Origin: a bacterium
GTDB taxonomy: Bacteria > SZUA-182 > DTGQ01
DNA: 64,000 bases
NCBI GenBank assembly: GCA_040755755.1
Contig: JBFLZW010000018.1
Span: 1 to 64,000 of the forward strand
Direction of reading: 5' to 3'
In this document: positions 1 to 64,000 of the stretch, piece by piece
Numbering within the stretch: the first letter of the stretch is position 1
Layout: every line of letters starts with the position of its first letter
Program-made: the position numbers and the translations under genes
The notes under the pieces: generated by a model
Databases searched by the model: none
Seen by the model: the letters and a program-made list of their open reading frames with translations, nothing else
What the model was told of the DNA's origin: nothing

Positions 1-95
1 CTTCGGTGAAGCCCTGATGAAAGCTGGTATTACCCGGTGTGTCAATGGCTTGAAAGAATAATATCCTCTGCGTCTCTGCGTCTCTGCGGGAGAAA
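1..95. repeat. Partial dispersed foldback element
   Basis: This sequence resembles the interior of the element at 56738-57029. Both have a segment starting CCTGATGAAAG, a GTGTCAA..GGC segment and an ATATCCTCTGCG arm of iterated CTCTGCGT units ending in CTCTGCGGGA. The copy is cut by the window edge, so its left terminus is not visible. Confidence 0.5.
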
Positions 96-207
96 TACTA
101 TACAGTGTTATAGCGGGTTATTGAAAATTAATGCTTCCCCTATACGGAAGCGCTCTGGAGTTCCGCAACCGCCGGTAATCTGCAACCAGATCATAAGGAG
201 AAAGAAC

Positions 208-1242
208 ATGAAAAAAAAAGTGCTGACCATGTTTTGGCTGTTCCTGCTTTCCCTGCCTTTCCTGGTGACCAGCGTTCAGGCTGGTCAGTTTTCGTTTCGG
301 CCTTTCCGGAAAAACAGCTCCGGGGAGAGCGATTCCCAGAGCAGCAGCAGCTCTCAGCGCAAAATTCTGTCGGCCTGGCGGCAGATGCGGCCCTGGCGCA
401 ACGCAGACTCCCAACAGGATTCAGGCACCCAGGAGAATTCACCGCGGTGGATAAACTTTTTTCCCCTGTCCGACAACGAGGCATCTTTGCAGTTGATCAG
501 GGATCAGATTACCGCTGTCTTTGACAAGCTGCGCGAAGAGGGCTTTGATCTGCCTTCTGACATGAACCAGAAGCTGGATGACTTTTTTGCTACAGCCCTT
601 GATTACCTGATGAAAGATGAGCGGCAGATTGCCCTGCCCCTCAGTGCACTGAACAACCTTCTGGCAAAGGGGCCGGATTATAATCTGAGCTGGGATTATG
701 ACCCTGGGACCAGGGTCATGAATTTTGTGGCTGACCGCATTTTAAACCATGAGCGTGCAATTACCAGCGTCAAACTGGATGGAATTGTCGATCTCAACGG
801 CCCCTGGTACCTCGATTTTCTGGTCGAAAATGCCAAATCAGAAAAGGAGAATGGAAACGGCGAGGATAAAGGATATTTCCAAAAAGTATTCTCCCGATGG
901 GATGTTGCATTGAATTCCTCAACTGCCGATACCTCCGGCAAAACGGCTGCAGACAGTTCCCAGGATCATCAGGCCGATCCCTTCTGGCGGATATCGCGTA
1001 ACTCAAATTTTATCCTCAAAGGTGAAATGTGCCAGGATGGCCTGATCTCTCTCTATCTGCATCCCAGCCAGGTAGTAAACCTGACTCTGGAGGATACTGC
1101 CGCCTATGCCACAATAACCGGCATCGAAGTTACCCACCAGGCAGGCTCACGAACAGGGAAAATGTATATGGACATCCTGGACAAGAGTGTTTCGGGAGCT
1201 GAAGACAAATTGCTCCACCATTGGGAGTGGCCTTTGCAGTAG
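208..1242 (+). CDS. Secreted protein of unknown function
   Basis: A 344-residue protein that I do not assign to a family. The ATG at 208 is chosen because AAGGAG lies 8 bases upstream and the product then begins with a clear Sec signal peptide: MKKK, a hydrophobic stretch, and a likely cleavage after VQA near residue 25. The reading frame is open further upstream to 37, but that part overlaps the repeat at the window start and has no ribosome site. The mature part is Ser/Gln-rich for about 40 residues and then a mixed alpha/beta sequence with no cysteine cluster. The late segment (LKGEMCQDG through LEDTAAYATITGIEV) resembles a small beta-rich domain. It converges on cheB, with a long hairpin between them. 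Export is well supported; the function is unknown. Confidence 0.75.
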   Translation: MKKKVLTMFWLFLLSLPFLVTSVQAGQFSFRPFRKNSSGESDSQSSSSSQRKILSAWRQMRPWRNADSQQDSGTQENSPRWINFFPLSDNEASLQLIRDQITAVFDKLREEGFDLPSDMNQKLDDFFATALDYLMKDERQIALPLSALNNLLAKGPDYNLSWDYDPGTRVMNFVADRILNHERAITSVKLDGIVDLNGPWYLDFLVENAKSEKENGNGEDKGYFQKVFSRWDVALNSSTADTSGKTAADSSQDHQADPFWRISRNSNFILKGEMCQDGLISLYLHPSQVVNLTLEDTAAYATITGIEVTHQAGSRTGKMYMDILDKSVSGAEDKLLHHWEWPLQ

Positions 1243-1248
1243 AGAGGC

Positions 1249-1296
1249 ATGATCTTTCTCCCTCTCCCCTTAAAAGGGGAGAGGGAGAAAGATCAT
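1249..1296. repeat. 23-bp perfect palindrome between convergent genes
   Basis: Arms 1249-1271 and 1274-1296 are perfectly complementary with a 2-base loop; the core is CTCCCTCTCCCC/GGGGAGAGGGAG. It lies between the convergent ends of the secreted protein and cheB and may act as a bidirectional terminator, although neither side has a U-tract. Five more relatives of the core occur in the window. Confidence 0.8.
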
Positions 1297-1305
1297 AAGA
1301 GGCCA

Positions 1306-2373
1306 TCAGTTGCACAGCCTCAGAATCTTTGCCGGAATGGCTTGCAGAGGCAGCACTTCATCCACTCCTCCGAGAGCTATTGCCTCGTGGGGCATGCCAA
1401 AGACAATGCAGGTGGCCTCATCCTGAGCTATATTGTAGGCTCCCTGCTGTTTCATTTCGAGCATCCCTCTGGCTCCGTCGTCACCCATACCGGTCATGAT
1501 TACTCCAACGGCATTGGGACCGGCGTACCGTGCTCCCGACCGGAACAGGACATCTACCGAAGGCCGGTGGCGGCAGACCAGGGGACCATCTTTCACTTCC
1601 ACATAATAGAAGGCACCGCTTCGCTTCAGCAGGGTATGGTGGTTTCCCGGCGCAATCAGAGCCCGGCCCACCATAACCTTATCTCCGTCCCGGGCTTCGC
1701 GCACCTCGATCTGGCACAGCCCATCCAGCCTTTGGGCAAAAGCTGCCGTAAAGTGCTCAGGCATATGCTGCACAATGACCATCCCCGGCGCGTTCCCCGG
1801 CATGGCTTCCAGAAAGACCCGCAAAGCCTCGGTCCCTCCGGTTGAGGCTCCGACCAGGACTACCTTTTCGGTAGTTTTGGGCAGGGACTTGCCGGTTGGT
1901 TTGGGCATAATCACGTCCGCCGTATGCTTTTCCTCCACCTTCATCGGAGGAGTTATGCTCCGGGGCCGGACCCTGGCCGCAGCCTTGATAACGTCACAGA
2001 TATGAATCCTGGCCTCTTCCAGAAACTGCTTTGTTCCCAGCCTGGGTTTAACGATGATATCCACAGCCCCGTACTCGAGAGCTTTCATGGCTGTCTGCGA
2101 ACCCTTTTCAGTGAGACTGGAACACATGACCACCGGCACAGGATGCTGGCTCATCAGCTTTTGCAGGAAGGTCAGCCCATCCATGCGCGGCATTTCCACA
2201 TCCAGGGTGATAACATCCGGCATCTCTTTGCTCAGGTAACGGGCAGCGAAAAGCGGGTCCGCGGCCATAGCTATGACTTCAATATCGGGATCCGTACTCA
2301 GGATATCCCTGAGAGTCTGCCGAACCAGGGCAGAGTCATCAACAATCATTACCTTGATTTTCCGTTTGACCAC
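1306..2373 (-). CDS. cheB: CheB chemotaxis methylesterase
   Basis: Protein-glutamate methylesterase/glutaminase of 355 residues that removes receptor methyl groups when phosphorylated by CheA. Residues 1-125 form a receiver domain with VDDS at 11-14 and the phospho-acceptor Asp in [11 protein letters not shown] (about D58). A linker follows, then the CheB catalytic domain with the Ser loop [11 protein letters not shown], His in QHMPEHFT, and Asp in [11 protein letters not shown], so the catalytic triad is complete. The start is GTG at 2373, supported by AAGGAG 8 bases upstream inside the end of cheD, with which it overlaps by 25 bp. It is the last gene of the chemotaxis operon. Confidence 0.96.
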
Positions 2374-2882
2374 AGTATGAACTCCTTATTCGTAATGAAT
2401 TCCGAAGAAATCTCTCTGACGGTAACTTGGCCCAGAGCGCTGAGGAAAAAAATTTTCCGTCCCTTGTTTCCTCCGACATCTTCTTTTTCAATGGGGATGT
2501 GAAATTCCTGAAGAACAGCTCTGGCCGCTTCGGTATTCTGCCTCCCGATCGAGAGAAATGAAATGTCACTGACCTTGAGCAGCATATCGGCACCGCCAAA
2601 AATCTGGGAAATGATTTTATTCTGATGGATATTCATTGCTCTCATTTTTTCCAGCATATGGGTAATTGCCTGATCAACATATCGGTAAGGCTCATTCCTG
2701 TCCCTCCCGGAGGAGGAGGGAAGGAGGCAATGGCACATGGCCCCCACCTTCCACGGTGGGGCATAGAGGCAGATTGAGACGCATGACCCCAAAATGGTGC
2801 TGATGAGGGATGGCTTCCTGGCAATATGTAAATCACCGGGCAAAAGGTGGATTGTCGGCAGATCGATTTTAGCCAGTTTCAT
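2349..2882 (-). CDS. cheD: CheD chemoreceptor glutamine deamidase
   Basis: A 177-residue CheD-family protein. The family deamidates specific glutamines of chemoreceptors and in several bacteria is controlled by CheC/CheY. The signature GSCVSICLY carries the nucleophilic Cys (about C34), and the catalytic His follows in GAMCHCLLP (about H51). The start codon overlaps the stop of cheR by four bases (ATGA), and the 3' end overlaps cheB by 25 bp, so all three are translationally coupled. No cheC is seen nearby. The length is close to the family norm. Confidence 0.94.
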
Positions 2883-3745
2883 TTTGGCTTCTGATAAATG
2901 GTTGCTTGAATATAGTGAAACCGATCATTGATTCCGTACAGGGTCTCAGAGTGGCCAATAAACAGGAATCCCCCGCAAACCATGCAGTCGTAAAGCTTTT
3001 GAAAGAGGCAGACCTGGGTAGGCCGGTCGAAGTAGATAATCACATTCCGGCAGAAAATAATGTCCATCGGATTTGGCAGGTCGAACCGGTTATCCATGAG
3101 GTTAAGCCTGCTGAACTGGACGCGCTTGCGAAGTTCGGGGATCACCCGCCAGTTCCCCTCCTGAGTGCCTTTCCCCTTCATAAAATATTTAACCTTCAGA
3201 TCATGGGGAATCGGCCTGACATCGATGTCCGTATAGATTGCCTGCCGGGCCTTATCAAGCATTCGCTGCGAAATGTCAGTGCTCAGAATATCGTAGTCAA
3301 TCTCCGGATATTTTTCCAGAAAATTGCTTAAAACCATAGCCAGAGTGTAGGGCTCCTCACCGGAAGAGCATCCGGCGCTCCACAGGTGGATTCTCTTCCG
3401 GGGTCTCCCCCCCGCAGATCGAAGGATCTCCGGGAGGGCTACCTGACAAAGGTAATCGAAATGGGATGGTTCCCGGAAAAAATCGGTCTTATTGGTGCTG
3501 ACCATATCAAGGGCGTGAACCAGCTCTTCATCCCTTCCTTTGGCACTGGTCAGATAATCGTAGTATTCCTCATACGAGTGAATGCCGAGGGACCGCAGCC
3601 TTTTCAGAAGCCTTGACTGCAGCATTACCCTTTTGACCGGAGGAAGCTTGATGCCGCATTCCGAGTAGATAAAATTGCTGTATTTCTCATAGAGCCGGTC
3701 GGACATGTCCTTGGGATTGATAGCCAGCTTCTCTTCTTCGACCAT
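2879..3745 (-). CDS. cheR: CheR chemotaxis methyltransferase
   Basis: SAM-dependent methyltransferase of 288 residues that methylates glutamates of chemoreceptors. It has an N-terminal all-alpha CheR domain (about 1-85) and a Rossmann catalytic domain with the SAM loop AGCSSGEEPYTLAM, then DIIFCRNVIIYF and a C-terminal GHSETL motif. There is no VxxF-type receptor tether or C-terminal pentapeptide-binding extension. It sits 23 bp after mcp and shares ATGA with cheD. It opposes CheB in adaptation. Confidence 0.96.
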   Translation of the reverse strand: MVEEEKLAINPKDMSDRLYEKYSNFIYSECGIKLPPVKRVMLQSRLLKRLRSLGIHSYEEYYDYLTSAKGRDEELVHALDMVSTNKTDFFREPSHFDYLCQVALPEILRSAGGRPRKRIHLWSAGCSSGEEPYTLAMVLSNFLEKYPEIDYDILSTDISQRMLDKARQAIYTDIDVRPIPHDLKVKYFMKGKGTQEGNWRVIPELRKRVQFSRLNLMDNRFDLPNPMDIIFCRNVIIYFDRPTQVCLFQKLYDCMVCGGFLFIGHSETLYGINDRFHYIQATIYQKPK

Positions 3746-3768
3746 ATCGCAGAATATTCCTCACTAAT

Positions 3769-6700
3769 TTATACTATCTCAAACTCTGAGTCCAGGGAGT
3801 CTCCCTGATGACCATTATGCCCGTTTCCATCCGGATGACGGGAGGAGGAGTCCAGGCGGATGCCTGATGATTTTGCCGCAGATGCCAGGACTTCCCTGGT
3901 CTTCCGGGATGACCGTTGAGCGGAGTGTGTCTGTTGAGCGGGTTTTGATACCTTATGCAAACTGGTCCTGGTTTCTCCGGCTGCCGACGAACTGCTGCCG
4001 CCAGTCCTGAAATAAGCGATCGTGCTTTGAAGCTGCTCGGCCTGTGAGGCTATCTCCTCGGTTGTCGAGGCCATTTCCTCGGAAGAGGCGGCATTTTGCT
4101 GAATCACCTGTTCGAGCTGCTGGATCGCCTGGTTAATCTGCTCGGCGCCGGTGTTTTGTTCACCACTGGCTGCACTGATTTCCTGCACCAGCTCTGCTGT
4201 TTTCTGGATATCCGGCACCAGTGTGGCCAGCATCTTGCCTGCCCGCTCAGCCACATCGACGCTGGTAGTGGACAGCTTGCTGATATCACCTGCCGCTATC
4301 TGGCTCCGCTCGGCCAGTTTGCGGACCTCGGAAGCCACCACGGCAAACCCTTTTCCGTACTCTCCGGCCCGGGCTGCCTCGATGGCAGCATTCAGGGCCA
4401 ACAGGTTGGTCTGGCGGGCTATCTCCTCGATGATGGAAATCTTGCTGGCGATCTCCTTCATGGCCGCTACGGTATCGGCTACGGCACTGCCGCCCTCTTT
4501 GGCATCGCTCGCTGATTTTTGGGCGATCCTTTCGGTCTGCTGAGCATTGTCAGCGTTCTGTTTGATATTCGCCACCATCTGTTCCATAGCCGACGACACC
4601 TGTTCTGCTGAAGCAGCCTGCTCACTGGCACCCTGGGACATCTGGGCTGAGGTGGAGCTCATGGCCTGGCTTCCGGAGGCCACCTGATCCGCAGCTATCT
4701 GGATATTGCCCACTACCTCGGTGAGCTTGACCACCATGCTGGCCAGAGCCTGCATCAGTTTGTCCTGGGCAGAGCGCTCCCTGACTCTGACGGTCAGATT
4801 TCCGCCGGCGATCTCCTCCGCAATTCGGGTAATCTCGTTCATGGCCTCGATGAGCATGTTCAGGTTATCCTTCAGCTCATTAAAGTCCCCTCGCCACTTG
4901 TCCGTAATCCTCTCCGGCAGGTCACCCCTGCTGACTCTGGCCACATACTCGGCTGCCACCTTCAAAGGACCGGTAATTGCCTCCAGGGTATCGTTGATGC
5001 CCTGGATGACATTCCTGAAACCGGCAATCCTGTAATTATCCGGATTTCCCCTGGCATCGAGTTTCCCGGCAACCGCAGCTTCAACAAGTTGCCCCACTTC
5101 GGCCACGGCCTGATGCTCTTCCGCAATATCAACTACATATTCCAAAGCACCGATAACATTCCCCCCGGCATCCTTGAGTGCTGCTCCGGTGTAGCGGATC
5201 GGAAGAGCCCCGGAGGGGAGCTTGGCGATGGTATTGCCGGTGGCTATGCAGCCCTCGCGCATGGCCTTGTCCACCTGGCAGTTGGGGGTATTGCAGTGGC
5301 CGGTATTGAAGAGAGTGTGGCACTTTTGTCCAATACAGCTTTCCGGTGTCCTGCCCACGGCTGCCGCGCCTGCCGGATTCATGAAGCGGACCTTCATCTC
5401 CTTGTCCACCACCATAACCGGCGTGGGGATGCTGTTGAGGTAGTCGATCTTCTCCTGGGCATCTTCCATGGCCTTCTTTACAGCCGTAATGTCCGTCACA
5501 TATTCAAGAGCGCCAACGATATTGCCGTTTCTGTCCTTGACCGGCGCTCCGGTGTACTGAATAGGGATAGTGAGACCCTTTGGATGAGCCACCGTCTCAC
5601 CGGTTACGACCGCGTTCTGCTGCATGGCCTGGGCACAGCGGCACTCGGCCGTATGACAGTGGGGTGTCTGGAACAGGTCATAGCACTTTTTCCCCTCACA
5701 CTGTTTGGCAGTCAGCCCCACCAGTCTGGCACCGACCGTATTCATGTAGGTTATGGTAAAATCCTTGTCGATAGTCATAATGGGTGTGGGGATATTGGTG
5801 AGATTCATGATCTGTGCACCGACCCGGTCGATCATGGTATTGAGGTTATTCTTGATTTCGTTGAAATCACCCTTGTATTCGGCCGTGATCTCCGCCGGGA
5901 TTTCACCCTGGCTGATGCGATCGATGTATTCGGCAGCCACGTTCAGCGGATTGATAATGGCATCCAGGGTATTATTGATCCCCTCGATGACCCTGCCATA
6001 ATCGCCGCCGAATTTTGTTGCATCCCCGCGGTTATCGAGCCTTCCTTCGACCGCTGCCCCGGCCATCAGCTCGATTTCGTGAAGCAGGCCGGTCAGTTGA
6101 TTCACCATCTTCCGAAACGAGGCGGCCAGTTCCCCGGTTTCATCCTGATTATTAACCTGAATCAATACCGAGGTATCACCCTCGGCCAGTTTCTCGGCTG
6201 CCTCCCGCAGGTGTCTGATTGGCCGGATAATCCCGCGCGCTATGATAACACTGACCAGGCTGGTGATTACCAGGGCAATGCATCCGATCAGGAGAATTCC
6301 CAAATTCACCTGGTCGATCGATTCGACAATGGTGTTCATGTTGGCATGCAGTTCTGCAGTATGCTCTTCCACCAGGGGATTGAGGGAATCCCACATGTTT
6401 TTGGCAGCTTCGTCAAACTCGCCCATCAGAGGGTTTCCTTTGGCCGAACCTCCTTCGACATAAGCTTTAGCCATTTTTTGACCTGCCGCATAGTATCCGT
6501 TAAATCGATTCTCCAGATTTTCAATGACTTCCAGCCCTTTCTGGTCATGCTCCCGGGTATACATTTCCCTGAATTTATTCAGCGCGGCCAGAAATGATTG
6601 GGCATGCTCTTGTGCCTGCTTGAAGCCATCATCCAGCCCATCCAGGCCCCGGGTGGCGGAGATATCGGTCAGCCATTGCTGTACCTGGATGACATCCGCC

Positions 6701-6867
6701 TTCATACCCTGGGCAATTTCCTGAAATTTCACAACTTCGTCCCTGGTATGGACAGCTTTTGATTCCGAACCAAGGTTGGCTACATAAGCCCACATGCCGA
6801 TAATTAACAAAGACACTAAAGGAATAGCGAACCCGATAGCGAGCTTGGTACTGATTTTCATTTTCAT
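3769..6867 (-). CDS. Methyl-accepting chemotaxis protein with two Cys-rich PAS domains
   Basis: A 1,032-residue chemoreceptor. Residues 7-29 form TM1, 30-185 a periplasmic four-helix-type sensor, 186-213 TM2, and about 213-266 HAMP. Two tandem PAS domains follow (about 355-465 and 475-585). Each carries a matching cysteine/histidine cluster, [15 protein letters not shown] then CRCAQAM, and [15 protein letters not shown] then CQVDKAM. Additional HAMP-like segments alternate with the PAS domains (GEIPAEI and GDLPERI with [13 protein letters not shown]-type sequences). The C-terminal signalling domain has the tip segment [22 protein letters not shown]. The start at 6867 has AAAGGG 7 bases upstream. 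It lies 46 bp after cheA in the same operon. The Cys clusters suggest a redox or metal sensor; the ligand is unknown. Confidence 0.93.
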
Positions 6868-6913
6868 TTCTTATCCCTTTCTTCTAATTGCGAGCACTGC
6901 GGAGATACTGGCC

Positions 6914-9103
6914 TCAAGTCTCAGCCAATACCTCCCGCTCCTGCCGATATGCGCACTCGATCAATTGCCGCACATCCACAATCAGAGCGATCGTTCCATC
7001 CCCAAGGATTGTCGCTCCGGATATTCCCTCGGTATGCTCGTAAATCCTGCCCAGTGATTTGATAACTGCCTGATAATCCCCGATAATGGTGTCGGTGACC
7101 AGACCAACCCTCTTGCCCTCGACCATGGCTACAACCACATATTCGATCGGGGGCATGCTTTCCTCCCCGCGGCAGGTGCCGAAGACTTCCCTCAGCCGGA
7201 TATAGGGGATGATCTCACCCCGCAGGTGAATGACATGCCGGCCATGAGCACGGTTTACCTCCTGGCTGGTCAGTTCCACGCATTCCTGGACAAAGGTCAG
7301 GGGAACCACATAGTGGCTTGAACCGACAGCCACCAGCAGGCCCTCGATAATAGCCAGGGTCAGCGGCAGGTGAATGGATGTTTTTGTTCCCCTGCCCCTC
7401 TGGCTGTTGATATCCACCGATCCACGCAGTTTGCTGATCTCCCGTCTGACAACGTCCATGCCTACTCCCCTGCCGGAAACATCGGTGATTTTACTGGCCG
7501 TGGAAAAACCCGGCAGGAAAATGAGATTGAAAACCTGCTGATCGGTCAGATTTTCCGATTCGCTGATCAGGCCCTGCTCGATCCCCTTGGCCCGGATTCT
7601 CTCCCGGTCAAGACCCGCACCGTCATCCTCGATGGTAATGATGACCTCACCTCCGGATTGTCCGGCTGACAGGCGAATGGTTCCACAGGCGGGTTTACCG
7701 GCTTTCAGCCGCTCTTCGGGCGACTCGAGGCCATGATCGAGGCTGTTTCGGATCAGGTGGATCAGGGGATCGTGAATTCTTTCGATTACGGTCTTATCCA
7801 GCTCCGTTTCTCCCCCCTCGGTTATCAACTCGGCCTCTTTGCCCAGACTGGCCGAGAGGTCATGCACCAGTCGGCGGAACTTGCTGAACGTACCCTCGAT
7901 GGGAAACATCCGGATATTGAGGGCGCAGTCGCGCAGTTCATTCGTCAGCCGCTCGATATTCTCGACCGGAGTCAAAAGGTCGGTATCCTGATACCGATTT
8001 GAAGTCTGACTGAGCTGTGCCTGGGTGATGACCATCTCGCCTACCAGATTGATGAGCCGGTCCAGCTTCTTCGTGGATACCCGGATAGTGTCGGTGTTCT
8101 GCTGCTGGCTGCCCCGCAGTTGCTGGACCATCTTCTGTTCGGCCAGGGCTGATTCGATCTTGCCCGGTGTGACCAGACCGGCCTCAACCATCAACTCTCC
8201 GGCCCGCTTCTGTTTGGCCAGGATATTCCGGACATCCTCTTTGGATATATCTCCTCTTTCTACCAGAATCTCGCCAAGCTTTTTGTGCTCGCCGTTTTCA
8301 TCAAGCTCATCGGTCAGCCGGGTGATACTGATCTGGCTTTCATCCTCCACGAACAGAAACACCATTTCCAGGTCCTCACGGCTGGCCGCGGTATTGATGA
8401 TAGCATCCCAGTAGAAATAACATTCTTCAGGATTTATCTCATCGAGCCAGGGAACCTGATCGGTCTGAGCGGATATGGAACACTCACCCATTGAATCCAG
8501 TTCCCTGAGCAGGCACAGGGGATCAAGGCCGCTCAGCATGACCTTCGGATCCAGCTTGATCCGTAACCGATAGGTGGACAGGGACTGCTGATTCGAAGTC
8601 GCCTTGTCCTTTTGAGGGAGGCATACAGCAGGCTCCTCAGCAGGAGACACGAGGGCAGGCGCGGTAATGGAGCCTGGATGGACCGGCTCCCCGGAAGAGG
8701 ACACCGGCGGTTGGAGCGGCTGACCCTGGAGCGTTTTCAAACCGGCCAGGATCGCGCTGCCCTGTTCGGCACTGCCCTCCGGCTCGCTGCCGTGTGAGTA
8801 CAGCATCACCTGAATATGATCTCTTGATTGAAGGAGCAGGCTGATAAGCGCAGGGGTGACAGTCATGCTGCCAGCCCTGACCAGGTCCAGCATGGTTTCC
8901 AGATGATGAGCAAAATCAGCGACTTTTTGAAATCCGAACATGGCCCCGGAGCCCTTGATGGTGTGCATGATCCGAAAAAGGCGATTGATAAGCTCCTGGT
9001 CTCTGGGATCAGTTTCCAGCGAAAGAATCACCTCTTCCATGTCGGAGAGCAACTCCGCAGCTTCCTCACGAAAGGCATCGGCATACTTTTCTTCTCTATC
9101 CAT
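6914..9103 (-). CDS. cheA: CheA sensor histidine kinase
   Basis: Chemotaxis kinase of 729 residues. The P1/Hpt domain is at the N-terminus with the phospho-His in MHTIKGSGAMFGF (about H47). A P2-like region of a beta/alpha type follows, then a linker resembling the GEILVERG..KEDV module, a dimerisation segment, and the ATPase with LIHLIRNSLDHGLE (N box), DDGAGL and GRGVGMDVVR. A C-terminal CheW-like domain ends the protein. ATG at 9103 is chosen: AAGGA lies 9 bases upstream. A GTG 51 bases earlier falls in a TGGCCAC repeat. It phosphorylates the neighbouring CheY and CheB. Since no cheW gene is present, coupling to receptors needs a CheW encoded elsewhere. Confidence 0.95.
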   Translation of the reverse strand: MDREEKYADAFREEAAELLSDMEEVILSLETDPRDQELINRLFRIMHTIKGSGAMFGFQKVADFAHHLETMLDLVRAGSMTVTPALISLLLQSRDHIQVMLYSHGSEPEGSAEQGSAILAGLKTLQGQPLQPPVSSSGEPVHPGSITAPALVSPAEEPAVCLPQKDKATSNQQSLSTYRLRIKLDPKVMLSGLDPLCLLRELDSMGECSISAQTDQVPWLDEINPEECYFYWDAIINTAASREDLEMVFLFVEDESQISITRLTDELDENGEHKKLGEILVERGDISKEDVRNILAKQKRAGELMVEAGLVTPGKIESALAEQKMVQQLRGSQQQNTDTIRVSTKKLDRLINLVGEMVITQAQLSQTSNRYQDTDLLTPVENIERLTNELRDCALNIRMFPIEGTFSKFRRLVHDLSASLGKEAELITEGGETELDKTVIERIHDPLIHLIRNSLDHGLESPEERLKAGKPACGTIRLSAGQSGGEVIITIEDDGAGLDRERIRAKGIEQGLISESENLTDQQVFNLIFLPGFSTASKITDVSGRGVGMDVVRREISKLRGSVDINSQRGRGTKTSIHLPLTLAIIEGLLVAVGSSHYVVPLTFVQECVELTSQEVNRAHGRHVIHLRGEIIPYIRLREVFGTCRGEESMPPIEYVVVAMVEGKRVGLVTDTIIGDYQAVIKSLGRIYEHTEGISGATILGDGTIALIVDVRQLIECAYRQEREVLAET

Positions 9104-9119
9104 AAATGGTTTCCTTAAA

Positions 9120-9174
9120 GAAGTATCAGTTTTTAGTTTTTTTTTACTGGCCACTGACCACTGGCCACTGAGAC
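9120..9174. repeat. TGGCCACTGACC array with conserved leader, upstream of cheA
   Basis: Read on the minus strand this is CAGTGGCCAGTGGTCAGTGG followed by an A-rich tract, ACTGATACTTCTT and then the cheA ribosome site. The same composite, read on the plus strand, precedes the giant surface protein at 42790-42840. Units are 7 bases (CCACTGA/CCACTGG). Confidence 0.75.
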
Positions 9175-9199
9175 CACTCTCTCCTGTCCCCTGCCTTAT

Positions 9200-9562
9200 T
9201 TACGGCAGTACTTTTTTAATTACCGCCAGCAATTGTTCCGGGCGAAATGGCTTTACAATCCAGCCGGTTGCACCGGCTGCCTTACCCTCCATCTTTTTCT
9301 CATTCTGAGATTCAGTGGTAAGCATGATAATGGGGATGAACCGGGATTCCGGCCTCTTGCGGATTTCCCTGATCAATTCGATCCCATTCATGATGGGCAT
9401 ATTGAGGTCGGTAATCACCATATCCACACGGCCACCCATTCTGGCCAGGGCTTCCTGGCCATTACCTGCTTCGATTACCTGGTAGCCTTCCTCAGTAAGG
9501 GTGAAACGAACCATTTGTCTTATACTTGAGGAATCGTCTACGGTCATAATGGTTTTTGGCAT
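9200..9562 (-). CDS. cheY: CheY-type response regulator
   Basis: A stand-alone receiver domain of 120 residues. The acidic pair is in MTVDDSSS (D9, D10), the phospho-acceptor in ITDLNMP (D52), Thr in MLTTES and Lys in IVKPF, so all switch residues are present. The start ATG at 9562 overlaps the TAA stop of the STAS gene (TAATG). It probably diffuses to the flagellar motor after phosphorylation by CheA. The first 45 codons are duplicated exactly at 10229-10362. Confidence 0.93.
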   Translation of the reverse strand: MPKTIMTVDDSSSIRQMVRFTLTEEGYQVIEAGNGQEALARMGGRVDMVITDLNMPIMNGIELIREIRKRPESRFIPIIMLTTESQNEKKMEGKAAGATGWIVKPFRPEQLLAVIKKVLP

Positions 9563-9891
9563 TATTTTCCCCCTCCCTCCCAGAGACATCCTTCCAGGTA
9601 ACCCTCCGGAGACTGGAAGGTGAGCCCCGCCAGTTTGACTGCCTGCAAGAATGCAGGAGAGGGGTTTTCCAGTGAAAGTTTCCTGCCCTGGTGGATGGCG
9701 GTTTGATGCGCGGTAAATAAAAGCTGGAGCCCCGAAGTATCGATCTTGGTGACTCCGTGCAGGTCAATGGATAGAGTTGTTTGTGCGGCCAGATACGAAA
9801 GCAGCGTCTCCTTTAACACGACGGCATCATTGATGGTTATTTCCCCTTCTAAATTGAGGCGGTTGCCTTGCTGGGATTGGCTTTTAATCAT
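9562..9891 (-). CDS. STAS-domain protein (copy 1)
   Basis: A 109-residue STAS protein of the anti-sigma-factor-antagonist type. The conserved phosphorylatable Ser is in [10 protein letters not shown], within the usual loop after the third beta strand. It lies upstream of cheY with a TAATG overlap and downstream of an MCP 3' end with an 8-bp overlap. In related operons such proteins accompany cheA/cheY modules and may act as a phospho-switch. It is identical to the copy at 10362-10691, and because only this copy is followed by a complete cheY it keeps the ancestral gene order. Confidence 0.9.
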   Translation of the reverse strand: MIKSQSQQGNRLNLEGEITINDAVVLKETLLSYLAAQTTLSIDLHGVTKIDTSGLQLLFTAHQTAIHQGRKLSLENPSPAFLQAVKLAGLTFQSPEGYLEGCLWEGGGK

Positions 9892-10228
9892 AGATATCTT
9901 TTCCCTCCGTACCCGACATCAGTAATTTTCTCTGTGTCTCTGTGGTTTCCTTTGTTTTTAAAGGCAAGGAATGCAGCAGCCGGCGGCCAGCCAGGCTGCC
10001 GCTGCTCCCTGCCGCCTCGATCAGGCGGGCAGGCTTCCGGTCCCCGGTCAAGCCCCTGAAGCCCCGCATGGTCATGTCTCTCCCATTTCCCCCCACAATG
10101 CCCATTAATATGGCGGCCATATGAGTAAGCTCTTCGGCCTGAGCGGAGAGCTCTTCGCCTGCTGAAGCCGACTGCTCTGCATTGGCGGTGTTCTGCTGCA
10201 TCACCTTCTCGATCTGGTTCATGGCAAG
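9884..10228 (-). pseudogene. Duplicated 3' fragment of MCP
   Basis: The last ~115 codons of the MCP at 10684-12858, created by the 800-bp duplication. It starts at the duplication junction and keeps the chemoreceptor C-terminal helix ([11 protein letters not shown] through AEELTHMAA) and the tail. An ATG at 10222 overlaps the TGA of the truncated cheY copy, so reinitiation could make a 112-residue piece. Without its tip and membrane parts it should not signal. Confidence 0.85.
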
Positions 10229-10362
10229 CGGCCACCCATTCTGGCCAGGGCTTCCTGGCCATTACCTGCTTCGATTACCTGGTAGCCTTCCTCAGTAAGG
10301 GTGAAACGAACCATTTGTCTTATACTTGAGGAATCGTCTACGGTCATAATGGTTTTTGGCAT
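10219..10362 (-). pseudogene. Truncated cheY copy
   Basis: The duplicated first 45 codons of cheY (VDDSSS retained), then two junction codons (Leu, Pro) and TGA at 10219-10221. It lacks the phospho-acceptor Asp52 and all later strands. The frame does not join that of the downstream MCP fragment. The start overlaps the STAS copy 2 stop as in the intact pair. Confidence 0.85.
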
Positions 10363-10691
10363 TATTTTCCCCCTCCCTCCCAGAGACATCCTTCCAGGTA
10401 ACCCTCCGGAGACTGGAAGGTGAGCCCCGCCAGTTTGACTGCCTGCAAGAATGCAGGAGAGGGGTTTTCCAGTGAAAGTTTCCTGCCCTGGTGGATGGCG
10501 GTTTGATGCGCGGTAAATAAAAGCTGGAGCCCCGAAGTATCGATCTTGGTGACTCCGTGCAGGTCAATGGATAGAGTTGTTTGTGCGGCCAGATACGAAA
10601 GCAGCGTCTCCTTTAACACGACGGCATCATTGATGGTTATTTCCCCTTCTAAATTGAGGCGGTTGCCTTGCTGGGATTGGCTTTTAATCAT
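10362..10691 (-). CDS. STAS-domain protein (copy 2)
   Basis: Identical at protein level to the STAS protein at 9562-9891, with the same [10 protein letters not shown] switch segment. It directly follows the full-length MCP with an 8-bp overlap and is followed by the truncated cheY. If the duplication is real, the cell carries two identical copies in one operon, which would raise STAS dosage relative to CheY. If the duplication is an assembly error, this entry and the copy at 9562 are the same gene. Confidence 0.85.
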
Positions 10692-12858
10692 AGATATCTT
10701 TTCCCTCCGTACCCGACATCAGTAATTTTCTCTGTGTCTCTGTGGTTTCCTTTGTTTTTAAAGGCAAGGAATGCAGCAGCCGGCGGCCAGCCAGGCTGCC
10801 GCTGCTCCCTGCCGCCTCGATCAGGCGGGCAGGCTTCCGGTCCCCGGTCAAGCCCCTGAAGCCCCGCATGGTCATGTCTCTCCCATTTCCCCCCACAATG
10901 CCCATTAATATGGCGGCCATATGAGTAAGCTCTTCGGCCTGAGCGGAGAGCTCTTCGCCTGCTGAAGCCGACTGCTCTGCATTGGCGGTGTTCTGCTGCA
11001 TCACCTTCTCGATCTGGTTCATGGCAAGAGTTACCTGCTCGATGCCCTGCGCCTGAGCATCACTGGCTGTTGAAACATCGCCGACCAGTTGACTGACTTT
11101 CTGGATCGCATCACTGACCTGGTTCAGTGCTTCTCCAACCTCTCTCGAGGCTGCAACACCATTCTGCGTGTTTTCCCGTGATTCATCGATGAGGACGGCG
11201 GTATTTTGGGCAGCTTCGGCACAGCGTTGAGCGAGGCTTCGCACCTCTTCGGCTACAACCGCAAAGCCCCTGCCTGCATCACCGGCATGTGCTGCCTCGA
11301 CTGCGGCATTCAGGGCCAAAAGGTTTGTCTGAAAGGCGATTTCATTGATAGTTTTAATGATCTTATCGGTTTCGTCTGAAGAATCCTTGATTTTCAGGAT
11401 AGCTTCGGACATTCTGCCCATGACTTCCCTGCTTCTTTCAGCAGCTTCGCGGGCCTGGTTTGACATCGTGGTGGCCTGCCTGGCATAATCAGCGTTCTGC
11501 CTGGTCATGGAGGATACTTCTTCAAGGCTGCTTGAAATTTCTTCGAGACTGGCGGCCTGTTCATTCGCACCTTCGGCCATTACCTGGCTTGCCTGAGCAA
11601 CCTGGCTGGAAGCTGAGGATGTCTGCTCGGCATTGCCGGTCAATTGCTCGATCACCTGGGTAAGCTTGCCAGCCAGCCCGCGGGCGACAAGAATCCAGAT
11701 CAGGACCGTTCCCAGGAAAGCGAGAGCGACAACCAGGATCACCAGTCCCTTGCTGCGGCGGCCTATGGCCTCAACCTTTTTCCGCGACTCGAGGATTTCA
11801 TCCTCGGTCGCTCCCGCACCGATGATCCAATCCCACGGCTTGAAATACATGATTCTGGCTATCTTCCAGCCAGCCGCTGAATCGCCCGGATCTTTCCATA
11901 AATAACGGTGCTCGGCAATCTGATCCGGTGAGAGGGCAAGGGCTTTGGCACAGATCTCCTGAACCATGAGGTTATTATTCTCATCCCTGACTTCCCAGAT
12001 ATTTTCGCCATCACGCAGGCCGTCTTGAGAAACGAGGTAATTCCCCTGAGAGTCGAGAACATAGACATAGCCTGTCCGTCCGATTTTCAGCTTTTTAATC
12101 TCCTGTTTTAATCCGGCAATGACCCGCTCCTCCGGAATACCGACATAGAGAACACCGATGACGTTGCGGGAGGAATCGAAAATCGGCTCATAGGCGGTAA
12201 TATACCAGGCATTGACCACAAAAGCCCGGCCCTGAAAGGATCTTCCCTGAAGGATGGAGTCAATAACCGGATTCGGCTTTCCATCTGGATTGGTGCGCGG
12301 AATGTAGGTGCCGATGGCCCGAGTCCCATCCGCTTTCTGAACATTGGTGCAGACACGAAGCATATCTCCGGTTTCGTTCATCCGCTGAAAGATGGTGCAG
12401 GTGATATCCAGCATTCTTTTGACTTCATCAACCACGAGTGAAGGAGTATGAACATCGGTATTCTGACCAAGCCAGACATCTCCCAGCTTCATTTTCGGCA
12501 GATCCACCCTGATCGCTTCCTGAGTATATTGATTTACCGCATTCCAGGAAGCGGTTTCATCCGGTGAAAAATTGACTTGCCCGGCATTGTCAAGGATGCG
12601 GCGGGCTACATTCAGGAAGGAGTTCATCATCTGTTGAGAAGTTTGCTCCTGATTTATACACATGCCATAAACACCGCGCACCACCGGGTCAAGCCCTGAA
12701 AGTGCCAATTTCAGACATTCTTCCGATGAGGTTTTATTCATCATCCGATTCTGGCGAAGAACAACCGTCAGAATGACCAGCAGGGGGATAACCGAAAGCA
12801 GCAAACCAATGGTCAGCAGTTTTGTCTGAAGCTTCATGTGTCCGAACATCATCACCAT
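10684..12858 (-). CDS. Methyl-accepting chemotaxis protein with Cache sensor
   Basis: A chemoreceptor of up to 724 residues. TM1 is at about 14-34, followed by a large periplasmic Cache_3/Cache_2-type sensor ([51 protein letters not shown]), TM2 at about 375-395, and a signalling domain with the tip segment [20 protein letters not shown]. No cytoplasmic PAS is seen. GGAGGT abuts the first ATG at 12858, so translation more likely begins at the ATG at 12852 or 12849 (spacing 6-9). It is the first gene of the chemotaxis operon. Cache domains bind small organic ligands; the ligand here is unknown. Confidence 0.92.
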
Positions 12859-13094
12859 ACCTCCATTTCACCGAACAGTTCTTGCGTGCGAAGACTATAT
12901 GCCGGGGAGATCGAGAAGTGAGTGTGTATATGCTGAGCATGGTGCGTGAAAGGCCACTCTATTCTTTGTTTTGTTATCGTCAGGGAACTTGAGAAAAATC
13001 GGTACGCTCAGTGCCAGGCCATAGTGGGGTGGAGTGAGCTCAAGCCGGGAGGGGCAATTAGTAATTCATTCTCTCTTGTGCCGATGCATGGTGT

Positions 13095-13808
13095 ATGAAA
13101 CTTACTTCACTATTCGGGAGATGTCTGGTAAGTACGGAATTAAAATCCCGGACAGCCGAAGAGTCGATTTCAGAAGTCGTTGATTATCTCTCCGAATCCA
13201 GAAAGATCAGGAACAAGGACGAAATCCTGAACAAGCTTCTGGAGCGGGAAAGAATGCAATCCACTGCCCTGGGAGGAGGAGTGGCCATCCCCCATGCCCG
13301 GATCGACGGTCTGAGGGAGCCGCTTGCTTTTGTCGGCATCTCCCAGCCGGGGACAGAATTTGCAGCGCATGATGGAGCAGAGCCCGTCCATCTTGTCATT
13401 TTCTTTATCACTCCCCTGGCGGAAAGTGAGACCCATTTAAAAATCCTTTCTCAAATCAGCAGCATGGTTCAAAACAGGAGCCTGGTAAATGCGATCATCA
13501 ACTCCGGCACCAGGGAGGGATTATGTCATGTGTTAGGGCTCGATGAAATGGAGAGGCAGGGGTTCATCAACCTGACCAGAGAGGAGATTTTCCGGGAGCT
13601 TGAGACCACGGAACAAGGATTACATGGTGGCCATCTTCGGCCCGGAAGAGCTGCGAAAATGGGTGGCCCGGCGATTGAGCAACCGACGGAAAGCGGGATA
13701 ATAACCCGCATTGGGCACTGCCGCCCGTGGGAAAAAGGGATAAATTTGTTTATTGACATAAAGGATGAATCTTGTAGAATATTTATATATCAGGGGCAGC
13801 AAGGGTAG
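13095..13808 (+). CDS. PTS EIIA (fructose-type) domain protein, possible frameshift
   Basis: Residues 1-150 form an EIIA domain of the fructose/nitrogen-regulatory type with the phospho-His motif GGGVAIPHAR. Such proteins accept phosphate from HPr/NPr and often regulate rather than transport. After residue ~175 the reading frame turns into a sequence of unlikely composition. In the +1 frame, 13610-13701 encodes a more natural end beginning DYMVAIFGPEEL and ending RRKAG with TAA at 13699-13701. A sigma-70 promoter for the next operon lies inside the last 60 bases of the long frame, which also argues that the true gene ends near 13701. No clear ribosome site precedes the ATG. A frameshift (or sequencing error) near 13600 is likely but not proven. 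Confidence 0.75.
   Translation: MKLTSLFGRCLVSTELKSRTAEESISEVVDYLSESRKIRNKDEILNKLLERERMQSTALGGGVAIPHARIDGLREPLAFVGISQPGTEFAAHDGAEPVHLVIFFITPLAESETHLKILSQISSMVQNRSLVNAIINSGTREGLCHVLGLDEMERQGFINLTREEIFRELETTEQGLHGGHLRPGRAAKMGGPAIEQPTESGIITRIGHCRPWEKGINLFIDIKDESCRIFIYQGQQG
13753..13780 (+). promoter_or_regulatory. Sigma-70 promoter of vapBC
   Basis: TTGACA at 13753-13758, a 16-base spacer, and TAGAAT at 13775-13780, about 75 bases before the antitoxin ATG. Confidence 0.55.
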
Positions 13809-13858
13809 TGATGCCTGGTTATCCTCGTTATTTTTTCTTAAAAATTGAGGCAGCGAAC

Positions 13859-14119
13859 ATGGGACACACATTGATATTAGAGCTACCGGAAGACTTATAT
13901 GAACCTCTATCAAAAAAGGCACAACAGGCAGGGTTGACTCCTGAAGAACTGGCTCTCAGGTGCTTAGTTACCCTCATTCTTGATGCCGCCAACGATCCAG
14001 TTGAGAGCTTTATCGGATCATTCAGCAGCAATATTTCAGATTGGGCGGATCAACATGACAAATATATAAGTGAGACTTTAACAGAACAGATGTGCAGCAA
14101 AGAAGAAAAAGGCAACTGA
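13859..14119 (+). CDS. VapB-like antitoxin
   Basis: An 86-residue small acidic protein placed immediately before a PIN-domain toxin. The N-terminal part (LILELPEDLYEPLSKKAQ, then GLTPEELALRCL) has the look of a ribbon-helix-helix type DNA-binding segment; the C-terminal ~40 residues would wrap the toxin. The ATG at 13859 is preceded by GAGG at good spacing; an in-frame ATG at 13808 has no better site. The stop is one base before the toxin start. Antitoxin role is inferred from family organisation; I did not match a named subfamily. Confidence 0.75.
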   Translation: MGHTLILELPEDLYEPLSKKAQQAGLTPEELALRCLVTLILDAANDPVESFIGSFSSNISDWADQHDKYISETLTEQMCSKEEKGN

Positions 14120-14120
14120 C

Positions 14121-14540
14121 ATGTCAGACCTTTTTGCCGATACCTCCGGATGGGGTCATTTAATTGACCAGACTCAATGTTACCACCCACTGGCTGCAAC
14201 CACATATCGAATGGCCCGTCAGCAAGGGCGGAAGGTTATAACTGCTAACTACATCATTGCTGAATTGGCGACGCTGTTGAACCGTCCACTCCATGTTCCC
14301 CGCTCCTTAATGATTGCATTTATCGAAGGACTGAAGGCCTCACCATATGTTGAAATTGTGAATGTGGACTCTTCTCTTGATGAGGAGGCATGGCAACTCC
14401 TTAAAAGTGTTCGAGATAAGGAGTGGAGTCTTGTTGATTGTGCAAGTTTTGTGATCATGAAACACCGTGGTATTTTGGAAGCCTTGACATCCGATCATCA
14501 CTTTGATCAAGCTGGCTTCATTCGCTTGCTGAAATCATAA
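14121..14540 (+). CDS. VapC PIN-domain toxin
   Basis: A 139-residue PIN ribonuclease. The acidic active-site positions are present: D7 in LFADTSGWG, E48 in YIIAELATLL, D106 in WSLVDCASFVIM and D125 in ALTSDHHF. VapC toxins cleave tRNA or rRNA and are held inactive by the partner antitoxin. The start codon follows the antitoxin stop after one base, so the pair is translationally coupled. The frame is intact, in contrast to the broken VapC at 59841-60241. The gene's AT-rich codon use differs from the GC-richer cobS/rho genes nearby, which fits horizontal acquisition. Confidence 0.88.
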   Translation: MSDLFADTSGWGHLIDQTQCYHPLAATTYRMARQQGRKVITANYIIAELATLLNRPLHVPRSLMIAFIEGLKASPYVEIVNVDSSLDEEAWQLLKSVRDKEWSLVDCASFVIMKHRGILEALTSDHHFDQAGFIRLLKS

Positions 14541-14588
14541 ATGTTTGGTTAAGTAAAGTCAAATTATCATATAAGGGGTTATTGGAAT

Positions 14589-15683
14589 ATGGAAAAGAAG
14601 CTTTCAGGCCCGCCGTTTGTTCTCTGTATTGTCATAGTGGCTGCATTCATCATGATCCTGTACTTAAGCCTGCACGATGTCGAGGCATTTACCCTGATCA
14701 CTGCCCAGGAGGCATATACCATGCTGAGCACCGGCGAGGCGGACCTGCTCGATGTCAGAACCCTGGAGGAATACACCTTCGTGGGAAGCCCTGCCCTTGA
14801 GGCCGGAGGTGAGCCCCCTGGTTATCTCATACCCTGGAAGCTGTTTGGCGGCCTCGATGACAATGGTCAGGTAATCTACAAAGACAATCCTGATTTTGAT
14901 GCCCTGGTCGAGCAAACCTTCGGCAGCAACAAAGATCGTGCCCTGATTGTCATGTGCGCGGTCGGGATCCGAAGCACCGCGGCTGCCAGACGCCTTGAGC
15001 AGAGGGGGTTTACCAGAGTTTACGAAATTGACAATAAGCTCAGGGAATTGACTGCCAATCCCGGTGGCCACGGAGGATTTCAGGGGGCAAACTATTTAGG
15101 TGAATCCGGTGCATATAACGGCTACCGGGGCTATCCGGGAAGGCTTCCTGCCGGTCCCGGCCCGGCTTCAATCAAAGTGGCCATAGCGAGCGACCTGATC
15201 GAACACGAAAACGATTCCGTGTCCTGGATGGATACCGGACTTCCGGTAACCCAAAAGATCGATCCCAAAAAGATCCCGAAGCTGAAAAAGACCGAGCCCG
15301 GCCATGAAAGCTCTGCTTCAGGGTCTGGAAACGCTTCCTCTTCTATCTCCTGCCCGGCATCTGCTTACCCGAACGGACAATCCATTGCATCCTCGCTGCC
15401 GCTGTTTGGCGGTTCACCATTTCAAGCCCTCTCGTATTCATCGGCGCAATTTCCTTCATTCCAATCTCTTTCCTGGTACCAATCTCCTTCAGTGAAATCT
15501 GACTTTTCAGGAACCGGCTATCTCCCAACCACCTCTCAACCGGACCAGAGCCGGACGGATCAATCGCTTTTCCAGAACCCGTTTCAGAATTCACCATACC
15601 AAGCCTATCTGGGGCAGTCACAATACCAGCAGCCTGTCTTCCTGGACTTGTCTTCCTTTTATCCAGTACCGAAAAGGTACTGA
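14589..15683 (+). CDS. Membrane-anchored rhodanese-domain protein
   Basis: A 364-residue protein with an N-terminal signal/anchor helix (about 8-28), then a single rhodanese domain at about 35-155 (ITAQEAYTML, DVRTLEEY, and the active-site loop VMCAVGIRSTAAARRL with the catalytic Cys). The typical CxxGxR loop is thus present. The remaining 200 residues are low-complexity: Gly/Tyr-rich near 170-190, then Ser/Gln/Phe/Pro-rich to the end. Rhodaneses carry persulfide sulfur; an exported one may act on periplasmic sulfur. AAGGGG lies 10 bases before the ATG. It is followed by two small hairpins and a foldback repeat. Confidence 0.85.
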   Translation: MEKKLSGPPFVLCIVIVAAFIMILYLSLHDVEAFTLITAQEAYTMLSTGEADLLDVRTLEEYTFVGSPALEAGGEPPGYLIPWKLFGGLDDNGQVIYKDNPDFDALVEQTFGSNKDRALIVMCAVGIRSTAAARRLEQRGFTRVYEIDNKLRELTANPGGHGGFQGANYLGESGAYNGYRGYPGRLPAGPGPASIKVAIASDLIEHENDSVSWMDTGLPVTQKIDPKKIPKLKKTEPGHESSASGSGNASSSISCPASAYPNGQSIASSLPLFGGSPFQALSYSSAQFPSFQSLSWYQSPSVKSDFSGTGYLPTTSQPDQSRTDQSLFQNPFQNSPYQAYLGQSQYQQPVFLDLSSFYPVPKRY

Positions 15684-15702
15684 GGGGAGGAGTGCTGGTA
15701 AA

Positions 15703-15719
15703 GTTGCCCGGCGGGCAAC
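15703..15719 (+). terminator. Hairpin after rhodanese gene
   Basis: A perfect 7-bp stem GTTGCCC/GGGCAAC with a GGC loop, 20 bases after the stop codon, followed by TCGTATTATAC. Another 7-bp hairpin with a GAAAA loop covers the last codons of the gene. There is only a weak U-tract, so terminator activity is uncertain. Confidence 0.4.
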
Positions 15720-15730
15720 TCGTATTATAC

Positions 15731-15867
15731 TATAAACGGCTTAGAACTGAACTTTTCCAGAGGAGCCAGGAGTCAGGAGTCAGAATTCAGAAGAAGGTAT
15801 TGGCTCCTGGCTCCTGACTTCTGACTTCTGACTTGTGGCTCCTGGCTCCTGGCTTCTGACTCCTGAG
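15731..15867. repeat. Heptad foldback repeat with conserved leader
   Basis: The leader TATAAACGGCTTAGAACTGA and onward to CAGAGGAG (15731-15765) is followed by 7-base units (GGAGCCA, GGAGTCA) and then by their inverse complements (GGCTCCT, GACTTCT), so the array folds on itself. The same leader and array occur at 28633-28730. It ends about 40 bases before the cobS ribosome site. Confidence 0.8.
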
Positions 15868-15915
15868 CAAAAAATTCAATATTCACCCGTTCGCAGTATA
15901 AAATGGAAGGGATTC

Positions 15916-16674
15916 ATGAAAGGCTTTCTGGTAGCAGTCCAGTTTTTGACCAGAATACGGATACAACAAGACCTTTATCCTGAGGCGAAAACTCTGGGCA
16001 GGTCCACCCAGTGGTTTCCTGTGGTCGGTTTCCTGATCGGCCTTGCTCTGTGGGGCTGTCAAAAGCTGCTGGGTATCCTCTTCCCGCCAGTGACCGGGGA
16101 TGTTGTGCTCATTCTGGCCCTTGCGGTCATTTCCGGAGGGATCCATGTCGATGGCTTTTGCGATGCTGTGGAAGGGCTCTATGCGGGCAGAAGCAGGGAG
16201 GAGATTTTGCGCATCATGCGCGATCCGCAGATCGGCAGTATCGGCGCTCTGGCCCTTTTCTCTCTCCTGGCCCTGAAGATCGCTTTTCTGGCCTCCCTGC
16301 CCAACTCGATAAAAGGAAATATCCTGCTGATCATGCCCATGCTGGGCAGATGGATCATAGTCTTTCTGGCTGCCACGGGAAATTATGCCAGGACCGACGG
16401 GGGGCTTGGGGAAGCATTTTTTGCCAATACCTCGCTGAGGCAGTTCTTCCAGGCTTCGGTTCTCCCGGTGGCTGTCATTCTCCTGCTCTTCCCCCTGTGG
16501 GGGCTTTTCCTTCTCGGCCTTCTCCTGGCTCTCAACTACGGGCTGTCCCTGTGGATAAGGTCCAGAATTGGCGGGTTGACAGGGGATATCCTGGGGGCAC
16601 TCAACGAGGTTACGGAACTCACGGTGCTTCTTCTGGCCGCAGTTGCCGGCAACCTTGGGCTGATATCACGCTGA
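15916..16674 (+). CDS. cobS: CobS adenosylcobinamide-GDP ribazoletransferase
   Basis: Integral membrane enzyme of 252 residues that joins adenosylcobinamide-GDP to alpha-ribazole (or its phosphate) in the last step of cobalamin assembly. Family landmarks are the N-terminal AVQFLTRIR, the conserved GGIHVDGFCDAVEGLYAG segment, RIMRDPQIGSIGALAL, and a final set of hydrophobic helices. At least five membrane segments are visible. The ATG at 15916 is preceded by GGAAGG at 5-6 bases; the frame is open further upstream, but only into the heptad repeat. It is followed by cobC, giving a two-gene nucleotide-loop module. Confidence 0.94.
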   Translation: MKGFLVAVQFLTRIRIQQDLYPEAKTLGRSTQWFPVVGFLIGLALWGCQKLLGILFPPVTGDVVLILALAVISGGIHVDGFCDAVEGLYAGRSREEILRIMRDPQIGSIGALALFSLLALKIAFLASLPNSIKGNILLIMPMLGRWIIVFLAATGNYARTDGGLGEAFFANTSLRQFFQASVLPVAVILLLFPLWGLFLLGLLLALNYGLSLWIRSRIGGLTGDILGALNEVTELTVLLLAAVAGNLGLISR

Positions 16675-16693
16675 AGAGGGAGAAACTGTCTTT

Positions 16694-16710
16694 ACTGGCC
16701 ACTGGCCACT
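16694..16710. repeat. Short TGGCCAC array before cobC
   Basis: ACTGGCCACTGGCCACT lies five bases before the AAGGAGG ribosome site of the cobC leader. It is the same 7-base unit as at 9120, 42790 and 49843. Confidence 0.6.
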
Positions 16711-16747
16711 ATACAAGGAGGTTGCCTATCATCATGAGAGTATCGGC

Positions 16748-17359
16748 ATGAGGACCATCTTCCTGGTCCGCCATCCAGAAATTACTGACCATGCATCTCG
16801 CCGGTTTTACGGCTGGAGTGATATCGGCCTCAGTCATCGCGGCATCTGCCAGACGAGGATGCTGATCGAGAGGCTTGCCGGAGAGGATATCCGGTCCATT
16901 TATTCCAGTGACCTTTACCGGGCTCACTACCCTGCATCCTTAGTGGCCCGGAGCCTGAATGTCAGCCATATCAGCTCAGGCTCTTTCCGTGAAATCCATT
17001 TTGGCGACTGGGAGGGACTCACTTACGAAGAAATGGAAAAAACAGCGCCTGAGCTTTGCCGCACATGGCTGACCCTGGCCGATGACTTTCGCTTTCCCGG
17101 AGGCGAATCGATCGGAGAGTTTCACCGCCGCATCCGGCAGTGCTATGATGCTGCCGCAGGTTCATCGGTCCAGGGAAATCTGGCCATCATTACTCACGGA
17201 GGGGTAATCCGTACACTTCTGTGCTGGATACTCGGCATCGATATCAGCAGAATGTGGGAAATTCACCTTGATTTTGGATCTGTCAGCAGTATCCGCTTCG
17301 ATGACGGCGCAGCACCTCCTCAGGTTATGGCTGTCAATGACGTGGATTACCTGCGCTGA
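16748..17359 (+). CDS. cobC: CobC-type histidine phosphatase (alpha-ribazole phosphatase)
   Basis: A 203-residue histidine phosphatase. The phospho-His motif reads FLVRHPEIT instead of the usual RHG(E/Q)T, so a Pro replaces the Gly. The other landmarks are intact: YGWSDIGLSHRG, IYSSDLYRA, EIHFGDWEGLTYEEM, FPGGES and ITHGGVIRTLL with the second catalytic His. The neighbour cobS supports alpha-ribazole-5'-phosphate as substrate. AAGGAGG at 16715 serves a five-codon leader (ATG 16734) whose TGA overlaps this ATG, so translation is probably coupled. No better in-frame start lies upstream. Confidence 0.88.
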   Translation: MRTIFLVRHPEITDHASRRFYGWSDIGLSHRGICQTRMLIERLAGEDIRSIYSSDLYRAHYPASLVARSLNVSHISSGSFREIHFGDWEGLTYEEMEKTAPELCRTWLTLADDFRFPGGESIGEFHRRIRQCYDAAAGSSVQGNLAIITHGGVIRTLLCWILGIDISRMWEIHLDFGSVSSIRFDDGAAPPQVMAVNDVDYLR

Positions 17360-17396
17360 TTTTCTCACCTTCCGGGAAACAGACCGCGCTCCGTCC

Positions 17397-17416
17397 CCGT
17401 AGCGGCGCAGCTACGG
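17397..17416. terminator. Hairpin between convergent cobC and rho
   Basis: CCGTAGC and GCTACGG form a perfect 7-bp stem with a six-base loop, followed by CCCCCCTCTTCT on the plus strand. It is well placed to end either gene but lacks a true U-tract. Confidence 0.4.
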
Positions 17417-17452
17417 CCCCCCTCTTCTGCCCTGTGAACGGTCCTCTTTGCC

Positions 17453-18718
<1,266 letters not shown>

Positions 18719-19061
18719 TATTGCATCCCTTTCCTCGAAATGATGGAAATCTGGACATCGCCTAAGCTTATCAGAACAAAGCGATGACCGTCAGGAAGGT
18801 AAGATTTTGCGCTGACAACTGCGAGCAAAAACTCTTGTGGATATTTGACAAATTTCCCCCGACGATCCGGTATGATTGGTTGATGGTGTAATTTAACTCA
18901 TATTTTCCGATAAGTCAAGGAGATAACCAGCCCTTACTCATCTTTTTGCCGGGACTTCGGGAAAAAACTGGATATGCAACTATCTCAAAAACATGGTATC
19001 ATACAATGACAGGGTAAAATTGAGGCAGGAGTATCTCTCATACCAAGAGGAGCAGTCAGGA

Positions 19062-19634
19062 ATGAAGGAAAATACCGCTCAATTTCGCGTCTATGAAGAG
19101 CTTAACGATTTTTTGCCGCTCTGCAGAAGAAAGGTCTGGTTTGAACATCGTTTCAATGGATATCCCCCGATAAAGGATATCATTGTATCCCTTGGCATAC
19201 CACCCGCCCAGGTGGATCTGATTCTGATCAATGGCGAATCGGCCGATTTTTCCCATCAGGTTCAGGACGGCGACCGGATTTCCGTCTTTCCTGTTTTTGA
19301 GTCTCTTGATATCTCGACCGTGAGCCGACTGCGGCCAAAGCCGTTGCGAGATCTCAAGTTTATCCTGGACGGCGGGCTCGGACACATAGCCGAGTACCTG
19401 AGAAGGTGTGGCTTTGATGTAGTGCATCAGCATGACTGTAGCGAGGAATTCATTATCAGGACCGCCGGGAGCAGCAGCCGTATTGTCCTGACCAGAAACA
19501 AAGAACTTCTTCGGAAGGGAAAAATCACCCGTGGCTATCTGATCAGAGGAGCAAAGCCGGGCGAACAGATACAAGAGATTGTGCTTCGCTTTAACCTGTT
19601 ACCGGAAGGGACCGTAAGAACTCCCTACCGGTGA
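19062..19634 (+). CDS. Mut7-C family protein, truncated before the zinc ribbon
   Basis: A 190-residue protein. The N-terminal half is the ubiquitin-like domain found fused to Mut7-C (VWFEHRFNGYPPIKDIIVSLG, VDLILINGES, ISVFPVFE). The second half is the Mut7-C PIN-like domain (FILDGGLGHIAEYLRR, FDVVHQHD, RIVLTRNKELL). The family normally continues with RCxxCN and CpxCG zinc-ribbon motifs; here the frame ends after RFNLLPEG with no cysteines. ATG at 19062 is chosen over 18993 because a purine-rich site lies upstream. Its 3' end overlaps the convergent excisionase-like gene by 10 bp, which may be where the end was lost. The function of the family (possibly RNA-processing nuclease) is not established. 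Confidence 0.8.
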   Translation: MKENTAQFRVYEELNDFLPLCRRKVWFEHRFNGYPPIKDIIVSLGIPPAQVDLILINGESADFSHQVQDGDRISVFPVFESLDISTVSRLRPKPLRDLKFILDGGLGHIAEYLRRCGFDVVHQHDCSEEFIIRTAGSSSRIVLTRNKELLRKGKITRGYLIRGAKPGEQIQEIVLRFNLLPEGTVRTPYR

Positions 19635-19810
19635 GGTACCTCTCCATCTCCTCGCAAAAATTTTTCCAATTCTGACCTCAAAAACCGGTAACCACGGCCA
19701 ACTTTCCTGGCCTTCAATTCCCCTTCCCGTATCATTTTAAATATCGTGGTTAAGCTGGTTTGCAGGTATTGGGCTGCCTGTTTGGTTGTAAGTACTTTAT
19801 CTTCATCCAT
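19625..19810 (-). CDS. Excisionase-family helix-turn-helix protein
   Basis: A 61-residue single-domain winged-helix protein of the HTH_17/excisionase type: LTTKQAAQYLQTSLTTIFKMI, then the basic wing KARKVGRGYRFLRSELEKFL. Such proteins direct excision of mobile elements or serve as small regulators (MerR-like). No integrase lies nearby, so regulation is the more likely role. It sits at the edge of an AT-rich gap facing the sensor kinase at 20167, with its own promoter. Confidence 0.85.
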   Translation of the reverse strand: MDEDKVLTTKQAAQYLQTSLTTIFKMIREGELKARKVGRGYRFLRSELEKFLRGDGEVPHR

Positions 19811-19868
19811 ATTTTAGTCTTAGTTAATTTAATGTTCCTATTAAGTATCTTTATTTAAATATATTATA

Positions 19869-19897
19869 ATTCTAAATTATTTCTAATATTAAGTCAA
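19869..19897 (-). promoter_or_regulatory. Sigma-70 promoter of the excisionase-like gene
   Basis: On the minus strand: TTGACT, a 17-base AT-rich spacer, TAGAAT, about 60 bases before the ATG at 19810. A TATAAT directly follows. Confidence 0.5.
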
Positions 19898-20098
19898 GAG
19901 AAAAGTAAAACTGGCCTAACACCGGGAAAGGGAAAATGGGGAACATCTCAAAAGTCAATAAGACTATGGCTAAGTATATAAAAATATTGTATAATTATTC
20001 TAATTAGAGAATTAGAGAGTAACCTGATAACTTAACATTTAAATCATATTTTTATTCTCTATTATCAAGATTTCAATATAGCCAAGATGAGTTGGTTA

Positions 20099-20127
20099 TT
20101 GTCAAGGTAACATTGCCGCGATAATAT
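20099..20127 (+). promoter_or_regulatory. Sigma-70-like promoter of sensor kinase
   Basis: TTGTCA at 20099-20104, a 17-base spacer, TAATAT at 20122-20127. Transcription would start near 20134, which supports the downstream ATG at 20167 as the translation start. Confidence 0.45.
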
Positions 20128-20166
20128 GGTAACATGAAGGGTAACACTTGTATTCAAGGTGAGATC

Positions 20167-21339
20167 ATGAATAATAAACCAGATGAAAAACAGGACAAAG
20201 AGGTTAATACATATTTTGCCTCCCCGGAAAGGACTGATAGCGCCAAGTTAACCAGGGAAATTTCCCTGGTCAGCAACAACCCGGTCATTGATGGATTGAT
20301 GAAGACTGTAGCCGGTCTTCTGGCCGTATTGGATGAGCATCGGCAAATCGTGGCCTTGAACGATACGCTCCTGAAAATGCTGGGGATCGATGATCCCGAT
20401 AAGGTACTCGGATTGCGGCCTGGGGAAGCTCTAGGCTGTATCCATGCACATGACATGCCGGCAGGCTGCGGAACAGGCAAATATTGTTCAACCTGCGGGG
20501 CGGCTATTGCCATTGTTGCCAGTCTTGCGAACAACAGGCCCGAAGAAAGAAAATGTGTGGCCACGATTGAAAAAAATGATAAAAAACTGGATATATGCTT
20601 AAAAGTACAATCCGCTCCGCTGACCATAGGAAACCAGCGGTTTTTACTGCTGTTTCTCCAGGATATTACCTACCCCGAACGATGGGCAGCTTTAGAGCGC
20701 GCATTCTTCCATGACATCAGTAATACGATTAGCAATGTCCTCTGGACGAGTAAACTTATTGATCTCAGGAAGGTATGCGAAGGGAGTAACTTGCCGGAAA
20801 AACTGCAAAAACAAATATCTCAATTGGCCAGGGAAGTTGAAATCCAAAAAATTCTTGCTCACGAGGATACCCATGAATACAGACTTTCAATTGAGGAAAT
20901 TCCGATCTCCCGGATTGTTCAGGAAATACGGCAAACGTTCGAGAATCATCCCGCATCCGCAGGAAAGTCGTTACTCTTTTCGGAAGACGTCCCGGCCCTG
21001 AATTTGTACACTGATGTCAACCTGCTTCTCAGAGTCCTGAACAACATGATCATAAACGCTCTTGAAGCGACGGATGAAGGTGATGCAGTTAAAGTATGGG
21101 TCGAACACCAGGATAATAAAGCCATTTCTTTCTGTGTCTGGAATAAAAAAACCATAGCCGAAGATATTGCCCGCAGAATCTTCCAGCGTCATTTCAGCAC
21201 CAAAGAGGGCGCAGGAAGAGGAACAGGAACCCATATCATGAAATTATTGGGTGAGCAGTTCTTAGGCGGAACTGTTGATTTTACTACCTCCGAGCCGTGT
21301 GGTACCACATTCCGGTTCACCCTTTATCTCCAGCGTTAG
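20167..21339 (+). CDS. Sensor histidine kinase with Cys-rich PAS domain
   Basis: A soluble kinase of 390 residues with no membrane segment. A PAS domain lies at about 40-150 and holds a four-cysteine cluster: GCIHAHDMPAGCGTGKYCSTCG. The phospho-acceptor region is FFHDISNTISNVLW, with the His next to Asp as in HisKA-type boxes, and the ATPase domain follows with the N box NNMIINALEATDEG and the C-terminal GAGRGTGTHIMKLL lid. The start at 20167 has AAGGTGA just upstream. A response regulator/kinase hybrid follows 135 bp later on the same strand and could be a partner. The cysteines suggest iron-sulfur, heme or zinc binding, which is not proven. Confidence 0.9.
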   Translation: MNNKPDEKQDKEVNTYFASPERTDSAKLTREISLVSNNPVIDGLMKTVAGLLAVLDEHRQIVALNDTLLKMLGIDDPDKVLGLRPGEALGCIHAHDMPAGCGTGKYCSTCGAAIAIVASLANNRPEERKCVATIEKNDKKLDICLKVQSAPLTIGNQRFLLLFLQDITYPERWAALERAFFHDISNTISNVLWTSKLIDLRKVCEGSNLPEKLQKQISQLAREVEIQKILAHEDTHEYRLSIEEIPISRIVQEIRQTFENHPASAGKSLLFSEDVPALNLYTDVNLLLRVLNNMIINALEATDEGDAVKVWVEHQDNKAISFCVWNKKTIAEDIARRIFQRHFSTKEGAGRGTGTHIMKLLGEQFLGGTVDFTTSEPCGTTFRFTLYLQR

Positions 21340-21474
21340 TTCTCAATAAGCCCCTTCAAGGCTGCCAACGGCAAGATCCCCATGCTCCTACCCTTGGACA
21401 ATAATAAAGAATTATTATATAATACCACTAAGGACTAGAATGAACTTACTCTTAATTAACATTGAGGGCAGACT

Positions 21475-23529
21475 ATGAAAATCCTCCTCGTTGATGACAA
21501 CCCTGAAAATCTTGAGCTGCTGGAAAGCGTGCTGCGCCATTACGGCTATGAGGTGAGAACTGCATCCGACGGATTCCAGGCATTTGACAAGGCATTGCAG
21601 GACAAATTCGATATCATTATCAGTGATATTCTGATGCCCCGGATGGATGGGTTCCGTCTTTGCCGACAGGTGAAGACCAGCGAAAAGCTGAGGGATATTC
21701 CCTTTGTTTTTTATACAGCCACCTATACCAGCCCCGAGGATGAAAAATTCGCCCTCGGCCAGGGAGCCGATGAATTCATTCTCAAGCCGAAAGACCCCGA
21801 TACGTTTATTGAAATTCTGCGGAAAGTTATAAAAAATCATGAGGCAGGGATACTCAGAAAGCCGACTCTTGCGCCCGAAGAGGAAAACGGTTATTTCAAG
21901 CATTACAGCGAGCGGCTGATTAAAAAACTTGATGACAAGCTGCGGGAACTGGAGTCTGCGCATAAGGCACTGGCTGCCGAGAAAGAGAACCTTGCCGTGA
22001 TCCTTCGCAGCAAGGAGCGTCTGGCCCAGACCCTGCACTTTATGGCTGACGCGGTGATTACCATAAACCATGAGGGCAGGATCACCCTGATGAATGCCAT
22101 GGCCGAGACCCTGACCGGATGGTCGCAGGCAGAAGCTTCGGGCAAATCCCTGACAGAGGTCTTTCACCTCGTCGATGAAAACCTCCTGAAAAGGCTTGAC
22201 AGGACCGATCAGGTCATTGATCTGGAAAAAAATACGGTTCTGATAGCCCGGGATGGGACCAGACGGCTGCTTGCCGGTAATATCGCCTCCATCAGCAACA
22301 GAGAGGGGGAAATATCCGGTGCGGTTATTGTCTTTTACGACATTACTGAAAAACAGCAAAGGGAGGAAGAGCTGCAAAAGATGAGCAACCTCGAGTCAAT
22401 AGGCCTTCTGGCCGGTGGTCTTGCTCACGAGTTCAATAACATTTTGACCGTTCTTCTGGGAAATTTGAGCCTTGCTCAGATGCTGACCGATTCGGCAGAT
22501 GAAAGGTTCCAGCTCCTGAAAGAGGCAAAACAAGCCTCCGTGCGGGCCAAATCCCTGACCCGGCAGTTGCTCACCTTTTCCAAGGGCGGCACCCCCGTAA
22601 AGCGCACCGTCCCTCTGTCAGGCATGCTTCAGGATACGGCCAGGTTTGCCTTGCAGGGTTCTCAGACCGGCTGCACATTCTCGCTTCCCGAAAACCTGTG
22701 GCCGGTCGAGATTGACGAAGGGCAGATTGGGCAGGCCATCAATAACATTATCCTCAATGCTGACCAGGCCATGCCTGATGGTGGAACCATTGAGGTGCGG
22801 GCTCGAAATATAACTGCTGCCACGGAGCGGATCATCCACGGCACGATAGTGCCTGCGGGTAAATATGTGGAAATTGCTATCCAGGACCAGGGGGTCGGCA
22901 TACCGAAAGAGCATCTTTCCAGGGTCTTCGACCCCTATTTCACTACCAAGCAGACCGGAAGCGGCCTTGGACTGACCGCCGCATATTATATCGTCAGAAA
23001 GCATGGCGGATACCTTGGAGTCGAATCCAGGCCGGGAGAGAGCACAACTTTCTATATCTATCTGCCTGCCTCGATCGAGAAAGCTCCGGCTCCCGCTGCC
23101 GGAGAAGAAAAGGCCAAAGGGAAGCTTCAGCCTGGCCGGGGGAGAATCCTGGTCATGGATGACGAGGAAATGATCAGAAAGAGCCTCAGCTCCATGCTGA
23201 AAAGGCTGGGCTACAAGGTCGAACTGGCCAGAGATGGTGCTGAAACCCTGGCCATCTATAAAAAAGCTCTTGAATCAGGCCATCCTTTTGATTTGGTGAT
23301 CGTCGATTTGATTATCCCCAGCGGCCTGGGCGGCAAGGAAACCATGAAACGGCTGGTCGAGATCGATCCCGGCGTGAAAGCGATTGTTTCCAGTGGTTAT
23401 TCAAATGATCCGATCATGGCCGATTTCCAGCAATACGGCTTTATTGGCTGCATCGCCAAACCCTATGACCTCGAAACCCTGAGCAGGGTCATCTATGAAC
23501 TGACTCAGAGGAATGGAAAAGCAGAATAA
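21475..23529 (+). CDS. Hybrid histidine kinase (REC-PAS-HisKA-HATPase-REC)
   Basis: A 684-residue soluble hybrid kinase. Receiver 1 is at 1-120 (LLVDDN, IIISDILMPRMDG, YTATYT, LKPKD). A coiled linker and a PAS domain (about 185-300) follow, then HisKA with GLAHEFNNILTVLLGNL, an ATPase with INNIILNADQAMPDGG, DQGVGIPKEHLSRVFDPYFTTK and GSGLGLTAAYYIV, and a C-terminal receiver (LVMDDEEM, LVIVDLIIP, VSSGYSN, IAKPYD). The second receiver's phospho site is DLIIPSGLGG. AGGG lies 9 bases before the ATG. No DNA-binding output is present, so the signal passes on through phosphotransfer. Confidence 0.93.
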   Translation: MKILLVDDNPENLELLESVLRHYGYEVRTASDGFQAFDKALQDKFDIIISDILMPRMDGFRLCRQVKTSEKLRDIPFVFYTATYTSPEDEKFALGQGADEFILKPKDPDTFIEILRKVIKNHEAGILRKPTLAPEEENGYFKHYSERLIKKLDDKLRELESAHKALAAEKENLAVILRSKERLAQTLHFMADAVITINHEGRITLMNAMAETLTGWSQAEASGKSLTEVFHLVDENLLKRLDRTDQVIDLEKNTVLIARDGTRRLLAGNIASISNREGEISGAVIVFYDITEKQQREEELQKMSNLESIGLLAGGLAHEFNNILTVLLGNLSLAQMLTDSADERFQLLKEAKQASVRAKSLTRQLLTFSKGGTPVKRTVPLSGMLQDTARFALQGSQTGCTFSLPENLWPVEIDEGQIGQAINNIILNADQAMPDGGTIEVRARNITAATERIIHGTIVPAGKYVEIAIQDQGVGIPKEHLSRVFDPYFTTKQTGSGLGLTAAYYIVRKHGGYLGVESRPGESTTFYIYLPASIEKAPAPAAGEEKAKGKLQPGRGRILVMDDEEMIRKSLSSMLKRLGYKVELARDGAETLAIYKKALESGHPFDLVIVDLIIPSGLGGKETMKRLVEIDPGVKAIVSSGYSNDPIMADFQQYGFIGCIAKPYDLETLSRVIYELTQRNGKAE

Positions 23530-23539
23530 AAACTCAATC

Positions 23540-25624
<2,085 letters not shown>

Positions 25625-27346
25625 TTATCTTTTCAGCATCCTTTTCAGTTCCGGCCAACTGCGGGTATTCAGGACATCGTCCGGCTCAAGCCAGCCCCGG
25701 CGGGCCTGATTGATGCCAAAGCGCATGTAGTCGAGATCGGTCAGGCTGTGGGCATCGGTCGAGATGGCCACTTTTACTCCCATCTCTTTGGCCATTTTGC
25801 AGTGGATGTCGTTCAAGTCCAGCCGGTCCGGATAAGCGTTCAGCTCCATAAAGCATCCCCTTTGCCTGGCTGCCTCGATCAGGCGCTCCATATCGACCTC
25901 ATAGGGCTTTCGCTCATTGATGAGCCTGCCGGTCGGATGGGCCAGGATAGTGAAATAGGGGTTATCCATGGCCCGGATTATCCGCTCGGTCTGCTTCTCG
26001 ATGGGCAGATTGAAATTATAATGCACCGAGCAGACGGTAAGATCAAGCATCTTCAGGACTTCATCCGGAAGGTCCAGGGAGCCGTCCTCCAGAATGTCGA
26101 GCTCGACTCCCCTGAGCACCAGGATCGAGCCTTCGAGCCGCTGATTCAGGAGGTCAATGGCTTCAATGTGCTGAAGCATTCTCCTGACATCGAGGCCATG
26201 AGCCACGCCGACGTGCCGGGAGTGGTCGGTTATGGCCACGTACTGATAGCCCTTGTTCCTGGCCGCCTCCACCATCTCCTCCAGGCTGAAGCGGCCATCG
26301 GTGGCTGTGGTGTGGGTATGCAGGTCTCCCCGGATATCGGCCAGGGTGATCAGCCGGGGAAGTCTGTTGTGCAGAGCGGCTTCGATCTCTCCCCCGTCCT
26401 CCCGCAGCTCCGGCTCAATGAAGGGAAGGCCGACTGACTGGAAAACATCCTTCTCCTCTCTGCCGCCGATGCGGTCCTCGCCCCGGAAGACCCCGTATTC
26501 GTTGATTTTCAGTCCTGCCTTGACGCCAAGTTTGCGAATGGCAATATTATGGGCCTGCGAGCCGGTAAAGTAGTGCAGGGCAGCCCCGCAGCTCTCTTCG
26601 GGCACTACCCGAAGGTCCACCTGAAGCCCTGAGCGGAGCAGGATCGTGGACTTGGTTTCTCCCCTGGCCACCACGCTGGCCACATCCTCATACTCGATGA
26701 ACCGCTGCATGACGGGAGAATCCTTCCGGGCCACGGCCAGAATATCAAGATCAGCCACTACTTCCTTGCGCCGTCGATAGCTTCCGGCTACCACCACTTC
26801 CTGCACCCCGGCGGCCTTGCGCAGATAATTAACTATCGAGCTGGCCACCTCTTCCGCCACTGCCAGCTTGATCCGCTCCTTTTTCTCTTTCTTCTGGAGG
26901 ATCTCTTCGAGAATCTTCTCCTCGGTTTTCTGGCCAAAACCGAACAGTGCGCGGATTTTGCCCTCTCTGGCTGCCGTTTCCAATTCGTCGAGGGTGCTGA
27001 CGTGCAGTTCCTCATGGATGGCCTGGACCCGCTTCGGCCCCAGGGAGGGTATTTTCATGAGCTGGCTTAAGGCCGGAGGGATGCGGCTTTCGATCTCCCG
27101 CAGTTGGGAGAGGGTTCCCGTTCTGACAATCTCGGCAATTTTTCCGGCCAGGTCTTTGCCGATCCCCGGCAGTTTGGGCAGCTCTTCATGCTCGGCCAGG
27201 ATATCGGCCAAACTGAAGGGAAGGCTGGCTATGGTGCGGGCTGCATTCCGGTAAGCCCGGACCCGGAACACATTGGCCCCCTCAATTTCCAATAAATCCG
27301 CCACTCTGATGAAAACTGCGGCAATGTCCGAGTTGTGAACAGGCAT
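25625..27346 (-). CDS. polX: DNA polymerase/3'-5' exonuclease PolX
   Basis: Family X DNA polymerase of 573 residues. Its N-terminal 8-kDa and HhH region contains LEIEGANVFRVRAYRNAART and LPGIGKDLAGKI. The nucleotidyltransferase palm has GSYRRRKEVVADLDILAV with the metal-binding aspartates. The C-terminal PHP domain has DLHTHTTATDGR, AITDHS, ILAHPTGR, NAYPDRLD and STDAHS, which supply the metal ligands for the 3'-5' exonuclease and AP-endonuclease activity. It fills gaps in base-excision repair. AAGG lies 7 bases before the ATG. LigA, 27 bp downstream, can seal the product. Confidence 0.96.
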   Translation of the reverse strand: MPVHNSDIAAVFIRVADLLEIEGANVFRVRAYRNAARTIASLPFSLADILAEHEELPKLPGIGKDLAGKIAEIVRTGTLSQLREIESRIPPALSQLMKIPSLGPKRVQAIHEELHVSTLDELETAAREGKIRALFGFGQKTEEKILEEILQKKEKKERIKLAVAEEVASSIVNYLRKAAGVQEVVVAGSYRRRKEVVADLDILAVARKDSPVMQRFIEYEDVASVVARGETKSTILLRSGLQVDLRVVPEESCGAALHYFTGSQAHNIAIRKLGVKAGLKINEYGVFRGEDRIGGREEKDVFQSVGLPFIEPELREDGGEIEAALHNRLPRLITLADIRGDLHTHTTATDGRFSLEEMVEAARNKGYQYVAITDHSRHVGVAHGLDVRRMLQHIEAIDLLNQRLEGSILVLRGVELDILEDGSLDLPDEVLKMLDLTVCSVHYNFNLPIEKQTERIIRAMDNPYFTILAHPTGRLINERKPYEVDMERLIEAARQRGCFMELNAYPDRLDLNDIHCKMAKEMGVKVAISTDAHSLTDLDYMRFGINQARRGWLEPDDVLNTRSWPELKRMLKR

Positions 27347-27358
27347 AGGTTTTCCTTA

Positions 27359-27403
27359 CACGATCTCTTGGTCGAGTCCAACTGGCCGCGAATTTACCCC
27401 GCG
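27359..27403. repeat. Dispersed repeat CACGA..CTGGCCGCG
   Basis: Contains GTCGAG(T/C)C(C/T)AACTGGCCGCG followed by (A/G)ATTTA; it recurs at 63282-63327. Confidence 0.6.
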
Positions 27404-27490
27404 TCATATACTCTGTTATTATCGTACAAAAAGAGTGCGAGGCGGGACATGATGTCCCGCCTTATGGTTTCGGGGCTTTAAGAGAGGCGC

Positions 27491-27598
27491 TCAATCCAGA
27501 CAGGAGGGTTGCTCCAGATATTTTTGGAACAGGCACAGTGCATCCCTGGGAGTAATCTCACCATACCGGTTTACATCCGCACAATCAGGGCAGGGACC
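27491..27598 (-). pseudogene. Relic of a dockerin-like C-terminus
   Basis: The minus-strand frame from 27598 to the TGA at 27491-27493 encodes a 35-residue piece beginning GPCPDCADVNRYGEITPRDA and ending LFQKYL..PSCLD. This matches an EF-hand/dockerin-type repeat (DVNxxGxITPxDAL followed by an amphipathic helix). The frame is closed upstream by TAG at 27599-27601, so only the tail survives. The rest of the parent protein has been lost. Confidence 0.6.
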
Positions 27599-27671
27599 CT
27601 AATTCAAGGTAGCGGGGAAGTACGACAATGTCAAGAATAAAAAAGAGATAATCATAAGATAGTGAACATAT

Positions 27672-27860
27672 TTAAGCCAAATGGCACTTACCTAAGACAA
27701 GCAGGGGGACACGGAGCACGAAGAGAGAGAAAGAGTGGGTCCCTGCCCTGGACCCTGACCCCCTTTAAAAAGCTTGATCTCTGCGTGGTCTTCGTGCCCT
27801 TGGTGCCCTTTCTGTTCTCATAAGGAGAAGCCTGGCTTGTGTAAGTGCCATGCTGGTTAA
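27672..27860. repeat. MITE-like foldback element, copy B
   Basis: Terminal inverted repeats ATGGCACTTAC (27681) and GTAAGTGCCAT (27841), flanked by TTAA on both sides. Inner arms are also inverted (GCACGAAG/CTTCGTGC). The same terminal repeat bounds the element at 56738-57029. It holds no reading frame. Confidence 0.7.
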
Positions 27861-28632
27861 GCCTGCATAGGAAAGAGTTTTCCCAAAGTGTATGAAAATC
27901 AATTCATAGGTGGTGCAAAAAATTTCACTACTAAAATATTGAATGGACTAAAATAATTAATATTTTTTATTAATTTTATAAATTTATTTTAATACTTTAC
28001 GATATGTTAAAAAACATTTTTAGGTATATTTCTTGCAATCATATCTTTACATGAGTATCTGATTTAAGCTAGTGCTAAGTACACTGCGCATTAAATACAC
28101 GGCCAGTTAAAGCCGCCTCTTCACTCCCTCACCCCCCTTTGGGGGGAGAGGGCTGGCAGGGAGCCCCTGTGGCAGGTGAGGAGGGCGTCGTTGAACCAAA
28201 CCGGCACGGGTAATTCCCGTGCCGTGTACTAATAAGTACAGGCAGCGGTTATTACCCAAGGAGTCAGCCCTGCTCTTTGTTTTTCCCGGGGCTGGTTTCC
28301 ATATTTGGCCTCTATAGGAGACGGATGCTATCTGGCTGCTGAAGTTATCGCGCCCGGTATTGAGCACAGTATGGGATCCCCCCCAGTTGTTGCCCGGTAT
28401 CGCCGCAGCTCACCTGTGAGCTTGCCATTGGTATGCTCACAAGCCCGGCGATCCGGGCACCAACGTTTACAGAATCGAATTTTTGCCTGAGTGATGTCTC
28501 CTCCTCCGGTCTAAACGCCTACAGCCTATCAGCCCGAGTAATTACTTATCCTCTTGCCTTATCCGGCCATTTTATGGTATCAACAAGATATCAGGACAGA
28601 GTCAGGTTGAGTCTCTTACGGCAATTTTATCC
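27861..28632. other. Gene-free AT-rich and repeat-rich stretch
   Basis: From 27890 to 28090 the sequence is strongly AT-rich. From 28100 it becomes a mosaic of hairpins: 28126-28152, CGGCACGGG/CCCGTGCCG at 28202-28224, and TGTGAGC/GCTCACA near 28415-28445. No convincing gene, riboswitch consensus or RNA gene was recognised. Confidence 0.5.
28126..28152. repeat. CCCTCNCCCC palindrome
   Basis: CCCTC-A-CCCCCC, loop TTT, GGGGGG-A-GAGGG. A member of the same palindrome family as 1249-1296. Confidence 0.7.
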
Positions 28633-28730
28633 TATAAACGGCTGAGAACTGAACTTTTCCAGAGGAGTCGGGAGCCAGGAGCCAGAATAAGCAATCATCT
28701 TCTCCTGACTCCTGGCTTCTGACTCCTGAG
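28633..28730. repeat. Heptad foldback repeat with conserved leader, second copy
   Basis: The leader TATAAACGGCTGAGAACTGA and onward to CAGAGGAG differs by one base from 15731-15765. The 7-base array GGAGTCG-GGAGCCA-GGAGCCA is followed by its inverse (CTCCTGA, CTCCTGG, CTTCTGA). The repeat ends 17 bases before the dciA start. Confidence 0.8.
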
Positions 28731-28746
28731 AATAGGGGTATCCGTC

Positions 28747-29418
28747 ATGAATCAAGGCAAACCAGAACAGAACGAGAATGACTTACCCGCCGGTTCCGCA
28801 GAATCCAGGGTTTTGCCCGCCGGGCATGATGAGCTGCACCCAAAATCCGAGGCCGTTTCCGTCAAGCCCCTTCCCGGCAACTCCCCTGCGGATGCCGGTG
28901 ATCCTGCCGGTGACCCGGTTAATGTTGTCAGCATCTTAAATAAACTGCCATGTCTGAACGGCAAGGGGATCATGGAAGCCGTCAATACCCGGATTCAAAG
29001 GAAGTCTTTAGCCAGAAACTGGATAAAAATCGTTGGTCAAAAGCTGGCAGAGCATACTGCACCGATAACCCTGCAGAACCAGAAACTCATCGTGGTTGTC
29101 GATGATCCAAAGTGGATGACGGCCCTGAAACAGACTGAGGGAATATTCCGGAAGAAGGTAAATGAGTTTCTCAAGTCAGACCAGCCGCTCAGCATTGAAC
29201 TGCGATTGGGGAAGATATCCCCCTTACTCTCTCGTCACCCCTCCTCACCGAAAGCAAAGCCGGAGCCTGCACCGGGGCTTACTGCCAAACAGGAGGAGCG
29301 AATCGAGAGCCTGCTCAGCCCCATTAAAAATAACGAAAAGCTCAAGCAGACGCTGAAAGACATTCTCACCAGACACTGTCGTCATGACCAGCGCTTCCTC
29401 GAAAAAGACTCGACATGA
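28747..29418 (+). CDS. DciA-like DUF721 protein
   Basis: A 223-residue protein with a central DUF721 domain (about 60-165): NWIKIVGQKLAEHTAPITL, LIVVVDDPKWMTALKQ, and an arginine/lysine-rich start. DUF721 includes DciA, the ancestral loader of the replicative helicase DnaB. About 55 N-terminal residues are Pro/Glu/Ser-rich and disordered in appearance, and a 50-residue C-terminal extension is charged. The start at 28747 comes directly after the heptad repeat (AGGGG 8-9 bases upstream). The identification rests on domain motifs; a true helicase-loading role is inferred. Confidence 0.75.
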   Translation: MNQGKPEQNENDLPAGSAESRVLPAGHDELHPKSEAVSVKPLPGNSPADAGDPAGDPVNVVSILNKLPCLNGKGIMEAVNTRIQRKSLARNWIKIVGQKLAEHTAPITLQNQKLIVVVDDPKWMTALKQTEGIFRKKVNEFLKSDQPLSIELRLGKISPLLSRHPSSPKAKPEPAPGLTAKQEERIESLLSPIKNNEKLKQTLKDILTRHCRHDQRFLEKDST

Positions 29419-29438
29419 AGTAACCTTTCATTTTTCAC

Positions 29439-29467
29439 TGGACAAATTCTCCCCTGTTGATTATAAT
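29439..29467 (+). promoter_or_regulatory. Sigma-70 promoter of the selenoprotein candidate
   Basis: TGGACA at 29439-29444, a 17-base spacer, and a perfect TATAAT at 29462-29467, about 65 bases before the ATG at 29538. Confidence 0.55.
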
Positions 29468-29537
29468 TGTTATTTGATTTATCTTGTTTATGAGAATTTA
29501 TTATTAACCAACGAAAATGAAAAGGTAGGTGGTAGGT

Positions 29538-31049
29538 ATGCCAAGACGGTCCAATCTTCTCAAATTATCCCTTTTTCTCACCCTTGCTGGTCTGTGCCTA
29601 TTTCCCAGCCTGACATCAGCCAAACCCAGGATCGAGTTCCTGGAAACCAGGTACGACCTTGGAGAGATGTACCAGAATCAGGAAAAGAGTCATGTCTTCA
29701 AATTTAAAAATACGGGATCGGACACTCTGACGATCGAGAATGTCAAAGGCGGGTGAGGATGCACAGCCGTTAATCTCTCGGAGAGAGATATAGCACCGGG
29801 GAAAACCGGAGAAATCAAAGCTACCTTTCACTCGAAATCCTACCGGGGAAAGCAGAATAAAACTATATATGTAAATTCAAACGACCCCAATACTCCGGTA
29901 TTTAAACTCGAAATTATCGCTATGGTCAAGGTGGAGGTCGATGTCAACCCAAGTACCGTTAACTTCAGAGAGCTTTTGCCCGGAGAAAAGAAGTCCGAGA
30001 CCGTAGAAATAACCAATTTAAGTAATGATCTCCTCAAAATCAGTGCCATTACCTCCCCCCATGATTTCATCAATGTCAATCTGGCTGACCTTAAACTGCC
30101 TGTTTCCCTGAAATACAACGAGAAAATGTCCTTCAAGGTAGGTGTGGATGCAAATATCATGAAAGACAAAACCTGGGGGCAGGTGATTATCAAAACCAGC
30201 AATGTTCATACTCCCGAGGTCACTCTGAATCTGACGGGGCGTGTTCGGTCCGAAGACCAAAAGCCAATGGGCGCACCGAATTCAGCCCAGGCACCTCTGC
30301 CCCAGATCAACTATAGCGAGCGGGCAAAAAAGCTCTTTCCACTCTATAACTTCGTTGCCAATAACGTCAGCCAGAATCTGGCTGGCTGTAATACCGGGCA
30401 ATGTGTGCCCATGAAGGCACTGATTCAAGTGCTGACCGCTCAAAACCTGCCGGATGAGAAGATAACCGAAGCCGTACGGCAGATTTATGGCCCGGGAGCA
30501 GTAGTGGCATCATCAGGGAATGTGCAGCCGCCCCGCCCCTCTCTGAAAGAGTCAATTCAAGGCGCGCTCAAGAATGGCCGCAGGGCCAGGCTCGATCTCT
30601 TTGTCATGAGTTATTGCCCCTTCGGCGTTCGGGCGGAAAAAGCCCTTGACAGGATCATGGCTGAATATGGCTCGAAACTTGACCTGCAGCTCTACTTTAT
30701 CGCCCAATCCAGAACAGACAGCACATCTGACAAGCTGGCCGATTCGTTCACCAGTCTTCACGGCCTGCCGGAGGTTGAAGAGGACTTCAGACAGGTCCTG
30801 ATTCAAAAGCATTTTCCGGAAAAACTCCTGCCTTACCTGAGACTCCGGAACGAAAACATCAAAACCACTGACTGGAAGGAATGTGCCACCAAGGCAGGGA
30901 TCGACCTCCAAAAATTGGAGGAGCTGATAGCAGCCAAGGGGAGCCAGCAGCTCTTCAGGGAAAACCTGGTCAAAGCCCAGACCATGAATATCCATGCCTC
31001 CCCTACCCTGTTTATTGATAATGTTCGATATCAGGGAGGGTTTCAATAA
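29538..31049 (+). CDS. Candidate selenoprotein: exported DUF1573 domain plus thioredoxin-like domain
   Basis: A single 503-residue frame if TGA at 29754-29756 (codon 73) is read as selenocysteine. It has a signal peptide (about 1-27) and a DUF1573 Ig-like domain with YDLGEMYQNQEKSHVFKFKN; the family's conserved SCGCT is here GG-UGA-GCT, so Sec replaces the first Cys. The frame stays open and family-like afterwards (PGKTGEIKATF, YVNSNDPNTPVFKLEI). A second Ig-like domain follows (PSTVNFRELLPGEKKSETVEI), then a CNTGQC pair, then a thioredoxin-like domain (FVMSYCPFGVRAEKAL; cis-Pro loop ASPTLFIDNV). A SECIS-like hairpin lies 17-33 bases after the UGA. It probably acts in the periplasm in thiol redox chemistry. 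The alternative is a nonsense mutation. The end overlaps a convergent kinase by 38 bp and looks slightly short. Confidence 0.75.
29773..29789 (+). promoter_or_regulatory. Bacterial SECIS-like stem-loop
   Basis: ATCTCTC/GAGAGAT form a perfect 7-bp stem around the loop GGA (29780-29782). The loop starts 24 bases after the UGA and begins with G. Both agree with the known bacterial SECIS pattern (apical loop 16-37 bases downstream, G among its first two bases). It would bind SelB. Confidence 0.65.
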
Positions 31050-33210
31050 GCGGGGAGGTAGTGCTCCTTGGCTCAAAGGGAAGGTAGATGCTCATGATGG
31101 TTCCCTTACCTGGCTCGCTTTGCAGGTAAATTTCGCCCCCATGCTGCTGAATGATACTGTGAACGATGGATAATCCCAGTCCGGTTCCTTTGGACGAGGT
31201 CGAGAAAAATGGCTCGAAGATCCTCTTCTGAACTTCCGGTAAGATCCCTGTGCCGGTATCCTGGATAACGATGCAGACTGCCTGACCGGTGATTTGAGAG
31301 CCATTGCCATCGATGAAAGCATGCTGATGAAGGGAAGTCTGAATAATCAATCTTCCTCCCGCCGGCATGGCGTTCAGAGAATTTATGACGAGGTTTAAAA
31401 ACACCTGCTGCATCTTCTGAGCATCATGAATAATCGGCGGGATATCGGTCTGATAGTCAGTCTGTAATTGAATGCGGTGCTCTTTCATTCTTTCTCTGAG
31501 CAGAGCCAGGGCAAGATCCAGAGACTTATGAATATCACCTCGTTCAAAAACCAATGGTGCCGGACGGGAAAATCTGGAGAGATTGTTTATCAGATGCTCC
31601 AGCCTCCGGCACTCCCGTAAAATTCTCTCCAGATCTTCGGCTGCCGGACTGCCCGGCGGCAGGGAATCGTGAACCAACTCAGCCAGCATCCCGATGCCGA
31701 CCAGAGGATTCTTGATTTCGTGGGCAATGCAGGCGGCCTGCTTTCCTAACAGGCTCAGCCGTTCCCGGTGCTGCAATTCCTGCTCCAGCATTTTTTCCTT
31801 GGTAATGATGCGGGCAAAAATCACGGCGGCTGTTGTCTCTCCCTCGCCATTGACCAGGGGATAGGCATAAAGGTTCGTAGTCTCCTGAAAGATAATCTGC
31901 TCCAGCCTCTGCGCCTGATGAGTTGACTTTGTCTTGGGAATCGGGCAGTCAGGGCAGGGGCTTTCCCGTTCGCGGATAAATTGAAAGCATTTCCTGCCTT
32001 CAATCTCCTTCTCCGGCTGACCGCAGATCTTGATAAATGCCTTGTTCACGATTTGCAGGCGATAATCGATATCGATCATATACACCAGGTCGGTAATCCC
32101 GTCGAAAGCTGATTGAAATTTCTCCTTCTGTTCCTTTTCCCAATCAATCCGCTTACGATGGATTATAATAATCACTACCTGCACAAACGACAGGGCTACC
32201 AGGATAAAGGAGATGACGAACAGCAGCCACTGCCAGGCGCTCTTCAGTACCCTGCGCTCCCAGTGGTCCATCTTGATGGCCGGAGTGGTTACCGCGATCG
32301 ACCAGGTGGTCCCTGGAAGCCGGACTGGCGTGAAATTCAGGTAATATTTTTCCAGCGGCCCTTTGTGAGGACCATGATCATAATAATACTCTGTTCCTGT
32401 TTCCTTCTCCAGCATTCTCTCCCGGACAATCCGGTTCAGGCTGTGGGCGTTCCCTTCCGAAGCCTTTTCCTGATGCACCTGAAAAATCTTTTTGCCGATC
32501 CACGCTTTTTTCTCATGAGATAAGACGGTTCCCTGCTCGTCAACCAGCCAAAATGAAGAGTAATCATGGAGATGGGAATAATGATTCTGGCAGAGGTTAT
32601 CAATAACGGCCAGATCGAGGAACAGGACCAGCACCCCCAGAAAAGTCTTTTCCTCTCCCGGGGTTTCGCTTCCAGTCCGGTCAGTGTAAAGCGGCAGCGA
32701 AACAGGGATACCGGTAATGCCAACCCCCTGCTCATATTGACTGCTGATATACGGTGACTGCCTCAGACCATGATGAAACTGACTTACGGCATTCTGGAAA
32801 AAGTCGGTCTTTGAGAAATCTTTCAGTTGCATTTCCTGCCAGCGGGGAATTGAAGGATAAAAATATTCGTATCTCCCCTGCTCATTCATGATCCCGATAT
32901 GGGAAACCTGGTCATGCATCAATTCATAATAAATTTGCAGATTGAACAGGACTTCATCAGCTTTCAACTGACGCAGAGGATATAGTCTGGCCAGGGTAGT
33001 CAGCTTTTCCTGCAATTCGTGCATGAGGTGTTCCATGTCGGAAGCGATTTCCCTGATAATCATCACCTGACTCTCGTTAACCTGACTGATGATTTCTCTT
33101 CCGGCATTGATATGGAGCCCCTGAGCAACCAGAATGACAATCCCGATAATGAGCAGATAAATAGACAGGGCTTTAAAGTTTGATTTTCTAAAAATTTTTT
33201 TGGTGAACAT
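31012..33210 (-). CDS. Membrane sensor histidine kinase with Cys-containing PAS
   Basis: A 732-residue kinase. TM1 lies at about 13-32. A large periplasmic Cache-type sensor follows (YEYFYPSIPRWQEM, GVLVLFLDLAVI, GTTWSIAVTTP), TM2 is at about 335-360, and a PAS domain (about 370-470) carries CGQPEKEIEGRKC, then CPDCP. HisKA has CIAHEIKNPLVGIGMLAELV, and the ATPase has LVINSLNAMPAGG, DTGTGI and GTGLGLSIVHSII. ATG 33210 is preferred to the TTG at 33216. It starts 9 bp after the NtrC-type regulator and forms a kinase/regulator pair with it. Its 3' end overlaps the convergent selenoprotein gene. Confidence 0.92.
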   Translation of the reverse strand: MFTKKIFRKSNFKALSIYLLIIGIVILVAQGLHINAGREIISQVNESQVMIIREIASDMEHLMHELQEKLTTLARLYPLRQLKADEVLFNLQIYYELMHDQVSHIGIMNEQGRYEYFYPSIPRWQEMQLKDFSKTDFFQNAVSQFHHGLRQSPYISSQYEQGVGITGIPVSLPLYTDRTGSETPGEEKTFLGVLVLFLDLAVIDNLCQNHYSHLHDYSSFWLVDEQGTVLSHEKKAWIGKKIFQVHQEKASEGNAHSLNRIVRERMLEKETGTEYYYDHGPHKGPLEKYYLNFTPVRLPGTTWSIAVTTPAIKMDHWERRVLKSAWQWLLFVISFILVALSFVQVVIIIIHRKRIDWEKEQKEKFQSAFDGITDLVYMIDIDYRLQIVNKAFIKICGQPEKEIEGRKCFQFIRERESPCPDCPIPKTKSTHQAQRLEQIIFQETTNLYAYPLVNGEGETTAAVIFARIITKEKMLEQELQHRERLSLLGKQAACIAHEIKNPLVGIGMLAELVHDSLPPGSPAAEDLERILRECRRLEHLINNLSRFSRPAPLVFERGDIHKSLDLALALLRERMKEHRIQLQTDYQTDIPPIIHDAQKMQQVFLNLVINSLNAMPAGGRLIIQTSLHQHAFIDGNGSQITGQAVCIVIQDTGTGILPEVQKRIFEPFFSTSSKGTGLGLSIVHSIIQQHGGEIYLQSEPGKGTIMSIYLPFEPRSTTSPLIETLPDIEHYQ

Positions 33211-33219
33211 GGTCAACCG

Positions 33220-34614
33220 CTATAAGTAATCATTGAGCTGATATTCCTTGATCTTCTTGAATAAAGTTGACCGGGCGATTCCCAGGATCGCTGCGGCATG
33301 GGCTTTATTGCCTCCCGTTTCCCTCAGTATCTCCAGAATATAGTGTCTCTCCATTTCCTCGAGCTTTAACCTGGTTCCGGTCCTGCCTTCCTCTTTTCCA
33401 TCTTCCGCAGCCAACTGATGGAGAGGCTGGTCATCAGACCTCGATGTTTTAAAAAAATCCAGGGAGCTTGCGGTTATGACATTTCCCTCCTCCATGATCA
33501 TAGCCCGCTCAACGATGTTTTTCAACTCCCGGATATTGCCGGGGTAGTCATAATCCATGGCGATCCTGAGTGCATCAGGATGTATTCCCTGGACATTCTT
33601 ATGAAAATCCTGATTGAATTTGTCAATGAAATGCTGGATCAGAAGGGGAATATCCTCTTTTCTCCTGCGCAGGGGAGGAACCCGGATTAAAAAGACATTC
33701 AGCCGGTAATATAAATCATGCCGGAACGATCCCTCTTCGACCATCCTGCCCAATTCATTGTTCGTAGCGGCAATCACACTGATGTTCACCGATATATCCT
33801 TGATTCCTCCAATCCTGCGGAAAGATCTCTGCTCCAAAAACCGCAGCAGCTTTGCCTGCATGGCCAGATCCAGAGTCCCGATCTCGTCGAGAAAGAGGGT
33901 TCCCCCATCCGCCAGTTCCACCAGGCCGGCTTTCCTGCTTTTGGCATCCGTAAATGCACCCCGCTCAAAGCCAAAAAGCTCGCTTTCCATCAGTGAATTC
34001 GGCAGCGCAGAGCAACTGATATCAATGAAGGGGTTTCCCGCCCTGCCACTCTGCCGGTGAATGGTCCTGGCCACCAGTTCCTTGCCGGTACCGCTTTCCC
34101 CAACGATCAGGACCGTACACTGATCGATCTGGGATATTTTTTTTATCAGAAAGCTGACCTCCTGAATCTGCTGGCTGCTGCCTACCAGATTTATGGCCTC
34201 ATATTGGCGGTCGATTTCCGCCCGCAGGATTTTGACCTCCCGGTGCAGCCTTTTGGTTTCCAGCGCTTTCCTGGCCACCAGCCGTAACTCTTCCATATCG
34301 GAGCTCTTGGTAAGATAATCATAGGCTCCCATTTTCATGGCCTGCACAGCCATATGGACATCCCCATAAGCGGTAAGAACGATAACCAGAACATCAGGAA
34401 ATTCCTTCTTGATCCGCTCCAGTAAGGGAATCCCGCTTAAACCCGGCATAAAAAGATCCAGAAAAACCAGATGAAAGTCCTCCCGGACCAATTTTTCCAG
34501 CGCTTCTTCCCCGCTTTTAACCCAGGAGGTCTGATACCCATCCTTCACCAGCCAGCGTGATATTCCCAGTCCCACGCTCTCCTCATCATCTACAACCAGA
34601 ATTTTAAAAGCCAT
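33220..34614 (-). CDS. NtrC-family sigma-54-dependent response regulator
   Basis: A 464-residue regulator. The receiver is at 1-120 (VVDDEES, FLDLFMPGLSG, LTAYGD, LTKSS). The AAA+ domain is at about 150-385 with Walker A GESGTGKELVA, the loop GAFTDA (in place of GAFTGA), Walker B GGTLFLDEIGTL, and RLNVFLIRVPPLRRRKEDI. The Fis-type helix-turn-helix ends the protein (ILRETGGNKAHAAAILGIARSTLFKKI). It activates sigma-54 promoters when phosphorylated, probably by the kinase encoded 9 bp downstream. The targets are unknown; no clear -24/-12 site was found nearby. Confidence 0.94.
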   Translation of the reverse strand: MAFKILVVDDEESVGLGISRWLVKDGYQTSWVKSGEEALEKLVREDFHLVFLDLFMPGLSGIPLLERIKKEFPDVLVIVLTAYGDVHMAVQAMKMGAYDYLTKSSDMEELRLVARKALETKRLHREVKILRAEIDRQYEAINLVGSSQQIQEVSFLIKKISQIDQCTVLIVGESGTGKELVARTIHRQSGRAGNPFIDISCSALPNSLMESELFGFERGAFTDAKSRKAGLVELADGGTLFLDEIGTLDLAMQAKLLRFLEQRSFRRIGGIKDISVNISVIAATNNELGRMVEEGSFRHDLYYRLNVFLIRVPPLRRRKEDIPLLIQHFIDKFNQDFHKNVQGIHPDALRIAMDYDYPGNIRELKNIVERAMIMEEGNVITASSLDFFKTSRSDDQPLHQLAAEDGKEEGRTGTRLKLEEMERHYILEILRETGGNKAHAAAILGIARSTLFKKIKEYQLNDYL

Positions 34615-34751
34615 ACACTTCGATCCCTCAAAATTATGCTCTCTTGCATTTCCCTGGTCAAAATACAGACAGACTCATGCCTATACCTATAAAATTATAA
34701 TTCAAAACTCTCGATAAGCCAAATCTGTAATCCAATTAAATGCAAATGTAA

Positions 34752-34916
34752 CTACTCAAGGTTGTCAAGGTTGTAGGCGGACTCTATGGCCTGGGACTTT
34801 ACGGTCTTGGATATCCCCTAGGCTTCGGCCTCTTGAGAATGGACTATTATAGCGGCCTGTTGGGATGCATTTATAGCAGCCCGTTATTAGGATGCATGCA
34901 GAGCTTGCTTGGCTGA
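34752..34916 (+). pseudogene. Relic of a Gly/Leu/Tyr-repeat secreted protein
   Basis: A 54-codon frame between a TAA and a TGA encodes GGLYGLGLYGLGYPLGFGLL and then two related LLGC-type segments. The composition is like repeat tails of exported Gly/Tyr-rich proteins. There is no start codon with a ribosome site. It is likely a remnant. Confidence 0.4.
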
Positions 34917-35003
34917 GTCTTCCTCGGTGGTCTTCGGCGGCATGATGGGAACCTGGCGAATGACACTTTCAATCGTTCAGTAATTATGTTTTTTGAACCC
35001 TTC

Positions 35004-35330
35004 TTATCCGTCCCGGCTCCCGTCTCCTGAGCTTTGCACAATCAGGGTTTCAATTTCCTGGAAGCTTGCTGCTGTTCTGATCGCTTCTTTAATCTTCTCC
35101 AACTGCTCGATAGAATCTATCTGATCGATCTGCCCGGAGAGCCGCAAACCCTCCTCCCCAAACTTTAACTCCAGCCCCAGGGCAACAGCCTCGAGCAGAC
35201 CCTGCCTCAATCCCCGTTGTCTGCCTATTCTTTCGGCGGTAGTCACATAAGCTATCTTCTTTTCCTCCTCATACGCTTCGATCTGCTCGTGAAATTGACA
35301 AGGGGATATCTTCTCCCTCGCCCCATTCAA
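35004..35330 (-). pseudogene. C-terminal fragment of an Rpn-family nuclease
   Basis: The frame encodes the typical tail of Rpn/PD-(D/E)XK transposase-like proteins: FHEQIEAYEEEKKIAYVTTAERIG, RQGLLEAVALGLELKFGEEGLRL, then a helical end. The nuclease domain is absent. The first codons come from the palindrome at 35311-35348, so the repeat sits exactly at the break point. The only start is TTG or another weak codon inside the hairpin. It may be dead, or a free-standing C-terminal domain. Confidence 0.65.
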
Positions 35331-35348
35331 GAAGGGGGCGAGGGAGAA
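35311..35348. repeat. TTCTCCCTCGCCCC palindrome at Rpn break point
   Basis: A 14-bp perfect stem (35311-35324 and 35335-35348) with a ten-base loop; the same family as 1249-1296. It lies at the truncated 5' end of the Rpn fragment. Confidence 0.75.
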
Positions 35349-35367
35349 AACAGTATATTAACACGAT

Positions 35368-37524
35368 CTACCAGCCCCAGCATTGTGACAGAGGATACCC
35401 GGATTCATCCACCATCTCTAAGCTGCAACCATCGGTCTCCTCAATAAGACGGATATTCATTTCCCTCTGCCTCCACTCCCCTGATTCATCGTAACAATAA
35501 TAGCACAAATCTGAAGAAGCGTTTCCACAGCCTTCCAGGTTAACCTCGAGTGTACTATTAAATGATTCTCCGTTCCACATTCCACATTGCCAACAGGGTA
35601 TACCCTGCGACGCTACGTCAAAGGAATAGTACCCATAAGGATCGGTATAAGCGATTATATCAAAACCCTGCCGGTATATTCTCACCGGGACACCTGGCCC
35701 TGCCGGGGAGCCGTCAGGGTCAAAAACAGTTCCATAAAAAGAAACGTAACGATCTCTGCAAAGCTCTACACCGGTCCAACACTCACCTTGGGTTCCGTCA
35801 CTACCTGTTGCTGCAAACCTGAGCTCGGCATAAGAAGACTCCCACCAGTCAGGAGGAGTCCACCGGGCGGTAAAAATTGTACCGGAGGGTGAAGGTCCAT
35901 CCGGTGTTGTAGGTAATGGAACACCATGCGGATCATACCACTGGCCGGTTATACCATGCTGATCATCCGTTACTTCAGCATATAAGGTAACAGGTTCAAA
36001 AGCGCCATTGACATACTGTACATATGGAGGCTCGGTCCAACAGGTCACACTGGGAGGTCGATCAAAGGATTGAAGCGGGAGAATGCCGTTATTTCCCTCA
36101 TTGGGGCCACCACTTCCGGTGACGGGGTCATCGCTGTCTAAAAATCTGCACAGATCAACCTGATAATTGCTGAGGCAACTTGCATTATCCACCGGGACAG
36201 TAAAGATGGTGGCACTCGCGCTGTCGGTCGAAACACGGTAAGTTCCATCACCATTTCGAACCAGATAGTAGTTTATGCCAGATATCATGGTATATACCCG
36301 TATCTGTTCCGGAGGACCTGCAGGCATGCTTTTCTTGACGGTAAGGGAAGATATGCTTTCTCCTGAACAGGGCGGCTGCGGATCATTACCATCGCAATTG
36401 CATGGCCGTTGTGGAGATACACCGGAATAGGTCACACCTTCTCCATACCAGAAAAGATCGGTAATTGGATTGCCGGTGTCATTGTCCACAAAGGTAAACT
36501 TGAAACAAGCGTGGGTATCGATCGGACGATCATAATTCCACCAGGTGAAATGGGTAACTGTGCCACAGATCCAAAGGCCTGCTGCGCCCCGGTCTTCAAC
36601 TATTCCTTCACCCTCCTCCTGCCAAAGGCCGGTAGCCGGATCGTAGTACCAGAGAGGAATGTGATCGCCTTCATTCACTGACAGGCCGGCAGGGACTTTC
36701 ATACCGACTGTGGCAGGTCCGGGCAGGGAGGTTATGGGATTGCCGTTCTGGTCTTTGAGGTCAAATTCCATAACACCAAAACTTTCAAGCAGTACCGGCT
36801 GTCCACCATCCGCCGGAGCCGCCAGGAAGTCCGATCCGGGAAATGAAGCAACTTCAGATGACGTGGGATCGATATGGGTAATAGTACCTGTTATCTGAGT
36901 CACGCCCGAAGGCAGCGATGTCGAAGGTATGGTCAATTCTCCAACGTTCTGCCCGTTGCTGAGGATCTCAACTCCTGATATGACCTCATCCATATCGGTG
37001 ATCCGGTGCGATACCGCTACCAGCTTTATCTCCACCTGATAGCTGAATTTGCCTTCTTCATAGAGCACATTAGCGTATCCGGTAGCATACCCATCTTTTG
37101 TCACCTTGATTGGAAATACCGTATCGGCAGGACGAGTTAACAACTCGGTCTGGGCAACTCCTGCGGAGAAGCTGCCATTGACATCCGTTGATGTGGTAAC
37201 AGTGCCGGTGCCGATGGATACTGTCGCGCCGACTATCGGAGTCATTCCACTGCCAGTCACAACACCCCGAATGGTAAAATCACACGGCAGATCAGCTTCA
37301 TTACAGTCCTGATCGATAGTATCTCCGCAGATTTCCTGAGCACCAGGATGAATCCTGGTATCATTGTCATTGCAGTCAGTGTTGTTCTCTCCATAGCCCT
37401 CCGGAGCCGAGGGAGCATGAACAGTATCGGCAGGGTTGCCAAAGCCATCCCCGTCAGCATCTCTATAGTAGGCAGGAAGAGCCCCCTCGAACCTTTCCAC
37501 CTCAACAGTATACGTCAACTGCAT
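35368..37524 (-). CDS. MopE-type secreted protein, part downstream of an in-frame UAG
   Basis: A 718-codon frame in the same register as the gene at 37528-37893, separated from it only by TAG-CGT. It opens with MQLTYTVEVERF, which completes the final beta strands of the upstream domain. A MopE copper-binding-type motif follows (YYRDADGDGFGNPADTV, TDCNDNDTRIHPGAQEICGD, IDQDCN), then carboxypeptidase-regulatory-like Ig folds (GVVTGSGMTPIVGATVSIG; YGTVFDPDGSPAGPGVPV) and a Cys-rich tail. No signal peptide or ribosome site precedes the ATG at 37524, so expression needs readthrough, reinitiation or absence of the UAG in the living genome. Confidence 0.8.
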   Translation of the reverse strand: MQLTYTVEVERFEGALPAYYRDADGDGFGNPADTVHAPSAPEGYGENNTDCNDNDTRIHPGAQEICGDTIDQDCNEADLPCDFTIRGVVTGSGMTPIVGATVSIGTGTVTTSTDVNGSFSAGVAQTELLTRPADTVFPIKVTKDGYATGYANVLYEEGKFSYQVEIKLVAVSHRITDMDEVISGVEILSNGQNVGELTIPSTSLPSGVTQITGTITHIDPTSSEVASFPGSDFLAAPADGGQPVLLESFGVMEFDLKDQNGNPITSLPGPATVGMKVPAGLSVNEGDHIPLWYYDPATGLWQEEGEGIVEDRGAAGLWICGTVTHFTWWNYDRPIDTHACFKFTFVDNDTGNPITDLFWYGEGVTYSGVSPQRPCNCDGNDPQPPCSGESISSLTVKKSMPAGPPEQIRVYTMISGINYYLVRNGDGTYRVSTDSASATIFTVPVDNASCLSNYQVDLCRFLDSDDPVTGSGGPNEGNNGILPLQSFDRPPSVTCWTEPPYVQYVNGAFEPVTLYAEVTDDQHGITGQWYDPHGVPLPTTPDGPSPSGTIFTARWTPPDWWESSYAELRFAATGSDGTQGECWTGVELCRDRYVSFYGTVFDPDGSPAGPGVPVRIYRQGFDIIAYTDPYGYYSFDVASQGIPCWQCGMWNGESFNSTLEVNLEGCGNASSDLCYYCYDESGEWRQREMNIRLIEETDGCSLEMVDESGYPLSQCWGW

Positions 37525-37527
37525 ACG

Positions 37528-37893
37528 CTAAGATTGAAAATTCACCCGCACAGTTTTTGAAGCGTGCGGTGATAAGGTTTCCCCATTCCCCAAAAAATAA
37601 AAATACGGGGTTCCACCTTCATATCCGTCAGGTCCCGAAGGTGTGGCTGAAACAGGAATACTTGTACTGGTGATAAGGAAACGGGCTGGCCAGGTAATAG
37701 CTGCTCCAGAATTATTTGTTATTTTGACATAAGAAAAGAAAACATGGTTTAATCGATCATAAGATTGCCGTGTTGTCGTGACCGTAACCTGACCGGAAAT
37801 ATCAACCCAGGCGGCTTGAGCCGTTTTACCGTATATGAATACTTCTGAAAGCATTATGGCAGCACAGAGTAAAAATGATAATTTTTTTCTCAT
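37528..37893 (-). CDS. N-terminal part of the MopE-type protein, ending at UAG
   Basis: A 121-residue piece with signal peptide (MRKKLSFLLCAAIMLSEVF, cleavage near AQA) and a beta-sandwich domain (QSYDRLNHVFFSYVKITNNSG, LITSTSIP, GGTPYFYF, GETLSPHASKTVRVNF). The domain normally ends with an RxxFTYTV-type strand, found immediately after the UAG at 37528-37530 in the same frame. ATG 37893 is chosen because AAAGGGAG lies upstream. The whole 845-codon frame (35368-37902) is otherwise free of stops, so the split looks recent or programmed. Confidence 0.8.
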   Translation of the reverse strand: MRKKLSFLLCAAIMLSEVFIYGKTAQAAWVDISGQVTVTTTRQSYDRLNHVFFSYVKITNNSGAAITWPARFLITSTSIPVSATPSGPDGYEGGTPYFYFLGNGETLSPHASKTVRVNFQS

Positions 37894-37941
37894 CGTTCCC
37901 AACTCCCTTTCTCTTTTTTGTTGACCATAAAGGATAAATAC

Positions 37942-38700
37942 TTATTCATGTGGAAAACCCGTGAGCCTTTTCCCTTTGGCAAAGGATGCCCATATAAGAA
38001 CAAGAAGGAGTAAAGCCAGAATTACCATGCTCAGAGTACCTGATATCGGGACAGGAGTTGCCGGGGCAGAAACTGTACTGAAAGCAATATTGTCGAGAAC
38101 AAGATATGAGGGTGTATACAACGTGACATACCCTGGCATTACAGCAAATTCCAGGGACAAGTCACCGAGAGATAGGCCCAGAGGGTTGTTATTGACCAAG
38201 CCGGTAATATCGATTTGAGCGGTTTCCCCTAAGCTGTAACCTCCATCATCAATAAGAAGACCGGGATTTCCATCAGCCCCATAGGTGTTATTGGAGGCGT
38301 CTCTAAAATAGACTTGAAAATAGTCATCATTGGTGGTTGAGCCATTCGTTAAAAAATCAATATCGTAAAATCTCCAGGTGAAATTCAAAAAAGATAAAGA
38401 ACCTGGATTCCGGCTCAATCCGAGATTATCCTGAAAAAGATAGTTCATTGGATAATGGTCACTCGGGCCATCTGTTTCAATCTCTGCTGCCTGCCCTGAA
38501 GATAGAGGGCTTGCGGTTAATTGGAACTCAGGCTCAATTGTTCCTGACCGGGAAGAAGGTGAAAAGTCTGCACTCTCACCTTCCCATCCATTCCATTCAT
38601 TCTCAAAGTTCCCGTTGACTATACTCGCTGCATGTGCCGCTGCAGTTACAATACAAGCTATTGCCAGGATAAAAAAGATGCCGCAATGTTTCTTTTCCAT
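37942..38700 (-). CDS. Exported protein with CTERM-like sorting tail
   Basis: A 252-residue protein with signal peptide (about 1-25), a beta-rich body (SIVNGNFENEWNGWEGE, typical of PEP-CTERM-associated proteins with an early GNFE motif), and a C-terminal tripartite tail: a VPISG motif, a hydrophobic helix (LSMVILALLLLVLIWASF) and a basic end (AKGKR). This resembles exosortase/CTERM substrates, though the exact PEP motif is absent. It is transcribed in the direction of the MopE-type gene 40 bp downstream. No exosortase is in the window. A role in biofilm or surface material is plausible. Confidence 0.75.
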   Translation of the reverse strand: MEKKHCGIFFILAIACIVTAAAHAASIVNGNFENEWNGWEGESADFSPSSRSGTIEPEFQLTASPLSSGQAAEIETDGPSDHYPMNYLFQDNLGLSRNPGSLSFLNFTWRFYDIDFLTNGSTTNDDYFQVYFRDASNNTYGADGNPGLLIDDGGYSLGETAQIDITGLVNNNPLGLSLGDLSLEFAVMPGYVTLYTPSYLVLDNIAFSTVSAPATPVPISGTLSMVILALLLLVLIWASFAKGKRLTGFPHE

Positions 38701-39241
38701 AGTCTTCCTCCACCTTAAATAGTTAATATTTAATATTGAATCTTAAAAGAATATTGAATCTTAAAAGCTCTACTTTATTGCACTGAAGTGTTGAGAAGGG
38801 AAAAGCATTGGGAACTTATAAAAGAGCATGGCATGATTCAGCTCAGGATCATGGGATGTGAAGTTAACAAGTGAGTAATCAGCAATATCTCTTCAACGAC
38901 TTGATCAGATAGAGCAGTACCCGGCAAGGTACAATGATAAATTAAATGCAAAAATCATGCTGATTTTATTTTAACTTTATTATTAGTAAATATATGTAAT
39001 TATTAATGTAATAATAATTTAATACCGAAATCTATTGCATAGTATGAATAAAAATGCAGCATTCGCCTCCTATTCCATAGAGAAAGTTATAAAATATAGA
39101 CACTTATATGTGTGTGATAGCCATCACGCATTTGTCACTCCCGTGAAGCCTGTCCCCGCAGGCTTTAAGCGGTAAAGTGAGGAATTCAGAGATTGCAGTC
39201 TCTGGATTCCTCCTTCGGGAGAAAAAATCCTGACAGCCCCC
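38701..39241. other. AT-rich gap with hairpins, no gene
   Basis: AT-rich from 38940 to 39110. From 39143 to 39210 two hairpins occur: AAGCCTG/CAGGCTT with a CCCC-type loop, and a GGAATTCAGAGA/TCTCTGGATTCC hairpin. No gene or known RNA was recognised. Confidence 0.5.
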
Positions 39242-39949
39242 TGCCATAATAAGGGATTAGGCGCTTACTCTTTAAAATATCATAATCTACCGCTGCCTGA
39301 TCTGGGACCTGAGGGCGAAGTGATCGGTATTGTTGAAAATTTCCAGAACATCGATGAGCGAAAACGCACCGAAGAGATGCTCCAGCGCGCAAAAATGGTT
39401 ATCGAGAACAGTCCGACCGTGCTTTTTCGCTGGAAGGCTGAAAAAGGATGGCCGGTCGAGTTTGTTACCGAAAAGGTGCTGGACCTGAACGCCCTGATCA
39501 GCGATATGGAAAAGATGCTGCACCGACTTATTGGCGAGGACATTACCCTGGCAGTGACCCTTGATCCGAATATCGAGCGGATAAAAGCTGACCCCGGCCA
39601 GATCGAGCAGGTCATCATGAACCTGGCTGTAAATGCCAGGGACGCCATGCCGAGGGGAGGCAGGCTGACCATTGAGGCTGTCAGAATCTTTGACCGGGAA
39701 AAGGAGGACTTCCATTTGCTTTTCAGCGACGTAGCCCTCCCGGATAAAAATGGCCTTGAGCTCGTTGATCAGCTTCTTTCCCGCAAACCCGGCCTCAAAG
39801 TCCTTCTCTGCAGCGGCTATACCAAAAGAAACCTTATACCCTCAACGATATGCTGCAAGCCGTCAGAGATGCTCTCCGGGTGGACTGACATCCTGAACTG
39901 CTTTTGCTTTTGGAGAGATGCCTGTCATTATGCCTTCTCAACAGCCTGA
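39242..39949 (+). pseudogene. Internally deleted hybrid histidine kinase relic
   Basis: One open frame joins incomplete pieces of a hybrid kinase: the end of a PAS (GEVIGIVENFQNIDERKRTEEM), the start of a second PAS that stops at EFVTEK, part of the ATPase domain (LNALISDMEKMLHRLIGED, VIMNLAVNARDAMPRGG) that stops at LTIEAV, and a receiver lacking its N-terminal half (LLFSDVALPDKNGLELVDQLL, LLCSGYT). The phospho-His box, the ATP lid and the first receiver strands are missing, all by in-frame deletions. The last ~35 codons read as unrelated sequence. It has no start with a ribosome site. Confidence 0.7.
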
Positions 39950-39959
39950 GTAGTTACCA

Positions 39960-41000
39960 TCAGGACAGGCTGCGTTCCGGAATCATGCTCTCCCATTCAG
40001 CCACAGAGGCAACTGTGACCGCCTTGCGCAGCAGATCCTCCAGAGCGGCCTGATCGCTGATACTGGCCAGCCTCTCTCTGACCGAGGATGGAATGAGGCC
40101 AAAACGAGTCTCCAGAACATTCACGATCGCCTCCCTGGCATTTTTTATTTCCCCCTGCTGCATGCCCTGCTGAATCCCCTGCTGCATGCCCTGCTGCATG
40201 CCCTGCTGGATCAGTTGTTCGGCTAGGGTCATGATTAAGTCCTCCTTATCTTTGCCTAAACCTGTTTCGACTATTTCCTTGATTTCATCTACACTTACAA
40301 CGTCTGAGACACTGATGATATAGCGGAAAATGGTGGTCAGAGTATCCCTCAGTTCCTGGCTGGACAGGAAGGGATCATTGAGCAGCTCAGGCAATAGTTC
40401 CCTCAGATACCTGCCCAGCTCAGGGTCATGGATATACTTGAGCAGAATGAGGAAAAGTCTCATAACGGCTCTGCCCTTGATCTGATCAGCACCAAAGGCT
40501 GACAGATCACACAGAAGATAGGAAAAATCCGGGATAAAGGCCATCAGCCCCGGTCTGGAATTCATGAAGAGATCAGCGAACTGAACACTTACCCTCCATT
40601 TTTTCTTCCCATGATACAGCACCAGGGGGATAATCACCGGCAACCCTCTGGCTGTCTCGTTTTGCTTTAGATAGAGTTCCCAAATCCTCACCTGATACCG
40701 TAACAAATGAAAAGCGATCCACTCCTCTGGCGCACTCTTGTGCTCGAAGAGCACATACACATACCCTCCCTGCCCTTCCTGATTGCCTGATAAGTTGATC
40801 TGATAGAGCAGGTCTGAAAAGTACTCACCCAACTCAGCCTCGATGAAGGAATCCTTGCAGATCTCCAGACTGTCCAGATCAAGAATATCCCTGATGGGGG
40901 CTGGCAGGTAGTGGAAGAAAAAATCCCTGGCATTCTCCTTCCTGCTCAGTATCTCCTTGGTCAGACAATCATGTGGATGATTTAAGGTCTCATTATTCAT
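39960..41000 (-). CDS. Rpn-family recombination-promoting nuclease
   Basis: A 346-residue Rpn/YhgA-like protein (PD-(D/E)XK nuclease related to transposases). The N-terminal domain has HDCLTKEILSRKENARDFF, ELGEYFSDLLYQI, YVYVLFEHKSAPEEW and IPLVLYHGKKKW, which cover the nuclease core. A helical middle is followed by tandem GMQQ repeats and a helical tail. ATG 41000 is taken over 41063 because of an AAGG-containing leader. Rpn proteins act in DNA cleavage and phage defence, and in some the C-terminal part is made separately from an internal start as an inhibitor. The repeat block lies where such a start would be expected. It converges on the kinase relic. Confidence 0.88.
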   Translation of the reverse strand: MNNETLNHPHDCLTKEILSRKENARDFFFHYLPAPIRDILDLDSLEICKDSFIEAELGEYFSDLLYQINLSGNQEGQGGYVYVLFEHKSAPEEWIAFHLLRYQVRIWELYLKQNETARGLPVIIPLVLYHGKKKWRVSVQFADLFMNSRPGLMAFIPDFSYLLCDLSAFGADQIKGRAVMRLFLILLKYIHDPELGRYLRELLPELLNDPFLSSQELRDTLTTIFRYIISVSDVVSVDEIKEIVETGLGKDKEDLIMTLAEQLIQQGMQQGMQQGIQQGMQQGEIKNAREAIVNVLETRFGLIPSSVRERLASISDQAALEDLLRKAVTVASVAEWESMIPERSLS

Positions 41001-41210
41001 GCTGCCTTTTTCTTCCTTGCTCGTACTGCTTTCATCATAGATGATCCTGTAAGGAATTGTCAAGAATGAGTATGCCTGCCACGTCTGCCATCTCTTGCTA
41101 TATCTCTGGGTATTTATCAGGAAAAAGTGCTCGGGTACGCTAAAGTGTACTATCCAACATTCCGATGAATGTAATAAGTACCATTATGAAACACGGAGGA
41201 AAACCGAGCA

Positions 41211-42773
41211 ATGGTTGAAAGGCTGAAACTTGGAACGAAACTGTACCTGGCCTTTGGAGTCGTCCTCTCCCTGATGATGGCCGGAGGACTTTACACCATG
41301 GTCAATCTGCACTCCATAGCGGCTAGGTACCGACTGGCCATTCAGGGAAATCTGGAAGTAGCGCTGGATGCATTTGCCCTGCGGTCATGGACAGCATCCC
41401 AGATCATGGCAGCCAGCCAGGCTGTTATCCGGTATCAGAGCCAGGGCGATTTCGGCCAGGCAGTAAAGGAATTTGAAGAGGCCAAAGCCCGTGCAGGCGA
41501 CTATCGGCTACTGCTCAATGAAGCTGAGGAAAAGGGGTACCTGGATGAAGAGCATAAAGAAGCACTCGACCGCTACGATCGTGAGCAAATACAGTTTCTT
41601 GATTCCTGGCAGAAGGCCAGAGGCATCCTTCTGAGGGGAGGGTCAATGGCTGATGTGGATGCCGTCATGCGCGGCCAGGGCGATAGGGCCATAGCCGCAG
41701 CGACAGAGCTTGCCGGGAGCCTGCGGGACAAAGCCCTTGGGATAGCTGGCCAGGCTGATACTGATACTTCAAACAGTACCATCATAATTCTCCTGACCCT
41801 CGGCATCTGCCTTGTATTGGGGATCGGCGCAGCCATCTCGATCACCTCAATCACCAGCCGGCAGCTCAGGGCTGTCATTGGTGACCTCGGTGACATCTGT
41901 GAGCAGATGTCTGCTTCTTCGAAGCGGATATCATCAGCCAGTCAAAAACTGGCCAAAGGGGCCACGGAGCAGGCCGCCTCCCTGGCAGAGACATCCTCAT
42001 CCCTGGCAGAAATCTCCTCCATGACCAGCCATAATTCGGGCAATGCCGGTGAGGCCAACAGTATGATGTCCGAGTCAGCCAAAGCTCTTGAGCAGGTTGA
42101 AAAGACTATGCTCTCCCTGACCTCAGCCATCCAGGATATTTCTCTGGCCAGCTATCAGACAGCCAGAATCATTAAAACCATCGATGAGGTCGCCTTCCAG
42201 ACCAACCTCCTGGCCTTGAATGCTGCTGTCGAGGCAGCACGGGCAGGTGAGGCCGGGGCGGGATTTGCCGTAGTTGCCCAGGAAGTCAGGAGTCTGGCCA
42301 TGAATGCCGGAGACGCAGCCAGGAATACAACCACGCTGATCAAGGATACCGTTCAGAAAGTCGTTTCCGGTTCAGAGCTGGTGAGTAAGACCAATAAGGC
42401 GTTTCAGGACATGGCCGCTTCCAGCAGGAAGGTGAGGGACCTTGTGGCCAAAATCGCGGCAGCCTCTCAGGAACAGGCTCTTGGGATCGGGCAGATCACC
42501 AGGGCAGTAGCTGAGCTGAATACACTCATGCAGACCAGTTCCTCCTCTGCCGAAGAAACCGCCTCAGCCAGTGAAGTGCTGAATGCTCAGGCCGAACGCA
42601 TGAGAGAGATTGCTTATCAACTGATAACTATTGTCGGCGGATCTGCATCTGACGGTATGCTGCCGATCGACCGGAGACTGACCGGACTGAGCCCCTATGC
42701 TGGAATCCAGGGAATCAGGAGCAAGCATATTCAACATGAGAGAATGAGAAATAATCCCCATATCCTGAACTAA
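41211..42773 (+). CDS. Methyl-accepting chemotaxis protein
   Basis: A 520-residue receptor. TM1 lies at about 12-30 ([20 protein letters not shown]), a four-helix-bundle periplasmic domain at about 35-190, and TM2 at about 193-215 ([19 protein letters not shown]). No clear HAMP follows; the protein proceeds directly into a signalling domain with the tip [29 protein letters not shown] lies 14 bases before the ATG. It is isolated from the main chemotaxis operon. The C-terminal tail lacks a CheR-tether pentapeptide. Confidence 0.92.
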
Positions 42774-42789
42774 TCAGGTTTAGTAAAGA

Positions 42790-42840
42790 CAGTGGCCAGT
42801 GATCAGTGGTCAGTGAAAAACTGAAAACTGATAACTTCTT
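42790..42840. repeat. TGGCCAC array with conserved leader, before the surface protein
   Basis: CAGTGGCCAGTGATCAGTGG, AAAAACTGAAAACTGATAAC and TTCTT, then the ribosome site AAGGAG of the next gene. It matches the minus-strand sequence upstream of cheA (9120-9174). Confidence 0.75.
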
Positions 42841-42859
42841 TTCCCAAGGAGAGCCCGCT

Positions 42860-45800
42860 GTGAGAATAGTACGCAGAGAGACAATATCCTGGAAGTCCAC
42901 TATATCCCTGTTCGTCTCCCTCATCTCTTTGTGCATCCTGGTTCTTGCCCCATTTTTTCACCTCAGGGCAGGCATCTGCCAGGAGGCATCTTCCGACTCC
43001 TTTTTTTCCCAGGATATCGATGGCGACGGAATCGAAGATATCAATGACAACTGCATGTTCTCCTTTAACCCGGATCAGTTGGATAAAGACAGCGACAGCA
43101 CCGGAGATGCCTGTGATGAGTCACCCTGCGGAGTCGATCCTGGCAGCACGATTCCTTCGATCATACCGGAAGTCGAAACCTGTGACCTGCCCGGAGGAGA
43201 AGCCGTTATCGCTATCAGGGCCAGCCGGGAGGTGGATATTTCCTCCTGGACCATGATCCTGTACTATGACCGTCCGGATATCATCTCCTTTCAGGGATTA
43301 TCCAAAGGAGAGCTCACCGGCGGCGAGGCGTATTCCCTTGGAGCGGACAGTTATGCCGTTGGTGATCTTGGCAAAGTGGTCATAACCGGCCAGGCACCGC
43401 TTCTGACTGTCGGCCAGGGGATTATCTGTTATGTCCGGTTCGCTGTTCTGGCTGAATCCCCGGATGGGGCGCTCATTCACCTTGCCTTTGCCGATGGCGA
43501 TAATACCCTGCGCTGTGCCTCCAGCCTGGATGCTGTCGTGATTCCCAGGGAGCCGGCCCCTGATTCCGACAGGGACGGGGTTGCGGATGAAACTGACAAT
43601 TGCCCGGCCATGGCGAATCCGGATCAGGCAGACCATGACGGAGACGGTGTGGGAGATCAGTGCGACAACTGCCCCAATCTGCCCAATCCAGACCAGCTCG
43701 ATCAGGATGGGGACGGCATTGGAGACTCCTGCGATAACTGTATCCTGACTTTCAACCCCGATCAGGGGGATACCGATGGCGATGGTTTTGGAAATCCCTG
43801 TGATAACTGTCCGGCACTGGCGAATCCGGCTCAGGGGGATACTGATGCGGATGGAGTGGGTGATTTCTGCGACAATTGCCCGGTGGAACCCAATCGGGAC
43901 CAGGCCGATGGGAACGGGAACGGCATCGGCGATGCCTGTGAGGAGTGCCCTGATGCCGATTACGACTCGGTCTGCGACCTGGGGGACAACTGCCCGGCGG
44001 TCTCCAATCCTGACCAGATGGACTGGGACAGGGATGGCAGGGGAGATGTCTGCGATACCCCCCCTGCCCTGCTCTGCCCTGACAATCTCACGGTTGAGGC
44101 CGAGCAACCGGAGGGAGTAGCAGTTAGTCAGGGCGATATAGCCCGTTTCCTTCTCTCCGTCGAGGTTTTTGGCCAGGAAGGAACCAGGCTGACTCACGAT
44201 GCCCCCGACCTGTTCGGGATCGGGACCACGACCGTAACCTTTACCGCCACCGATCCCAGCGGCGGCATGGCAACCTGCCAGGCTCAGGTTATGGTGCAGG
44301 ATACCGAGCCGCCCCGAATAACCTGTCCGGGCGATATTACCGTCGAGGCCCTGTCGCCTCAAGGGGCTCTGGCCACGGACCCGGATATCCAGGTTTTTTT
44401 GCATGGGGCATCTGCTGTCGATGCCACCGGCGAACCACAGGTGGAAGCTGCTTCATCGGCCCAGGTTTTTCCTCTGGGAACAACCCCGGTAACTTTTATC
44501 GCCAGGGATGATTACGGCCATGAATCATCCTGCGAGGCGCAGGTGATTGTGCAGGACACCACCCCGCCTGTCCTCAGACTGCCGGAGGATATTACCGTAA
44601 ATCAGGAACAGCCCGATGGCACTCCGGCTTCCAGCGCTCCGATTGCCGCCTTTCTGTCCGGGGCCTCGGCCATTGATCTTGCTGATCCTGCGGTCTCGAT
44701 CAGCGTTATATCTGCGGTACCGCAGGTTTTTCCCCTGGGAAAGACGGCAGTTACCTTCAAGGCCATTGACCGCTCCGGCAATGCTGCCGAAGGCTGGGCC
44801 ATAGTCAAGGTGGTTCCGGCTGTCCTGACCCTGACCATCACTGCCGATACCACCCTGTCGGCTGACAACCGGCTCTATGATCGTCACAATCTGATTGTTG
44901 ACGGCTGCTCCCTGATTATCCAGGGAGAACATGAGCTTGCCGGTCTGACTCTTCGCCGTGGAGCCAGGGTTTCCCACCAGCCCGCAGATTCTGCAGGGCT
45001 CAATCTCTGGATCAGCGAGCTGCTCGACATCGATTCGACAAGCCGGATTGCTGCCGACGGCCTGGGCCTTCCCGGAGCAAAGGCCGCAGGCAACGAGAAT
45101 AACTCGTACGGTCAGGCCATTGACCCCAATACCCTGGCTGTCAAGCAAGAGGGCAATGCTCCCCGCATTGGAGGAAGCTATGGCGGACTCGGAGGCAGGG
45201 GAACTCTCCTTCAGCCATTTACGGGCGGGTACGGGAATTTTATCAATCCCACCCTGCCGGGGAGCGGCGGAGGTGGTGACGGTGAGCGGGGAGGAGGCGG
45301 CGGCGGCGGGATTATCCGCATCCTGGCCCGGCGGATTCAGCTCGACGGACGGATCTCGGCCAATGGCGAGCCAGCCCGTCCGGAGGGCGGTGCCGGGAGC
45401 GGCGGATCGATTTACCTCGAGGCGGACTCCCTGGCTGGCTCCGGGACCGTCGAGGCCAATGGCGGCAGCAACCAGGTGGATGGGATCTCCGGCTGCGGCG
45501 GAGGGGGAAGAATAGCCCTGCATGTATCGAACCTCTCCCTGCCTGATCAGGCATATCGAGCCTGCGGAGGAAAGTGCCAGGAAAATTCAGGACTGAATGG
45601 CTCTGCCGGAACCATATATCTTGAAACCGGGCAGGCAGAGCAAAACACCAATAGTGCGGCCAGAAGCCGCACCAATAAGCGATTCCTCGATGAGCGGCCA
45701 GCCTCCGGCATCCTGATCGTGGATAATCGATCGATTATCAGTCCGAATACCACGCCGGTTCTCGCTCCCACGGGGCGGACCGGGAGCATTGCTCTTTTCA

Positions 45801-48800
45801 GGATCATAGTTCAAAACGGCGGTTCCCTGGAAATCCCGGCAGGGATCCAGATGACAGTGGATGAGGAAATCAGCGTGCAGGAGAATTCCGGACTGTCAGT
45901 CCAGAAAGGAAGCACTCTCTCGGCCACCCGGGTCAGGGTGGAAGGTCGATCCTGCCTTCTGGTCCAGGACGGAAGCGACGTGGCAATCGACACCATGTCA
46001 GTCAGCCGGGATTCATCCTTAAGCCCGCAAAGCCTGAAAAACATCAGACTGCCTTCCCTCTTGCCTGAGTTCACCCTCCAGCCCGCCTCCGGCGAGGCTC
46101 CCCTGACGGTGCAGTTTATTGACCGCAGTCTCGGCTATATCACAAGCTGGCAGTGGGAATTCGGGGATGGAGAATCGAGCAGCCGGCAAAATCCAGTTCA
46201 CACCTATACCAGCGCCGGTAGTTTTACCGTGACCCTGACGGTCAGCGGACCTGAAGAGACAAAATCCCTGGCCCGGCCTGATGCGGTTGTAACTACGGTC
46301 CATCCTTCCCCAGCCTCTACTGTCTGGTCCGGAGAGATCACCATCGATCATGATATACTCATCCCTGAAGATGAATCTCTGGTTATTCAGCCGGGGAGCG
46401 TGGTCCGCTGCCTCGGCAACTTCGGCCTGACCGTCCGCGGTCCCCTGTGCTCAATCGGCAGGCCAGACAGCCCGATCCTGTTCACCTCTTCTGAAAATAC
46501 CTGGAAGGGATTGACCATCACCTCTTCGGAAACCTCCATCCAGCACTGCCGGTTCGAAAAGGTACGGGCAGATGGTCGGTCCGCTCTGACCGTGAAAAAT
46601 GCCGCCCCGTTTGTGGCCGATAATCTTTTCCGGCACAACAGCATCGGCCTGGCACTCGAAAACAGCGGCGGCAGGTACGTACACAATACCCTGGTGGAAA
46701 ACAGCCTGGCCGCCATCTGGCTCGATAACTCAATATCCTCCGGCCCGCTGACCATTCGCCGGAACCTGATAGCTCAGAACGGCACCGGCATTCTCATTGT
46801 GCACACTGACCAGAATATCAGCCTGACTGAAAATAACTTCCAGGCCCAGGCAGACTACCACCTGCAAAACCTCTCGGCCACGAATATATCGGTACCGGAC
46901 AACTGGTGGAGTCAGCGGCCTTTGACCTCGACCCGGGCCGCTTCGGACCAGGTTGCCGGGATCGCCGGTCTGATCTATGATTACCAGGAGAATGCCCAAT
47001 GCGGACAGGTAATATATCAACCCTTCCTTCAGACACCGCACCTGGCCGCACCGATACCGTATGTTTCCGGCATTCTCTTTCTGCCTGCCGAATCAGGCGC
47101 TGCCCTGAGCTGGGAACCTCTGGCAGCGTCGGATATTCAAGGCTACCGCCTCTATATCCAGGCCAGTGGGACCGGCGATGATCCGGATTTTCGTCTGCTT
47201 CAGGAAGTCAAGGGGAAGACCTCGGCTACCCTCCCCGGATTTTTCCCTGATCGCCGATATGCCGTAACTGCCTATGACCGGGAGGGAAACGAAAGCCGCT
47301 GCGCCATACTGCCCCCAATCCCGACCGGCTTTTCGGTGCTGTCCGCCGGTGAGGGCATCCGGATCCTGTTTGATCAAGATCGGGAATCCGATCTTATCGG
47401 CTACTGGCTCTCCTATGGCACCGTGAAAGACAGGATTGGATCAAACCTGAATCCTCTGACCAGCCGGAAAGTTTTCATAACGAGCGGGGAGATGTCCTCC
47501 TTCACGCTGGCCAATGATATTACCTGGTATCTTTCCCTCGCTGCCTGTGACCGGCTGGCAAACACGAGCTTTCCTACGGCAGCCCTGAGCTTTATCCATA
47601 CGCCGTCGCAGGTCAGCTTTCAAAAAACCCTGGACGGCGGGACTGATCCCGGCCACTACCGGATGATTTCCATTCCGGTGCAGACTTCGAGCAACCAGAT
47701 CACTCAACTGCTTGCCCCGATTCTGGGGGAATATAATCCCCATACCTGGAGGCTGTTCCGCTATGATCCTGACCGGAGGACATACCGGGAATTTCCGGAC
47801 GTTTCCACCCTCTTCCCCGGTGAATCGGTCTGGATCATCAGCCGGGAAACGAAAACTATCAATTTTTCCGGCCAGACTGCCCCGACCACCGAAAATTTCC
47901 GGATTCCGTTGAAGCCAGGCTGGAACCAGATCGGGAACCCATTTCACTTTCCCGTCAGTTGGGAGGATATCTACCGGCTGAATGACAAAACCGTCCGAAA
48001 CAGGCTCTACCAGTATCAGGCCCAGCCATCTTCTCCCTATGTCCTGGCCGATGTTCTGGTTGCAGGAGAAGGCTATTGGGTCAAGAATATTCTGAATCAT
48101 GAAGCGGACCTGCTCATCCCTCCAATCTCACAGAAGCTGCCCGCAGCCAGGCTCAAAAGTGCGGAGGCCGTGCTTGGGTTGTCGGAGACCGATCTGCACG
48201 ACCTTCCACCCCCTCCGCCGCAGGGATTCAGCCAGCATGACCGCAGGGGGACGGAACATAAGGCAGCATGCTTTCTGGAGTTCTGCAAGGCGGGATTTGG
48301 CAGCCGATTCTCTGTCTTGCTCTATTCCTGGATCATTCCTGTCCTTGGGAGCTATCTCAGCCTTGCCTTACTCCTGGCGCTGTATTGCCTCGGCCTGTTG
48401 CTCATTTTCGGCCCGCTGCTTTTCCTGGTCAGGCGGATCCATCTATTCCATCCCCCTCATCCTGCATTGAAACCTCCGGTGGAACTCCTGGCCCGGATAC
48501 CGTTCCGCCCCGGTCTCATGCTTTTCCTCTGCTTTCTCCTGGCTTTCTTCGCCCTTCCCCTGTGGGCGGGCCAGGGTGATAATGCCCTGCAGCAGGGAAT
48601 TCAAAAATTCCGGGACCAGCAGTACCAGGAAGCGGCTGCGCTGTTTCGGGAGGCCATTCAAGCCGACCCATCCGGACCGAAAAACCACCTTTACCTGGGG
48701 CTGACGTATTATCAGCAGGACATGCTGGACGAGGCCCAGGAAGAGATCAACAAGGCCCTGGCATTAGGCCCTGGTTCAGAATACGCCGAGTTGGCCAGAA

Positions 48801-49681
48801 AGTATCAGGAGATGATCAGGCAGAAGAAAAAAAAGCTCCTGCTCTCGCTTTCGGCTTCTCTCCAGTATGACGATAATGTCATTTTGACCCCCTACTCGTC
48901 CGAGGCAGAGCCGATTGACAGAGCGGACTGGAAAAACACCCTGGTTCTCACCAGCCGCATTCGCCCTTTTTTCAGCAGGCGCATCACCCCTCTCCTGGTT
49001 GGGTACGATTTTTATCAGGGCCTGAACCATGAGTTTCACGACTACAATATCCAGGGTCATATCGGTACCATCGCCTTCGGATACCGGAAAGCCCCCTGGC
49101 GGATGGAGTTCAAGTCTGCCCTCAACTACTTTTTCCTGGATAAAAGCGATTACCTGAGAGGGCAGGATACGAATTTACTCGTTGCCCTGGAGCGGAGCAG
49201 GAGCAGGCAGTACGAGATTTCAGGCAGTTATCAGGAGAAAATCTTTTTCAGCCAGGCAATCAAGGATGCTACCAGATATCAGCTCGGAATTCAGAAGGTT
49301 TGCCTGTCCAGGGATCGTAAGAAGCAATTCAGGCCGGGTTACAGCTATGGCCGGGAGACCGCAAACCCTGATTATCTCTCCTATCAGGAGCACGAGCTGT
49401 CGGCCAACTACCGCACCCCCTTCCTGTACCAGACTCAACTGAGTCTCAAGGGCAGTTATGTTATCAGAGATTATCTCCATCCCGACCCCTCCTGTGACTG
49501 GCGGGAAAGGAAGGATAACAAGAGGACGGTCAGCGGCACGGTAGTGAAAAAGCTTGGCGGGGAATATAACCTCTCCCTGCAATACAGCAGGACTGTCAAC
49601 CACTCCAATCTCAACCATGAGGGACTGGATAAACGGTACCGGCGAAATCTGTATACCGTCGGTATTTCCAGGCAGTTTTGA
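42860..49681 (+). CDS. Giant surface protein fused to TPR and outer-membrane beta-barrel
   Basis: A 2,273-residue protein. GTG at 42860 is chosen (AAGGAG 8 bases upstream; signal peptide STISLFVSLISLCILVLAPF follows); the frame's earlier GTG lies in a repeat. Order by position: a thrombospondin type-3 repeat (43010-43130), a cohesin-like beta domain (43190-43540), more type-3 repeats (43560-44070, DxDxDGxxDxxDNCP), three HYR domains (44080-44820), a Gly-rich segment (45160-45520), PKD (46070-46260, FGDGESSSRQNPVHTY), parallel beta-helix (46330-47000), Fn3-like (47080-47600), and a GWNQIGNP domain. Then come membrane helices (48310-48450), a second signal-like segment (MLFLCFLLAFFALPLWAG), TPRs (48580-48830) and a beta-barrel ending in aromatic F (48840-49681). 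The last part alone resembles TPR/barrel export proteins. It is probably a calcium-binding adhesin with its own export barrel, or a natural fusion of two genes. Confidence 0.85.
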   Translation: MRIVRRETISWKSTISLFVSLISLCILVLAPFFHLRAGICQEASSDSFFSQDIDGDGIEDINDNCMFSFNPDQLDKDSDSTGDACDESPCGVDPGSTIPSIIPEVETCDLPGGEAVIAIRASREVDISSWTMILYYDRPDIISFQGLSKGELTGGEAYSLGADSYAVGDLGKVVITGQAPLLTVGQGIICYVRFAVLAESPDGALIHLAFADGDNTLRCASSLDAVVIPREPAPDSDRDGVADETDNCPAMANPDQADHDGDGVGDQCDNCPNLPNPDQLDQDGDGIGDSCDNCILTFNPDQGDTDGDGFGNPCDNCPALANPAQGDTDADGVGDFCDNCPVEPNRDQADGNGNGIGDACEECPDADYDSVCDLGDNCPAVSNPDQMDWDRDGRGDVCDTPPALLCPDNLTVEAEQPEGVAVSQGDIARFLLSVEVFGQEGTRLTHDAPDLFGIGTTTVTFTATDPSGGMATCQAQVMVQDTEPPRITCPGDITVEALSPQGALATDPDIQVFLHGASAVDATGEPQVEAASSAQVFPLGTTPVTFIARDDYGHESSCEAQVIVQDTTPPVLRLPEDITVNQEQPDGTPASSAPIAAFLSGASAIDLADPAVSISVISAVPQVFPLGKTAVTFKAIDRSGNAAEGWAIVKVVPAVLTLTITADTTLSADNRLYDRHNLIVDGCSLIIQGEHELAGLTLRRGARVSHQPADSAGLNLWISELLDIDSTSRIAADGLGLPGAKAAGNENNSYGQAIDPNTLAVKQEGNAPRIGGSYGGLGGRGTLLQPFTGGYGNFINPTLPGSGGGGDGERGGGGGGGIIRILARRIQLDGRISANGEPARPEGGAGSGGSIYLEADSLAGSGTVEANGGSNQVDGISGCGGGGRIALHVSNLSLPDQAYRACGGKCQENSGLNGSAGTIYLETGQAEQNTNSAARSRTNKRFLDERPASGILIVDNRSIISPNTTPVLAPTGRTGSIALFRIIVQNGGSLEIPAGIQMTVDEEISVQENSGLSVQKGSTLSATRVRVEGRSCLLVQDGSDVAIDTMSVSRDSSLSPQSLKNIRLPSLLPEFTLQPASGEAPLTVQFIDRSLGYITSWQWEFGDGESSSRQNPVHTYTSAGSFTVTLTVSGPEETKSLARPDAVVTTVHPSPASTVWSGEITIDHDILIPEDESLVIQPGSVVRCLGNFGLTVRGPLCSIGRPDSPILFTSSENTWKGLTITSSETSIQHCRFEKVRADGRSALTVKNAAPFVADNLFRHNSIGLALENSGGRYVHNTLVENSLAAIWLDNSISSGPLTIRRNLIAQNGTGILIVHTDQNISLTENNFQAQADYHLQNLSATNISVPDNWWSQRPLTSTRAASDQVAGIAGLIYDYQENAQCGQVIYQPFLQTPHLAAPIPYVSGILFLPAESGAALSWEPLAASDIQGYRLYIQASGTGDDPDFRLLQEVKGKTSATLPGFFPDRRYAVTAYDREGNESRCAILPPIPTGFSVLSAGEGIRILFDQDRESDLIGYWLSYGTVKDRIGSNLNPLTSRKVFITSGEMSSFTLANDITWYLSLAACDRLANTSFPTAALSFIHTPSQVSFQKTLDGGTDPGHYRMISIPVQTSSNQITQLLAPILGEYNPHTWRLFRYDPDRRTYREFPDVSTLFPGESVWIISRETKTINFSGQTAPTTENFRIPLKPGWNQIGNPFHFPVSWEDIYRLNDKTVRNRLYQYQAQPSSPYVLADVLVAGEGYWVKNILNHEADLLIPPISQKLPAARLKSAEAVLGLSETDLHDLPPPPPQGFSQHDRRGTEHKAACFLEFCKAGFGSRFSVLLYSWIIPVLGSYLSLALLLALYCLGLLLIFGPLLFLVRRIHLFHPPHPALKPPVELLARIPFRPGLMLFLCFLLAFFALPLWAGQGDNALQQGIQKFRDQQYQEAAALFREAIQADPSGPKNHLYLGLTYYQQDMLDEAQEEINKALALGPGSEYAELARKYQEMIRQKKKKLLLSLSASLQYDDNVILTPYSSEAEPIDRADWKNTLVLTSRIRPFFSRRITPLLVGYDFYQGLNHEFHDYNIQGHIGTIAFGYRKAPWRMEFKSALNYFFLDKSDYLRGQDTNLLVALERSRSRQYEISGSYQEKIFFSQAIKDATRYQLGIQKVCLSRDRKKQFRPGYSYGRETANPDYLSYQEHELSANYRTPFLYQTQLSLKGSYVIRDYLHPDPSCDWRERKDNKRTVSGTVVKKLGGEYNLSLQYSRTVNHSNLNHEGLDKRYRRNLYTVGISRQF

Positions 49682-49706
49682 AAATTTTCGAAGGAGATCT
49701 TCGGCT

Positions 49707-51584
49707 ATGGCTGAATGTCAATCCCTGAACCGGAAATCAGGAGTAAGAGAAAAGAAAAGACAAGGACACCACTTTTATCAGGAGTCAGGAGCCAGGAGCC
49801 AGCAGTCAGGAGTGAGAAGTCAGAAGTCAGAAGCAAGCCTTTCACTGGCCACTGACCACTGGCCACTGACCACTGGAGACACAGAGACCCAGAGAAAAGC
49901 ATGGGGAAAAGTCCCCGCTGAAAACCGGGTATCCGGATGGTTCATTTTATTTCTGGTGGCCGGTGTTTTGAGTGCAGCTTGCTGGTGCTTTGCCCCGTCG
50001 GTCCTGCATGCCGCCTCCATGCCGGTCGGAACCGTGGACCTGGTCGAGGGCGTGGCTTTTGTGCGGCATGAGCTTCAGCAGTCAGCAGCCCGGATCCAGG
50101 CAGGGGACAAGGTCTATCCCCGTGATGAGATCACCACGCGGAGCGGGGCCAAGGTCAAGATCACCTTTGTCACCCGTTCCACTATCCATCTAGGGGGAGA
50201 CTCTCATCTGATTATCAAGTCGGTTCTGTACGCACCGCAAAAATCCCTGAACAGGTCATTCTTCAAACTCCCTGTCGGCAGGATCAGGGCTATAGTGGAA
50301 AAATTCAGCAGCCCTGACTCCAAATTCGAAGTGGAAACCAAAACCGCAGTCGCCGGTGTAGTAGGCACCAGAGAAATCATCGCCGCCGGACTGGATCCTG
50401 AAACCGGCCAGGATACCACTCAGACAGTGTGCGAAGAAGGGCAGGTTGCGGTCAGAAGCAGTGATCCGAAGATTCAGGGAGAGGTTGTCCTGGACCCTCT
50501 GGAACAGTCGTTTACCAGGGAAAACGAGGCACCGGAGGATAAGGTGAAAATCACCCGGGAGCAACTGGAAGAGATGATCCAGGAAACAACGATTACACCA
50601 GGAGGGAAGTCCCCGGACAAGGCTGATGATTCCCTGAAAAAGGAGGAAAAGAAAAAGGACGACAAGGCCGAGGTGAAGAACACCGGAGAAAAAAAAGATA
50701 CCGGGGAGAAGAAGGACACCGGTGAAAAGAACAATACCGATGAAAAGAAGGCCGCCGGGGAGAAGAATGATACCGGGAAAAAGGAGGAAACAGCCGGAGC
50801 CGGGGAGAATAAGAAAGGCGAGCCATCTGTCAGGGGAGTGTTTATTCCTCCGGTCGGACAGGCTGTATTAACGCCAGGCGGCAGGGATGGCTCGGCAGCG
50901 GCAGGACAGGATGGACAGATGAAGAGCAGAGAGATGGGGACAGAGACCGGCACCGAACGCCAGCCACAGTCCAGACAGATTGACAATACTCCGGCAGAGC
51001 AGCATGGCCAGGGAGGAGGAGCCGGACTCGTTCAGACCACGGGAGAAGCCGCAGATGACAGCCAGGGGAAACCTTCCCCCGAAGAGAGGCAAAGTCCCGG
51101 GCCGGCGGTGAAAGATAACCAGGAACCGGATATGAGCGGCCGTTTCCTTGGGCCAGCAGCTTCGGAAGTAAAAATCCCGGAAAACAGCTCCATCCCGGAC
51201 CGGGATAAGGAACTGCCGCCCGATCAGGACAAGGGACTTCCCGGCATACAAAACCCGCTGGTGGAACCGGATAACCTGAATGATACGCCCGGCAGCCGAA
51301 CGCTGGATGATACCGACAATCCCCTTCCCCGTGGCCTCATGGGAGGCGATGCCGCAGGAGTGAGTGAGGACATTGGATCAGCGGAGAGTCTCGTTGGAAA
51401 AGATGATGGCTGGATACCCGATCCTCAAGTAGATCCTGGAACCAATCTGGGAATGAGCCCTGAAGAGGAAACGGAAATTCTCCCCCAGTCTTACGATAAT
51501 ATTATTGAAAAAATAACTGAGATTGAAGGAGATTTTCTCCAGACGATGGAAAAGCTCCCCGGTCCCCCTCCTCCGCCGGAATGA
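49707..51584 (+). CDS. FecR-domain protein with repeat-encoded N-terminus
   Basis: A 625-residue protein. ATG 49707 has AAGGAG 10 bases upstream, 25 bp after the surface protein. The first ~70 residues are translated from the intergenic-type repeats (QESGARSQQSGVRSQKSEAS, SLATDHWPLTTGD, TETQRK). A membrane helix follows (WFILFLVAGVLSAACWCF), then a FecR domain (VGTVDLVEGVAFVRHE, YPRDEITTRSGAKVKITFVT, TAVAGVVGTREII). A long disordered tail contains lysine-rich TGEKKDTGEK repeats and Pro/Gly/Glu-rich sequence. FecR-type domains of this kind bind peptidoglycan or surface glycans near export barrels. The spacing suggests cotranscription with the adhesin/barrel. Confidence 0.85.
   Translation: MAECQSLNRKSGVREKKRQGHHFYQESGARSQQSGVRSQKSEASLSLATDHWPLTTGDTETQRKAWGKVPAENRVSGWFILFLVAGVLSAACWCFAPSVLHAASMPVGTVDLVEGVAFVRHELQQSAARIQAGDKVYPRDEITTRSGAKVKITFVTRSTIHLGGDSHLIIKSVLYAPQKSLNRSFFKLPVGRIRAIVEKFSSPDSKFEVETKTAVAGVVGTREIIAAGLDPETGQDTTQTVCEEGQVAVRSSDPKIQGEVVLDPLEQSFTRENEAPEDKVKITREQLEEMIQETTITPGGKSPDKADDSLKKEEKKKDDKAEVKNTGEKKDTGEKKDTGEKNNTDEKKAAGEKNDTGKKEETAGAGENKKGEPSVRGVFIPPVGQAVLTPGGRDGSAAAGQDGQMKSREMGTETGTERQPQSRQIDNTPAEQHGQGGGAGLVQTTGEAADDSQGKPSPEERQSPGPAVKDNQEPDMSGRFLGPAASEVKIPENSSIPDRDKELPPDQDKGLPGIQNPLVEPDNLNDTPGSRTLDDTDNPLPRGLMGGDAAGVSEDIGSAESLVGKDDGWIPDPQVDPGTNLGMSPEEETEILPQSYDNIIEKITEIEGDFLQTMEKLPGPPPPPE
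49781..49905. repeat. Composite heptad/TGGCCAC/ACAGAGACC arrays inside a gene
   Basis: GGAGTCA-GGAGCCA units, then TGGCCAC-TGACCAC units (49843-49876), then GACACAGAGACCCAGAGAAA. Three repeat families follow one another and are read in one open frame of the FecR gene. Confidence 0.8.
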
Positions 51585-51659
51585 GGGCAGGAACCTATTC
51601 AGGAGAACTCACAGTATAATAATTTATCCATAGTTACCTTGATAAGGTGCAAACCTCTA

Positions 51660-51718
51660 CTCCCTCGCCCCCCTCAAAGCCCCTCACCCCGCCCATCTCC
51701 CCTTCAGGGGCGAGGGAG
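51660..51718. repeat. CTCCCTCGCCCC palindrome
   Basis: A 12-bp perfect stem (51660-51671 and 51707-51718) with a 35-base loop that itself contains CCCCTCACCCCGCCC. A member of the 1249-1296 family. Confidence 0.7.
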
Positions 51719-51747
51719 AAAAGCGATTCTCTTCGATAAGACGCAAG

Positions 51748-51771
51748 GGTGGGGCGCTTTTTTGCCTCACC
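51748..51771. terminator. GGTGGGGC hairpin with T-tract in the loop
   Basis: GGTGGGGC pairs with GCCTCACC (one G-T pair); the loop is GCTTTTTT. A nearly identical hairpin lies at 63249-63273. Confidence 0.45.
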
Positions 51772-52072
51772 ACTATCTCGTGATAACAGCCGGCCAGCTT
51801 GAAAAACTCCCTCTTACTCAATAAAATTATTCAATTTATTGAATATAGGTGTACAAATTATGCCCAAAATCAGCATTAACGTCGTTGATTCGCAGTTGGA
51901 TAGCCGAAAAAAAGGATGGTTTTCCCAAATAGTTGACGCAGGGTAGGGTAATTTATTAGGTATGAGTGGGCGATCCAAGGAGAAATCCGGCATGAATGAC
52001 CGGTCTTGAGCTGAAACCAGAGGTTGAACAGTATGGCCCCCAAGACCACCCTGCAAGCGGGAAAGAGGGAGT

Positions 52073-53365
52073 ATGCGCATTTTAATTTTGACGGTTGGCT
52101 CTCAGGGCGATGTTATGCCTTATGTTGCCCTGGGACTGGGACTCCAGGCGGCTGGCCATGATGTTTCCCTGGCCACTCATGCCGCTTATCAGGCTTTGGT
52201 CAGGTATCACGGATTATCCTCTGCGGTTGTGGGAGGTGATCCCCGGGAGGTGTTTGCCGGTGAAGGGGGGCAGGCCCGGCTGGAAACCATTCGTGACCCG
52301 CTCCTGTTCATGAGGCTCTGTGTCCGGAATTTCCGGCCCTTTATCAGTGGCCTGCGGCTGCGCATAAAGCGGCTTCTGGATGATTCCTGGAAGGTATGTC
52401 AGGGAGCAGAAGCGATTATTTTCTCTCCGACCGCTAAAGCAGGCTACCATCTTGCCGAGAAACTGGGCGTGCCATGCTTTATGGCCCCGCTTCAGCCGAT
52501 AAGCCGTACCCGTGCCTTTCCCAGTCTGCTGATGCCCCCAGGTCTTCGCCTGGGCGGTACCTTCAACCTGCTGACTCATATCCTGTTCGAACAATTCTTC
52601 TGGCAGCTCTTCCGGCAGCAGTTTAATCAATGGCGACAGGAAACCTTAAATCTTCCGCCGCTTACCTTGAGCAGCCCTTACAGCAGGCAAAAAAAGCAGC
52701 CGATCCCCTTTCTGTACGGCTACAGCCCCTCTGTAGTTCCCAAGCCGCCTGACTGGCCATCCTGGCTGCATGTTACCGGATACTGGTTTCTGGATTCCGC
52801 ACCTGAATGGCAGCCTTCGGAAGACCTGGCCGCTTTTCTGGCCGAAGGCCCGCCGCCGGTTTATATCGGCTTTGGCAGCATGATCGACCGGAATGCCAAG
52901 TCAGTGACCCACATGGCTCTGGAAGCTCTGGTTCAATCCGGGCAGCGGGGTATCCTGCAGGCCGGGTGGACCGGCCTGGGTGAGACCGAACTGCCGGATG
53001 GAGTATTCAGGATCGAGACAAGCCCGCATGACTGGCTCTTTCCGCAAATGGCAGCCGTCGTGCATCATGGCGGTGCCGGCACGGTAGCTGCCGGCCTTCG
53101 GGCCGGGGTCCCTTCGATCATTACTCCGGCTATGGCTGACCAGCCATTCTGGGGGAAGCGGGTGGCTGAGCTTGGCGTAGGCCCAAACCCTATTCCCTAC
53201 CGCAGACTGTCGGTAGAAAGACTGCTGGCTGCTATCCGCATCGCTACCGGGAACAAAGACATGCAGGAGCGGGCCGCTGCCCTGGGCAGGCGGATCCGGT
53301 CGGAAGATGGCGTAAACCGGGCGGTTTGCGCCTTCCATAGCCACCTGCCCCGGCCTCGGCGATAG
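52073..53365 (+). CDS. GT1-family glycosyltransferase (UDP-glucosyltransferase-like)
   Basis: A 430-residue GT-B enzyme. The N-terminal half starts MRILILTVGSQGDVMPYVAL, the typical sterol/antibiotic glucosyltransferase opening with the GSQGDV acceptor loop. The C-terminal half has PVYIGFGSM and the donor-binding HHGGAGTVAAGLRAGVPSI, then DQPFWGKRV. Members transfer sugars from UDP or dTDP donors to small lipophilic acceptors; the substrate here is unknown. GAGGGAG precedes the ATG. No other sugar pathway genes are next to it, so a cell-envelope glycolipid or a secondary metabolite are both possible. Confidence 0.9.
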   Translation: MRILILTVGSQGDVMPYVALGLGLQAAGHDVSLATHAAYQALVRYHGLSSAVVGGDPREVFAGEGGQARLETIRDPLLFMRLCVRNFRPFISGLRLRIKRLLDDSWKVCQGAEAIIFSPTAKAGYHLAEKLGVPCFMAPLQPISRTRAFPSLLMPPGLRLGGTFNLLTHILFEQFFWQLFRQQFNQWRQETLNLPPLTLSSPYSRQKKQPIPFLYGYSPSVVPKPPDWPSWLHVTGYWFLDSAPEWQPSEDLAAFLAEGPPPVYIGFGSMIDRNAKSVTHMALEALVQSGQRGILQAGWTGLGETELPDGVFRIETSPHDWLFPQMAAVVHHGGAGTVAAGLRAGVPSIITPAMADQPFWGKRVAELGVGPNPIPYRRLSVERLLAAIRIATGNKDMQERAAALGRRIRSEDGVNRAVCAFHSHLPRPRR

Positions 53366-53457
53366 AGAATTTCCCGTGATTATTCCGATCTTGACACAAG
53401 GGAGCCGCAGGCTCGGGTTTATGGTGTCACAACAGTTAGGTGAGGAGGTAGGTTATC

Positions 53458-53877
53458 GTGAGGAAATCGTTGGTAAAAGATATATCATGGTGCCTGGTTG
53501 CAGCCATGCTGATGATCGGCATTACACCCAAGGTCGAGGCCGGATTTTGCCCGTCGGAACTGACCGCTTCTTCAAGGTCGGTAACTTTTCAGGCCGAAAG
53601 AGATGTCCGGACCATTGACCTGCAAAAAATCCAGAAGGTTATCGAACAAAAAATGGTCAGAGAGCGGCTTGAGCAGCTCGGTTTCAGCCAGGAGGAAATT
53701 CAGGCCCGGTTAAGTCAGGCCGACGATCAGCAGATTCACCAGCTTGCCCTGAAACTGGATGAATTGGAGGTTGGCGGCAATGGCCTGGAAACCGTGCTTC
53801 TTGTCCTCATTATCGCTATCCTGGTGGTCATTCTGCTTCATCTTACCGGCCATAAGGTCATTGTTACTCAAAGGTAG
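53458..53877 (+). CDS. PA2779-family small membrane protein
   Basis: A 139-residue protein that starts with GTG at 53458 after GAGGAGGTAGG. It has a signal peptide or N-terminal helix (WCLVAAMLMIGITP, cleavage near VEA), an amphipathic region with VIEQKMVRERLEQLGFSQEEIQARLSQ, and a C-terminal helix (ETVLLVLIIAILVVILLHL). The arrangement N-helix, helical hairpin with SQEEIxxRL, C-helix is that of the PA2779 family, which sits beside a C39-type peptidase, as here. The two genes are 12 bp apart. The role is not established. Confidence 0.8.
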   Translation: MRKSLVKDISWCLVAAMLMIGITPKVEAGFCPSELTASSRSVTFQAERDVRTIDLQKIQKVIEQKMVRERLEQLGFSQEEIQARLSQADDQQIHQLALKLDELEVGGNGLETVLLVLIIAILVVILLHLTGHKVIVTQR

Positions 53878-53889
53878 GGGCATGGTCAG

Positions 53890-54471
53890 GTGAAGAGAAA
53901 CACGATGGATGCTTTAACTTTCCGGAGTCATCAATCAGCGGCTATCCTGATATTCTCAGTCTGGCTGCTCCTTAACTCGTGTGCCGGTATTCGGGAGGCA
54001 TCCCTCACAACATCCCCCCGGTCTTCCTGCCTGATCGCAGGGGTCCCCTTTTACCGGCAAAAGGCTCATCAGTGCGGTCCGGCATCCCTGGCCGGGGTTT
54101 TGAATTACTGGGGGGTGAATGTTCTGCCCAGAGACATCGCCCGGGAAATATACAGTGAATCAGCCGGGGGGACACTGGGTATCGATATGGCTCTTTACGC
54201 CAGGAGAAGGTCGCTGCAAGCCTGCCAGTACCGCAGCAGCCCCGACGACCTGAAACAGCGCCTGGGTTCCGGCTGCCCCATGATCGTTATGGTTGATAAC
54301 GGCTTTTGGGCTTTTCAGCAGAACCACTTTATGGTCATCGTCGGCTACGATGAAAACCATATCATCGCCAATTCAGGGGATGACCGGCACAAATCCGTGC
54401 CTCTTCAACAATTTATGAAAGCCTGGGAGAGAACTAACTTCTGGGCTCTGCTCATAACTCCTGAACGGTAA
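53890..54471 (+). CDS. C39-family cysteine peptidase, putative lipoprotein (PA2778-like)
   Basis: A 193-residue papain-like peptidase. The start is GTG at 53890 or ATG at 53905. The N-terminus has a lipobox-type LLNSC. The C39 core has FYRQKAHQCGPASLAGVLNYWG (catalytic Cys), GGTLGIDMALYARR, and NHFMVIVGYDE (catalytic His), followed by ANSGDDRHKSV supplying the acidic residue. C39 enzymes cleave double-Gly leader peptides or act on exported proteins; this one lacks the ABC transporter part. It lies between the PA2779 gene and the TPR lipoprotein gene on the same strand. In the related family the TPR is fused to the peptidase; here it is a separate gene. Confidence 0.85.
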   Translation: MKRNTMDALTFRSHQSAAILIFSVWLLLNSCAGIREASLTTSPRSSCLIAGVPFYRQKAHQCGPASLAGVLNYWGVNVLPRDIAREIYSESAGGTLGIDMALYARRRSLQACQYRSSPDDLKQRLGSGCPMIVMVDNGFWAFQQNHFMVIVGYDENHIIANSGDDRHKSVPLQQFMKAWERTNFWALLITPER

Positions 54472-54479
54472 GGAGTCGG

Positions 54480-54968
54480 ATGGAACCACAGAGGCATACA
54501 GATGCAGGGGAAAACACTAAATCAAACCTTGTGACTGCCTGCGGCCTCTGCCTGCTGCTGTTTCTCTATGGCTGTGCCTGCTGGCCAAGAATTATTATCC
54601 TGGAAGATCCGCTCACTCCGAAGGAGCATTTGAGCCTTGGCCTGGCTTACGAGAAAAACGGCGAGTTTGACCAGGCCATCAGAGAATACCGGCTGGCAGC
54701 CCGCAAGCTCCCCATTGCCTGTCTTTATCTTGGTAATGTATATTTTCAAAAGAATGAGTTTGCTGAATCGAAAAAATACTATCTGACGGCGATCCGCAAG
54801 GATCCGGGCCTGGCTGATGCGTACAACAACCTTGCCTGGCTGTACGCCGTCAAGGGTGAAGCCCTCGACCAGGCTGAGAGACTTGCTCTCAGAGCGCTGG
54901 AACTACGGCCTGAAAGGAGTACTGTCTACCAGGACACCCTGAACAGGATCAGAGAGCTCAGGAAATAG
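54480..54968 (+). CDS. TPR lipoprotein
   Basis: A 162-residue protein with N-terminal hydrophobic helix and lipobox (LLLFLYGCAC), then three TPR-like repeats (EHLSLGLAYEKNGEFDQAIREYR, ACLYLGNVYFQKNEFAESKKYY, AYNNLAWLYAVKGEALDQAERLA). AAGGAG lies 6 bases before the ATG, 9 bp after the peptidase gene. The first 15 residues are encoded by a CACAGAGGCATACAGATGCA stretch akin to the dispersed arrays. It probably works as the scaffold for the C39 peptidase at the membrane. Confidence 0.85.
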   Translation: MEPQRHTDAGENTKSNLVTACGLCLLLFLYGCACWPRIIILEDPLTPKEHLSLGLAYEKNGEFDQAIREYRLAARKLPIACLYLGNVYFQKNEFAESKKYYLTAIRKDPGLADAYNNLAWLYAVKGEALDQAERLALRALELRPERSTVYQDTLNRIRELRK

Positions 54969-54991
54969 AAATCATCATGCCCAAGATCACT

Positions 54992-55351
54992 CTAATTCTT
55001 CTGTTTGAGTATTTCGACGAGCAGTTGAGTCATGTTATCAAGACGGGAAGAAATTTCCTGTCTAAATTGGCCTATTTCCTGTCTTACTTGTCCGATTTGA
55101 GTATCAATCTTCTGGTTTACTTGTCCGATTTCAGTATCAATCTTTTGCCCCAAGGTATCGATTCGCTGGTTAAGGTAGCGGAAATCTTCCTCTCTTTTTT
55201 GCTTAAGCTCCCCTACATCTGTTTTTAATTCAGCTACATCTGCCTTAATTTCCGCGCTTCGTTCTTCAAGTACCTCATAGATTACTTCCAGGGATACTTT
55301 CTTGACTGCATTCTTGACCATCTCTTTTGGTATTTTGATTTTGGGTAACAT
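54992..55351 (-). CDS. Small coiled-coil protein
   Basis: A 119-residue protein with a short N-terminal segment (LPKIKIPKEMVKNAVKKVS) followed by a long heptad coiled coil from about residue 30. Residues ~68-100 contain 11-residue repeats (IDTEIGQVNQK, IDTQIGQVRQE, IGQFRQEIS). No catalytic motif is seen. Similar coiled-coil proteins occur near Rpn and PIN genes, but I cannot assign a role. It converges on the TPR lipoprotein gene (23 bp apart). Confidence 0.7.
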   Translation of the reverse strand: MLPKIKIPKEMVKNAVKKVSLEVIYEVLEERSAEIKADVAELKTDVGELKQKREEDFRYLNQRIDTLGQKIDTEIGQVNQKIDTQIGQVRQEIGQFRQEISSRLDNMTQLLVEILKQKN

Positions 55352-55575
55352 TTTGATGCCGCCTTGAGTGGTTCGGTTTCGCTCTTAATAAATCCACCAA
55401 GATATTCTCTCAAAAACATAACTACGCCCTATGCTGTCTTTCGCATATGTTGGGGGAGATTCTAGCCCGTACTTCTTTAATTTACACCTATCGTTATAAC
55501 CGGTCAAGCAGACAATTCACCATCCCGAATATATCTGCAGATTTGTTCAAGGCAGTGATTCAAGTCACTCCCCTT

Positions 55576-56586
55576 TCAGTCCTCCCGAAACCAAAACCGT
55601 CCCTCCACAGGGTCATGATCCGAGGCACGGCGGGTAGTGCTGGCATCCTCGCTCAATTCGAAGGGGAAAGCGGCATTGAAGTGCAGGATATCCACCGCCG
55701 CGAAAAGCTTCAGCAAAGCCGGGCTGACCAGGATATGGTCGAGCATCTGGGCAACCTCATTGTGGATAAAAGTAAAGGCATGCTCCTCTTCTTTCTTTAA
55801 GGTTATCAGATCGGTGAGCGGGACCTCTCCTGCTCCACCTTCGAGAATGGCCAGGGGGAATTCAGCTCCCTCGTTCCGCTTGCCGAATTGCGTGTCGTTG
55901 AAATCTCCGGCAACCATGACCAGGGCATCAGGGTCGCGGTCGAGAATGGAATTCACAAAACTGCGGACTACTCTGGCCTGAGCTTTCCGCTGGGTCTCGG
56001 TGATCCGGACTGATAAGCCATCAAAACCGCTGAGTATGTCATCCCCCAGCATGCTCTTGAAATGGTTGCCGATGATAGTCACCTGCTTCCCCCTGATCAT
56101 GAAAACGCCCACAATCGGCTCTCTGCCCGGACTGGGACTGGCCAAACCAAAGGCCGCGTTCACCTGGGGGCCGGAAAGCTGGAAGGCTTCGAGCAGCTCC
56201 ACGCGGGAGGAATCCCACAAAAAGCCAACCTCAAGGCCCCGCTTGTCACTGGTTTTGAATGAAGTGGCCCGGTAGACTGTCCCTGCGGCAGCATTCACCC
56301 GATCGCCGAGGTTTTGCAGGATTCTGTCACCCCCTACCTCCTGAACGATAATAATCTCAGGCCGTCTGAGCTCCAGGCGGATGGCCAGGGCCAGCTTGTT
56401 CAATTTGATTTCGAGCCGCTCCGGGGTTAAACAACCCCAGCCATCTCCTCCACCAGCCGGATTAGTGTCCGGCAGCGAAAAAAGGTTTTCAGCATTAAAG
56501 GTAGTAATTACGGTATCTCCCTCTGGTCCTGAGCGCTTGCTGGCTGGCAGGCGGAGCAGATGATCGGATTTAAACCCATTTAACAT
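55576..56586 (-). CDS. Endonuclease/exonuclease/phosphatase-family protein
   Basis: A 336-residue EEP-fold enzyme. The active-site motifs are in order: TFNAENLF, IIVQEVGG, FLWDSSRVELL, GNHFKSMLG, AGDFNDTQFG, LDHILVSP and the C-terminal SDHDPV. Members include phosphodiesterases and nucleases that hydrolyse phosphate esters with Mg2+. There is no signal peptide in the chosen frame (MLNGFKSDHLL). The start at 56586 is weakly supported; the first 25 residues are not typical of the family, so a later start is possible. No neighbours inform on the substrate. Confidence 0.88.
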   Translation of the reverse strand: MLNGFKSDHLLRLPASKRSGPEGDTVITTFNAENLFSLPDTNPAGGGDGWGCLTPERLEIKLNKLALAIRLELRRPEIIIVQEVGGDRILQNLGDRVNAAAGTVYRATSFKTSDKRGLEVGFLWDSSRVELLEAFQLSGPQVNAAFGLASPSPGREPIVGVFMIRGKQVTIIGNHFKSMLGDDILSGFDGLSVRITETQRKAQARVVRSFVNSILDRDPDALVMVAGDFNDTQFGKRNEGAEFPLAILEGGAGEVPLTDLITLKKEEEHAFTFIHNEVAQMLDHILVSPALLKLFAAVDILHFNAAFPFELSEDASTTRRASDHDPVEGRFWFRED

Positions 56587-56737
56587 ATTCGCAGTCCTCC
56601 CTCATCGGTCAAGTAATCATACGGATACTCTCATCCCCCCTGTAAGCCATGGATAATATAACTAGAATACACCAAGATAGTTAATTTCACAACCTGTTAT
56701 CGTGGTCAATACAACCTTTCGGTAAATCAATCTGTAT

Positions 56738-57029
56738 AACTAGTTGGAATGGCACTTACATAAGCTAAGCTTATAATATAGAGAGAACACAAAGCGCACA
56801 GGGGAAAACGATCTCCCGCAGAGACGCAGAGGCGCAGAGAGCAACCAATCCGGCAAGGGCCTGATGAAAGTCGGGATATCCCGATGTGTCAACGGCATGG
56901 AAGCAAGCAAAAAGTAAAAAAGCACAAGGAGGAACTTATTTTACTTTTACTTTTCAATGATATCCTCTGCGTCTCAGCGTCTCTGCGGGAAAATTACTAA
57001 TTCTTATGTAAGTGCCATTCTAACTAGTT
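56738..57029. repeat. MITE-like foldback element, copy A
   Basis: Terminal inverted repeats of 27 bp with one mismatch (56738-56764 and 57003-57029; core ATGGCACTTACATAAG). A second pair of inner inverted arms consists of CTCTGCG-type units (TCCCGCAGAGACGC against GCGTCTCTGCGGGA). The interior is non-coding and related to 1-95. Length 292 bp. Confidence 0.8.
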
Positions 57030-57206
57030 GCAAATAAACAACGTATTACCTATTTCTCTGTTGACAGCGCAGTATCTTTGATATACAAAATAAAAAGGCG
57101 TCGAGCAATCGAATACCAGTTACCACAAGAGAGAGTACATAAGCCTTCAGGATTGAAAAGCAATATTCCCCGCAGGGCTGTCCGAAAAAGGAGATATGAA
57201 TGGGCT

Positions 57207-58886
57207 GTGTACTGTACTGTCGTATTCAGATTCCACGAGGAGGCTGCGGGTAACAGGGAAGCGGGGGAAAGAAAAAAGGGGCCGGCGCGGGTGATCTCTC
57301 CTGCTGCGCTCCGGAGGTCAAAGAGGTTGGCTGGAAGACAAATAAGCGTCACTGATGAAGTGGATCTTTTGCTCAATGTGATGCCCCCGCGCATTCGCAA
57401 GGCAATTGAATCCAAGGAGCATGGAGACCTTTTGCTTGAAATTGTAATCGACCTGGGCAGACCTCCTGAGATGAGGTTTCTGGACCATGTGGAGGAACTG
57501 CTGGTTGAGAATATTTCCCGGGAAGACATTGACTATGTCGTTTCGGGTGTCGGAAAATTCGGAGAGGACAACCGGGCAGGCATCGAGCGGACCCTGCATC
57601 GCATCTCGGCTATCCGCAACCGGGCAGGGGTGATTATCGGCCTTACCTGCCGGGTCGGGCGGGCTGTGTTCGGCACGGTGGATATTGTACAGGATGTGAT
57701 CAAGAGCGGCGAGTCCCTTTTGGTCCTTGGCCGCCCCGGTGTAGGCAAGACCACGATTTTACGGGAGGCGGCCAGAGTGCTGGCCGATGATCTGGGCAAG
57801 CGGGTGGTCATTGTCGATACCTCCAACGAAATAGCCGGTGACGGCGATATTCCTCACCCCGGCATAGGCCGGGCGCGCCGCATGCAGGTCCCCTCCCCTG
57901 AGCGCCAGCATGCGCTCATGATCGAGGCGGTGGAAAACCACATGCCCGAAGTTGTGGTGATCGACGAGATCAGCACCGAAGCGGAAGCGATGGCTGCCAG
58001 GACAATTGCCGAGCGGGGCGTACAGCTCATTGCCACTGCTCATGGGAATGCTCTGGGCAATTTGCTGCAAAACCCCACCCTCTCCGACCTGGTCGGAGGA
58101 ATCCAGGCGGTCACGCTCTCCGATGAGGAGGCAAGACGCCGCCACACTCAGAAAACGGTGCTTGAGCGGAAAGCTCCGCCGACCTTCGATGTTCTGATCG
58201 AGATTCAGGATAAGGACAAACTGGCCGTATACCATGACGTAGCCGCAATGGTCGATGATTTCCTGCGGGGAGTGCCCATCCAGCCGGAACTGCGGGTGCG
58301 CAGGGAGGATGGCGAAATCGAGATTATCCAGCCCGCAATTCAGCCGGAACCCCCTGCACCGATTCCCTTTCAGCAGGGCGGAATGGCCGCCCAGCAGGCA
58401 GCGGGCATGGCCGGTTATCATCTGCCGAAAAACGTGCGGATTTATCCTTATGCCGTAAGCCGGAGCAGGCTGCTGAAGGCCATTAACAAGTTCAGGCTGC
58501 CTGCCACCGTGGTCAGCAGCCTTGACGAGGCTGACCTGGTCCTGATCCTGAAGTCGCCCAAAAGAGTCCAGCCCAAGCGCCTTCGCGAAGCCCAGGCACG
58601 CGGTTTGCCCATCCACATAATTAAAAATAATACCCTGACTCAGATTGAAAATTTCCTGCGTTCGACCTTCACGGATGGTGATGGACATCCGGGAGAGGAA
58701 GGGGATGCCCTGCAGGAGGCTGAAGCAGCCATCAATGAAGTCATGGAGCACGGGCATCCGGTAGAGCTCGCGCCGCAGAGCAGCTACGTGCGCCGGTTGC
58801 AGCACCAGCTTGCCGAGCGATCCGGCCTTCCCTCGGAGAGCAAGGGAAGAGAGCCCTATCGGCGGGTGGTAATTTATCCCTTATAA
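57207..58886 (+). CDS. R3H-domain AAA ATPase (Ycf45-like)
   Basis: An ATPase of about 559 residues in the family of chloroplast Ycf45 and SpoIIIAA-like single-strand nucleic-acid proteins. The N-terminal segment (DEVDLLLNVMPPRIRKAIE, DLGRPPEMRFLD) is followed by the AAA core with Walker A LVLGRPGVGKTT, VVIVDTSNEIAGDGD, VVIDEIS and IATAHGNAL. The C-terminal part has a Gly/Pro-rich linker, a KH-like stretch (VRIYPYAVSRSRLLKAI) and a terminal R3H-like region. The start is uncertain: GTG 57207 has AAAAAGGAG about 14 bases upstream, while a TTG at 57078 would overlap a putative promoter. The role in RNA or DNA handling is unknown in bacteria. Confidence 0.88.
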   Translation: MYCTVVFRFHEEAAGNREAGERKKGPARVISPAALRRSKRLAGRQISVTDEVDLLLNVMPPRIRKAIESKEHGDLLLEIVIDLGRPPEMRFLDHVEELLVENISREDIDYVVSGVGKFGEDNRAGIERTLHRISAIRNRAGVIIGLTCRVGRAVFGTVDIVQDVIKSGESLLVLGRPGVGKTTILREAARVLADDLGKRVVIVDTSNEIAGDGDIPHPGIGRARRMQVPSPERQHALMIEAVENHMPEVVVIDEISTEAEAMAARTIAERGVQLIATAHGNALGNLLQNPTLSDLVGGIQAVTLSDEEARRRHTQKTVLERKAPPTFDVLIEIQDKDKLAVYHDVAAMVDDFLRGVPIQPELRVRREDGEIEIIQPAIQPEPPAPIPFQQGGMAAQQAAGMAGYHLPKNVRIYPYAVSRSRLLKAINKFRLPATVVSSLDEADLVLILKSPKRVQPKRLREAQARGLPIHIIKNNTLTQIENFLRSTFTDGDGHPGEEGDALQEAEAAINEVMEHGHPVELAPQSSYVRRLQHQLAERSGLPSESKGREPYRRVVIYPL

Positions 58887-58892
58887 TGGCAT

Positions 58893-58942
58893 AAAAAAAG
58901 GGCCAGGTCTTGACAGGTGATATGTCCTATGAGACCTGACCC
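58893..58942 (-). terminator. Intrinsic terminator for the secreted protein gene
   Basis: On the minus strand GGGTCAGGTCT pairs with AGACCTGGCCC, directly followed by seven T. It lies between the convergent R3H gene and the secreted protein gene; the plus-strand reading lacks the T-tract. Confidence 0.7.
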
Positions 58943-58977
58943 CTTCTCTGTTTATAAAAACCAGCCTTCTCAGCTAC

Positions 58978-59556
58978 TTACAACAGAAGATCGGTGGGAG
59001 TCAATAGTGAGCTTAACGTGGGAGTGGGAAGCAATGGAGTGGCTGGGTAGCTTGAATATACGGCCAGATATTCCCAGTTGGCTGCCGGGACCTCCTGTAA
59101 GAGCCACCAGACCGGTGTAGGTGCAAGAGTGGAGTATGCAGGCGGTAGAGTAATGGTTAAGGGCAGATGAGTGATGGTACTTATTAAAATATCGGGCGGC
59201 CAAAGATCGACACCCGTATAGGGATCATAATAAGCCATGCCAAGCGAAGTATTGTACAGCAGCCAGGGATATCCCAGCGAGGGATGCCAGGTCAGTCCAG
59301 GCTGGACAGGCAGAACCGTCGAAGGAGTAAGGCTGCTGACCAGGGGTGTCGGCAGACCAGTGGCAGGATCAGTCGGAGAAAGTACCGGCGACCAGAGCGG
59401 CCACAGGGTATTGTACGGTGGCATGGCAGCCCAGTTCTGGACACTGGTTGTCGTGGGAATGATCTGAGCTTCGACTGCTGAACACAGAAGCAGTCCGCTC
59501 AAGATCACGGCAGATAATAACCAGATATGATGCTGTAAGATCCTTTTGGTAGTCAT
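58978..59556 (-). CDS. Secreted Pro/Leu/Thr-rich protein of unknown function
   Basis: A 192-residue protein with a clear signal peptide (IWLLSAVILSGLLLCSAVEA, cleavage near residue 31). The mature part is rich in Pro, Thr, Leu, Trp and Tyr (WPLWSPVLSPTDPATGLPTP, YPWLLYNTSLGMAYYDPYTG), with no cysteine or charged clusters, and may be a structural or surface protein. AAGGAGGA lies 6 bases before the ATG. It ends at the strong terminator 58893-58942. The style resembles the Tyr/Pro repeat protein at 63497, and both may belong to the same class of exported fibrous proteins. Confidence 0.75.
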   Translation of the reverse strand: MTTKRILQHHIWLLSAVILSGLLLCSAVEAQIIPTTTSVQNWAAMPPYNTLWPLWSPVLSPTDPATGLPTPLVSSLTPSTVLPVQPGLTWHPSLGYPWLLYNTSLGMAYYDPYTGVDLWPPDILISTITHLPLTITLPPAYSTLAPTPVWWLLQEVPAANWEYLAVYSSYPATPLLPTPTLSSLLTPTDLLL

Positions 59557-59840
59557 TGCTGTTCCTCCTTATTGTAAAAAATCTATAAATGTTGGTCCTT
59601 ACTTTTTCCTTGAGCCTTGAACATTCGTCGCCACTTCTCATGATCCTGTGAGGGTGAATACCTTCTGGATGGTCTACTCTCAATCTATGTAAGATATAGG
59701 TGTAAAAGTTGCAATGATAGACGATGGGATTACTCAGGGTCTTACGGATTTACCTTCCGAAACCGTGGCCATAGCACATGGCCATAGCACACATTTCGCA
59801 CCCCAGTGCGGTCTTTATTACAGGCTGGCTTTAGCTTTAT

Positions 59841-60241
59841 CTATAGGAGGGAGAGAATCCTTAATCCTTCCACTGCTTGGTAGTGTTTTCTGTTGTTGGT
59901 AAGAAGCGTGAGATTATACGAAAGGCAAGTCGAGGCAATCAAAAGTCAAAATCACCAATCATCCTTTTTGCCTTCCGTAATCTTCCTCTCTCTTTGCCAA
60001 AGAGCTTACAAGTTTCATTTTCAATCCCAAGGATTGAAATATCAGCCAAAAAGTCATTTAAAGCTTTTTCATCAGTGCCTGGATCTATTGAATAACAGAC
60101 GCCTTCATAAAGCTCCGCCAAAGAAATTACGCTCATTGCTAATCCTTCTTTCTTCAGCGACTTAAGTTTTTCCACAATCCCTTTATGCCCATTCAAATGA
60201 TGAATAACTCAGTCAGTATCAACAAGATAAGATATTTTCAT
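59841..60241 (-). pseudogene. VapC PIN toxin with two disabling lesions
   Basis: The reading frame begins ATG at 60241 (MKISYLVDTD) then UGA where Trp is expected (DTDWVIHHLNG-type start), then continues (LKKEGLAMSVISLAELYEGV, GRLRKAKRMIGDFDF) to a second stop. A one-base shift there restores LIASTCLSYNLTLLTNN, ending at TAG 59841-59843. So it has one nonsense and one frameshift lesion. The start shares ATGA with the antitoxin stop. Confidence 0.85.
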
Positions 60242-60474
60242 AATTTTGGTTCTTCTCGAGTGGAAAGAAGACGATCAGCATAGATATTTTTTATTAATTT
60301 TTCAGCGTCAATTGTGTCCTTCCACGCTCCGGCTGCTTTTTCAAAAGCATCCTCCTGAGATTTAGAGGGAATATCTATAATAGTGATAATGATTTCCTTT
60401 CCTTCAGCAATATCGATTTTCTCCATTGGTTCAATGACTCCTTTGGAGAATTTTGCTCTCACGGTTTTTACCAC
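60238..60474 (-). CDS. DUF104/AF2212-type antitoxin (VapB-like)
   Basis: A 78-residue protein. The N-terminus VRAKFSKGVIEPMEKIDIAEG is the typical AbrB-like/DUF104 fold of antitoxins for PIN toxins. The start is GTG at 60474 with GAGGAGGG 6 bases upstream. The stop overlaps the start of the broken VapC by four bases. The reading frame is intact while the toxin is dead, as expected of a decaying module; the antitoxin may still repress its own promoter. Confidence 0.85.
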   Translation of the reverse strand: MVKTVRAKFSKGVIEPMEKIDIAEGKEIIITIIDIPSKSQEDAFEKAAGAWKDTIDAEKLIKNIYADRLLSTREEPKL

Positions 60475-60728
60475 TTTTAACCCTCCTCTTGATTTTGGTT
60501 GTTGGATTACAGCCTCTCATACATTGTTTTCCAGTTTAGAACGGATAGGATGTACTGTCAAGGATCATGTTCCTGTCTCCTGACTGTCTGTTTTTCATTT
60601 TTCGTCTTGAGTGCTGCCGGGGTTTCATGATATCCTGAGGCCGGTGAATCTTACAGGTTGCTGCGCTGTAATCGGCCCCACACATGCCAGGCGCACGGCA
60701 AACATAATCAGCAAGGAGAGAAAGGGAG

Positions 60729-61487
60729 ATGCTCCGAATTGAGGATCTGCAGGTTAAGGTAGGCGATAAAAAAATCCTGGAACACATTGACCTGGAAATT
60801 CATGCAGGTGAGACCCATATCCTGTTTGGGCCGAACGGGTCAGGCAAGACATCGCTGCTGATGACCATTATGGGGTATCCGCAGTATAAGATCATTGGCG
60901 GGAAGATTTTTTTCAAGGGAGAGGATATCACCCATATGCCGGTCAATGAGCGGGCCAGGCTGGGCATTGGCATCTCCTACCAGCGTCCGCCGACTATTCA
61001 CGGCCTGAAGACCAGACAGATGGTTCAGATCTGCGGCCGGGACAGGAAGGTTGATCCGGAGGAACTGGCCAGGCGGGTGAATTTTTCCGAGTTCCTTGAC
61101 CGCGATGTCAATGCCGGATTCTCCGGGGGTGAAATCAAGCGCTCGGAGCTCCTTCAACTTTTGGCTCAGGATGCCGATCTTTTACTCTTTGACGAGCCGG
61201 AGTCAGGGGTTGACCTTGAGAATATCCCCTTGATCGGCCGCACAATCAGCCAACTGCTCCAGCACGATGTAAAAGCGGCCCCCGGCAAGTCGCTGAAGGA
61301 ACTGCGCCAGGAGCGAAGCAAAATGGGTTTGATCATTACTCACACCGGATTTATTCTCGACTATGTCACTGCTGACAAAGGGCAGGTTCTTTTCTCGGGG
61401 GTGCTGACCTGTGCCAGCAATCCACGGGAGATTTTCAAGTGTATCAGTGAAGTCGGATATGAGGAGTGTATCAGATGCACGATTTAG
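60729..61487 (+). CDS. sufC: SufC Fe-S assembly ATPase
   Basis: An ABC-type ATPase of 252 residues. Walker A is GPNGSGKTSLL, the Q-loop SYQRPP, the signature FSGGEIKRSELLQLL and Walker B LLLFDEPESGVD, with the H-loop THTG. SufC drives conformational change of the SufB/SufD scaffold on which Fe-S clusters are built. The ATG has AAGGGAG just upstream. It overlaps the next gene by 13 bp. Only two SUF genes are present, as in the minimal SufBC (SMS) systems of anaerobes. Confidence 0.92.
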   Translation: MLRIEDLQVKVGDKKILEHIDLEIHAGETHILFGPNGSGKTSLLMTIMGYPQYKIIGGKIFFKGEDITHMPVNERARLGIGISYQRPPTIHGLKTRQMVQICGRDRKVDPEELARRVNFSEFLDRDVNAGFSGGEIKRSELLQLLAQDADLLLFDEPESGVDLENIPLIGRTISQLLQHDVKAAPGKSLKELRQERSKMGLIITHTGFILDYVTADKGQVLFSGVLTCASNPREIFKCISEVGYEECIRCTI

Positions 61488-62686
61488 ATGACAAGGCCTT
61501 GCAGGCAAAAGAGAAAAAAGCTGAGTTTGGCCAGGACATTGATCTCGATTCCTTTAGGCCGGAACCTTCTTCTGCCGGCCTCCGGATGGATTCTTCCGAT
61601 CTTTCCGAGGCGGATAAAGAGCGGATGGTTCTTGCCGGAATCGATGTCAGCGGAGCTGGAGCGTCAGGTACCTTCCTCCAGAAAAACAGTTCGGTGCTGG
61701 AATCTCTCTCCCGGCAGGATGGGCTGCAAGTGATGCCGATCAGGGAAGCCCTGGAGCGCCACCCCTGGGTTCACGATTACTACTGGAAGCTGATGCCGGT
61801 CGATACCGACAAATACACTGCCCGCACCCGGCTCGACCTGCATAACGGCTATGTCATCAGGGCTCTGCCCGGCAGCAAGGTTACCTTTCCGGTTCAGGCC
61901 TGCATGTATCTGGACAGGGAAGGTGCCAGCCAGCACGTCCATAACCTGGTTATCGCCGAAGAGGGATCGGAGCTTCATATTGTCGCCGGCTGCGCTACAG
62001 CCGGTCATGTGCGCCGGGCGCTTCATATCGGCATCTCCGAATTTTATGTCAAAAAAAAGGCCAGGCTGAGCTTTACCATGATCCATACCTGGGCCGAAGA
62101 GATCGTGGTCCGGCCACGATCTGTTGGCAGAGTCGAAGAAGAGGGGCTGTTTATCAGTAACTATATTTGCCTGATGCCGGTCAGGTCCATTCAGATGAAC
62201 CCCACCACCTACCTGACTGGAAAAGGGGCCGTGGCCCGCTTCTACAGCCTGCTGGTGGGCAGCCCGGGGTCGGAGATAGATGTCGGCGGCAGGGTTTTCC
62301 TGCAGGAGCCCGACACCAGGGCCGAGATTATTTCCCGGGCTATCACCAACGGCGGAACCATCATTTCCCGTGGCGACCTGATCGGTGAGGTGCCCGGCGT
62401 GAAAGCACACCTGGAGTGCCGGGGGCTCATCCTGAAGGGAGGATCCATGCGTGCCATTCCAGAGCTGGAAGGAAGGGCCGATGGCGTGGAAATGTCCCAC
62501 GAGGCGGCAGTAGGCAAAATTGCCCAGGAGGAAATCCTCTACCTCATGTCCCGCGGCCTGAGCGAGGATGAAGCCACTTCCACGATTGTCCGGGGGTTCC
62601 TGAATGTTGACATCCCCGATCTGCCGCCCCAGCTCAAGACGGAGATTGACCGGGCTGTAGGGCTCAGTGATAAGGAGATGATGTAA
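61475..62686 (+). CDS. SufB/SufD-family Fe-S scaffold
   Basis: A 403-residue SufBD-family beta-helix protein. ATG 61475 is chosen because GAGGAG lies 9 bases upstream within sufC. Family landmarks include GASGTFLQKNSSVL, EEGSELHIVAGCATAGH, LHIGISEFYVKKKARLSF, and the C-terminal SHEAAVGKIAQEEILYLMSRGLSEDEA. SufB catalytic residues are represented by the Cys in VAGCATAG and His in MIHTW and SHEAA. A second family member is absent, so it likely forms a homodimer with SufC. It ends 12 bases before a foldback repeat. Confidence 0.9.
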   Translation: MHDLDDKALQAKEKKAEFGQDIDLDSFRPEPSSAGLRMDSSDLSEADKERMVLAGIDVSGAGASGTFLQKNSSVLESLSRQDGLQVMPIREALERHPWVHDYYWKLMPVDTDKYTARTRLDLHNGYVIRALPGSKVTFPVQACMYLDREGASQHVHNLVIAEEGSELHIVAGCATAGHVRRALHIGISEFYVKKKARLSFTMIHTWAEEIVVRPRSVGRVEEEGLFISNYICLMPVRSIQMNPTTYLTGKGAVARFYSLLVGSPGSEIDVGGRVFLQEPDTRAEIISRAITNGGTIISRGDLIGEVPGVKAHLECRGLILKGGSMRAIPELEGRADGVEMSHEAAVGKIAQEEILYLMSRGLSEDEATSTIVRGFLNVDIPDLPPQLKTEIDRAVGLSDKEMM

Positions 62687-62697
62687 CATAACTACTC

Positions 62698-62880
62698 AGG
62701 TTCAAAGGGGCAAAGGCACAGAGGCACAAAGTTACTTTTGCTTCTGTGCTGCTTAACTTCCCGATTACATTGCTCAGCATTCATTGTATCCTCTCTGCCC
62801 CTGTGTGCCTTTGTGCCTCAGTAGTTACATTTGCCTTAAGGTAGCTTTGCGCCTCTGTGCCTTTGCCCCTCTCTGAACCT
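62698..62880. repeat. Foldback repeat of GGCACAGA-type units
   Basis: The left arm 62698-62731 (AGGTTCAAAGGGGCAAAGGC to AAAG) pairs with the right arm 62845-62880 with a two-base bulge and one mismatch. A smaller inverted pair lies inside (GAGGCACAAAG/CTTTGTGCCTC). There is no frame inside. Confidence 0.8.
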
Positions 62881-62885
62881 CACAT

Positions 62886-63068
62886 CTAACTGCCGCTCTT
62901 TACAACCGTAATCGAAAGCCAACCATAATCGTCAATTGAATTTGGGATTGTCCCAATCTTAAGGTGTTCTTTTGATAGTCGTCCAATTGCTCCTGTGGCT
63001 GATGCTGTCAATAATTTGAAATCCATAAGTATTCCGTTTTCTAACTCCTGATTCAGCAAGATACGGGT
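62886..63068 (-). pseudogene. Possible C-terminal relic of an unknown protein
   Basis: A 60-residue open piece on the minus strand between TAA and TAG contains ILLNQELENGILMDFKLLTA, then GAIGRLSKEHLKIGTIPNSI. The composition is protein-like, but no start exists. I do not recognise the family. Confidence 0.35.
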
Positions 63069-63152
63069 TTAAAATCCCGGCGCGGAGGGTACTATCCGTT
63101 ACACAGCGCGGGAATTACGCGGCTGGTTAAATAATAGCCCCCCTCACCTCAG

Positions 63153-63179
63153 CCCTCTCCCCCCAAAGGGGGGCGAGGG
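63153..63179. repeat. CCCTC-CCCCCC palindrome
   Basis: CCCTC-T-CCCCCC, loop AAA, GGGGGG-C-GAGGG. A member of the 1249-1296 family. Confidence 0.7.
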
Positions 63180-63248
63180 AGTGGAGGATGGCTATCCCCC
63201 ATGAGAAAGGCAGCGACTACATGTATTCGATAGTCGCTAACGGAAGAG

Positions 63249-63273
63249 GGTGGGGCTGCTTTTTTGCCCCACC
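63249..63273. terminator. GGTGGGGC hairpin with T-tract in the loop, second copy
   Basis: GGTGGGGC/GCCCCACC is a perfect 8-bp stem; the loop contains TGCTTTTTT. Compare 51748-51771. Confidence 0.45.
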
Positions 63274-63281
63274 AAATACCG

Positions 63282-63327
63282 CACGAGATCCCTTTGTCGA
63301 GCCTAACTGGCCGCGGATTTATCGCGA
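63282..63327. repeat. Dispersed repeat CACGA..CTGGCCGCG, second copy
   Basis: It shares GTCGAGCC and AACTGGCCGCG-GATTTA with 27359-27403. It sits between two palindromes, giving a composite intergenic cassette. Confidence 0.6.
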
Positions 63328-63351
63328 CGTGTACTTATAGCAGCGATTTTC

Positions 63352-63386
63352 CCCTCGCCCCTTCGAGGAGGGGGTTGGGGTGAGGG
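63352..63386. repeat. CCCTCGCCCC palindrome
   Basis: CCCTCGCCCC pairs with GGGGTGAGGG (one G-T pair) around a 15-base loop. A member of the 1249-1296 family. Confidence 0.65.
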
Positions 63387-63496
63387 AGTGCTTTTGGTCT
63401 GCTAATTCCCCCGTCGTGTACTGAGCTCGATAGCAAAGGCGTTTGAGAGCTGACGGCTTACAATCCAAACAATTTTCATTCTGGAGGGTTTTTGAA

Positions 63497-64000
63497 ATGT
63501 TTTCAAAGAAGGTGAGCTCGATATTCCTGATTATCATGGCTGTATTGTTTTGGTTACTGTCACTCTCCTCAGTTTGTGCCCAGGGATTTTTAGGGATTCA
63601 ACCCCTGGCTCTGGGGCTGGGGCTGCCTTATGCACCAGGAGCTTATGGGGCTGGCCCATATTGGGGAGCTACCGGGCTGGTAAATCCATTTCAAAGCCCT
63701 GTCGTAAGTCCGTATTGGCCCCCTTCCTACTCCCAATATCCAGGTCAATCTTCCATAGGTTATCCGATGGGTTATTCAACCTACCCAACTTATCCAGGTT
63801 ATCCGACCACTGGTTATCCAACCTACCCACCTTACACGGGTTATCCGACCTACCCAACTTATCCGAGTTATCCGACCACTGGTTATCCAACCTACCCAAC
63901 CTACACGGGTTATCCGACCTACCCAACTTATCCGAGTTATCCGACCACTGGTTATCCAACCTACCCAACCTACACGGGTTATCCAGGCTATCCGGGTTCC
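63497..64000 (+). CDS. Secreted Tyr/Pro-repeat protein (partial, runs off the window)
   Basis: 168 codons visible, no stop before the window end. ATG 63497 has GGAGGG 10 bases upstream. The signal peptide is SSIFLIIMAVLFWLLSLSSV with cleavage after CAQ (about residue 30). A Gly/Leu/Ala-rich section is followed by a Tyr/Pro/Thr/Gly repeat with an exact-looking 23-residue (69-bp) unit of GYPTYP and SYPTTG elements. Such Tyr/Pro-rich repeats resemble fibrous or adhesive extracellular proteins. The full length and any C-terminal sorting signal are outside the window. Confidence 0.8.
   Translation, partial: MFSKKVSSIFLIIMAVLFWLLSLSSVCAQGFLGIQPLALGLGLPYAPGAYGAGPYWGATGLVNPFQSPVVSPYWPPSYSQYPGQSSIGYPMGYSTYPTYPGYPTTGYPTYPPYTGYPTYPTYPSYPTTGYPTYPTYTGYPTYPTYPSYPTTGYPTYPTYTGYPGYPGS
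63770..64000 (+). repeat. 69-bp tandem coding repeat
   Basis: GTTATCCGACCTACCCAACT recurs at a 69-base offset (for example 63840 and 63909), with at least three units present and small variation. It encodes the GYPTYP/SYPTTG repeat and continues to the window edge. Confidence 0.75.

Follow-up and report, generated by a model that had tools for sequence, protein, structure and literature searches.

The window analysed here, a stretch of 64,000 nucleotides comprising positions 1 to 64,000 of contig JBFLZW010000018.1, carries on its forward strand a frame at 29538-31049 in which the single in-frame stop is a TGA at 29754-29756 (codon 73), followed by 430 open codons up to a TAA. Read through the UGA, this is a gene of 503 codons, the UGA included, and homologues with 79, 60, 51 and 39% identity are colinear with its translation. 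A DciA-family gene (PF05258, 28747-29418), ending in a TGA at 29416-29418, lies directly upstream. A sigma-70-like promoter, TGGACA-N17-TATAAT, is found at 29439-29467 on the forward strand as a pattern match at 11 of 12 consensus positions, in a region where about 1.4 hits of any quality are to be expected. The protein begins with a probable signal peptide (aa 1-28, ...LFLTLAGLCLFPSLTSA; 29538-29621), recognized by eye, to which a hydrophobic helix that the predicted structure shows at residues 6-19 and the similar small-residue sites at the ends of the corresponding segments in homologues are added. The long open frame behind the UGA, the promoter and the export signal had all been proposed in the first-pass annotation, and they hold, export being probable. 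A conventional gene caller would give a 375-aa ORF from 29922 on the forward strand, without signal peptide and starting within an Ig fold; such a headless ORF is the usual annotation failure at a locus of this kind.

The UGA stands where DUF1573 proteins have the first Cys of their CGC motif, with the Cys at +2 retained, giving a Sec-Gly-Cys motif of U73 and C75 (Cys75 at 29760-29762). This position, as had been claimed from the sequence, lies inside the match to DUF1573 (PF07610, E=1e-30; 105.9 bits against a Pfam gathering cut-off of 26.1), a domain of aa 32-126 (29631-29915) for which an Ig-like beta-sandwich is predicted with a pLDDT above 90.

The SECIS hairpin

Directly downstream of the UGA lies a hairpin (29773-29789, forward strand) in which ATCTCTC (29773-29779) pairs with GAGAGAT (29783-29789) around a GGA loop (29780-29782) that starts 24 bases after the UGA, i.e. 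with 23 bases between. The published bacterial SECIS model allows a loop of 3-9 nt, a stem of 4-16 bp, a G in the first two loop positions, a spacing of 16-37 nt and an MFE of at most -7.5 (PMC13188914). With a loop of 3 nt, a perfect stem of 7 bp, the GGA, a spacing of 23 nt and an MFE of about -8 to -11 kcal/mol, the hairpin falls within these limits, in agreement with what had been read from the letters by eye. By folding energy the short hairpin alone is unexceptional (47 nt, z about -0.9), whereas its 66-nt context is exceptional (z -4.35).

Further evidence comes from comparison between genomes. The hairpin codons 79-84 are base-identical in four genomes, as against 15% of the amino-acid-identical codons elsewhere (roughly p=1e-5), and in the order relative the stem is kept with one A-to-G change that produces a G-U pair. 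In UGA homologues from other lineages hairpins occur at the same place with unrelated stem sequences. All 14 distinct UGA homologues have a stem of at least 6 bp near the right distance, and when each hairpin is scored in its own register the stem score is 17.4 for these 14 and 8.6 for 92 Cys homologues (p=1e-8). Eleven of the 14 carry a G in the first two positions of the loop, which the other three, from Spirochaetes, lack by simple scoring; in L017 and L050 the best stem stands 15 nt from the UGA by the count of the script, which is the near edge of the spacing range. Column-wise covariation over 12 divergent sequences in a fixed 7-bp register gave a weak count because the hairpins are shifted by a few bases between sequences.

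Of the TGAs in the window, 72 have 50 or more open codons both before and after them, and three of these 72, the UGA discussed here included, are accompanied by a SECIS-like stem of equal or greater strength. What places this UGA beyond chance is the homology that runs through the stop, the TGA in five other genomes and the synonymous-site conservation of the hairpin. None of the other split frames among the 72 was a convincing selenoprotein candidate by stem score and motif.

Selenocysteine machinery and decoding of the UGA

The genes that decoding as Sec presupposes, selA, selB, selD and selC, are all present in the genome from which the window comes: selA, two selB genes, two tRNA-Sec (selC) genes and selD, which is a common selenoprotein gene and has an in-frame UGA of its own. 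The search covered the genome of the window and eight more from this small phylum, as well as others. TGA was found at the same codon in a congener (79% identity), two members of the family (60 and 51%), a member of the order (39%) and one genome outside the phylum (29%), and each of these five genomes (G001-G004 and G009) has selA and tRNA-Sec. Four relatives of the same class (G005-G008) have Cys at that codon and neither selA nor tRNA-Sec. Among named MAGs the TGA is present in 13 of 89 aligned places, five of the 13 being the same genes as in the genomes compared; the TGA-bearing MAG records are labelled Gemmatimonadota, KSB1, Calditrichia, Spirochaetes, Pseudomonadota and unnamed bacteria. 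Nearly all other homologues have Cys, and the homologues run past the codon. The Sec reading has withstood the refuting checks set out for it in the first-pass annotation. In one of the class relatives, which lacks selA, a DUF1573 homologue (L021, G007:C87:7577-8158) has an in-frame TAG, which may reflect a pseudogene, an error or recoding.

Taken at face value, the TGA could be a true stop or a sequencing error, which would leave a pseudogene, or a 72-residue product next to a separate gene from 29922, and the 375-aa ORF that a conventional caller would give agrees with such a view. We regard it as very improbable, since the same TGA occurs in five independent genomes at 79-29% identity, the protein is conserved on both sides of the UGA, the synonymous freezing is confined to the hairpin, and the downstream ORF has no signal peptide and begins inside the Ig fold. 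That the UGA is read as another amino acid, e.g. Trp by a changed code or a suppressor, has nothing specific in its favour and hardly deserves consideration, as UGA serves as the stop of ordinary genes close by (e.g. that for DciA), homologues have Cys at this place, and a SECIS is found together with a complete set of Sec genes. Pseudogene, sequencing error and recoding to another residue were thus all rejected on the conservation of the TGA and the synonymous-site freezing. Judged by these sequence comparisons, the gene very probably encodes a true selenoprotein that has Sec inserted at the UGA and belongs to the already known DUF1573 (OS_HP2) family.

Relation to known DUF1573 selenoproteins

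The first-pass annotation had also suggested that this is a new selenoprotein family, and this part does not stand. DUF1573 proteins with the motif UGC are tabulated as selenoproteins in PMC9312934 (2022), where Zhang and Gladyshev (2007) are cited, and in PMC13188914 (2026), and OS_HP2 is given as pfam07610 in the selenoprotein list of PMC2398784 (2008). Furthermore, an NCBIfam model, NF041425, carries the name 'OS_HP2 family (seleno)protein'. The published UGC tables and this model bear out the Sec reading and contradict a new family, so the idea of such a family was abandoned. The protein scores 79.2 bits (E=2e-22) against NF041425, below its trusted cut-off of 100 bits, and is therefore placed in the broader DUF1573 selenoprotein family rather than in the NF041425 subfamily; L017, a more distant UGA relative, reaches 102 bits.

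The gene thus leaves the count of selenoprotein families unchanged, and what it offers is a testable protein. It shares with OS_HP2 (PF07610, NF041425) the domain and the position of Sec in UGC, but is extended by a CX4C linker and a DsbA/GILT-like domain. Cys-type exported DUF1573 proteins (CGC), e.g. those of Bacteroidota and a paralogue at G000:C2:78526-79215 (40% identity), have the same fold and motif position, but carry Cys instead of Sec and lack the SECIS hairpin. If there is novelty, it may lie in the architecture: a Sec-Gly-Cys Ig domain, a second Ig-like domain, a CX4C linker and a CPFG DsbA/GILT-like domain.

Domain architecture and possible function

Behind the DUF1573 domain, a second Ig-like domain (aa 134-236, 29937-30245, forward strand) is indicated by weak PapD-like/Ig matches and a confidently predicted beta-sandwich. 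A helical linker follows with a CX4C pair, Cys284/Cys289 (30387-30404), which is kept in the proteins of the window, L011, L012 and L013; the idea, formed by eye, that this linker is CcmH-like was dropped as neither Pfam nor NCBIfam gave a match. The C-terminal part (30543-31046) is a thioredoxin-fold domain of DsbA/GILT type with Cys360 in CPFG (30615-30617), Cys449 (30882-30884) and an SPT cis-Pro motif, which bears out the thioredoxin-like partner domain proposed in the first reading. It matches Thioredoxin_5 (4e-9), DSBA (1e-7) and GILT (6e-4) in Pfam. Modelled alone with AlphaFold (pLDDT 89), it shows a thioredoxin fold with a helical insert and the cis-Pro present, and Foldseek retrieves DsbA, YjbH and GILT; a sequence search of solved structures gave no useful match. 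The fold and the cis-Pro region are those of DsbA/GILT/YjbH-type proteins, but the domain is joined to a Sec-containing Ig domain, and in place of the CXXC active site of DsbA-type disulfide oxidoreductases it has CPFG with one motif Cys, of which only the C and P are invariant among eight domain relatives. With one Cys in place of CXXC, ordinary disulfide exchange at this site is not assured. The whole-protein model has a pTM of 0.50, from which domain packing and distances between redox sites are not readable, and we therefore make no claim on contact between these sites. Only three genomes, all of one family, showed the complete fusion: that of the window, that of the congener and that of one further family member. 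In the second of the family members the frame stops behind the CX4C linker, close to a contig end.

DUF1573 is widespread and has no assigned function, and the existence of a Sec form fused with a DsbA-like domain suggests that the CGC/UGC motif is a site of thiol-redox chemistry. We consider it reasonably probable that the product is an exported Sec-dependent thiol-selenol oxidoreductase, in which the Sec centre would be coupled to the thioredoxin-like domain. For its mechanism, the following can be envisaged. The UGA is very probably decoded as Sec by SelA/SelB/SelC/SelD, guided by the hairpin, and the product would be exported with the Sec-Gly-Cys centre carried on an Ig-like domain. U73 and C75 may then cycle by way of a selenenylsulfide, with electrons passing between them and the thiols of CX4C and CPFG. 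A further step, which we put forward tentatively and would not bet on, is that the protein forms a self-contained exported selenoenzyme, its Sec-Gly-Cys being recharged within the chain by the CX4C linker and the one-Cys DsbA/GILT-like domain. Such an electron-relay layout is not described for DUF1573 selenoproteins in the literature searched.

The most serious competitor, unlikely in our view but deserving attention, is a selenoprotein that is not an oxidoreductase, whose Sec-Gly-Cys would serve to bind, or to deliver, a metal or selenium species, the C-terminal domain being structural. A Cys-type DUF1573 paralogue within a selenium gene cluster (selB2, the Se/S-carrier DUF3343 and YedF), the single motif Cys of the DsbA-like domain and the lack of a known function for DUF1573 fit with this, but Cys360 and the SP motif are invariant in the eight domain relatives and the CX4C is kept in four homologues, which speaks against it.

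A second selB and tRNA-Sec

Both species of the genus possess a second selB (G000:C2:79295-81350, in L142 and L004; G001:C90:15180-17502, in L143 and L129), which is 39-41% identical to the selA-linked selB and is located directly after a divergent tRNA-Sec; the relatives G002 and G004 gave one selB match each. The second tRNA-Sec (L004:1500-1590, reverse strand; L129:1501-1591, forward strand) carries a U instead of a G at discriminator position 73, and its CCA end is not encoded. Between the two species it has nevertheless changed at only 2 of 91 positions, in contrast to its diverged flanks. G73 was concluded to be essential in PMC5330540. Possibly the second selB and tRNA-Sec represent a second Sec-decoding set that was acquired horizontally; a genome with two Sec operons has been reported before, in Photobacterium profundum.

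The Cys-type DUF1573 gene follows selB2 together with Se/S-carrier (DUF3343) and YedF genes (L142:5217-9252, reverse strand; L143:11563-14984, forward strand). In G000 the cluster further includes a double-cubane reductase with its activase, in G001 a cysteine desulfurase/Sec-lyase-like gene. A tie to selenium has been published for genes of DUF3343, YedF and dehydratase/activase type (PMC5322559), and this neighbourhood links DUF1573 to selenium metabolism. Near the second selC, a fluoride riboswitch (RF01734) is present at L004:2198-2269.
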